Positions 1 through 64,000 of a DNA stretch of 64,000 nucleotides are shown here, piece by piece (within the stretch, counting starts at the first letter, position 1; every line of letters starts with the position of its first letter). This DNA comes from Nymphaea colorata (taxonomy: Eukaryota > Streptophyta > Magnoliopsida > Nymphaeales > Nymphaeaceae): contig NC_045145.1 of assembly GCF_008831285.2 (NCBI RefSeq), positions 21,902,040 through 21,966,039 on the forward strand, read 5' to 3'. The notes beneath the pieces were generated by a model, which was not told where the DNA came from, made no database searches, and saw only the letters and a list, made by a program, of their open reading frames with translations. Made by a program: the position numbers and the translations under genes.

Positions 1-465
1 TTTGAGTGCAGATAATAGCTTGTGAAACCAGTTACGTGGTGCTTGCTTGAGTCCGTACAGAGACTTATGAAGGCGACATACTTTATTACTAGAATACTCC
101 CCCTCACGCAAAAGGCCTGGAGGAATGGTCATGTATATTTCCTCATGTAATTCTCCATGTATGAATGCATTACTCACATCCATTTGATATAAATGCCATC
201 TTTGAATAGAAGCAAGAGCAAGAAGTGTGCGCATGGTTGTTAACTTTGCAACCGGAGCAATTGTCTCATGATAATCAAGACCCTCTAGTTGAGTGTATCC
301 TTTAGCAACAAGTCTGGCTTTGTAGCGTTTAATACTTCCATCTGAACGCCGTTTTATCTTATAAACCCAACGACAACCAATGGGATTTTTGTGTGGAGGC
401 AAAGTAGTAATAGACCATGTACTGTTTTGTTCAAGAGCCTGAATCTCATCAGCCATAGCACTTCA
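1..465 (-). pseudogene. copia reverse transcriptase, N-terminal part
   Basis: Reading on in the integrase frame past the TGA at 463-465, 154 codons stay open to base 1. They contain the usual copia RT start: [12 protein letters not shown], then [33 protein letters not shown], the catalytic-core block [19 protein letters not shown], and [12 protein letters not shown]. The first catalytic Asp is in QMDVSNAF; the YVDD box would lie beyond the window. The domain itself has no break in the part seen. Confidence 0.93.
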
Positions 466-1777
466 CCAATGTTGATACTTAACCGCTTCCGCATACGAGC
501 TAGGTTCAACATTACTCATGATAGAGGTTAAAAATGCATAATGAGATTTAGAGAATTTGTGAACAGGTAAATAATTGTGTATGGGATAACGTGTACCTGA
601 GGATTGCTTAGTTGAAGTAGATTCCTTAGGCGGTGAGCTTATAACCATCACATTGGAACACACATAATCTTGAAAATAGGATGGTGAATGACGAGGACGA
701 CTAGATTTCCGTAGAGCAAGTGCATCTGGAGGAGGTGGATCATCTGACATAGGTCGATGATCTGAAACTGACAGATTTTGGTCATTGTTGATGGAATCGG
801 GAGGTTGAATAGGTGATAACGGGGAGGAATTTGCTGGAACACCATTCTCACACGATGACATATATTCCTTTCCAAGGTAATCTGGTTGAGGATGAGGTAA
901 AACAACATTGTTCAAATCATTTGTATGGCATTGTTCGGTTAGAAATGGAAATTTATCCTCAAAAAAAGATATATCTCTGCTTTTAAAAATTTGTTTGGTA
1001 TCCAAATCATATACCTGATACCCTTTCTGATTATGAGGATATCCGACAAAAACACATTTTTGTGCACGTGATGAAAACTTATGCATGAGGTTTAAATTTT
1101 TGGCATAACACAAGCATCCAAAAACACGCAAATCTTCATAATTGGGCTTTTTATGAAAGAGAAGTTCAAACGGAGATTTGTTATTTAAAAGAGTTGATGG
1201 CATTCTATTAATTAAAAAGGTTGCTGTCAAAATACATTCACCCCAAAAAGTTACCGAGAGATTTGCTTGAAACCTAAGTGCTCGCGCCACCTCTAGTAGA
1301 TGGCGATGCTTCCTCTCAACACGTCCATTTTGTTGAGGAGTTCCAACACATGAGGTTTGATGTTCTATGCCATGCTCATGAAAATAGACTTGCATATTAT
1401 GAGTTGTAAATTCAGCACCATTATCACTCCGAACGCATTTCACATGAGTATTGAATTGAGTAAACACCATGACACAAAAACGAGTTAAACAAGAAAATGT
1501 TTCAGATTTGAACCTCATCAAGAAAACCCAAGTAGATCGTGTAAAATCATCTACGATAGTAAGGAAGTAATGTGCACCCGTGTGAGACGAATCCTCCCCA
1601 AATATCACAATGAATCAACCCGAACGGATCACTTGCTCTACTAGTACTAGTTGGAAAAGGTAAACGAGTGAATTTAGCTTTAAGACATGCATCACAAGGA
1701 GAATCATGCTTGGAAATAGAGATGTTTTCATTCAATGAAAAAGACTTATCAAATGAAGGATGTCCAAGTCTCATATG
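466..1777 (-). pseudogene. copia integrase (frameshifted)
   Basis: After the TAG at 1778-1780 the frame reads HMRLGHPS and then CDAC, the His/Cys zinc-binding N-terminal module. A frameshift near 1590-1606 (around CDIWG) moves the reading to a second frame that holds the catalytic core. The DDE residues are visible as the first Asp in IVDDFTRSTW, the second in RSDNGAEF and the Glu in GRVERKHRH. The GKPQ-like stretch ending CVFVGYPHNQKGYQVYDL follows, as usual in copia. The frame ends at a TGA at 463-465, where the family has a charged residue after Trp just before RT. Integrase would insert the cDNA copy; this one is broken. Confidence 0.92.
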
Positions 1778-3256
1778 CTATATATGAGCTGTCTTATTAC
1801 TAGGAGAAGCAAACAAAGCATGAGAAGTAGTTGGAAGAAGAAGATGGTAAAGTCCACCGCTCAAGTTACCCACTCCAATCAGCTTCCTCGACAAAGGGTC
1901 CTGAAAAGCACAACAGGTTGGAAGAAAAACAGCAATACAATTAGTGGACTTAGTGAACTTTGGAACTGATAATAAATTGTATTTAAAATCAGGAATATAT
2001 AGGACATCAGTAAGCTGAATATTGGCTGAAAGGTAAACTGTTCTAGTAGTAGAGACTAGTGTTTGATGTCCATTGGGTAGGTTAATCACACGCTGTTTTG
2101 ATAAAATTTTGATATTAGAAAGCAAATGTAAATGAGGGGTCATATGGTCTGAGGCTCCGGTGTCAATGATCCAAGGAAAATGAGTTGAGAATGATTGTTT
2201 ACCTGCTAGATTAGCGGCAGCCGGTGAAGTATCAACATTTAACCAAGATGCCAATTGACTGACCTGTTCTTCGGTAAGTTGTGACAAAACAGCATTGACT
2301 TTTACATTGTTTGCCGATGTTCTTCCCTGTTGCGCCTGTTCAATTTTAGATGAATCACTAGTTGAACATGTAGCCTTAGGATGATTTGGAGGATAACCAT
2401 GAAGCACATAACATCGAGATTTTATATGTCCAAGCAGTCCACAATGATCACACTTTGGTCGAGGACGATTGCGAGTAGCATTAGGCATTCTTGCCTGATT
2501 CCGTTTGGTATATGATGTAGGAGAAGACCTAGCTGCAAGAGCTATGTTATTAGATCCAGACATTTTTGGTGTGAGAAGACGTTGAGTCTCTTCTTGAAGC
2601 AACATAGCATATACCCTATTAATGTTGGGTAGAGGATCAATAGCAAGAATCTGGCTTCGAAGATTGCTAAAACTTTCATTCAATCCCATCAGGAACTGAT
2701 AAACTTTTTCATGATCTTGACATGAATGAAACTCTTTAAACGCACCACAAGTACATGTAGACACAGTTGAATAAGATCCAAGTTCATCCCAAAAAGTTTT
2801 AAGTGTAGTGAAGTAGACAGCCAATGAATTGTGTTCTTGGCGTACATCAGATATCATCTTCTTCAATTGATAAATACGAGCAGCGTTACCTTGAGAGAAA
2901 CGTTCTTGAAGATCAATCCAAACCTCGTGAGCTTCACTTGCATAGATAACGCTATTTGCTATCTCCTTGGATAATGAGTTAAGAATCCATGATAAAACCA
3001 AGTCATTACAGCAAACCCATGGCATGTAGTCCAAGCTAGTGGTTGCAGGTTTTGAAATAGAACCATCAACAAATCCCAACTTGTTCTTGGCACTCAGGGC
3101 CATTTTCATTGCCCGTCGTCATGTAGAATAGTTATCTCCAACAAGGGGATTAGTCACTAAGACAGCATCAGGATTATCAGAATGGTGCATGACGAAAGGT
3201 GACTCATTTTGATCACTAGAAATATCGGTTCGATCAACAAGAGGAGATGTCACCAT
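1778..3256 (-). pseudogene. copia gag and aspartic protease region (interrupted)
   Basis: The frame starts at the ATG at 3254-3256 and is broken by a TGA at 3119-3121, where copia Gag normally has a conserved Trp in the motif N-Y-x-x-W. It then stays open to a TAG at 1778-1780. The gag core has the plant copia (UBN2-type) pattern, including ERFSQGNAARIYQLKK and YFTTLKTFWDELGSY. A CCHC zinc knuckle, C-x2-C-x4-H-x4-C, lies at about 2411-2452 and would bind RNA. The protease active site WIIDTGASDHM is at about 2141-2173. The TAG falls where the family has the Trp of the LWH motif that begins the integrase zinc region. Gag forms the particle and the protease cuts the polyprotein. Confidence 0.92.
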
Positions 3257-4233
3257 AGTCAAAGAATATTGAATGCGCAAGAAAAATTAATACGAGCTCT
3301 AGATCCAACGTGAATCCTTCTTGCAAAAAAAAAATTGCACCCTTACGTGACCTCCGATTTCAAGGACGGTCTCCCTCCCGACCAGTGATTAGAGTGAGAA
3401 AAGGAGGTCAGCACGAGAGCGGCAAAGGCACCGAGCTATTGAGTGCTCGAGCGAGCGATGCAGAAGCACTCGAACAGATTTGGACGCTCGGGCGAACAGA
3501 ACCTTGAGCGGGCGGTGCTGGAGCGGACGATGCAAGCAACGCTCTAGAAAGCAGGCGTTCGAGCGGGTGGAGCGGCAGTACCGCTCCAGCAGGATGCTCT
3601 GGCGAAGGGCGATGGCAGTCCAGACACAAAGGAGAAGAAATCACTCGGGCAGCATGAGAGGGAATCACCGTCAGATGGTCACAGCAGAGAAGGAATCCTA
3701 TTTCTCTTTGCACACTCTCGCCTCATTCAGAGAGAAAGGAAGCCCTAGTACCGAGCAGATCGCTCGCTCGGGCGGTGCAGGAGCGAGCGCTCGAGCCGGC
3801 GATTTAGGAGCAAACGGAGTTGGGAGTCGAGCGGACAGAGGAGATCGCTCGCTCGGGCAGAGCGAACAAAGGAGCGGTTCTGAAGCAAAACGGAGCGAAC
3901 AGCTCGAGCTCGGGCAGACAGCAGCAGCGGAAACGTTTTGGGGATGGTTGGGGATAGCAGAATCCTCACGGAATGACCCAAACGATTTGAAGTCTCACGG
4001 AATGAGAAGCGGGCGCAGAGCCTTTGAGCGAGCGGATGAGAAGGACGCTCGAGCGGACGATGCAGGGGCGGGCTGAGCAGAACGCTCAGGCGGACAGAAC
4101 AGAGGAGTGACTCTGAAAAACGGGCAAGGGCTCAAGCGGGCAGAGATTGGGATGTTTTTCTCTTTTCAACCCAAGAAAGGAGGACGCTCGAGTGAGGAGC
4201 AGCTCTCTTGCGCTTCTGCTCAGAGTGTCTCAC
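3257..4233 (-). other. Long G+C-rich 5' leader of the copia element
   Basis: About 977 bases separate the primer-binding site from the gag ATG. About 3400-4200 is much richer in G+C than its neighbours and is built of degenerate repeats of words such as GCTCGAGCG, GCTCGGGCG and GCGGACGATGCAGG. Open frames occur on both strands here, but their composition follows the repeats and no known domain is visible. I treat it as untranslated leader carrying internal repeats. Confidence 0.7.
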
Positions 4234-4245
4234 GCTCTGATACCA
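4234..4245 (-). other. Primer-binding site (initiator tRNA-Met)
   Basis: The minus strand reads TGGTATCAGAGC directly after the LTR end. This is the standard plant Ty1/copia primer-binding site, complementary to the 3' end of initiator methionine tRNA, where minus-strand DNA synthesis is primed. Confidence 0.9.
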
Positions 4246-4508
4246 TGTGAAGAAGAACGTGATGAAACGAGAGAAAAAAAAGATGAGTGAGCCAACTTAA
4301 TCATTCATTTCACATATGGTGAGGTATTTATACAACTTTACAGGCATATACAAATCCCACAAATTTTGGGATTGAGAGATCACAATCTTAGGAAAGAATA
4401 TAATTTCTTTCCTAAAATTTCACCTTCTGATTTTCCTTTTTGATGTATAGGAAAGATTTTGTTGATTCCTGAAAATCAGCAAACTGATCAAACTGATTTT
4501 CCTCTCCA
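4246..4508 (-). repeat. 5' LTR of the copia element
   Basis: The inner edge is set by the adjacent primer-binding site. The outer edge is set by where similarity to the 3' flanks of peroxidases B and C resumes (about 4509). Read on the minus strand the 263-bp LTR starts TGGAGAG and ends CTTCACA, keeping the TG...CA termini. It contains a TATAAATA box. The partner LTR is outside the window, so LTR divergence and the target duplication cannot be read here. The outer edge could be off by a few bases. Confidence 0.8.
4325..4332 (-). promoter_or_regulatory. TATA box in the copia LTR
   Basis: The minus strand reads TATAAATA about 80 bases upstream of the LTR inner end, where an LTR promoter is expected. 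Function is inferred from position and motif only. Confidence 0.5.
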
Positions 4509-4691
4509 ATAAATATAACCTTCTTTTTTCTCTAGCCTTGACAGATTCGTCGGACAGTTATTAACAGAGAAAAAAGAAAAACAAAGATAAAAAGCAACAC
4601 GAAGAACCAGCACAATCTAACGGACAAAGACTGCTTAGGACACACATGATCATTTGGACCATTGAACGTACAAGGTCCCCAACATATTTTG

Positions 4692-6424
<1,733 letters not shown>

Positions 6425-6504
6425 TAAAATGGCGATTAGTACTTCCTATCAGCTATAGCTGAAGATATCGAGGCTTGTTATGAACTGAAGGAAGGAGTGC
6501 AGCT

Positions 6505-6512
6505 TATTTATA
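6505..6512 (-). promoter_or_regulatory. TATA box of peroxidase A
   Basis: The minus strand reads TATAAATA about 80 bases upstream of the ATG, preceded by CAACGTGT, an ACGT-core element. The same arrangement is kept upstream of B and C. Confidence 0.65.
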
Positions 6513-7081
6513 ACACGTTGGCTCCATAAAATGCCAAAACTTCTTGACCTCATTCAACCTGCCTTCAACAAATCTCTATGTATCTCTTTTTCTCCACACC
6601 TAAACCGATGTTTTTCCTAGTTCAACAGAGCAGTCCTTGGGGTGTGCATATAATTACTTGTTATATCACCTGCTCTCTTTCTTCTACCTTCACAATCTAG
6701 GAGTAATCAATACTTGGTTTCATTGCTCATTAGTAATTACAGTGGAGCAGATTTACCAAATATTAGGTAAACAGATGAGTGTAGGGTTGGTGCTTGCGAT
6801 TTATGTGAACATGGTTCTGATTCTAGTTAACAGTCCATGATTTGATATCTCTTCCTCCCTTTATTCTACTAATCCATTGAAGATTACTCTTCGGTGCAGA
6901 ATGTAATCAAAGTGTTCGGGATCGCCAAGAAATGGAAAAAGCTGAACAGGTGGTTTTCCAAGCTTTGGTGGAAATACTTCAAAGAGGCCAAAACCTTTGA
7001 GACCAAGGTAAACTTTCCTTTACTCCCTTAAACTTGAAAGTAGCGTTTACCACTATTTGTAGCCAGATAAATTGTGCTCAC

Positions 7082-7137
7082 AACGATCGAACTAATGACC
7101 AAGCTTTTACCATCTACCAGTCTGACCTGCTACACTA
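7082..7137 (-). repeat. tRNA-derived SINE-like head (pol III box A and box B)
   Basis: The minus strand has TAGTGTAGCAGG (7126-7137), matching the box A pattern TRGCNNAGYNGG. After 32 bases comes AGTTCGATCGTT (7082-7093), close to box B. The spacing matches the clearer SINE at 42597-42836. No target duplication was found, so this is a candidate only. Confidence 0.4.
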
Positions 7138-7840
7138 TGTCCATGAAAGAAAGTCTTAAACAGGTGAACACTTGAACTTGCCCCAAACTCCCACGCACTG
7201 CATGGTGGGATCAAGACATCAAAAGCAACTTCATACTTGAGATTAGATCGATCTCAAATCTTCAACTAATTAATAACAGTTCATCCAAATTAACCCATGC
7301 TTGTGTCTTTCCTAACCAAATTTTGCATGCCAAAATATATTGACTAGAGGCAAAGCTAGGGGCCTTGGCCTACTGGCGGGGCTACTTGTTGGCTGGTATG
7401 GCCATTGCCCACATCAGCCCAACAAAAATCTTATTTTAACATCATGTTGACGTGACTCAAAAATTACATGCTAGGCCCACACCAAACTTATGTTGCCAAC
7501 TCAAGTGCTCCTTAAAAAAAAGAAATCCTGGTGTCTTGGCCCCTCCCAAGTTTTACAAAACAAAATTTTACCTTTGTCTTTTAGAAAATTTAATTTGTCC
7601 CCTACAAAAATCTCGAAAAATGTAATTCACCCTTGTAAAAAAATTTAAATGTCAAAAATTTTATTTAGTCATACTACTTATCACCTTCAGTCCCTATCAA
7701 AAAAACAAATCCTAATGTAATGCCGTCAAAAGGAAGCAGTTGCATGGTCAATATATATGTCTGCTAAAGTTGGTCTAATGTGCTATAGTTAATGCATGGA
7801 ATGCAAGGACTTGCTAGATTCTCTACGTATAGGTCTCCGA

Positions 7841-7842
<2 letters not shown>

Positions 7843-7885
<43 letters not shown>
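7843..7885. repeat. (TA)n microsatellite
   Basis: About 43 bases of uninterrupted TA repeat. The equivalent positions in the B and C spacers lack a tract of this length, so it expanded after duplication. Confidence 0.95.
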
Positions 7886-7888
<3 letters not shown>

Positions 7889-9378
7889 GGAGCAGGTTGC
7901 TCCAGATAACTAGGAAGCTAGCCGCATAAGGACTTCCTAACCATTTGTCTTAACTCTTATGTACTTACAAGAAGTTGACGGCTGCCGCCCGCCGTGAGAA
8001 ACAATATATTCAAATCCGCCGAATGCAGGACTTGCCAATGGTTAAAAATCAGTCAGTGAAAGTGTATAAACCCTTGTCAAAATCACTATGAACCATTTAT
8101 GTACCATAAACCATCGTTAGTATGTCTATTAGTATGTCTATAGCCATCGACCTGGTTTTAATGATAATCTTTAAATTTTAGCCATCTTAGAGTATCTACA
8201 TTCTAGAAATTTGAATTCGCCACACGATCCACCAAGATATATTGAAAATAATGATAATGCTCGATTGGCAACATTCCTTTAATCTAGTAGAGAAGATATG
8301 ATGATTTGCTTAGAGAAAAAGATAATTTACGTCGACCTTTTCAATAGAGAGAGGGAGAAACAAGCCAAGGAAGTTTAGATGTCCCGTGAAAGAGAGGTCG
8401 CTTCAAAATTACTTAAATAATTATTGCTTAGCTAATTAAGCCGTCATATAAATTATTCACCTAGCTAGTGTGTGTGTGTGTGCGCGCGTGTATATATATT
8501 TGTGCTTTTAATAAATTAACCCGACACATGTCCGTTTGCTTTTATTTTTGTATTTTTCAGATTTACTTTCATAGCAACTAAAAAGTTTGGTACATGTTAG
8601 GTTTAGTAATCCAAAACTAAACTATCTCTACGAACCAACCCCAACTTTGATCGCACTTGTAGGACTAGAATCATGAAAGCATCAAAATTTGAAAAAAAAA
8701 ATATACAAAGTCTCAAAATGTTTAACAAATCACTGTCAAGTTTTAAAAGTTAAGACTTTTGAGAGAAATTAGCGAAGAGAAACCTACTAGTAGAAAACAC
8801 TAGTTATTAATATAAGATGGTGAAAATACTAGTACTCCAAAAAACGCAAAAATATCTTTCATAAGCCAAGAGAGGGTTGGTTCTTCACTAGAGGTATTTT
8901 TGTCATTTTTATCTTAAATTGATGTTTCCTGTCAGTGGGCGCTATTTGAGAATTTTTATCAAAAGTTTTGCTCCTTTCGCTAACTTTTAAAGATTAGCTA
9001 TTTGTTATTTGCCCAAACCTTGGCGTCTTTTGCCAACTTTTTTCGGAAAAAAATTCAAGTATGCAACATGCAAGTAAGTTTAAGAGCGCCTTTCAGAAAG
9101 AAGTTATTTGGACAACCGTCCCGAATAACTCCACTACTTTATATGCCCATTATTTCATAATGCAATTCCGTGTCAAACCATTTGTTAAGTACTTTTTCAA
9201 AACATAGAGCGAGTTGTTCAAGCTGAGCTTAGCTAAAGTATGCTTTTGGTCGACATCTAAAACCATATATGTGGATACATTTTTTAAAAAAGTTACATTT
9301 AAACAATTAGTGTGCCATCTAGACTTTATATTTTTAGAAGGCGCAAATATATAATTTTCAATATGTGTGTATTTTTAT

Positions 9379-10154
9379 GGCTGCATGATGAGTCGAGCCA
9401 GCTCGAGTTCGACTCCAACTCGCTTATCAAAACTCAACTTGAACTCAACTTGTTTGTAGACGAGTTGAGCTTGAGTTCAAATGCAAATGCATGTTTGAAA
9501 TGTTAAATATATGAATTGAGTTTGACTTGTAAGAACTTGACTAGTTTAAACATGACTCGGCTCGATTGCACAATGAATGTTGAATTGCAATAAGAAAATG
9601 GTTAAGTAATAGCAACTAAACAAGATAAACAAGTTAAAGAGTTAATGAGTTAAACAAGTTAAAAGAAACGGAAACATGCTTAACATAAACAAGTTGAACA
9701 AGTTAAATGAGTGAAGAGTGGATTTTGAGCTTGTTCTATCGAGCTCCACTTGAGTTCGAGATCGGGTTTTTCCAGTTGAGTTGAGTTTAAGCTAGCCCAA
9801 CTCAAGCTTGATTTCGCTTAAGCCTGGGCATTGGGTCGGCCTAGCCCGATAACGAGTCAGGCTCAGGCCGGCTCAACCCGACTCGAAAAACCTGAGCCTG
9901 AGCCTGAGCTCAAGCCTGGTCTCGAGCCAGACCCCCTTAAATTTAAAAATATATTTTTTAATATAAAATAATATATAATTATAATTAATTATAATAAAAT
10001 ATTATATACATATATATATATTAATAAAAAAATTTAAAAATAAATTATCGAATCAAACTTATCTAGCCCACCCGCGCCAACCAGATAACATGCCGGGGCC
10101 AAGTACCGAGTACCTGGTGGCCAGCCTTAATTTCGCTTTCGCTTGTGTGCAGCC
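9379..10154. mobile_element. hAT-like MITE, interrupted by a second MITE
   Basis: The left end GGCTGCATGATGAGTCGAGC and the right end GCTTGTGTGCAGCC are inverted and resemble the ends of the element at 56600-56955. The interior is the same kind of GAGCTCGA/GAGTTGAG-rich sequence. Removing the inner MITE (9819-10129) and one copy of its target duplication rejoins the two halves. The outer element is degenerate and I see no clear target duplication for it. Confidence 0.55.
9819..10129. mobile_element. hAT-type MITE (311 bp) with 8-bp target duplication
   Basis: It starts TAAGCCTGGGCATTGGGTCG and ends CTGGTGGCCAGCCTTA, imperfect terminal inverted repeats. It is flanked on both sides by the exact octamer ATTTCGCT (9811-9818 and 10130-10137), the target-site length of hAT transposases. 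The interior is AT-rich between GC-rich ends, with no coding capacity. It belongs to the same family as 59929-60256. Confidence 0.8.
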
Positions 10155-10813
10155 TGCGACTTTATACATAAAAGATAGTTTACTCATAGCAGATTTCACA
10201 CTTGGGTTCCATGGACGTCACTAAAGATTCTCACTTATAATCATGATTCTTAAGAAAAGGTGCAAAGACATTGGTAGTGTCAATGCCAGTGGATTTTCAC
10301 TGACGAAAATATAACGGCAAACATTATTGGGACATTTACCTGATGTTTGTTTTTGTTTATACTTTTTTCCGCTGCTAATTCGAAGCATTCATCGACCGGT
10401 CAGCAGTCCATGGTAAGCAATCTCTCCCTCTCTGTGGGCTTAACCGCATATGAATGTTCTTCACCAAGAAAACAGAGGACAACACAGAAGCTGTACGAAG
10501 ACTATTATTTGAGTCCTTTTCGAGTTGACTGCATACAAACATTTCAGATATGGGGGAGATGAGTTTTAGAGTAGACATTGAAGACCCAAATTCTATTTAT
10601 TCAAATTTGCAAAGAGTGAACTCCTCAAATACAACTTTCTTTTTTTCTCTAGCCTTGACAGATTCGTCGGACAGTTATTAACAGAGAAAAAAGAAAAACA
10701 AAGATAAAAAGCAACACGAAGAACCAGCACAATCTAACGGACAAAGACTGCTTAGGGCACACATGACATGATCATTTGGACCATTGAACGTACGAGGTCC
10801 CCAACATCTTTTG

Positions 10814-12544
<1,731 letters not shown>

Positions 12545-12625
12545 TAAAATGGCGATTACTACTTCCTATCGTCTATAGGCTGAATATATTAAGGCTTGTT
12601 ATGAACTGAAGGAGGGAGTGCAGCT

Positions 12626-12633
12626 TATTTATA
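12626..12633 (-). promoter_or_regulatory. TATA box of peroxidase B
   Basis: TATAAATA on the minus strand about 80 bases above the ATG, with CAACGTGT just upstream, as in copies A and C. Confidence 0.65.
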
Positions 12634-13503
12634 ACACGTTGGCTCCATAAAATGTCGAAACATCTTGACCTCATTCAACCTGCCTTCAACAAATCTCTTT
12701 GGATCTCTCTCTCTCTCTCTCTCCCCGTACCTAAACCGATGACTTCCTGGTTCTATAGAGCAGGCCTTGGGTTGTGCCTATAATTATTAGTTGTGTTACC
12801 TGCCCTCTTTCTTTTACCTTCTCTTTGGAAGATTAATCAGAACTTGGTTGCATTGCTCATAGTAATTACAATGGATTAGATTTACCAAATAATAGGTCAA
12901 CAGATGAGTGTAGGTAAACACGTTGGCTCCATAAAAAAAACAAAAACTTGTCTCTTAAAAATCTGTACAAATTTTAGTTTGGCAACCATAAAAATCTTGG
13001 AAAATGTAATTTTCCCTTGTAAGAAAAAACGTCGAAAGTTTATTTTGTCCTACTTTCAGCCCCTTGAGAAAAAAAAATCCTATCTCTACTTCTGATACTG
13101 ATGGTTTTTTTATTATCACTTTCACCATTGACCCCATACATACACAGTCAACTAAATCATGGCCACAAGTTGAATGCTTCTATTATGGTGAATAAGCCTA
13201 ATATTTCTTATAGTAAAATGCGACCGCCTCATTGAATTGAATATAATTAATTGTAATGCCGTCAAAAGCAAGCAGTTGCATGGCCAGTATACATGTCTCT
13301 GCTAGTTTTTGTTTCGTGTGTCTAATGTTTTAAGGCATAAACTAGGGAATGCATGGGAAGCTAGATTCTCTACGTATATGTCTTGCGCTTTTATATTTGC
13401 AGGAGCAGGTTTCTCCAGAAAAGTAGCAGCTAGCCGCACAAGTACTTCAGAATCATTTATCTCTTAAGTTGACGGCCGCCGCCCGCCGATATCTCCAGGT
13501 AGA

Positions 13504-13506
<3 letters not shown>

Positions 13507-13541
<35 letters not shown>
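13507..13541. repeat. Poly-T tract (35 bases)
   Basis: Uninterrupted run of 35 T followed by GACAAAG. It could be the tail of a minus-strand retroposed sequence or simple slippage expansion; nothing next to it decides. Confidence 0.9.
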
Positions 13542-13542
<1 letters not shown>

Positions 13543-13914
13543 ACAAAGTAAGCATCAATTTTCTGCTTTATCCGTTTCATGCCCGACCTCTATTGTCAAC
13601 CTTTTCCCTGTAAAGATCAGAGAAATTAAGTTTTAGGCGGATTTGAATATATATATACATGCGGGTTAAAAATAGTCATTGACAGCTCAAGCTCCACAGT
13701 TGTTAAAATCACTATGCATCATTTATGTACCATAAACTATCCTTAGTATTCTTATGGCGACCGTGTTTTAATGATAATTTTTAAAATTTAATCCATCAAA
13801 CAATATCTGCATTTTAGAAATTTGAATTTCTATCTACATAGCCACACGATCCACCAAGGTGTATTGAACGTAATGATAATGCTATGATAATGTTGCATGG
13901 ACAACAATCTTTTA

Positions 13915-14114
13915 GAGGCCCTTTGATATATCCAGAATTATTGAATTTTAAAATCAAAATACTCATTTTTTAAGAAATTGGAATTATTAAACAAACAGGG
14001 TATTTGTTTTCCGAATTAAGAAACTCAAATATGAAAGTTTTATTTCATTCCAGTTTGATAAAGAGAAATTAGGATTTTGAAATGAATCAACATTCCAAAC
14101 CATCAAACACCCTC
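13915..14114. mobile_element. MITE-like element (200 bp), family member 1
   Basis: Starts GAGGCCCTTTGAT and ends ATCAAACACCCTC, giving inverted ends, with TA (left TTA, right TAA) on each side. The reverse complement of 46894-47090 matches it along its length, including AATCAAAATACTCATTTTTT and TTATTAAACAAACAGGG. The ends resemble Tourist-type elements, but the superfamily is not certain. Confidence 0.65.
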
Positions 14115-15291
14115 TAAATATAGTAGAAAAGCTCAGATTATGATCATTTCCTTCGAGAAAAAGGTAATTTACGTTGACTTTTTCAATAGAGGAAGGGTGT
14201 TATTAATTGTGCTTTTAATAAATTATACCGATACATGTCCGTTTGAGCTTTAATAAAAATATTTTATGTGTTTTTAAGATTTATTTTGCGTAGCAAGTAA
14301 AAAGTTTGGTACACGTTAGGTTTAATAATCCACAACTAAACTATCTCTACAAGCCAAACCTAACTTTGATCACACTTGTAGGACTAGAATCATAAAAGCG
14401 TCAAAGTTTGGAAAAAAAAAAAAGTCTCAAAATGTTTAACAAATCACTATTCAAGTTTTAAAAGTTATTAGTTATACTTTTTGATGACGAAAATACTACT
14501 CCAAAAGACGGAAATGTCTTCCATAAGCCAAGAGAGGGCTGGTTCTTTAGTAGAGGTATTTTTGTCATTTTTATCATAAACTGATTGTTCATTAGGCGCT
14601 ATTTGAGAATTTTTATCAAAAGTTTTGCTCTTTTCCAATAATGGATTGCTGGAGGTAGGCTCCTCACCTTTATTGCCAAAAAAATTATATTTACAAGAAA
14701 AAACATGGGAGCAAAAACCCTCACCCATCGTAACTCAAGACAGAGACCATTGAGCAAAGAGCCTAAACATTACTGCCCATAGCCTAGGATTAAGCGAGAA
14801 GAAACATTACTGCCCATCTGCTAGTAGGCAAACAAAAAATGCAATAACTACCCGCCATTGTCGCATCCATCTTGCTGACCATAAATCAAGAGTTGTTGAC
14901 CTGCATCCACTGATGGAAAGTGATCATCTACATTGGTTCTTTCATAACACTTTCTGAAAATGATCTATCTTGCTGGAATGGTTCTGCGTCCTTCAATCAT
15001 GGCTCGTATTCTTCATTTCGAACCGTTGTTAGAGGATATGATCGTGAGGCGTCTTGAGCTGTTCAGCATCTTACCTAACCAAAACTCCAGCAGGTGCATT
15101 TTAGCAGTATCCCCCACTGTGAGTCATTCTACTTACCGACTTGTAAGCTCAACATCCCTGTCCCACTAGACTGCATGCACCATTAACCCTAGGTTAATTC
15201 TATTATGAACAATTTGAAGAGTGTGATCGTCCTTATGTATTTTTTGTCCTTTACGACAGAAAATACCAGTGGACCACCATAGTTGAATCAG

Positions 15292-15531
15292 TTGTCAGTC
15301 ATCCTCCTGCGAAAAGATCGCCTCAACCACCCTCTGTCCTATCTTCCAAATCCTATTCGTAATGCTACGAATGGATGGGTGCTGCCAATTACCATGGGCA
15401 GCTTGATTGCGAGTCCACCAGAGTTGCCATACTACAATATGGAACATTAAGCAGTCGGCTCGTTCATTTGTGCCCAATCTGCAGCAGGCCACTACTAATT
15501 CTAAGCATTCATCGACCACTCTGCAGTCCAT
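15292..15531 (-). pseudogene. LINE-type remnant (C-terminal, after RT)
   Basis: A 78-codon minus-strand frame contains CLMFHIVVWQLWWTRNQAAHGN followed by a short basic stretch. This resembles the W-x-x-W-x-x-R-N segment found after the reverse transcriptase zinc-binding region in plant LINEs and related reverse transcriptase pseudogenes. No other LINE domain remains. Identification is tentative. Confidence 0.4.
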
Positions 15532-15943
15532 GGTAAGCGATCTCTCCTCTCTGTGGGCTTAACCGCATATGAGTCATTAATGTTCTTCACAAAGAAAACA
15601 GAGGACAACATAGAAGCTGTATGAGGCTATCATTTGAGTCCTCCTCGAGCTGACTGTGTTAGAATTGCTCACTCACACATATAAACATCTCGATATGGGG
15701 GAGATGAGTTTTTAGAGAAGACATTGAAAACCCAAATTCTATTTATTCAAATTTGCAAAGATTGAACTCCTAAAATACAACCTTCTCTTGCCTTTACAGA
15801 TTCGTCGAACAGTTATTAACAGAGAAAAAAAAACAAAGGTAAAAGCGACACGAAGAACCAGCAGACTCTAACGGACAAAGACTGCTTTAAGGCACACATG
15901 ATCATTTGGACCATTGAACGTACAAGGCCCCCAACATCTTTTG

Positions 15944-17728
<1,785 letters not shown>

Positions 17729-17809
17729 TAAAATGGCTATTAGTACTTCCTTTCAGCTATAGGCAGAAGATATTAAGGCTTGTTATGAACTGAAGAAGGG
17801 AGTGCAGCT

Positions 17810-17817
17810 TATTTATA
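17810..17817 (-). promoter_or_regulatory. TATA box of peroxidase C
   Basis: TATAAATA on the minus strand about 82 bases upstream of the ATG, in the same context as in A and B. Confidence 0.65.
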
Positions 17818-20700
17818 ACACGTTGGCTCCATGAAATGCCAAAACATCTTGACCTCATTCAACCTGCCTTCAACAAATCTCTCTATGTATCTCTCTCTCG
17901 CCACACCTAAACCGATGACTTTCCTGGTTCAAGAGAGCAGGCCTTGGGGTGTGCATATACTTACTTGTTATATCACCTGCCCTCTTTCTTCTACCTTCAC
18001 CGTCGAGGAGTAAGCAATACTTGGCTTCATTGCTCATTAGTAATTACAGTGGAGTAGATTTACCAAATATTATGTAGACAGATGAGTGTAGGTTCGTGTT
18101 TGCGATTTGTGTTAACAAGGTTCTGATTCATGTTAACAAGGTCGATGAATTGGTGGCTTGATCAGCTCTCTCCCTCCTAGGGGCAGAGCGAGAAATTTTT
18201 TATGAGGTTGGCCGAATTTAAGTTTCTAAATTTTGACACTGGCCGAAATTTTATTTTTCAAATGTTTTATATTATATAAGACAAGTAAAATTTTTTAAAA
18301 TTTAGATGTAATTTTTTTTTTTTTAAAATTATGACGGAGCCAGGGCCTATGCAAGCCCCCTTAGCTCTGCCCCTGCTCCCTCCCTCTATTCTACTAATCA
18401 GTGTTCCAGCGCAGAATGCAAATGAAGTGTTCCAGCGCAGAATGCAAATAAAGTGTTGGGGATCACCAAGAAGTAAAAGATCTGAACAGCTGTTTTTCCA
18501 TTCCAGGCATGTTTGGAGTGGAGATATACCAATGACGCCAAAGCTCCTTCCCCTCAACCTCAGCTTTCAGGGTTTCTTTGGGAGGAAGGTGAACTTATGT
18601 TAACTCCTTCAACTCAATTGCATCGGCCACCGTTTGTAGTGCAGATGGGCAGTGCCCACATAATTGACCTAATGACTGACGTCCCACCATTTTGACTGGA
18701 AGAGAGCGAGGACTTAAAAAAGGTGAACACTTGAACATTTGCCCAAACCAAGACGAGGACATATGAGATGAAGAAAATGAAGCGCAACTTAATACTTGCA
18801 ATTTGATCGATCGCAAATCTTCGAGTAATTAATCGCAGTTCATCCAAATGAAGTAATTACTTGCTCCTTCCCTAATCAAATTGCACCTACCAAAATATAT
18901 TGACAAGAGGTGAATCTAGGGCCGGTAGTGGCCATCGCCCCTCTAACGTTTTAAAAAACAATTTTTAGAAATTTGAATATGGCACCCAAGAAAATCTTGG
19001 AAAATGTTTTTCGCCCTTGTAAAAAAAATAATCAAAATTTTTATTTAGTCATACTATTTATTGCTTTCATATCTTTAAGAAAAAGAAATCCTAGTTCCTC
19101 CCCTGATATTGTCGGTTTTCTTTAGCATCACTGTTACCATTGACTCCATGCATATATAGTCAACTAAATCATGGCCCTAAGTTGAATGCTTCTATTATGG
19201 TGAATAGACCTAATATTTCTTGCAAAAAAATAAGACCACCTTATTCAATTGAATATAATTAATTGTAATGCCGTCAAAAAGAGGCAGTTGCATTGGATGC
19301 ATGGTCAGTAATGTACACATCTGCTAGTTTCTGTCTCATGTGCCTAATATTTAATGCATGAACTATGGAATGCAAGGACTAACTAGATTCTCTACGTATA
19401 GGTCTTCCGCTTTTATATATGCCGGAGCAGGTTGCTCCAGATAAGTAGCAGCTAGCGCACAAGTACTTCATAATAATTTATATCTTACGCAAATGATTAT
19501 CTTACGTACTTCCAGATAATCATTTATATCTAGAGTACTTAAAAGTGCAACTTCAGACTAAGCCGTTTATGACTCTAATCAGACTAAAATATGGCGACAG
19601 AAATACTTCTACCTCCTTTTTTTCGTCCGTTGTTATGGTAAACAAACCTAATATATTTCTTATAGTAAAATGCGACCTCCTCATTAAAAATAATATATAT
19701 AATTATAATGCTGTCAGCATTAGTTATGGGCGAAGAAGGCTACATGGACCAAAAGGGGCCACCCTGAGGCTAGTTGCATGTTTAGCAGTCAAAATGACCA
19801 AACTGACCTTTATTTCAAAATCATTCAAGTACTCTTTGCTTTTCGAAAGTGACCAAAATACCCCTAACGCGAGACTGTGTGAAGAATCGGACATATAAGT
19901 TGCATGTTCGGTGTCAAGGCCGGAACATGCATGCAATCGAAACTGGTTATATGCACACCTTTGTTTACAAAAATTAGTACAAAAGTCTACAATGATCACA
20001 ATATCTTTGACTAAACAAAATGAAGAACTTTTTTTATGAAGGCAAGAAGGGGTTATGAAAAAATTAAAAGCGAACTAAAATGTAAAATTATTCATAAAAA
20101 ATTCTAAAATACATCAACTGCTTCCTTTTTGTCCATTTAAAAACGTTGTGTGTATACTTGTTGTGTGCACCACGTGGTGCACGCAACTCGATTTCAGTTG
20201 CATGCGATGCATGTGGTCAATGTCCATGTTGGTTAACTCTTTGTTTCATATGGCCAGTATTAATCTAAAGCATAGACTAGCAAGATTCTCTACGTAGGCC
20301 TCGGGCTTTCATGCAAAGTAGGTCGCTCCTAATAAAAACAAGGCAAGATGTAGCGACTCCCACGTATTTGATAATCCTCATAATACAACATTAGTGTAGC
20401 ATTATGCTGAGCACGTCAAGCCTTTGCTTCTCTTGAAACAATCTAGTAATAGTTTTTTTAACATCTGCTTGCTACGAAAAAGAAAAGAAGATACTGGTTT
20501 AAATTTGGAACTCAAGTGGCAGAGTCTGGTAAGTCTGGTAAGAGCACATGTTCCATAATCAGGGAAGTGAAATTTTTGAAATTTTGAACATGGGGGAGCT
20601 TTCAACACAAGGGAAAATGATATTTCCCTTAAACGAAGACAAAATAAACCACACTTCCTACTAATTGTTAACTGCAAAATGAGAAAGAACACATTAAGGA
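17818..20700. other. Spacer between peroxidases C and D
   Basis: No gene supported. The stretch to about 19480 is similar to the spacer above peroxidase A, interrupted by a MITE at 18178-18375. A 27-base tandem duplication (two GTTCCAGCGCAGAATGCAAA copies) lies at about 18401-18454. The last part, from about 20400, is similar to the 3' flank of peroxidase E and so belongs to the D/E type segment. Confidence 0.7.
18178..18375. mobile_element. hAT-type MITE (198 bp) with 8-bp target duplication
   Basis: The ends are TAGGGGCAGAGC and GCTCTGCCCCTG, near-perfect inverted repeats. The exact octamer CTCCCTCC flanks both sides (18170-18177, 18376-18383). The paralogous spacer above peroxidase A has the empty site at about 6852-6862. 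No coding capacity. Confidence 0.85.
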
Positions 20701-20790
20701 TCGATCACGCCCTAAATCATGGTACAAAATTATTCGTCATTGAAGCAAATCCTAACTTTCTGACCAAGAAGTAAAGAAAACAAGCCCGTC

Positions 20791-22295
<1,505 letters not shown>

Positions 22296-22631
22296 TCATA
22301 TGTACAAGTGAATTCCATTGACTCTATCCAAGGTGGTCCATGCTAATTAAGCATTAACCATGTGGTCACTGCAGTGCTGGTTACCGAGTCAATGTAGAGA
22401 CTTTCTTTCGATCTTTTCCGCGTTATGAAGGATCTTCTATAACAGGAAGATTTTTCGGAGTAAAAATCAATGTACATGAGTACTTGTTTTGATGTTGAAT
22501 GATTTGGGGTCACCTAGACAGGAACCCGTGTCACCAACCAAATTAACCCACAATGAAGCAGGTGTTCTATATCAGTAGATTCAGTACTTTACAGCACTTT
22601 TTTTTAGTTGTACTGCATTACTCTTCGTGGA

Positions 22632-22667
<36 letters not shown>

Positions 22668-23803
22668 AAATTGGGAATGACGGTGATGGTTTGGTTTGCA
22701 CCTCTCGAAGCATCTAAAGATTTGGAATGGCCGCTTTCCTCCAGCTTCCAATTCACGTATTGTTCTCTACAATTGAACAATCTGAAGCACCACAATGCTA
22801 GATTTTCCAGAAATTTCCAAAATCATAAAAAAACTGAGAGACGTACCTATGATGCTGAAAGGTGGAGTTGGCTTTTCGGAGAAACATCATGGGGAAGAAG
22901 ACTTGGTAATAATTTCCTTCACACATTGTCTTCGAAAAGTTGGTAATGATGTTAACTAGAGATTACTCCAAACTTCAAAAGGAAAAGGTCAGATTTTTGT
23001 TGATTAGTGACTTTATCATCTTAATTAATAGTGACATACGACCCATAACTTGCAATTCACAGCACAGGTAGCTTCTTTCTGACCAAGTCTATTACTGCAG
23101 ACACTTGTCCATGTTCAGACGCGTTAGTCCATCACCAATATTTACTATATTCTAAGCTTTTGATAAAAATAATTAACCCCAAAAAAATTGTGATGTCCTA
23201 CTATGTTTTGTTGTGCAATTTTTTTTTCTTGCCCGTAGGGAGGATAGCACATTAGGCTGCAAGATGGTCTGCAGGTGGTTCTAGGTTATGATACTAGTGA
23301 TCATTGTCATGTTCCAGTACACTCCTCCCTTATATCATAAGAGTTCCGAAGTATGCACAGTGAACTACGGGCAAAACCTCTCTTCAGAGGCCGTTGGAAA
23401 AAACCCCTTACCCTGAAAATTTAAATCAACTCCACCTGATGTTAATTGCATCATTAACTAAAGTATATCTCAACATGCAGAATTGAAAGTTAATCCAACC
23501 ATATGCTGTTGAACACGCTATTTGTTCATGTTTATATATATTTACCAGTGCGATCTTCTCTTTGTGCAGATTAAAGCATAGCATACTTTTAAAGGTTGGA
23601 GGGTTTCCGTAGCATATAGTTGAAGTTTGAAATTGCCGCATTAGTATCCGTTTCACGCGGATCTGAATGTTTCAAAAGATAACGAACTGCAAAAGGCGAC
23701 TAATTAAAGTTTTTGGGCTGCGCAGATGTAAGCATTAATGGACCTATAATGGCAGACCTTCTCTCTTCCTCGTTGCGTTAAGAATTGATGAAAAACGATA
23801 GGA

Positions 23804-23942
23804 TGGTTAGACAGAAGATGGAAGGAGGCTCCACTATTTATGATGTATAAGTAACGATCGTGAACTGGTCAATGGTTGGATAGAAGGTGGAAGAAGGCTC
23901 ACTATTTATGATGTATAAGTAACGGTCATGAACTGGTCATAC
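23804..23942. repeat. Two-copy tandem duplication (about 69-bp unit)
   Basis: Two neighbouring copies share ACTATTTATGATGTATAAGT and GAACTGGTCA. The paralogous region above E (about 29530-29610) has a single diverged copy, so the duplication arose in the D segment only. Confidence 0.75.
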
Positions 23943-24781
23943 AGGATCTTTAATGAAATTGAACAAGAGAACAATACTAAGTGACGACGCCCTTAACTTT
24001 CACAAGCTAAAGTCAGTGCTGCCCACTGCTCGATCCTTGACTTGACCTCGCCAGTCTTCCGCTGTTCTCGTTGCCGATCTGGGTAGGAATGCAAATATAT
24101 GGTATATATCCAATTGGAAACTTTAGTAAAGAATAGCTTATGGTCGATTGATTTCAAATCAGTGTCCAATTGAATCGGGATTCTAGTCCCATATGTGACT
24201 CAGACCTGATGGGCAAGCCTTGTTTTATAGTACCAACTTTTTGTGCTAGAAAGGAAAACATTATATGTAAGTTGAAGATTAAAAACATCACCCTAAAAAA
24301 GCAGCTCTAAAATTTAAAAGGATGCAAGAAGGAAGGAGACTTTGGCCTGGTGAAAATTCATCCGCTCACCCAAACTCACCTAAAGTCAATGGATCAAATT
24401 TGGACCACTCGTAGCTTTTAATGTATCATCTTATTAATATATTTTTATGGTTGTGATGTTACGTGTCCAGCGAGACTGTTGCTTTTTTCCCGATTACAAC
24501 GTGGAACATGATAAACCCCTTCTTCGAAAATTTTTTAACAAAAACAGTCACATCGACGTGCAAATACATATGTAGACTCTTTGAATTATGTACTTTTTTG
24601 GTTAACATAACGATGGTAACCATTTCAACAACCTTTCTCAAAAGCTTACAGCTCATGTAACATAACAACTAATATTTCTGCTCTAATTTTTTAAGTGTAT
24701 TTCATAGAACGAATGTAACTGTTTCATTAGAGATGGAGTATTTTTAGCAGGAAGAGTAAGGCTCCTCCTTGAGCGTGCTGG

Positions 24782-25050
24782 TTGCCTTATGTTTCTAGTG
24801 AAGAGAGGCTTCTCACTATTGACAGAATACAAAAGAGAGGAATTTCCTTAGCAAACTCATGTGTTCTCTGCTATGTTGAGTGTTGGAGTGTAGAGCCTGA
24901 TCCATGTTTGATAGTCTCTTCTAATTTATTAAGGCACTTTTTTGCTGTAAGGGCATTTATGTTTTTTTTTTTACTTCACATGTTTTTCCTTGAACTCTTG
25001 TTTATGAGGGTGCTGTTTTGCTTGTGCTTTGTTCTGTTACGATAGTGAAA
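24782..25050 (+). pseudogene. LINE remnant, RT zinc-binding (zf-RVT-like) segment
   Basis: The frame includes LLTIDRIQKRGISLANSCVL, which matches the start of the zinc-binding region downstream of plant LINE reverse transcriptases (typically L-x-T-x-D-x-L-x-x-R-G-x-x-x-x-x-x-C-x-x-C). The later His/Cys part has decayed into a low-complexity hydrophobic run. No RT or endonuclease remains next to it. Confidence 0.55.
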
Positions 25051-26569
25051 ACTGCTAGTCATGGATGTACGAGAACATTGTGTCCGAAGCACAGTGTGTT
25101 CTTCTTTTTTTTCTTGTTTTTATTCTCTTGAGCGTTAACAAAGTGTGAGAGTGGCTCTAACTTGGTCATTGATTGTTGGAACTATGTAGTCAGAAAATTT
25201 GGTAGAGCAAAGATCTCTTGGATGGATGTTCAGAGAGGAACTATAAGATGGCATCAGGTGAAGCTTAATCCAAAGTCACTGAAAAACTACTGGATAGTTT
25301 TGTTTCGGCATGGTGGTGCAGAAACATGATTACGCACACAGTTCCATGAGCAAGCTAAGCTGGCTTTAGAAAAGTGGTGTGGAGTGCATGTAAGGACGTC
25401 TTCAGGTCCCTGCCGTGGAAGGCGAAGAAGAGAGTGCAGCGGTTTCTATTTTTGGCTAGCGTCTGGGGTGGTTTGTGAGTCCATTCCTCGCCATGATCAG
25501 CAAGACCCTCTAATTGATATCCTAGTTCGTAGAAGGATGACAGGACCTGCATAGAGGCCGTCGGGAAAGACGAAGATAATGGTCCTTTTGGTTTAGAAAA
25601 CTTTGAATGGGGACTGTGGAGGCGATGCTGCTGAAATAAACCTTCTCCTTGACTGGTTGGATAATACGAAGATCTCCCAGGCTGAAGAACAATCCTCTCT
25701 AACAATGCTGGTTGGATATCGCGACTGAAAGGTATTATGCTTCAAGGAAGAAGACCCATTCCGTCTTAATTTTGCTGGCATAGTTTTGCTTAAAAGAGAA
25801 GGGGAATGTCCCCTTTAATTTTGCGAAAGAAAATGTTGAATGTGATTGAATAATGTTTACTAATGCTTCTAAATTAACCATGTTGTACCATATGAGTTAA
25901 ACAAATTAAGAGAGCGTCTGGGCAGGTTCAAATTGTAAAAGCTGAATCGCATTGGATTCCTTTTTAACTTTTTTGTAAAAGATAGGTTTTTGACTTCCGC
26001 CTTAAAGTGCGAAGCTGGTTACGCCATGGTGCATGAAATTTTAGTGCGAGTATAATAGCAAAAGAAAACTTTTCATAAAGACAAAAAAAAAAAAAAAGGT
26101 GAAAAGATTAAAAGGACCTTCTTTACGCAACTCACTCCCTAATAGCCATCTGGAAAAGGCCGAACTTTTATGGTGAGTGTTCGATAATCGATAGAACTTT
26201 GTGGGTACAAAAGGAAGGACAGTAATTTCGGAAAGATGTGCGTAGGAGTACCAACAAAATTGGGAACAATCTAATAAAAGCTGTCTTAACATCTGCAAAA
26301 GAAAAATCTGCACTAAAATGTTCCACAATCAGAGCATTGAAATATCTGAACATGAGGGAATTTAATTTCGCAAGACGGTAAGAAGATCTTGCCCTTAAAC
26401 AAGGACAAAACCACACTTTTTATTCATTGTTTACTGGAAAATGCGAAAGAATACATTAAGAAAGCAATAATTTCCAAGAGGGTTGGGTCACAGTAGCCAT
26501 GCAAATTATTCACTGCTGATGCATATCTTTTCTGACCAAGAAGTGATCAAGAAAGCCCACAAGCTCTTT

Positions 26570-28227
<1,658 letters not shown>

Positions 28228-30745
28228 CTAATTAAGCAGATACGTGATCTAGTCAATATAGAAACAGTCTTTTCATCTTTTCTAACTTTCTTCTTCCATT
28301 ACACAGAAAAAATAAAGAACTATAACAGGAAGAGTTATCCAAGTAAACTATCAACCTGGGGAACAGTTATCCAAGTCGATAGGTATAGCGTGCATTGCTT
28401 AGAACCCTAGGCACCAACCTAATTGACTCATATGAAGCAGGTGGTCTAGGTCAGTACAGTATAACCTTTTTATCTTTTTTGTGCAGTAGTATCCATTGAC
28501 CTCTCTCTCTCTCTCTCTCTCTGATCAGTTCTTTTTTCCTGTGCTTGGTTTGTCTTCTCTTGATGGATCGCAGTCTACTTTATCATTATATAAGCATTCA
28601 AATGAGGTAAAAGCATTGTGCCATATAGAAAGAACTAGTTTAGGTATATCTATGATTCTATATATATGAACGATGTCAAACCAATTATCTTTAATTGTCC
28701 AAGGGATTCGTTAGCCAACTAACCAACCACTCTCCTTTTCTAAAGCCAGAAACAATGATGATTTTTCTATTTTTTTGGTTTTCAGCTTTCGAAGCATCTA
28801 AGCATCTGGAATGGCCGGTTCCGTGTTCTGATTACCACGCATCTTTCTGCTTCCGATTCACATTTTGTTCCCTACAACTTACCAAATTCGATCGAAGCAC
28901 CACCATGCTGGACTGTTGAGAAATCTCCAAAATCTTCAAAACCTGAGACACCCATGGTACTGCTGAATGGTAGAATTGGCAGCTGTAATATAGTAGAGTA
29001 ACAAGATATTGGTGCATAATTTCCTGGATGTATTGTCTTTGAAAAGTTGCTGTGATGTTAAGTAGAGAACATCACCAACAACTTGCAATTTACAAATATA
29101 AGAAATAAGCAAATCACCAACAACTTTTTTAAATCTTGTCGAGATTTTTCCGAGGTTGTCAGCTCTGTCTGTATTATATTCGAGAAAAACATCAAAACCA
29201 AATTTGCGACAACGCTTATATGTTTTTATTGCAATATGGCGTTGGCTCAATTTTTTTTTAGTATCAACTCTTTCTTCGGCACATTACAGCAAAGCGTACT
29301 TCTTCTATCAGGTTTCGTTAGCCTGCATTTAATTGAAGTTTGAAATTGCGCATTTCGCTTCACTTTTGGCACGCAACAGAAGGCTCGTTAATCTGCATGA
29401 CACGGACATGCTCTGAATATTTCAAAAGATAACGAACTCGAAAAAGACTAGTAATTGAAGTTTGTAGGGTGGGCAGATGCAAGCATTAAAGAACCTGTCC
29501 TCCTCCTCGTGCATTTAATATAGTAGTCGATGGAATGATGTCATGGGTGGATAGAAGATGGAAGACTGATCTGTGTTCATGATGCATTAAGACATGGTGA
29601 ACTGGTCAGAGGAACGCGTTGGGCAAACTCTCTGAGAAGGAGCGACAATGCACGATGTTTATGGGAGACTATCATAGGTCAAGCCCGGGACCGACCTGAC
29701 CCATTCCAATTTTAATCAAATTTAATTAGAAATAAAATATTTATGTTATATATATAAATATATGAAAATTATATTAATAATAAAATATTGACCCTGCCCA
29801 GCCTTGTAGCATAAGCAATTCCTGTACCTTATTTTTAAGACATTATTTAACATAATCATGAAACGGACTTGGGATACGAATATAAAAGGTACAAAACCAT
29901 TCATGAACTTTTGCGTCTGGAGAATTCGGATGGTCCTGGAAAACAAATGCTTTATTCGATTTGTAGGAAAACCCTGCAATGTAGCATGTTTGCATCCAGT
30001 TAATGGATCCTGGGATAATGTTTATTCTCTGATCGAGTGAAAATACTAAAGTATGTTGCAGATCAAATATCACCACCGATTCAAGATCTCCATTGTTCCT
30101 CAAGTTCACGAATCTAAAATGAGAGAGGAAGGGTGTGATTTGAGACCGATGAATTTTAAGATGTAAAAATTAAAGAACTTATGTTCCAGTTTATGCATTT
30201 TTTCAACAGAAAAAACTTTGGATCCTTATTAGGATTTAGCTAGGGATCTTAAATCTTGAAGTCTAAGGTCCGATAATCTAAAATCATTTTAGATTTTAAA
30301 TCCGACACAGATCAAACGCTCCTCAGTTGCTAAGAAAATCATTATAGAACCTAACAACCTTATCCACACACCACTAAACTCTTAAAGAATGGGAATTATT
30401 TCTATTTAAGACTTTATTATTCTCAAGTAGTGAATGGTTAACATAAATTGCTAACTTAACTCTCCAAATAATTAGTTATAAATTGCTCCTAATGTGTAGA
30501 GAGAGTGAGCTTAATGGAGAAGAGTTATGCAAAAATGATAATATTAATAATAATGATGACATAATTGCCCATCTTCATGCCCATTATGCCATTCCTACGT
30601 AATACATATGAAATTTGTATGATCTATTTATATACATTCGAGAAGGAATGAAATATGTGCTTACGGTGTTTTAGACATTTAAAAAATAGATGTCTTTAAT
30701 TTTCATAGTACTTGGTTATGTTAAACTAACAATTGAACAAATTAA

Positions 30746-30947
30746 GGTTGCGTTTAATAGCTTCAGATCTAAATCTGAGACTGCATTAAAAGACGTATTT
30801 TATCTCAGTAGCTTGGATTTCAAACACATATTGCATGTTAAAAATCATGGATTTAAGATTGGATTGGGGGTGGAGATGTGCCTGTTCTTAAATCCATGGA
30901 TTTGAGATCCTAGGGATCTCAGATCTGTGGTGAATCAAACACAAACC
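30746..30947. mobile_element. MITE-like element with 25-bp inverted ends
   Basis: The left end GGTTGCGTTTAATAG and the reverse complement of the right end, GGTTTGTGTTTGATTC, are similar and both continue into CAGATC. The interior carries ATTTAAGATTGG and AAATCCATGGATTTGAGATC, words also seen at 48880-48960. The flanks (TAA left, TGA right) are a poor match for a target duplication. Confidence 0.5.
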
Positions 30948-32328
30948 TGAAGGTAATGAGCTTAGAGGGCTTTTATTTTGGTAATTCTCACCTTAGCCAG
31001 TGCATATAAAAAGGAAAGTCTTAGGACACCTTCCGAACCCCATTGTTGGAAGCCAACTACTCGCTGCGCAATTCTATGATAAGGAAGTAAAAGGGTTTTG
31101 TATGTTTCTCTTTGGAAGTAATATCACATAAAGCATGACACAGACAGACTATAGATCCAAAAGAGCAGACGAACAGAAATAAACTTGTTAACTTATCCTG
31201 CATGGAACGAGAGTAATGCTTGTTAATGATCTTCTGTCTTTAAAATGACTCCAGAGAGTCAATTTTCCTTCTTTGCAACCAGTGCCATATAAATCAGAAC
31301 CTGAATCGATTCGTTCAAGCCTTTGCTTCCTAGAATCTGCTGTTAATGGGCAAATTATATTTTTATATTCGTTTCTCATGAAAAAAAAAAAAAGGAAAGT
31401 ACCTTGCGAAAGTGCCTCCGTTATATAGGATTTCCGCTGCAAACTTGCCGGAGAGAAATATAGCCAGTAGCGGAGATACAAAGGGCTCCCATTAAAATTT
31501 TCATTGAAAGAACTAAAATTACAACATGATAACTCAAAATTTGACACCAAACTTCAGATGGTGACTCAAGCGCTCCTCAATCACAAAAATTTTCTGACTT
31601 CGCCACTGCTTATAGCTGATCCTATGGGCTTAAAATCCTTTCGACCCATAACTTAAGTTTCTTTTGGTGCGATGTCAAACAGTGCCTCCAGCATTGGTCA
31701 GCAACTTACAGATCGACCATTTATTTCTGTTCTATTAATTCTAGTGTAGAAAATTTGATTACGTTAGTTTCCAGTTCATCAACAGGAAATCTTGGTACGC
31801 ATTTGATTGCAGCAATTCAAAAGCCAATTTTCAAACCCACAGATCACATCCATATGGTTTATAACGGGAAAAGAAAAATCACAAACAAATGTAATCAATT
31901 TAGTTAGCTTAAAATACCAATAGTTTTGCTCTTTTCTATATATATATATATATATATATATACACAAACTGAAATCCTTCAAACATCATCCATCCAAAAA
32001 TCCTAGATGTACTCTCTGTCGCTTTCCCTTAACCCACATTTCTCTCTCTCCCTCTCAAAGCCCATTAACCCATATTTTCTAAAATTATCATGCCGTATCA
32101 ACATAATTGTATCTGTGTGGTACAAGCATAAGGGAGGCTGGTAGGGGCCTTGCCCCCTTACCCCACCTCAAAAAAAATTGTAAATTTTAAAAAAAATATT
32201 TATCGTATATAAAAATTTTGAAAAATTTGATTTCAACTCTTATTATAATTTTGAAACTATAATTCAGACCCCCTCATGAAAAAGTCCTTGCTCCACCTCA
32301 GTGTGATGGCACTTTATTAAGATAAAAA

Positions 32329-32900
32329 CTAGGACATGTTCAAGAAGATGAAGCTTCCCCAAACATAATCATCTTGGACAGCCTTCCAGAATTTGCAAAC
32401 ACCACAATTATTATGCCACGCAACTAGACTACAGAGCTGTCCCTAATAAACTGACGAGGCGATTTCAATTGTCCAGCCTGCCCTTGGTTTAGACACCCAA
32501 GTAGGAGAAAAAACTTTAGTTTTGAGCCACAATTTTAACACATTTAGCTTCTAAGCAGGCAATTCAATATTCAGAAGAACTTATGAGCATGTCTGCCACA
32601 CTTCTCGCTTAACTTGAGAAGCAGATTTAGCACAGCATCTACAAAGAACATAGCTACGAATCATCCAAATTTTCCAAATGACAATGTTGAAGCAAGCCAT
32701 CCAGCACCATTTCCAATCACTAAAGCAGAATTTTTTCCATTTCCACCAAGAAAACATGCTCCCAAGATCTTCTTTGGGCAGGCGTCATATTCCAAACCAG
32801 GGCAAAGCATAAATCCATATACTCGACGTAGGACAGGCAATTCTGGAAGAGGGTTGTTGCTGGAAGGATTTCCAGATATTAATCTGTATGGTAACACTTT
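32329..32900 (-). other. Possible remnant or exons of an unrecognised gene
   Basis: Three short minus-strand segments look coding. At 32329-32440, after a potential TTATTAG acceptor, the frame contains WHNNCGVCKFWKAVQDDYVW and ends at a stop. Near 32585-32640 another frame reads MFFVDAVLNLLLKLSEKCGR. At 32661-32897 a third reads PGLEYDACPKKILGACFLGG. They are in the same orientation but no complete splicing chain is obvious and I do not recognise the family. They may be a gene fragment or chance. Confidence 0.2.
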
Positions 32901-33749
32901 GCCAATAACAATGGATTTACATTGATGATGATCATTGATTTTTTCTTGTGCGCTTTGCCAATAACAATGGATTTACATTCTATCAACATGATCGATCCTA
33001 GACATGAACAGAAGAGCTTCTATATAAACACTTAAGAGGAACAATGCTTTGCAACCCAGTACCACCAGCGATGCTTGATTGAACTTCCGTTTCGCAAACA
33101 CCAACATCACCAGATTGACGTAGAAACTAGGAGTTTGATGCTTTTTTTTTTGTTATTAGCCTTTCGTTCCCATAAAAGCAGAACATAGAGGAATTACCTT
33201 CATAAATCAGTTCACTTGCAGACCACTTTCAACTTGCGTACGGGTATCAATGTTGAGGATTTGGTTTCAGTTCCCAGTGTATCAATGTGTGCTTCTATCT
33301 GCTTGTAGCATAGACTGAATTCATCTTCCTGGAATTGCTTTTCTTCCCAAAAACTACTGATTGTTTCACGGACTGAATTTGGACTTAATTACATCCCTGA
33401 TCACAGGATGTGAAGTTGAAAAAATTCTGCCATTTTCATGAATTCTCTTATCATTGCTTTGATAAGTGGAAACATCCCTATGAAAGACATCCATACCCTG
33501 CTCCAACTGTACATTTTCGGATTCAAGTTGCAGAAGAAATGTATAAGCTATTATTAGTACTTAGTTACGTAATGTTGTCGAAGGGCATCAGAGACATGCA
33601 TCAAGGAAACACAAGTTGATTGTTGGGTACAGAAACAGTCAAATCCATCATTCAGCTTTGACTCGAAGCCTTAAAACTGCTTTGCTTGTATCTGCTCGTT
33701 TTACATGTGTAATCAAGTGTCATACCTAACAAAATACAACTTTTGTTCG

Positions 33750-34905
33750 TACAGTTCTGTCCTTCAAAAGCTCACCATTTTCGGGTGCTTTACTTTCATC
33801 TTTTACTAAATTAGAGCATCCAAATTAATCAAATGGTTAGCATTCTAATCATGTTTTACTGCTGCAAAGTTCAAAAAACTTCCATGTTCTGGTATTCTTA
33901 CTGCCACTCTGTTCAATGCAGCCCATCTTGAAGAGCAAGAACAACCAGCCATTACCTTGGCTTTTATCTCAAGCCTTCTAATTACCTGCAGGGAATATGG
34001 AGATTTGATTCTTCCAAAGAAACTATATGCTAGAAAGAGTTTCAATCCCCCTAAGTGTATAAAAATCACCACACTAAATATGTTTTTTAGCTATACATTA
34101 TTCCCAACAAATGGAACGCCATGTGTCGGCTTTGCCCTTCTTTTCTTAACAAAAAGGTTCAGCCATTGACAATTATGAGTTGCCAGTGATACTTGAAGCT
34201 CTGCCAGGTCCATTGAGGCTGGCTGGCGTGCAAGTCCTTTAATTCGTTTGGTGCTTCAAGCACAATGATAAATATTGATATCTATTGATATACATACCAA
34301 TGGGATCTGTTTCGAAATATAACCTATTGATATACATACCCCTGTCCCTCTCTCTTTCTCTTGATTAGTTTGGGTTTTATGTTCGTCCCTCTTTGGCTTC
34401 CAATCTCTCAGTCTACCCCTTTTGTCTTGAACCCTCTTTTTGATCTCTCTCTTGACCTCAATTTTGCCTCTTTCTCTCTCTGGATCTCTTGATGGTCTCT
34501 TTGTATGTGCATATGCAGCAGAAGAGGAAGAAGTAGAAGTTATTGTGAAACCAATGGATGGAAAAGTGGCTGTTCAACCTCAATCTGAGAAGAGTTGGCT
34601 CTGAGGATCAGAGAGGGTGATGGCTGTAGTATATAGTATTGAAAGCAATGAAAAGCATCACTCAATTCGCTGTGAAGATGTTCTACAAGGTGGATCAAAA
34701 GGATAGATGTCATGAGTTCTTGACAAACGGTTGGCTCCACGAAAAAGTCTAGATGGTATGTATACATGTTTATACAGGTATACGTCCTTTTTTTTCTTTT
34801 GTTGATTCAGAATGAACATGCATGTATATATACATATTTATTTTGATTCTAGTCTTTCTGTAATTGATTCAGTGAACTGCAAGAAATTAAGAAGATTGTA
34901 AACGT
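33750..34905 (+). repeat. Left arm of a 1.1-kb inverted repeat
   Basis: Compared with the reverse complement of 35375-36440, matching blocks occur in the same order. They include CAAAAGCTCACCATT (33765), TAGAGCATCCAAATTA, TTCTGGTATTCTTACT, TCTCAAGCC...AGGGAATATGG (33968), a match near AACGCCATGTGTCGGCTTTG, TTCTTAACAAAAAGGTTCAG, GTGCAAGTCCTTTAATTCGT, the CT-rich block with CTTTGGCTTCCAATCTCTC, GAAGTTATT, GTTCAACCTCAAT, ATTGAAAGCAATGAA, and CTGCAAGAAATTAAGAAGAT (34880). The arms have many substitutions and indels. No known coding domain is visible. Confidence 0.85.
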
Positions 34906-35374
34906 TTCTATATTTCTTTTTCCTTCATGGATGAATGACCCTTAAATGTTCTTCCTTCTGACTTTTGAGATTTACTGCACCATCAAATTGATCTTGAAAC
35001 CAACTCTACTATGACTATGGCCTTTGAACATTGCATTTAATGAAATGCGAGAAGATAAAGACATTGAAAATCCATATGCTAGTTTTTTCACTGTCACTGA
35101 AACAACAATGAGGCTAGAATAGCTGGCATTGATGATTTGACATTCATTAAAAGTGGACCTTAGGGAGGATCATCTTTTATGAACACATGCTAGCAATTGA
35201 TTCCTTCTTTCTATTTCAAATTGTTTTATGGACTTTTCTTCAACTGTTCCTTTTTTCTTTTGAACAAGAGATAATGGACCGATGGCAGCTACCAGATTTA
35301 GCCCTTGGAGGTTTTGCATGCTTGAGTTGTAAAACTTTCTTTGGCATGCCTTTATTCAGGTGTTAATTTTGTAA

Positions 35375-36440
35375 TCTTCTTAATTTCTTGCATTTCGCTA
35401 AATCAAATATAGAAAGGCTACATGCAGAATAAACATTTACAATCGACTTCCTAATAAACTTGATCCTTGACTTCTTCTTGCTCTTGGGCAAGTTCAAGCC
35501 ATCAAACAATTGCCGAGCCCTCTGGATGTTTGAATCGAGCTGATGGTGCATCAAGAATTCGAGGTTGTTGTCCTTTCATTCCAGAATAGCCGGTCGTCTT
35601 GGCATTATACTGAGAGATACTTCATTGCTTTCAATGCTACAGTAATGCCAATCACCTCCAATTGAGGTTGAGCATCTATTACATGATGTTCTTCTCTTAA
35701 TAACTTCTCCTTCGTCCTTTTGCGTTGCATGTGTATAGAGAGAAGAGGCAAGAATCAGAGATATTTAGAGAGAGAGGCAAGGGTTGAATTCGATAGAGAT
35801 CAAGGAGAGATAGAGAGAAAGGGGGCAGACCAAGAAATCGGGAGCCAAAGAATGAAGAGAGACACATCCCACTAACACCCATTCTAAATCCACTAGTTAT
35901 TGTTGTGCTTGAACAATGAAAAACAACTTAAAGCACTTGCATTCCAGCGAGGTCAATAGTGTTGGTGAGTCAACTATCATCGGCAACCCATAATTATCCC
36001 AGGTTGAATCCTTTTATTAAGAAAAGATGAGCAAAGTCAACACATGGTGTTCCATGTGTTATTGAAAGACATCTCATGTGGAGGTTTTCTACATGCAGCA
36101 TAGTTGCAACTCTTTCTGTTGTTGTAATTGGCATTAGCGTATAATGAACCTCTTTGGAAGAACCAAATGTTCATATTCCCTACAAGCAATTAGTGGCTTG
36201 AGATGAAAAAAAAAAAAAAACCACAGGTACTGGGCGGTTGTTGTTGCTCTTCTAGAAGGACAGCACTAAACAGAGAGTAGCGAGAATACCAGAATATGTA
36301 TCTCAAGTGTCCTTTGAACTTTGTGAAACTATAATATGATTTGCATGTTAATCGTTCGACTAATTTGGATGCTCTATTTTCATAAAAATTGAAAATAAGG
36401 TACATGATAATGGTGAGCTTGTGAAGGGGAGAGATTTATG
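35375..36440 (-). repeat. Right arm of the 1.1-kb inverted repeat
   Basis: On the minus strand this arm repeats the left-arm blocks in the same order, from CACAAGCTCACCATTATC (about 36425) to GCAAGAAATTAAGAAGATTA (about 35375). A spacer of about 470 bases (34906-35374) separates the arms. A 15-base A run (about 36204-36218) is present in this arm only. Transcripts crossing both arms could fold into a long imperfect hairpin. Confidence 0.85.
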
Positions 36441-38163
36441 AATGTCAATAAATTGGATATTGAATCAGATATATCTTTAACTATATCTACTTTTTAAAAT
36501 ATTTATATATTTAAATTTGGATTTAAATATGTAAAAAGAAAAATCATATCCAGATCTAAATTTACAAACCAGATCAGATCCGATCTAAATATAATTTTTA
36601 CACTCATATCTAAATCTGAATTTTGAATCGAATCTAACCGATTTTTAAAATATGAGAACATTAGATATAAGTAATTTAACCTGAATCCAATCAAATATTT
36701 ATATATATCCAAATCCCAACAAACATATTATTTCTCACATCAAACATTCAAAATCCAATCCTATTTCTTAATCAGTTATTAAACTATTTTCCATATCCGA
36801 TTTTTCTTGAAACTGTTCAAAGCACCCTATTAAATGAAAATGAAACCCTTTTTTTCCAGCAAAATCAGAGGGCTATGATGAGTTTTCTTTTCTGGCTGGT
36901 TGAACAAAAGAGATAAAGCGACCTCAGGCCAGAGCCGTCAAGAGAGACGCTACGGTCAACATTTGCTGATGACTCTTGGCCACCCCTTTCATTAGGGGGT
37001 TCTGGATTACAGAGAGAATCAACCACAATGTTTTAAAACTTTGGCGTTTCAGAAACATATGGATCTTAGCGATCTGGGGCTACCAAAGGTAGTCAAAAAG
37101 TAAAGCCGACCCCAACAACCAAGATTCCCGACGGCAAGTCTCCTTTGCCGTCCGCTTCTGAAAAAGTTGCACTACTAACATCCAAAAAAAATAAAGGTGA
37201 AATCCACAGATAGGGAACCGTCCACAGTACGTGAAACAATTGGCGTACCACTCCACCAGATTTCCTCCCATGTTTATGATCATGACAAGACGCCTAAAAA
37301 ATTGGGAGCCGGTAGGTGAGAATCCAACACGCCCATCTTCCTTTCAAAAAGTGCTTTTGCCAATCTAACCGCAGAAACCTGTGGGCGGCAGATGAGAAGA
37401 CCCCCGCTAACAAGTAAATTTTGGCATGCCCAGGCCGGTAGGTCTGAAAGTGGAGTTGAGTCGAGCTGATGCTGAAGAATTAAGTGGGCATACCTAAGAA
37501 ACCAGATCACTTAGCAGAGATCTTGCCAAATACGAAAACCTCGTGGGGCCTTTGACAACAAAAAAAACCACTATCACAGTGTCATGAATCTATTCTAACG
37601 ATTTGAGCAGATCCAAAAAATAGTAGAACAGTGTTCTATGAATTAATGTTCTATCAATCTACCCAAACCTTTGCGACAGATGCACAGGACACTGTAATAG
37701 TATTTCTGTTGCCAATCGCCCCCTTGGAATTTACCTCTTCTTTGAGGAAAAAACATAAGCTAAGAGCCTAAGCCCTCCATCATAATGACCAAGAAGAAAC
37801 AGCACAAGGTAACTCGAGGTGCAAAATACAGGGCTCCAACTGGTCCAAAGTCTTAAACTCGACGCCTTTCGTAATGCTCTTATTATCTAATGCAATGAAA
37901 CGCATAACCGCTGCCAATCATAAAGAAATAGCACATGCTATAATGCACAAGAAAAGGACTATCAAGGGTCCTGTAAGATTCAAACTTGAGTTCGATAACA
38001 AGCAAACAATTAAAACATGGCATCAATGACCAAATTGGCTTAGGAGCCACTCAGTTGCCACATTGGAAACACGTTTCCAATTTGAAAAATGAGAAAACAG
38101 TCAAGTAAAATGCAGAGACAAATACTGCGATAATGTCTCGTTCACATACACGTTTATTTGAAC
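36441..38163. other. Spacer between the inverted repeat and B12D
   Basis: 36441-36800 is a copy of a dispersed AT-rich repeat with GGATATTGAATCAGATAT and AATCCGATTT-like words. About 36900-37560 is richer in G+C with short open minus-strand frames that I cannot assign. 37560-38163 shows nothing recognisable beyond probable 3' flank of B12D. Confidence 0.5.
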
Positions 38164-40683
38164 TCATTTTGGATCAGCGAAGAAACTGTTGAGTGAGGGC
38201 ATGATTTCTGGAGCTCTGTTCCGAACAAACTTCCTTAGACTATGTTCAGCATATCTTTCCCCTTCGGAAAAGTTCTCCAAGATTCCTGCAGCTCTGTTTT
38301 CCTTATTAACCCTGCATTTAGCAGAAGCAAAAAGAGCTGTATCAGATGCTGCATAAGTCGTTCACACACTTGCATTAGTAGCGATAGAATTCAGAGAGCC
38401 CAACAAATTCATGTGCACCGGCACCATTATGCAAAAAAAATCCAAAATTAGGCCATTGGGCAGTCCGCTGCAAAATCAACAGTAGCCCAAAGGGGTGGAC
38501 AAAGTATAAGGCAACTACCAGGCTGTTTTCATCGATAGAAAATTATGGGAACAATGTAGAACAAAAAATAGCCAATAACCACAACCGAGAAAAATCTCAA
38601 ACGCAAGGTTTATCTTGCATTTTAGCAGCAAAATTCCAATCCTCAAGCATATCCAATTATCCATCCATTGCAACCTGCTAGTTTCCTTCACTGGATGGAG
38701 CATACAGTAGCCCGGCGTACTGGTTACATGATCTGCACTACTTTGAAGATGCAGAAGAGCTAGGGGTACACGAGGAAGATAAGAATGGCTTTTGCACCTT
38801 CCTCAGACATAGCTCAGATCCTGTTCCTCCATCTGCCATTATTTGGAATCTTGGATCTAGTGGACGTTCACTCGATCAAAATTAACAGAATGGCTTGATC
38901 TAGGATTAAATTTTCAGGGAATAACATAGCAGAAACAGCTATTATGATACTGGCCAACCTAATATGAACTATGCCCATGAAAGAAACAGTACCCATTCCT
39001 CATCCTATCTCCACATTGCATGGGGCAAGCAGTACCAGCATGTAGCCTTTGGATCCACCTTCTTTAGTGCCTTACAGACACCTTTCAAGATTTTTAATGA
39101 ACTGCATATAGGAGAGATCATATTTTGCTTTGTTGCCTATCAACTAGTCGGAAAACACTGTCAACGTGAGGTAGCTTACTAGTAAAATCTCCATGTGGAA
39201 ATTACCTTAACATATTAGCAATACAATAAGATACCACTGAAAGCAGCTTCCGTATTTACAGTCTAGACTCTAAATGGCCGAAAAAGAATTACAAACTAGA
39301 AAAAAATTGTTTGCAGATTAGCATATCTTTTTGCATAAAACCATAAAAAGTGAAGCTCCAAAATTATCAAGAGAAGCTCTTTGTCTGGTGGACGAAGCAG
39401 AATCACTATAATAGTGCCCATGATAACAAACAAAATTCACGATAAATACGTGTCACAAAATTTACTTTGCCAGCAGAAGTTCAAAAGATTGCTCTCTCGC
39501 TAGAGGTTACATCTATAACAAAAGAGCGTTACAAACGTGGCAGACATTAAGAAAGGATGACACAAGAGAACAAGAAAATGCAAACCCTCACATGAGAACA
39601 TGCAAGTTCGTTTTACAATTTATACAAATCTTAAAAGCTAAAAGTAGAAAGGCAAAATTGGAAGCACAATAGAAATTCTCTGACAAGCTTGACTTTCCGA
39701 AGAACCAAGAAGTTTACTAAATATCACAATTCTTGTGACCATTCTATGTTTCAGTATTCACAGGATCTGCCGATTATAAGAATCGGATTTTTCAGGCAGG
39801 TCTTAAAACTTGATCCGCCATGAAGTGAATTTCACATTTCGAGCTGCGTGTTTCCGACACACGATCCAAATGATCGCAAGAATTTCAGAATTTATGAGAA
39901 TAGACGTGATCGCAAGAATCTAGTAGTTACTTAACGGAAACTAACAAATAAACTCTTTCATACATAAAACACAAGCAATCCATGAAATCTGATCCCTACT
40001 GAAATAATCTTGACATCTTGTAGGGCAGTTCCAACCACCTCCATCAGCAATCTAAAAAACCAAAGCTACCGCACTAAGGAAGCACAAGCGTGAAACAAAA
40101 CGAATACCATTATCAGATTTATGCAACAAAAGTTACAAAAACAACACCCTAGTCAAGCGTTCCCTTCAACGCCGACCACCTTCCCTATCAAAGGAAAAAG
40201 AAAGGCATGCAATCTATGGGGGAAAGGGGCAAGTCTTTACAACAGAGAGCGCGCACGCGAGATAGAGAGAAAGAGAGAGGAAGAAGAGGAGTTCACAACC
40301 TCACTTCGGGGTTGATGCAGATATTACGAACCAATTGGAACCCGCAGATGCCAACGGCAACCCCGACGGCAGCAAAGAGAGGATAGACCTGCACGTACAC
40401 AGACAGAAAGAGAGAGACAAGGTTACAATTTCTTTCACCACCATCGATCAGTAAAAAGAATCATCAAGCACCACCTTCCCCCATCCATGCCCTCCCAAAA
40501 AGAATAACAAAGATGGGCGGAGAACCACAAAGATGGCACCAAAAATCCCAGAAAAGGGACATAGCAAACATAACAAATCAGATCGGAACCAAATGAGGAG
40601 GAAGAAGAAGGAAAAGAAAAAAGAAAAGGAAGTTGGGGGTGGGGAGAGTTTGTTACCTCGGGTCTCAACCATCGGGAAGCCAT
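38164..40683 (-). CDS. B12D: B12D family protein (mitochondrial, NADH dehydrogenase MLRQ-like)
   Basis: Three exons, 40657-40683, 40300-40388 and 38164-38311, with GT/AG junctions give 87 residues. Exon 1 encodes only MASRWLRPE. Exon 2 encodes VYPLFAAVGVAVGICGFQLV followed by RNICINPEV, a single membrane-spanning segment. Exon 3 encodes VNKENRAAGILENFSEGERY and ends HSLRKFVRNRAPEIMPSLN...FFADPK. I recognise this as plant B12D, a protein of about 88 residues in the NADH-ubiquinone reductase complex I MLRQ subunit family, located in mitochondria and linked to seed development, senescence and hypoxic germination. The fit in length, motifs and junction phases is full. Intron 2 is long (1988 bp). 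A CT-rich 5' UTR and a TATA box lie upstream. Confidence 0.93.
38312..40299 (-). other. Intron 2 of B12D
   Basis: 1988 bases bounded by GT at 40298-40299 and AG at 38312-38313 (minus strand). No coding segment, transposon end or RNA gene was recognised. A GA-rich run (about 40257-40290) lies just inside the donor. Confidence 0.8.
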
Positions 40684-40826
40684 TGATGAAAAAGATGAGA
40701 AACGACGGAAGAAAGCTGCGAGTCGAGACGAGGAGGATGGACCTTCGCGCTTCCCTCTCCCTCGCTCTCTCTGTCTCACAAACACACAGTTTCTTGCGGG
40801 ATTGAGAAATCTGCTGGCTGCTGCCT

Positions 40827-40834
40827 CTTTTATA
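40827..40834 (-). promoter_or_regulatory. TATA box of B12D
   Basis: The minus strand reads TATAAAAG about 144 bases above the ATG, with a CT/GA-rich leader in between. Transcription probably starts near 40800. Confidence 0.6.
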
Positions 40835-41819
40835 AAGCGATCAAGTCCACCTTCCGCACTAGACGCAAAATTACCAAACTATCTACCTTCTTCTCCGATG
40901 TAGTCGAATCTGGTCCTCCTCAAACCGCCTTCTGTTTTGTTTTCTTGGTCTTTTCTAATTTCTATCATCATTCTGCGCTCCTCCTCCAACATCTATCATT
41001 TCCTCCATTAGCGCCCAATTCTTATCCTCCATCGTTATCTCTTAGGGGGAGGGGGCGTATGATCGGCATTTAAAAAAAAATTGTAAAAGAAAATATTTTG
41101 TCAGGTAAATCTATTTCCATGTTGGAGAAAATATCTTAAACTATTTTTCCTTTTTACTATAAGATTGGTAAGGTTTTTCCAATTGTTTTGCTTGTAAACA
41201 TTCATGTAAGTTTTCCTATGCTTAACTAGAAAGACCAACAAAGATCTCCTTGTCAAACGGCTGCACCAATCAATATTATCATTTCCCTTCTAAAAATGAC
41301 TCAAAATATACCTAACTTTGTAAAGACGCTTAAATTTCTCTTGCGAAATCTTCCTTTAAAAATCTAATTAATTAAAACATTAATAAAAAAAACTCACTAA
41401 TTTGGACATGGATTAATTTTTCTGGGTAATATATACATAAAGATGTGAATAAAAAAGGAATGAACTTGAAATTTGCAGAGTAAAATATAGTTTAGTTCAT
41501 GCCTCTTGTGCTTCCTTCCATACTTTTTCAAGCTGTGGTAGGAAGAGATGATCACAAGTTTTATTAATATGCGTGATGCGTCAGCCAGCACGCTGGAAAC
41601 TCATTTGCTTTAAAAAATAATAATAATAATTTGAGACCTAATATTCAATATACAATATTGGAACGCATGAGACGTTTGTTGGACTATTAGATTATTTTCT
41701 TTCGTCGCTGAAAATTTCGTTTGGAGACACTCTTTTCTCTTGTATTCAGAAAGAAACAGAGGTTGTCTAAATTTTCTAGTAATGTTCAACATTTGATGGG
41801 TGCATGTGTCCAAATCTAT

Positions 41820-43130
41820 GTAGTAGGATCTGGTAAAGAAATCTGAATCTGATTACTAATCTGATTCAATTTTGATATGCAGTTTCATAACTGAATCTGG
41901 GATCTGACTCTGGTATTAGACTTAGACTGAGATCTAATAAAAATTCAACAGTTGCACATACAAATCTGGGGAACTGAGTCAGGAGATCTCAGATTCTTCT
42001 GTTTGAGAGATTTAGATGCTAAATTATGTATAATATTTTTACTTGGAGCAATGCAAAATGCATCACTCGAAGCCAGATATGTCAACAATTTCATTTCTCA
42101 TAAATTATTTTCATAGAAAAGTAAAAGCAGAAAATGGTATTCGATTTGAATCTATTTAGTCAGATCTGATAAACAAATCTGAACCCACTTTCCGGTCGGG
42201 TTTGATCTTTATGAAGTTTCATATCCGGATAAGAGACCGACATCCGACTGAGACTTATGAGATGATTACACATAAATTTTGGATCTTGTGCTAGTTAGAT
42301 TTGTGTTCAACTTTAAAGAAACTGGCATCTGGATCTGAGTCCGAATTGGAATTTAATTATATAAAATTTCGGTTAATAGATCTCACCCGATTTCTCCACA
42401 CTCGGCCGGCAGAATGCAAACTTTCTTCAACAGAGAAGTTAATACATCTGACTAGATTTGATATTCAAATGGCATACGGAAAAAAAATAATTTCTCATTA
42501 AATAGTTGGATCATATTCAGATTTAAGAAATGAAATCTGATCGTATTCGTATTTGGATTTAATTTTAGGTAAATATCCTATATTTAGTGCCTTTATCGGA
42601 TGAGCGAGAGGTATGAATCCCACCACTCGAAAAAGGCCCGAAGGCCCTCCCATTTTCCATGCTTTCGGGGTCCTGAGTTGCGTCGGTGTCAGCGATAGCA
42701 ATGGTGTACCCTTCAGCTTAGATGTCGCGCCCTACCGCCTTAAGACACAGGAACATAGCACCCATGGGAATAGAACTAGAGACCTGCCTTAATACAGGCC
42801 CCTATCTCGACCAGCTACGCTATGCTCCTTAAGACCTATTTAGTGTCTTTACATTGTAAAAGCCTACGAGCTTTAGTTTAAAATTTGAACTTAGCTTCAT
42901 AAGTGAATTTAAAAAATTTGGATTCAGATTGTGAAACGTGGTTTTGGATTTGGATTCATATATGTCTTTCTTTATGCTTATTTTCGATGTAAAGAATATC
43001 CAAAAAAAAAAAAAGCAGTTAAAGATATGTGTGACTTGAATCCAAAAAAAACGGATACAGTTAGAGATATATGTGACTTAGAATCCGATTCATTGAAATC
43101 TTTTATCTTTCAACACATATCAAACATATA
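41820..43130. repeat. Dispersed AT-rich repeat, interrupted by a SINE
   Basis: Carries GATCTGAATCTGATT-like words and TAAATATCCTATATTTAGTG. Similar blocks occur at 36441-36800, 43900-44250, 61370-61830 and 63400-63800. Joining the sequence across the SINE (42597-42836) restores the order seen at 61500-61580, where AAATATCCTACATCCAATG is followed by TTCTTACGTTTTGAAAATGG. Confidence 0.6.
42597..42836 (-). mobile_element. tRNA-derived SINE (about 240 bp) with 15-bp target duplication
   Basis: On the minus strand the element begins near 42836 and shows box A TAGCGTAGCTGG (42811-42822). After 33 bases comes a box-B-like AGTTCTATTCCC (42766-42777). These form the internal pol III promoter of tRNA-derived SINEs. 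It is flanked by TATTTAGTGCCTTTA (42581-42595) and TATTTAGTGTCTTTA (42837-42851), a 15-base direct repeat with one mismatch. No protein is encoded; mobilisation would have used LINE enzymes. Confidence 0.85.
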
Positions 43131-43702
43131 ATATACATAACAATACCCCACACCGACAAATTGTCCCTGTCTCGTCATGCAACATGCGATTCATGAGTTC
43201 GAATTTTATATTTTATATGATTGAAGTTCACCGAATGCAACAACTACTCTCCATATAATTATGCTTCTGACGCGTCTCAACTACAAACACGCGTCATGGC
43301 GACAGAGACACATCTACAACAGAGAGAATTAAGAAAAAAAAAGAGAGGAGAAAATTAAGTCTGTGTGGTTCTTGTCTAATTTGCGAATCTGACGTGGTGT
43401 CTTGTTCTTTACGCTAGAACGTGTATAAACGAGGGCCAAGGAATATGAAGGTAGAAAGAAGACAAAATTAAGTTGATCTATATACAACTGTCAAGATTGT
43501 ATACCATTGTCAAGATTGTACCTGTATCGTCTCCTAAGTCACCGGACCGGCAGACTCTTTTTATGTTACTGTTGCACCCACCTCCGACTAAATTTGTATA
43601 ATATATGTTGTTTTGATATTTTACTATGCAATACAATTATTCAAGTATGTTATATACATTAATAACTAAATTAAAATAATATGCTTATTCTGTTATATAT
43701 AT

Positions 43703-43733
43703 AATAAATTAATAATAATAATAATAATAATAA
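43703..43733. repeat. (AAT)n microsatellite
   Basis: About 30 bases of AAT/ATA trinucleotide repeat. Confidence 0.9.
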
Positions 43734-45824
43734 ATACCTTCATCGCACCACTGCACGTAAATTTTTTGATATGTGCTGTTCCGGCACCCGCACCTGCACC
43801 CCGCACTATGGTGACATAGATCGTCTCTTTCTTTATTTGATTTCCATTGGTCATGGTTGTTAATTTCGGCCAGTCAGACACATATCGGCCGAACTGTTCA
43901 TATGGGAAAATTACAATATCTGATTAAAAAATTGAATCGAATTTGGACTGGAGAAATGACATTTGATCAGATTTTAAATTATATATATATATATCATTTG
44001 AATTTAGATGTTTTAAATAAATGTTTTACATCGAGTGTCCATACATTTTGAAAACCGACTAGATTCCATTCAAAACTTGCACTCAAATTCCATTCAAAAC
44101 TTGCACTCAAATTCAGATATCAATGTAAAAAATCAAATTCGGATTATGAAATTGACTTTCGAATCCAAATGAATTTGAATATGAACATGTGAACACCAAA
44201 AAAACAAAAAAAAAATGATACAATTAAAGACATATCTAATTCGAATATGAATAATTGACATTTTTAATTGTAGTGGTAAAAAGTGCATCGGGCATAGTAT
44301 TTTAAAGTGGTCGTGGTCGGCCATGCATGACTGAGATTTGATTTCATCATACGTCACGAGGATATGAGATATCGCAAGCAAGTAGATGTCAATTTATTTG
44401 GTGTGACATTAAGATTAGGGTTTCAAATGCATTCATAAACGCTTGTTCTTTGTGCAAACTGTTTCAAACTAGTGTACCATATTAGCCAGTTTGGTAAGAT
44501 CCTTGTGCCGTCTTTAAATTGGCAAAAAAATTAAAACCGTACATAAGATGTGGTAAGGTAAGCAGAGATAGAACCTACCTAGCTTCAACCTTATGCTAAG
44601 AAATAATTAAATTCATGTGCATTTTCAATCAACCTGACATTCCTCGCATGTCAATGTCGATTTGAAAGAATTGCATTTCTTTTGCAAAACACACACACAC
44701 ATATATATATATATCTACATGATTTCTCACAAGTACAATTAAAAAAAAAAAAAACTGATTCATTGACATGGGCCATGAAAGATACTTCATTACTTTCTTA
44801 GGGGAAAGAAGGATTTGCCAATTACCAAGCAAAAGCAAAAAATGCATGGAAATTAACGAGTATCTCTTATCATTTCGGATCAAATGGTTGAAGTTGCAGT
44901 CGGAACAGACTATCTTATAGCTTGCCTAAGAGCGGTAGGTAATAATGGCGTATAAGGAATTCATCTCAAAACCTTAGAAGTTTTGAGAGTGGAAACAGTA
45001 AATGAAGAAAGGGAAAACATATATCTCTTGGTTGCATGATTTTTGATAAAAATTGAAAAGGTGAGATTGGGTGGTGCAGAAATCTTACGTATCAGAAAAT
45101 CTTTGACTACTCAAGAACCGATAGGACCCGCGAATCCCCAAGACTTCCTTTCCCAGAGAAACAAAGGCGAAAGGATGGGACTCCTCGCCTCATCCTGGAT
45201 GCCTTCTCTTTATCAACCCCCCCATTGATTAGGCCCTCGCCCTTGCAGCTTGCAGAAAATGAGCAAACCCAGAAGGTACCTTTTGTAAAAAGTGAGATTT
45301 GAGACCTATTTGTGGCAATGAAAGGAAATCACGAAAGGATCTACTTTTTTGTAGTAGGCGGACGAGGTAGACGTAAAAAGGGAACCCCGCTGTGGTGCGC
45401 TCCATTTGGTTGTGCCGCCGAGTCGAGGTCTTGAGAGGACCGTCGGTATGAAAATAAGACATTGAATCCAAATCGGTCAGGCCCAGCTTTGGGTTAGGGA
45501 TTCAATTAAATCAGAAAAATATATTCTAATATTTAGTTTTTTAAATCATTACAAATAACGCATAAAGTCAAGAAAGAAATTTTTAAAAAATATTTTAAAA
45601 CTAATAAAAAAATGAGCAACCTAAGGCAGGAAACTGAATCTATTGTGCGACATAGTATAGGTCTGCGAGTGATTTTGAGTTGCTCTCGGATCTCACATAC
45701 ACTCTTGACGCAAAGTGGGTGAGTGGTTAAAAGTTTCATGTTCGAGTAAGGAATTAAGCCTTTGTTTTCAAAGGGGTTGGTGCAATAGGTGAGATAGGGG
45801 CTAGTAGGCAGTCAGTTTTTGCTT

Positions 45825-45952
45825 CGAACATCAACTCTTTGTGCAGGAAAATGAGAATGAAAGAAAGTCATCGTCGAACAAGTTGAAGCGAACATCAACT
45901 CTTTGTGCAGAAAAATGAGAAGGAATGAAAGTCACCGACGAACAAGTTGAAG
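45825..45952. repeat. Two tandem copies of a 64-bp unit
   Basis: The unit begins CGAACATCAACTCTTTGTGC and repeats at 45825 and 45889 with a few substitutions. The period equals that of the array at 47224-47543, but the sequence is unrelated. Confidence 0.85.
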
Positions 45953-46642
45953 CACTTGGAGGGCTGAGTCATGAGCTACCAAAAACAAACTCATGTACCT
46001 TAAGAGAATGAGGGGTTGGATAGGGGTTTCTGCTTCTCTTTTTGGGTGGTAGAATGAAGTAGTCATCTTCTTTGTACCTCAATGATTGGCAAAATTTAAT
46101 ACATTCATAAACTAAGAGGTAGATGAAGGAGAGCAAAAATGAGAATGGAAATACTAAAGCATTCTTCATGAGATTATTACTTGTGAAGAAATTTCTACAT
46201 TGTGGAACTAAGTTTTTCTCCATTTGTGAGGAAATCATCCTTACCGAGCCACCGCATGTAATCAACTTCAGCTGCATATAAAGGTAATGAATTTTGATTG
46301 ATGAGCAAAGTGACTAAGTGAGTAGAGTAGATAAAGCTCTCCAAACCCTTTTTGAAGCATTTTGCCCAATCAAATCACATCCTTAAGATTTCTTCCCACA
46401 AGTGTTCCTGTAATTCAACCATGTAAAGACACGATCACATTTTTGTCAAGCTACAAAATCTAGATTCAGCTCTCCAGTCATATCTTGACTTTCCATTAAC
46501 CCCTTCACCTGTGTTTTCCCACCCAAGAAACTTGTCATGCAATAATTTGTTGACAAACAATTATTCAAGTCATAACTGTAGTATTTTTATGCAGGATTTT
46601 GTGAGGAAGAAGAAGATGGCACTGGTAATTAATTCCTGCTCT

Positions 46643-46654
46643 GCTCTGATACCA
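46643..46654 (-). other. Orphan tRNA-Met primer-binding sequence
   Basis: The minus strand reads TGGTATCAGAGC, preceded by a CA dinucleotide (GATTGTTTTCA) as at an LTR end. It suggests a decayed copia element or LTR remnant whose LTR would occupy bases from 46655 to the right. I found no gag-pol sequence beside it, so this is a hint only. Confidence 0.35.
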
Positions 46655-46893
46655 TGAAAACAATCCCAAGTAAACGTGGTTTGGTGTAAACTCACAACTA
46701 TTAGCGTTATTATCTCATCGACCGATGGTAATAGTAATATTAAATTTACATCCATTATTTCCATGTTTATCAACCTAATTTACAGTTGTGCCCATTCCTT
46801 CTTTATCTCTTCTGTCAATAGATTGAGAACATGATCTGCTTGCTTGCTGTAACCAATTGATTCTCATATTGATCTGTAGTTAATCTCGTTTAT

Positions 46894-47090
46894 GGGGCGT
46901 TCGGTAGTTTGGAATCTTGATTCAAAAATGAAAATTGTAGAATCATAATTCCTCCTCAAACTGAAATGGAGTGTAAAATTTTAGGTTTTCCATAAACAAG
47001 ATGCCCTGTTTGTTTAATAATTATAGTTTCTTAAAAAATGAGTATTTTGATTCTAAAATTTCATGATTCTAGATATGTCAAACACTCTCT
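46894..47090. mobile_element. MITE-like element (197 bp), family member 2
   Basis: Starts GGGGCGTTCGGTAG and ends GTCAAACACTCTCT, roughly inverted. In reverse complement it matches 13915-14114 over its length, sharing AATCAAAATACTCATTTTTT and TTATTAAACAAACAGGG. No coding capacity. Confidence 0.65.
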
Positions 47091-47223
47091 TAGTACTTCT
47101 GTTATGAGTGTGTTCCAAAGATTGGTAAAGATTATAGAGTGTTGTAACAAGAACCTGCTCTAATTTTGAAGCAAATTCGTGAGATAGTAACAACCTATTT
47201 GCTCCAAACAGGCGATGTCGCTG

Positions 47224-47543
47224 GCGCTGGTCCATAACTAGCGAACGAACCTTGCAAGAGCTCTGAACTCAACCTGGTCGAGTCCAAGCGCTGGTCCATA
47301 ACTAGCGAACGAACCTTGCAAGAGCTCTGAACTCAACCTGGTCGAGTCCAAGCGCCGGTCCATAACTAGCGAACGAACCTTGCAAGAGCTCTGAACTCAA
47401 CCTGGTCGAGTCCAAGCGCCGGTCCATAACTAGCGAACGAACCTTGCAAGAGCTCTGAACTCAACCTGGTCGAGTCCATGCGCTGGTCCATAACTAGCGA
47501 ACGAACCTTGCAAGAGCTCTGGACTCAACCTGGGCGAGTCCAA
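47224..47543. repeat. Minisatellite: five copies of a 64-bp repeat
   Basis: Units start at 47224, 47288, 47352, 47416 and 47480. Each begins GCGCTGGTCC or GCGCCGGTCC and contains AGCGAACGAACCTTGCAAGA and CTCAACCTGG. Copies differ by only a few bases, so the array is young or homogenised. It directly borders a GC-rich patch. Confidence 0.95.
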
Positions 47544-47960
47544 GTCAAAATGGGCGTTCATGTCCAACCATGAAAGCTGAAGGATGAGAGACGAAGGAAA
47601 ATCAAAAGGCAGACAAAGAAGGGATCGTGGAGATTTGGGTGTGGAAAGCAAAAGAGGAAAAAGACAAAGGAGCAAAGGTCCAAACCCGGTGGGACCCGCG
47701 AGATATGGGACGCCCAAAAAAAGGCGAAGCTGCGGATACCAAATCCCGACCTTCCCGATGAATTGCCGATCTTCTTGTTTTCTTATCGCCACCTGTCCTC
47801 GGCTCCTCGGCGGAAAGCGGCCGAAACGCGGAAGATCTTCCGAGATCGCTCGCTGGCCCCACCTGGGCCGGCCGGACTCCTCCTCTCGGCCGGGCCACGT
47901 GGACGGCCGGTAATTGGAACATCGTAACATCAAATCGACTCCTTGGCAAACTCTCAATGG
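47544..47960. other. GC-rich patch of unknown role
   Basis: It is clearly richer in G+C and CpG than its surroundings, with GGGCCGGCCGGACTCC and a CCACGTGG G-box core near 47897. Long open frames exist on both strands, as expected from composition, but none shows a recognisable domain. It could be a promoter or CpG-rich leader of an unseen gene, or part of a transposable element. Confidence 0.4.
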
Positions 47961-49829
47961 CAGAGACACTATTTTTTAATTATTTTCAAAATGTTTAAAT
48001 TTTTTTTATTAGTTTCAAATGTTCTTATGTTTATTTGTTGTAAAAATAAATATAATAATAATGTATTTTCCCAAGGTAGGCCGTTTTAATTTCGATAATG
48101 TGAATTTTAGGTAATTTTTTAGGTGAGCGTCGAGAAAGCCTTTTTCATTCCCTTGCTTTTAGAGTTCTAAGCTGCCTCGATATTAGCAATAAAATGGTCA
48201 ATATGTAACCTCAAATACAAAATTTTGAATTTAACGGCGTACCCTCATTTTCTCACAATGGTAGAATCTGATCTTTAATATAAGATTATCAAATACACCC
48301 TCTGAGTTTTTAGTTTGTTTATTTTATAATTCTATCAAATAATTTGCATTGGGTTACAACGCGGTCGCAAACAATCTGGACAACTGAAATTTTCAGAAAA
48401 AAAAAACAAAGAAAGAAAAGAAAATTCATGGAATGTGACTGTCGCAAGGACGGTGGACCCTGTGTTTGATCTTATCGATTTAGGGTCGAGATACATGGAT
48501 CAGTACACAAAATCAGATCCGGGACCCACAGACAGTCAGCCAAGAAGTACCGGATCAAGAGAAATGGACCCACAGATCCCATCCGCTCCACTACATGAAA
48601 CAGCGGTTGCCCAACCAAACTCACACCCACCAAAAGTCTGGCAACTGTGAACAATCCAAATCTGACCCCACCATCCGTACCCAGGATCCGGTTGCTTTGA
48701 ATCTACCCAATCTTTCAAATTCTTCCTCGCGATTTTCTTTGATTTTCCTTCATACATTTTAATGAATTTAATTGCCAAATCCGTGCAGATTCGGCTCGAT
48801 CTGTAGCACTTTCTTGTATGAGAATGAAGCTTTGATGGACTTAGTTCCAACGAGTGATGCAGCCCAAACTCGGGGTTTCAAATGGATTTGAGACTCGTGG
48901 TGATATAAGATCAGTAAGATCTCAAATTCATGGATTTAAGATCGGACACTATCCCATCCAACCTTCAATCAAGATTTTTTTACATGTAACGTAGATTAAA
49001 GAGCCACAATGCTAAAATCACCTGTTTATTTAAACTAAGGATCTTACAACGAACACTCTCTAATGCAATCTCGGATTTGAGATATTAGGTACAGCTTCAC
49101 AAAGCCTTATCCAATAAGTTTTGAACTTGCATAATTTCAAAAACCAACACTTTTCATCAACATTCATAATAATCAACATTATGTGATCCGCCAAAGAAAG
49201 TGAAATTACTTGGTGAAGTTGAAAGTACGAAAGTGCAAAAGGGAAGCAAGCAGTGTCTGCTCAGTCCAGACACAAGCATATGCTTCACATGGGTTGTTCG
49301 GCAAGGATGAAGCCAACAATCATATGTTTTGATTTTCTATTAACCGGTTCATGTGGGCATTAGTTTTTATTTTTTATATTTTACAGGAGACAAATAATTT
49401 GAAAATTGGAAAACAAACCGGTACGAGCTTAAGCGTATCGTATCGGGTTGAAAAGCGATACCGCTCTCAAGCGTGTCATATAAAATGACTTTGAATCGAG
49501 ACTCGAAACGCTGGCCGGGTCGAGCCGAGCCGAGCCGATGACACGCTTGCTTGGAGGAGAGGGCTGCCTCAACTCGGCGGTTAAATGAAAAGATCGCGGG
49601 GGATGGTGGCGGGAGGGGCGTCGCAGCCGTCGACTAGGATACGTCCCGTCAGCAATGAACACAACGGGCTCGGCCTTTTAAGAGCTTTCCCGGTCAAAGC
49701 CCTCTTCTTCCTTTCCCTCTCGATCCTCCTTCTCGAATCTCTCCGGAGAGCGACGCTCCTCTCAAAAAGTCGATCTCGCCCTTCGCCTTCTCCCTTCATC
49801 CCCGAACCGCCCCCTCGCTCTCTCTTCTG

Positions 49830-49837
49830 TATAAATA
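49830..49837 (+). promoter_or_regulatory. TATA box of the response regulator
   Basis: TATAAATA about 140 bases upstream of the ATG. The predicted leader is rich in C and T, as is common in plant 5' UTRs. Confidence 0.6.
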
Positions 49838-49977
49838 TCGTCTCCCTCTCCCGCCTTCGCCCCCTGGTGCGCTCCCTCATGCTGCTTCTCCGTCGCCCTC
49901 CTCTCTCTGGTTCTTCTCGCTTTGGTTCCTGACGGGAGTCTGACTTCGTCTATCATCTGAGTCCGAGAAGCGCATTC

Positions 49978-52072
49978 ATGGCCTGCGATGTGCCTCACGT
50001 CCTCGCCGTCGACGACAGCCTAGTCGACCGGAAAGTTATCGAGCGCCTCCTCAAGAATTCCGCTTGCAGAGGTCCTTTCTCTCTCTCTCTCACACACACA
50101 CACTATCTCCATGTCTCTGTTATGATATTCCTTTCCTTCTCCTCGCTTCGTACTTTTGGACTTGTCATTCTCTCAGTGTGCTGAATTTCTCTCTGCTTCT
50201 CTTGCTTGGTGACTCTTTCTTTCTGTTTCGGTGTCTGATTTACCTTTTCTTAATTCGGATTGCAGTGACTACAGTGGAGAGCGGGAGGCGGGCGCTTCAG
50301 TTCCTCGGCATCGACGGCGACCAGCAGCCGGTGGGTGAGCCGATGAGCAAATCCGCCGTTTATTTCCCTTTTGTTTGCAGGATTTTGGATCCGAGTCCTG
50401 TTCTCACGATTTCTCGCTTTGTCTCGGTTTTTTTATTTGGAAATTTCAGAGCTTGAAGGTTAATATGATAATCACGGATTACTGCATGCCCGGAATGACC
50501 GGGTTCGAGCTGCTTAAGAAAATCAAGGTGTGCTTTTTCTTCCTCATTTCTTCTATTCCTTTTCCCTGAGTTGCCCTGCGTGAGTCTGTAGACCACAGCA
50601 ATCGTTCATAATGGTTTAAACTTTGAAGCATATGAGAAAGCAATGGCTTTTTAAATTAGCGCCGGTAGAAATTCACCGCGATCATGAAATTTCCGCGGGT
50701 TTTCCAGTTATCGAAGCTTTTAGCTCTTTGTGAAATTTATGCATGCCGTTATTCTCCAGCGTTGGTTCCTTGCCTGGAGAAATTCAGTGAATCCGAGTCC
50801 GATACCATGACTCCGACCCTGCGTCTTTTGCTGGAACACCTGACCAATCTCTCTGTTTTTTCGGATAAGTAGGCGATAACTTTTCTGTGAAGGGACTAAT
50901 TGTGTCTCTTTTGCGCTTTGTTTTCTGGAGCAGCAATCGTCGGCGTTGAGGGAAATCCCCGTGGTGGTCATGTCGTCGGAGAAAATCGTCGCTCGTATCG
51001 ACCGGTGAGCCCCTACTTCTCTGATTTCTTTTAAGGCTGTTAATGACCAAAATCGCCCCTCTGCTGTCAGATGACGAACGTTTCAGTGAATTATGTGTTT
51101 TCTTTTGGAGACTATCGTCACATTGTATAAAAAGAACAACGAACGCCCGACGTCTTCAACCTCTGTTCCGGTTTCTTCCTTTCTGCGGAAGGCGCCGGTG
51201 CTCCCTTTAATGGCGAAACTGTCCCTTAAGATGCTCCCTCCCTTCCGGGATGAGTTCTGGTGGTACTTTCATCTTCCCATTGGGGACAGGGACCTCTCGA
51301 ATGGGCGGCGGCCGTCCGTTTTATGGAATGGCTGGACAACGGGATTCATAATCTTTCGACTTTGGAGATTATTCATTTCGGGTTCCGGACCCGGGATTCT
51401 CGCTTGTAACTTGGCGGTTGGTCTGCCCCGTCTTGCGTCGCGGTACGGAACATTGAGCCTCGATTATCGATCCGTTCAGGGTCTTTCAGGTCGAAACTTC
51501 ACAGTGTCAGGAGCAATTGGCCTGTCCAGAATCGAGAACTGTCCGGCGGATCTTTTCCGGCCGCATCTCGTCAACCATCCTTTCAAAAAACTCACAAAGA
51601 CTTTGAAAAATTATAAGTACGTAAGTTTTTGGTGTATTTAAATACTGGTCATTTCTGGTTCAGATTTGCACAAAAACGGTGGAAAGGGTAAACGGCCTTT
51701 TTCGCTTGTCAGTTTCTAGTTTGTATTTGTTGAGTCTGCTTCTGAGCATGTGGTGAATGTGTGAGCAGGTGCTTGGAGGAAGGGGCGGAGGACTTCATAG
51801 TGAAGCCGTTGAAGCCCTCTGATTTGAAGAGGTTGAAGGATTATCTGGTTGGGAAGAAGGTGGTGGAGCAAGTAGAAGAGGGGCATCAAGCGCAGTCCCG
51901 CAAGAGGAAGCTGCCCTCCTCCCCATTATCACCATCACCATCGTCCTCATCCTTACTGCCATGCAATGACCTTGACGTCATTCCCCCTGCATCACCCTCT
52001 TCGTCGCAGCCTCCACAGAAGCTGGCCAGACTAGACTCTCAGTCCGTAACTGTTGACTCCTTACTGGCGTAG
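49978..52072 (+). CDS. Type-A response regulator (cytokinin signalling)
   Basis: Five exons, 49978-50071, 50266-50330, 50450-50527, 50934-51004 and 51769-52072, encode 203 residues. The receiver domain is about residues 6-128: acidic pocket D12-D13 in [13 protein letters not shown], phospho-acceptor D63 in [12 protein letters not shown], the conserved MSSE (92-95), and Lys115 in FIVKPLKP. It is followed by a Ser/Pro-rich tail with KRKL and no Myb-like GARP domain, which makes it type A rather than type B. Type-A regulators accept phosphate from His-phosphotransfer proteins and damp cytokinin signalling. The five-exon layout is typical. The exon 2 donor is taken as CCG|GTGGGT because the stronger GG|GTGAGC puts a stop after GTT-AAT in exon 3. 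Exon 4 has a GAGCAG double acceptor that could add one Gln. Confidence 0.94.
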
Positions 52073-53299
52073 AAAGAGAGAGGTACAGGGAGAGCCGTGA
52101 GCACTTCTCCCCCCTCTCTCTCTGTTTTAATTTTGTGATGGCAATTTGAAGATATGTACAAGAATCATGTAAAAAGAAAAATTAAGATCTGTTCATACGG
52201 AATGAATCAGAAAAGTCTTCTTTTCTGGATACGTTTGCATTGATTTTTTTTTTCCCTCCTCCTCGTTGTGGCGGTCACATGTGGAATGCGTATGCTATTG
52301 GAGGCTAAATGGTCCCTATATTGACGCATTAATTCATCTCTCTCTCTCTAGTCTCTCTACCCCGGCATGTGACGACATGTGGCGTGTGAGGACAAATCGG
52401 ATCAAGTTGAGAAGAAATAATGAGCCAACAAAAAGAGTGGTGGCAGGTGCACATATAAAGATGCTGTTTACCCGGGGGATCTTGAGAATGGCGAAACGTC
52501 CGCAGCACGAGAAAGCAGGATGCAAATAAATAACAGCGGGGAAGAAGAGATGAAAAGAGAGAGCGAACATGTGAAAAGGGGAGGGAGAATACGGCAACAA
52601 TTTATTTTTGTTTTTATTTTCATACAGATGTTTTATAATTAATTAAATATTTATATATGATGTGCCTTATAAAAAAACAGAATTTTTATAATTGTGTCCC
52701 TTTAGGTAAACATTTTTGGCTCGGCAGCTTTGTCGATTTCGAACAATAAAACTTTTCGAGCCATTGGTGAACCTCCATGTGTTATGTTGCTCACACCAAT
52801 TGTGTTCTTGATGACATTTGGTAATAGTGTGTCGATGAATTCACTTCAAAATTTGAGATAAATTCATGAAATACTAAAACTAATTTAAACTAATAAAGAA
52901 TATCAATTTTTGACTATTAAAAATTTGCATTAGCCATACCAATGAAATATTCCACGTATCAAAACATTAATGACTGTGGTAAATGGCATTAATTTACTTG
53001 AATACTGCACGGTTGTACTTAGAACAACATGTACGCAGAATACATAAAAAAATAACATAGCTTCAAATTGAGAGTTTCCTCTTGTAAATTTTGAATGTTT
53101 GGGCATCGACATCACGTCATATCTTGAGAGAATATATAGTTCAAAAATGGGTCGCGCATATCCATGCATATGCTTAATGTGCTTAAGGATAGACAGGATA
53201 TCGGCTTGTGAGATAAGCATATATCTATAGAACTTTGAAGAAAAAGGAATTGTGCCACCAAATTTCAATAATGTCAAACTGAAAGCATCAGTGGGCACC

Positions 53300-53327
53300 A
53301 TATATATATATATATATATATATATCT
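53300..53327. repeat. (TA)n microsatellite
   Basis: About 28 bases of TA repeat. Confidence 0.95.
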
Positions 53328-55470
53328 GATGATTGAGGTGACACCATTGGAGGGCGCAAGTATTTCGGAGATTCTTTTATTTTCTTTTCAATGCATGTTT
53401 GATATACTCTGGAAGATTTTACAGATCCGATAGTAATGTTATTGTAATTATGTGGTTCATGTTCAGTAGATTCGATCGACTTACTAGAAAAGACACATCC
53501 GGTGGTGGCGTTTCCAGGTTATACATGCACTATAGAGAGGACACGTCCAGTTTTTAGAACTTTAGAGGGAACCGGATTTTTCTTTTTCCAGATATTACGG
53601 AGACAATTTTGAGAGATCCTGATTTTAAAAACTCTAAAACTTCCGGATATTTCTTTGCCCGAATCATTCTAAAGCATCTTGGGGCCTCAACTTTTGTTAA
53701 AGCAGAGTTTGTAAGAGAAGAGAATCTCTTCCGTAAGCAAACAACATAAAAGAGTCTCACATTTAGCAAGTGCTCCCGTGGAAGATGGCCCAACCACCAA
53801 CGTTGGATTCTTTAAGATGGCTCTTTAAGATGACATGTGGAACAAGTTGGCAGCTTAGAAAACCTAAACCCAAATTCTTGGATTTAGATTGATTAGTTGA
53901 AAGGAAGCCATTTGCGTGAATGATTTAGTTCACAAACTAATAAGTTTGTTTCGACCTTCCTCTCATATTTCTCACCTCATCAATCTCTGAATTTATTTTT
54001 CCATTTAAAATGCAGGGAAAAAAATAATTTTTTCACTATAGAAACCATGAGATGTCTTTGGACCTTTAATTTGAGGTTTTAGCTGCATACGAAGGATTTC
54101 AAATCCTCATTTTCATATGGTGGTGAAATCTAATCTTTGTTTAGGATTTTTTTTAATGTACTTTTTTCACTACTTAAAAAAAAAAAAATCCTTAAGAAGT
54201 GTCTCCCCTTTTCACCAACCAAAGGTAGTCTGGTGTACAAGAATCTGCATTAGGATAGTGCACATAACAAGCTTTCATTGGGATAAATCCAATGATTTTT
54301 TATCTTGGGTTTCTTGAACCTTGGGATAAATCTAATGATTTTTTTTTTATCTAGGGTTTCTTGATTCAATCCATTTGTGAAGATGTGGGGAGCCCTCATG
54401 GGTTTGGAAAAGATGGTATGACGAGATGCGTGTTTTATCATATTCTTGTTTGATAAATTACCCTCTAATCAACTAAGGGAAGCAAATCATGCCTTTGTGT
54501 CATAAACTTACATCAAAACCTCAATTATTGTGGTTCAATGGGGTCTTAAACTTGCAAGAGTACTTGAAGATATAAACAAAAACGTAAAAGCAACCAAGAT
54601 TTGCAAGATTCTGAAGATTTCGTTTGATTTTTTTTTTCTCCTGGATTTGTTGTGACATCTTCCTCGTGCTTGCGGTTGTGTCGGATACCAAAAAAAATGA
54701 GAAAGTCAGTCCAGGTGGTGAGAAAAGATAGTAAGTGGGAATTGGATCAACTTTCCCATAAAAAATGGACATGCACGTCGTTTGTCAACTAGCAACTGCT
54801 TTTTCTCTCTTAGCTCATACTTTGTTAAGTATATCCTCTTGAACTTAGTTTATAAACACTTACAAAAGGTTGGTAGTTGAGCTCCTTTTTTCAAAAACCT
54901 GGAAGGGAAGAGTACTTCATCGGAAAGGCTATCAAATGTCAAAGTTTATGGCTCTTTGCTTCTTGATCATTGCGGGGCCTTTGCTCGAAAAGAAATGCAC
55001 TCACTGGTATTAATCTTGTAATTGTTTAGGTAGAAGAAAAGATTGAATACTGGGAACAAGTATTCCTTCCTCGTATCTAGGAAACAGAACCTTGTGTTCA
55101 TTGATGGAGTTGTTTGGCAACAGTGACAATATGTGGGTGTCCAGTGAATCTACCTCAAAAATTAGAGCATATTTATGTGACACTAGAACTAGTGCCACAC
55201 ACGAGCATACTCTGATCTTTAGAGCAAATTCATAAGACACCCACGAGGCATCTACCAAACTACATCCATCAATCTCATCATGTTTGTAGCGGTTCGACTC
55301 ACCACATGGCTGTGTTTTTAAAGGGAGAGAGTATTATGTCGAGCAGTTGATTTCTTCTAATATGTGTGTGTGTAAGAGAGTGAAAGATAGAGAGAGAGAA
55401 ACACGATAAAATGGAAGATTTATTGTCAAAATGGATTGCTAAACATCACCAATTTATAAAAAAAATACCG

Positions 55471-55696
55471 AAACAAAGAAAAATACATGCATAAGAAAAA
55501 CAAAAGAACAAGAGAAGTAGTCTGAGCTACAAATAGGCTGGTATGGGCAATACTTGCCCAAGCCAGCCTCACAAATTTCTATTATTTTCGAAACAAAGAA
55601 AAACAAATGCATAAGAAGATCCGAAGAACAAGAGCAGTCTTACAATATGGCCAATACTTGCCTCCGCCAGCCTCACAAATTTCCAGTATTTTTGTG
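55471..55696. repeat. Two tandem copies of a 120-bp unit
   Basis: Copies start at 55471 and 55591 with AAACAAAGAAAAA and share ATGCATAAGAA, GAACAAGAG, CAATACTTGCC and GCCAGCCTCACAAATTTC. The second copy has a short internal deletion. Confidence 0.85.
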
Positions 55697-56599
55697 TAGG
55701 TGCCTCTTACTTTTTACTTATTTGTATCTATTAGTACCCCTTAAAATAATATAAAATTTTTGAAAAGAATCACAACAGTGCTTCTCAGCCCAAAATTTCT
55801 AGTGGGAGAGAGAGCAGGGCGAGAAAAGTCGGCAGTGGGATTGAGGTGACAACCAAGATGCTGATGCACGTCACACCTGATCTAACGGTGGATATTTGTG
55901 AGACAGTGGCCAAGCCAAGTAAACTTTTTGACAATAAACAAAGTACATGAACCATATGTAAGATCTAAGAATCCGAGTTATTTAAAAAGTTTAGTATTAA
56001 TATCAACAGTAGATAACCAAACATTTGAATGCAAATTGGTATTTGGCCGCTTCTCAAGAGCCACATATGTTTACTCCCCGTGCACATAAATCAAATTAAA
56101 GACCCACTAGAAGCAAGATTCCCCAGTCAAAACGGGGCACTTCTTAACAAGCAAGAAAAAGACAACTACAACCGAGACTCTGTGCATTAAATAAATCAAC
56201 TTTCGCATGGGTTTTGAGTCACCAAACAACATCCAATGTTAAAGTTGGCATGTCCTCGTACTATTGTAAGTGCAACAAGAGCAGCCATGTAGCCAATTAT
56301 CATGCTCACCATGACACTGAGGTTGGCCAGCTTCCTTTCTCAGAAATTTCAACCACTTTCCTTCGCAATGAATCAATTAAGCATCATGATGCTTCCAATA
56401 TTGTCCAAACAATACAAGTGTCTTATAAGATATTGAGGGCACATGACTCCTACCGCATCTTTCCCTATCTCTACTTAATCATAGGTCCTTGTTCAATGCA
56501 GTGACCAAAAAGAAGTAAGAGAAGAGGGCCCTATGAGACCAACTTTCTTTTGTCCTTTCTTCTATTGTTATTGTGGTTACCTGTGAGCCTTGTGCATGT

Positions 56600-56955
56600 A
56601 GGGCTGCAAAACAAGCCGAGCAAACTCGGGCTCGACTCGAACTCGCTCGAAAAAACTCGGCTCATGCTCGACTCGCAAACCGGTACTCTAAATAAGATTG
56701 TCAAAACTGGCTTCACAAGTTATGTGAGTTACATGAGTTAATGTACACGAGTTAACACTAAACGAGTTAATGACTAAACGAGTTAAATGGGTTAAACGAG
56801 TAGAGTTCGAGCTCGATTTTGTGTAGTCAAGTCGAGCTCGACCTTGCTACAAGGAGCTCGAATCGAGTTCAAGCCAAACTCGAGTTCAAGTTTTTTGAGC
56901 CGAGTCGAGTTCAAGCTGGCCAAGCTCGGGCTCGACTCAGCTTGTGTACAGCCCT
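56600..56955. mobile_element. hAT-like MITE with GAGCTCGA-rich interior
   Basis: The left end AGGGCTGCAAAACAAGC and the reverse complement of the right end, AGGGCTGTACACAAGC, form a terminal inverted repeat of about 16 bases. TTGTGCAT (56590-56597) and TTGTGCTT (56956-56963) look like an imperfect 8-bp target duplication, with two extra bases on the left. The interior is degenerate ACTCGAGCTCG and GAGTTAAACG repeats. The same family as the outer element at 9379-10154. Confidence 0.7.
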
Positions 56956-56986
56956 TTGTGCTTGGTTGTCTCAAGGGTCTTTAGCA

Positions 56987-57042
56987 TAGCATAGCTGGTT
57001 GGACCAGTAACCAATAGAAGATCAATTTCCTGATTCGATTCT
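56987..57042 (+). repeat. SINE head with pol III box A and box B
   Basis: Box A TAGCATAGCTGG (56987-56998) is followed after 33 bases by GATTCGATTCT (57032-57042), close to box B. The spacing is the same as in the SINE at 42597-42836. The body probably runs on past 57100, but I could not find its 3' end or a target duplication. Confidence 0.6.
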
Positions 57043-57243
57043 TGCGGGCGTCATAACTTGATGCAACCCTAAAACCTAGGGCCTTACCACGCTTTCATTG
57101 GTAAGCATCGTTCTTCGGAACTTCCTCTTCTCTTAGCCAAGCACAAACCCTAGCCAAGATAACTCAAAGAAGAAAAAAATAAACTTTGTCCCTAAATGTT
57201 GTTATGCATTCACATTTGATCGGGTTTTTTTTTTTCTCTATCC

Positions 57244-57293
<50 letters not shown>
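57244..57293. repeat. (CT)n(TA)n compound microsatellite
   Basis: About 16 bases of CT followed by about 34 bases of TA repeat. Confidence 0.95.
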
Positions 57294-57296
<3 letters not shown>

Positions 57297-59904
57297 TGCT
57301 AGGAGTTCAATAAAAGAAGTCTCCGAGGAGATTTTTCGTATCAGGGTGGGCTCCATATCTATGATCTATCTCATAATGCTCGTGACATCTCTCTCTCTTC
57401 CCCCTTGCTGATATGGCCCAACAAATCTTGCGAAGTTCGTCTTTCGAAGTCTCACATCAGCAAGAATATTAAATGCTTCCTGTACCGGGCAAGCAAAAAA
57501 TCGGAATCCTATCAAAGAATTGATATCATTTTCCGGACTGTTGCATCCCAAATTTTATATCCATGAACTTTGGAGTGATCGAATAACATGTAAACAATGT
57601 AAAAGATCCCCATATAATTGCTGTGCCGGTTTGGAAGTATGTGAAGGAATGACCTTTTGTGTTGATCTTTGGCTTCACGACTTAAAGAACTTGCCCATCT
57701 GTTAGAGGAAAAAAAAAATTGCAGAGTAAAGTCCACCACCTCATACATCAAGAATGGTTAAATTTTGTGTCACTAAGTGAAGAGAAGCACACTCTATTAA
57801 TGACTGCTAATCATTAGTGGAAAATGAGATTTTGGCTTCAATCCTTTTGACGGCATTTATATACAAACAATCTAATATTCCAAAACAACAAGATAAATAT
57901 AAACATATTTTGCGAGACTGGTGTGGGCAACTGCTGCTACTTCGTGGCGTCTTGCTGGAAAAATCTTAAAGTTACCTCTGTTGTGATCACAACACGAGTA
58001 TGCGAGTCGTGCGACGATCAAGGAGAAACTATTTTCCACCCTTAGTCAAGAAAACGGAGACGTTGTCTCTGTCCTTCAAGTGGGCCAAAAAATCAACCCA
58101 AATCGTTGGCAAAATCTCTTGGAGTTTCTTGTCATGATCTGCTTTTCACCTGCTCTCCACTCTCTTGCAGTGAGTCCATTTTCCCACCAATTAATAATGG
58201 GTGCATGTTGGTAGATGTAGATTTTCAAGTATTTGATTATGGTGGTTTTGTTTTTCAATCGTGTAGAGCCTGTTTGACAAATAGATCGGTTTGTAATTGT
58301 TTTATGAATCTACCTCAAAAGTTACTGCAAATTCACATTATAATTTTTAAGGTTTTCTATGAATATGCCTTAATCTTTGGGCTATATTCATGGAACAGTT
58401 ACATATCATTCGGATTGCCAAATGTACGATTGGAGTTTGTTTGGCAAATGGAATGCTTGTGTGTTACACGAATCAATTTCAAAGATTGGGGTAAATTCAT
58501 GGACACGTAGTTCTAGTGTTTCATACTAATTCTTTAGAAAAAATTCATGAAACATTCATAAAGTATTCCAACCGACGTCATTTGGTAGGAAGAGCACTCT
58601 TACATAGTTTGCTATTGTGGTATTCACAATACGAATAATTTGTGATTGTTTTATAAATCTACTTCATAAAATGTGACAAATTTATAAAAGATGATGTAAC
58701 AATATTTTATTTATCTAACTCAACCTTTAGAGCAAGTTCGTGGAACAATAACAAACTTAGTTGATGGAGGGCACTCAAAAGTAGATAGTAGTGCAAAGGC
58801 AAATTTGTTTGTTCATGATTAACAAGGTTTGCTCTCTATTTCTTGAAGCTTGAAGTTTCTTTCCTTGGCAGAAAAATGCTGAAACTGGGAAAATATGCTT
58901 GTACCAGTCAAAAAATAATATGAGGGGGCTCCATTAGACCACACTCTGAGTGTATTCAAGTATATCAAGATAAGTACATAAACTTAAGAATTCTAGCCTG
59001 CAGTGTCTGGCCTTATAAGAAAAACAAATTCATTAGAAATATTTTCGTGCTAATTAAGTTTTACAGCCAGTCTTTCCCCACTTTTTCCCATAATTAAGTA
59101 CCTATCCATTTTCCGTTCACTTTTTAGCCAAACAAAACCCAAAAAATATGTTTTTTTAAGTAAAAAAAAAAAATCAAACGCATTTTATTCACACTATTCC
59201 TGTTTTCCCCTTTTTTTCATGTTTTTCCACATTTTTTCATTTTTTTTGCAGTTTTTAGCTACTTGATTTTTATTTTATACACATTATTTTTAAGATTTTG
59301 GCTGAACGATTAATTGTTTTAGAAGTTAGTGAATTTTTTTTAATCAAAAACAATTTTACCATTTTATACCAGTACAAAACGTCACTATTTAAAACCCAAA
59401 AACAATATTTGTGGTTATGCTTCAAACATGCCAAATAGAAGAGGCCTCATATACCAACAAGGTTGGAGTGCCCCATAAATGAAATTAAATTTTTGGTAAG
59501 CTCTTAATAGACAAAGATGTAACTGTGCCCATTAGACATTGCAACAGCTTGCTGATAGACCTTCTCTTTAACAAAAATTGAAGTAAGTTCAAACACCCTC
59601 TATTCTCTTGCTAAGTTGTTGCATGCATTCTTATGTATGTCCGATTAGACTTGATGTGGACAGATATATATATATATAGTTCCATCAAAATTTCCTTCAC
59701 TTCTATCCTTTCAGCTTGGCAACTGGGCCCTCTTTTAATTTCCTTGTTAAGATTCATTCAATTCACTATTTGAACCTTCTCTAATTCTCTAACATACTAG
59801 AAAATGTGTGTGTGAGAGAGAGATGAGAGAGAGAGAGAGATTAGTAAAAGGCCAGTTACTATTTTAAACTAAAAGTTACTCAATTCAATAATTTGGTCTA
59901 CCTG

Positions 59905-60064
59905 ATCGACTGAGCAATTGGTAAAAGTTAAGCATGGGCACCGGGCCAGGCTGCCACCGGGTACCCGGCACTCGGCCTGACTCGGGCCTGGAAAAATGAG
60001 ACCAGGGTCAGCTCGACTTCTTATTGGGCCGGCCCGGGTGGGCCTGATAATGATTTTTTTTAAA

Positions 60065-60109
<45 letters not shown>

Positions 60110-60300
60110 TTACAATTAATTATTTGTATGTATTACTTTATATTAAAAACATTTTTTAATGTAATTGGGCCCGACCTGCTCGGACTCGGGTTTTTCGAGT
60201 TGGGCTGGGCTTGGGCCCGAGTTTTAGATGTCGGGTCAGCCCGATGCTCCGGCTTAGTAAAAGTTCAGTTCCTAGTTTCATTCCTATGGGCATCAGGAGT
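59905..60300 (+). repeat. SINE-like sequence split by a MITE
   Basis: GACTGAGCAATTGG (about 59907-59920) resembles box A. After the MITE, CCTAGTTTCATTCCTATGGG (60271-60290) resembles the box B region CTAGTTCTATTCCCATGGG of the SINE at 42597-42836. Removing the MITE and one target copy leaves only about 17 bases between the boxes instead of 33, so the identification is moderate. Confidence 0.45.
59929..60256. mobile_element. hAT-type MITE (328 bp) with perfect 8-bp target duplication
   Basis: Starts TAAGCATGGGCACCGGGCC and ends GCCCGATGCTCCGGCTTA, an imperfect terminal inverted repeat. It is flanked by the exact octamer GTAAAAGT (59921-59928 and 60257-60264). GC-rich ends surround an AT-rich centre with a (TA)n run at 60074-60101. 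Same family as 9819-10129. It encodes nothing and would need a hAT transposase in trans. Confidence 0.88.
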
Positions 60301-60383
60301 CCCTAAGCAAGAAAATTCTGCAAAGGGGCATAGTTATATAATTTTAAATTTTCAAAGGCATGAAGTTTCAATATGAAAAAAAA

Positions 60384-60730
60384 CATTTTTATGGGTTGGT
60401 GTAGGTAATTGCACACACCATGCTACACCTGCCTCCGCTCCTTGTTATGCATCGATTCCCTAGGCATGGCACTGGACCTCTAGGCCTAGACCCTACGTAC
60501 AATGAGGGTTTTTCAAGTCGGCCTGGGTGGGGCACTAGATATATAATTTTAATTTCTTAAAAGTAAATGAAAAAAAAAACAGCCATGAAGAAAATAAACA
60601 TTTTTATGAGTTTGTGTGGGCAATTGCCCACACCATGCTACACCTGCCTTGGCCCCTGTTGGGCATAATTCCCTAGGCAAGCCACTGTATCTCTAGGCCC
60701 TAGACCCTGTGTACAATGGGGGCTTTGGCT
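60384..60730. repeat. Direct repeat, two copies of about 130 bp spaced by 215
   Basis: 60384-60515 and 60599-60730 share CATTTTTATG, CACACCATGCTACACCTGCC, ATTCCCTAGGCA and CTAGACCCT. Both contain the palindromic core GGGCAATTGCCC or a decayed form of it. Confidence 0.75.
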
Positions 60731-62473
60731 TCTTGTTCACGGTTTAATAATTGAGTCTGGGGCCAAAATTATAATGTTTGCCACCTAACTAGAGCCAGAC
60801 TACTGCCAAATTTTTGCTATTGTAGTTCTTTGGAGCTAAGGAAGAAGCCACAAATGCAGCAATCTGGACACCCTAACTGGTCCATCGAGAAGATTTTCCA
60901 CTATGTTCCAACTGCTCAGCCTCCATCTGGAATATGTAAAAACGGTGATTCATCAAGAAAACCTTGTGAAAAAACTTTTTTCTTTTCAATCTGTTAACTT
61001 CTTGAGAGTAATTATGAAACAATGAGGTAAGCTGAGTATGAAAAGCTAAAATTTCGTCCGCGATTTAGTCATGCCATCGCCATCGCTATTTTCTTAATTT
61101 ACATAAAAGCAGCCAACTTTATGTTTATTATGAAAACAAGTTTCCAGAATATATTTATGAGTCGTTTGACAGTGTGAACATTCAGTTAGTGTTATACATG
61201 AATCTGCATTAAAAATTGTAGTAGATTCATATAATACTAAAACGTGAAGTCTATGAATCTGTCTCGGTGTTCAAACTGTCATACGCTACCTATGTTACAA
61301 TTAGTTCCATCCTTCAAGAGCTTGAGATTAACCAACAAGAAATGTTAATGAAAAAGCTAAATCTTGCAAACTTCTCAATCAGATTTGATTAAGACTAATA
61401 TCCAATTAAGAAATCAGATTGGATTAAGATTTACAAAATGATGTCCGATTTGGATTCGAACATACATAAATATTTGGTCCGATTTGCATCAGATTTAGTT
61501 TTGGATAAATATCCTACATCCAATGTTCTTACGTTTTGAAAATGGGCCACATTCAGTTCAAAATTCAGATTGGGATTCAGATATATATGTAAAAATTGGG
61601 TCCTTATCAGATTCGAACTGTGAAATCAGAATTCTGATTTGGATTCAGATACGACTTTCCATTCTCTACATATTTGGGTTGATATCAAATTCAATTTTAA
61701 ACAAATATCCTATATCTAATGTCCATATATTTTAAAAGTCTGTTTTTCCATATTGTAGTGCGGTTTGGATTGGGTTTAAAAATCTGACCTGTATTGAGAT
61801 ATGATTTTAAAAACCAGATTCAAATTTGATGCTCAAGGGAAGAATGGAGTAAATGGATCTTGGTGGTTTTGTTTGGATTTACTTTTTCTTGTTTACAAGT
61901 TCAATCAATGGGAAGACATTCTTAGATATTGGATTTCCTTTGTTACCTTATATATGCATCTTATCCATGCATCTAAGATCCACAATGAAATTAGGGTTTC
62001 TTCTACTTTCTTATGGAAGGGATTGGAAGCAATTCCACAGAAGAATCATCCATGCCGTGGGAATGCATGCATGCATTGATTTGAAACAGCGATCAGTTCA
62101 TATGACATGGTGAAACTAGGCTACATGGGCGACCGGGTTCATATTGTAAGTTGCTCGAATTCTAGTGACTTACATGCAATGAAGATAGGATTTGGCAAAA
62201 TTGGTTCAAAATTTATTGAAAGAATGCCCAAAATCCAAAACCGCTTTGGGCAACTGGGAGGGAGAAGATCCCACCATCTGAGCATGAGGCCGAAGCCCCA
62301 TTACATTCATCTTGCCCATAGGGTCCAAAAATGCTTTGGGACTTAAGTGGACTTATGGTACATTGTGGGGCTGAGATAGGTGGGGGCTCCATAAGGCATA
62401 TGCCACACAAGTTCAGTTATATGATGCAGCCCCACAAGATCCAGTCTCTGCTTCAAGACCAATTGAAAATTTG

Positions 62474-62627
<154 letters not shown>

Positions 62628-64000
62628 CTTTCTAATATGGATCCAAAGACAATACTCCCAAGAGCTTCGAGAGAAGTACTCCCCTACGAACCGCTTGGTT
62701 CAATCAATTATGAGTAAGCAAAAGTTATTATCATATTGATTCAAAGGATAAAAGAAGAAAGATGTAAGAATTAGTTAAAAATAAGAAAACACTTTTAAAA
62801 TGTTTGAAAATATTAGGATGCGACCAATTGTTTAGTATCTCTACTACTCTTGGGGTCATTTGGCATCAGCAAGAAAGTGCAAATGTTCTATAAGTCTATC
62901 ACATAATTGGGGCAGATTCTTGAAACATTTGAACAAGTGTCACATGACTCACTCTCAAGTTTGAAGTAGATTTATGAAACAATCACATGTTGTTTCTAAC
63001 GCCAAGCGTTTGGTAAATGCTAGATCATTTGGTAAATGTTATAATTTGTGAATATTTTATGAATTTGCACTAAAGATTAGGTAGATTCATGGACACCTAG
63101 CCCAAATGTCCAATAAACCTGCCCAATCCTTAGGGCAGATTCATGAGACACTCATAAAATAAAATGTCTTTCTCTTAGAATGCTTTTTGGTAGTCTCATA
63201 TTTGAGAACTGTGAATTTAAAATCAAATCAGGCCCTCCCTACTCTGATCTTAAATCCAACATTTTCTTAATGTAAAGAAGTAAAATAAATATCTTAGTTT
63301 GATGAACATGAACTTTACTATGTATCCATATTAGCAAAAGCATGTCACTTAGATTTATGGATTTCAAATCCAAAGTAATTAAACACCCCTAAGAATTCTT
63401 GAAGTTCCGATGGAAGCCTATTAGATTCGATATCCAACCAAACTGCTTCAGAAAAGTCGGATGTGGAAAAAGAAAATCTTAACATGCGATTATGAGATCA
63501 TATGGATTTAACAAATGGGATCCGTTGGATTCATACCTGGTATTAAATAGATTTCTAATCATATTTGAGTTCCGATTTAATTCTAAACAAGTACCATACG
63601 TCCAACGTTCTTTCGTTTCGAATGCTTGCTCTTAACATGCCATGGTACAATTTTGGATTTACAAGTTATATATTTAAAATATTAACTGTCAGATTCAAAT
63701 TTGGTTGTGAATAAAAGTTGGATTCGAATTAGATTCAAAATTAGGATTTGGATTCACATATAGTTTAAAATTTTCTTTATAGAACTTCATATCCAAACAA
63801 GTAAACATATCATAAACATTCGACCCCATTGAGTACCTGAAAAGGAAAGCTCAACATTAAACAAATAAACAGTTTAGCGACAGAAAATTTTATGGTATTA
63901 TGTAATTCTCAGTGGACAAGCCACAAATTTTTGAAAAAGATACAGTATTTAAGAAACTTATTTTCTTTTTATGAAGCACCAACATGTGTAAATAAGCAAA

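Follow-up and report, generated by a model that had tools for sequence, protein, structure and literature searches.

A diverged inverted repeat in Nymphaea colorata that is very probably a tail-to-tail pair of pseudogene fragments from the 5' end of an Ulp/SENP-family gene

Paralogous pseudogene fragments that lie near each other in inverted orientation are capable of forming hairpins, and two such pairs with mapped small RNAs are described for rice in an excerpt of the study concerned. These pairs show 83% and 96% identity over 154-185 nt; one hairpin has a 185-nt duplex with a 1283-nt loop, the other a duplex of about 155 nt (PMC2708354, excerpt). The inverted repeat reported here is located in a 64,000-nucleotide stretch of Nymphaea colorata DNA (C8:21902040-21966039; the whole stretch is referred to as the window). 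It resembles the rice pairs in that it appears to consist of two neighbouring, inverted, paralogous pseudogene fragments that could form a hairpin, but its arms are ~1.1 kb long at 74% identity and are known from sequence alone (PMC2708354, excerpt). In the Allen model, as excerpted, MIRNA genes are born by inverted duplication (PMC3237417). Here, too, part of a gene appears to have been duplicated in inverted, convergent arrangement, the copies have diverged and a relative is found elsewhere in the genome. In contrast to the MIRNA genes of that model, the arms hold no conserved duplex block and consist largely of upstream and intron sequence. The gene family involved appears to be that of the plant ULP deSUMOylating proteases of the C48 family, classes of which have been described in plants (PMC6117577, excerpt). 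The likeness to the excerpted description lies in the Peptidase_C48 domain of two later ORFs of the related locus on C9. The arms differ from the proteases described there in carrying a decayed exon 1 only, the catalytic peptides that were tried being absent from the window.

The inverted repeat is real, as had been claimed in a sequence-only reading of this DNA. The local alignment pairs 33722-34902 on the plus strand with 36472-35368 on the minus strand over 1250 columns, 1036 of them aligned. Its score of 293 far exceeds the maximum of 29.5 (mean 19.4, sd 2.3) reached by 200 dinucleotide-preserving shuffles of one arm. Identity amounts to 73.6% of the aligned columns (762/1036), the 274 mismatches comprise 136 transitions and 138 transversions, and the K2P distance between the arms is 0.33 over the whole local alignment. 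With blastn, 742 of 1216 columns are identical when gaps are counted (61%, E 1e-77). The limits of the arms (Table 1) agree with those proposed earlier (33750-34905 and 35375-36440). The outermost ~30 alignment columns are weak, and no similarity was found beyond the outer ends when 33000-33760 was compared with the inverted 36400-37400 (score 15.0; 60 shuffles, mean 16.4, maximum 24.0).

Table 1 Features of the inverted repeat and its right-hand boundary (window positions)
Feature	Position	Strand	Remarks
Left arm	33750..34902	+	left gene fragment, read as running from the upstream region through a CT-rich leader and the exon-1 remnant into intron 1
Left-copy leader and exon-1 remnant	34497..34757	+	C9:18382628-18382911, 64% with gaps
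Spacer, read as more intron 1 of the left copy	34903..35367	+	465 bases; C9 intron 1, 73% across spacer bases 12-289
Right arm, shorter inverted copy	35368..36440	-	probable end within intron 1 at 35368
Right-copy exon-1 remnant	35461..35604	-	73% to C9, 144 bases
AT-rich dispersed repeat	36438..36811	.	at the right-arm boundary, outside the inverted repeat

The window's own assembly (407.8 Mb, 783 contigs) was searched with the arms and the spacer, all match counts being lower bounds. The left arm gave four matches, one to itself and three to parts of the right arm. Six were obtained with the right arm: one to itself, three to parts of the left arm, and single matches on C9 (83% over 90 nt, E 5.6e-18) and C12 (80% over 69 nt). 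For a 101-base piece of the left arm the sole genome match was itself. Seven matches were found with the spacer, including C9:18383206-18383495 (73%, E 8e-39) and four further copies of a 52-base piece (35192-35243), which are 87-89% identical and located on C782, C405, C4 and C13. Since C9 lacks this piece, it is probably a small insertion in the spacer. The arms are low-copy at the sensitivity used, again with counts as lower bounds. Searching the genome with an arm had been suggested earlier as a check, and the outcome, low-copy arms with a gene-fragment relative on C9, spoke against two of the origins then considered, a transposon with very long terminal inverted repeats and two copies of a dispersed element inserted head to head. 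The multiple dispersed copies of the arms that would be expected of such a transposon were not found in the own genome at this lower-bound sensitivity. An element of this kind, or a Pack-MULE-like carrier of gene fragments, is barely credible for this locus; that the gene fragments are inverted and that a dispersed repeat abuts the right end would suit it, but the copy number is low (lower bounds), a host gene is collinear with the spacer and the inner parts of the arms, and no target-site duplication is visible in the flanks, as judged by eye only and with the right end overlapping another repeat.

The match on C9 lies inside an open frame reading MAKRPLNLNWKELAPR...HQLDEKIQRARQLVDGLNLPDGGRKLRIRLKSLEEEKERR. 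In a blastn comparison of 30 kb of C9 with the window (E up to 1e-6), four of the 17 rows fall in the arms and spacer; among the other 13, two lie by position in copia elements and four in the AT-rich repeat. Exon 1 and intron 1 of the C9 locus are matched in order by the inner part of the left arm and then by the spacer: 34496-34756 corresponds to C9:18382628-18382911, 34833-35215 to C9:18383126-18383521 and 35262-35352 to C9:18383524-18383612. The right arm matches the same C9 exon in inverted orientation. Because the spacer, alone and together with the left arm, is collinear with C9, it is regarded as further sequence of the left copy past exon 1. A Pfam search with five C9 ORFs placed two of them in PF02902 (Peptidase_C48, the Ulp/SENP SUMO-protease domain), one containing HWSLVIICIP (E 3.9e-4, 20.8 bits against a cut-off of 20.7) and the other QQNNPYDCGLFVLYFIQ (E 6.4e-9, 36.4 bits); the remaining three, exon 1 included, match nothing. 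Comparison of the joined C9 peptide with solved structures gave nine weak PDB matches, the best being SENP7 (E 0.0023). The C9 locus is read as a single SUMO-protease gene of the Ulp/SENP type, spanning ~33 kb and harbouring copia elements in its introns, a model taken from the ORFs in which exon 1 and the catalytic ORFs would share one transcript, judging from their order and strand, and in which the sequence after exon 1 would be intron. This gene may belong to the OTS class of ULP proteases. A genome search with the exon-1 peptide recovered two places, C9 and the right arm; the C9 gene is the only other place found in the genome for exon 1 of the source gene.

The repeat is very probably a pair of truncated, unprocessed pseudogene fragments, arranged tail to tail and derived from the 5' end of an Ulp/SENP-family gene. 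A duplicated gene start, mentioned earlier as one alternative, is the explanation that fits best; it draws its support from the Ulp-type C9 gene, whose exon 1 and intron 1 are collinear with the repeat. The source would have comprised the upstream region, CT-rich leader, exon 1 and the beginning of intron 1 of a SUMO-protease gene of this family. Inverted duplication would have joined a longer copy, consisting of the left arm and the spacer and reaching ~0.5 kb into intron 1, to the shorter right arm, which would have been broken within intron 1. Both copies would have decayed after joining. The apparent hairpin loop would then be the extra intron of the longer copy. Such an origin would illustrate how the duplication of gene fragments, with no transposon involved, can give rise to a long and diverged inverted repeat in a plant genome, its 'loop' being plain intron.

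Both fragments have the properties of truncated unprocessed pseudogenes. A protein-coding gene homologous to them is located on C9 and, in contrast to a processed retrocopy, they appear to have kept intron sequence, as the inner arm ends and the spacer match C9 sequence following exon 1; moreover, the frame is disabled and exons are missing. In the right arm, C9 exon 1 is matched by tblastn at 59.5% identity over 42 aa (E 2.8e-11), with one in-frame TGA at 35576-35578. The match in the left arm is weak (37.8% over 37 aa, E 0.005), and an in-frame TAG is found just past it at 34750-34752. Matches by tblastx were considered for part of the window and at scores over 30 bits. The three-way alignment suggests that the later part of exon 1 may have been deleted from the left copy, and the exon end and intron start from the right copy. 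The pseudogene-pair reading is carried by homology and collinearity, by a copy number that is low at the search sensitivity applied, by the broken frames and by the lack of significant window matches for later C9 peptides; under this reading a duplication event from a gene of the C9 model would have been followed by neutral decay and the copies would lack function. The pair looks like ordinary gene fossils and nothing found here shows activity.

About 700 bases upstream of exon 1 are common to both arms. No match to this region was obtained in the 3 kb preceding the C9 exon (each arm scoring 20.0; maxima of 60 shuffles 27.5 and 29.5) or in the 30-kb C9 stretch compared by blastn, so that C9 may not be the direct parent. 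In their upstream part, both arms also resemble a C12 fragment (L012:4727-4815; 69-90 nt at 74-80%), and ORFs on the strand opposite to this fragment are read as a RING-type gene. A genome search with this fragment returned itself and the right arm only. The missing upstream match on C9 and the piece on C12 would fit an older, since lost gene copy. Between the arms, the K2P distance amounts to 0.256 in the part upstream of the exon (95% interval 0.214-0.306, 634 columns); between the left copy and C9 it is 0.326 past exon 1 (0.271-0.390, 473 columns). Among 404 three-way columns, 57 are shared by left and right only, 59 by left and C9 only, and 57 by right and C9 only. As the K2P intervals overlap and the three-way counts do not separate the branches, the split between left and right appears to be about as old as that from C9, perhaps a little younger. 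A recent split between left and right thus finds no preference in these columns, which counts against the pseudogene-pair reading, as do the missing C9 match of the upstream region, the weak protein match of the left exon, the unexplained C12 piece and the uneven identity seen when 34668-34836 is kept in the comparison. The star-like columns, and a long upstream region that is the same on both arms and lacking on C9, would also be accounted for by two once complete, convergent Ulp-type genes that lost their 3' parts by deletion, with no duplication of a fragment. This history is unlikely, however, as a search of the window with the five later C9 peptides gave nothing significant (best E 0.18).

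The sequence-only reading had presented the repeat as a candidate hairpin-RNA locus that would fold into a long imperfect hairpin if transcribed through. A fold of this kind is indeed predicted: RNA of 33722-36472 would reach -1003 kcal/mol with 970 pairs, 747 of which join the arms and 736 do so roughly in register, while eight other window segments of 2751 nt would reach -595 to -763 kcal/mol. A fold of 33907-35000 by itself was set aside, as it lacks the right arm. The predicted fold would be feasible if the locus were transcribed through; a conserved block and an Rfam match were both missing. Identity plotted along the arms, another check suggested earlier, is even outside 34668-34836 and lower inside that stretch. 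Without this stretch, which was excluded after the data had been seen, the 877 columns (77.4% identity) show no unevenness (p 0.68, 5000 permutations); including it makes identity uneven (0 of 5000 permutations), since this part of the exon is rearranged and less similar. A maintained miRNA duplex would stand out by its conservation, but no arm block does so, and 34668-34836 is less conserved, not more. Rfam gave no match at gathering score in the whole window and four sub-threshold matches in 33000-37200, all far below gathering. One of the Rfam models, bxd_1, matched over the right exon remnant (27.2 bits, gathering 75) and was taken as chance.

Among the 21-mers of the arms, 21 of 1133 in the left and 52 of 1053 in the right match the C9 leader and exon 1 with no more than 3 mismatches, compared with 14 of 6000 in a control stretch. 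At least 17 bases are predicted to pair with the other arm in 10 of the 21 left and 1 of the 52 right C9-like 21-mers, and in 39% (left) and 45% (right) of all 21-mers; with 1 of 52 well paired, the C9-like part of the right arm would be mostly poorly paired. The left segment 34508-34538 is both well paired to the other arm and within 3 mismatches of the C9 leader, which leaves room for the hairpin reading. A working hairpin-siRNA or proto-MIRNA locus, at which read-through RNA would fold and be cut by Dicer-like enzymes into products acting on the C9 gene or on chromatin, is improbable. Its predicted fold, more stable than those of the eight other segments, is expected of any inverted repeat this alike if transcribed through, and the excess of C9-like 21-mers over control in both arms is set against the poor pairing of the C9-like part on the right, the absence of an arm block conserved over the rest and the lack of an Rfam match. 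The rice inverted pseudogene pairs with mapped small RNAs provide a precedent (PMC2708354, excerpt). A hairpin-RNA role is possible but unsupported. It is very improbable that the locus is a birth intermediate of a MIRNA or hairpin-siRNA gene with its parent family still recognisable, being transcribed and diced and tuning the C9 exon-1 relative, for instance via 34508-34538. If small RNAs were found, the pair would represent a hairpin RNA early in its birth, for which the related gene is already known.

No tRNA was found, and Pfam searches with 20 window ORFs returned copia and peroxidase families only, 16 of the 20 having no match. Copia-type gag and integrase frames are located at 466-3118 on the minus strand. 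The AT-rich dispersed repeat is ~375 bases long and has further copies at 43900-44267 and 61377-61783, as well as on C9 and C12. A tandem array of peroxidase genes occupies 4500-28500 on the minus strand, with PF00141 on two ORFs, one of them just below cut-off. One peroxidase exon occurs at 116 places genome-wide, five of them in the window, and two array copies are 93.5% identical. Peroxidases are also present on C9 at 18.89-18.96 Mb, at a distance of ~0.5 Mb from the Ulp gene. The window peroxidase has closer relatives on C3 and C4, however, and an ancient chromosome duplication is therefore no more than a possibility here. At 47224-47544, a 64-base unit is repeated five times head to tail in nearly identical form.
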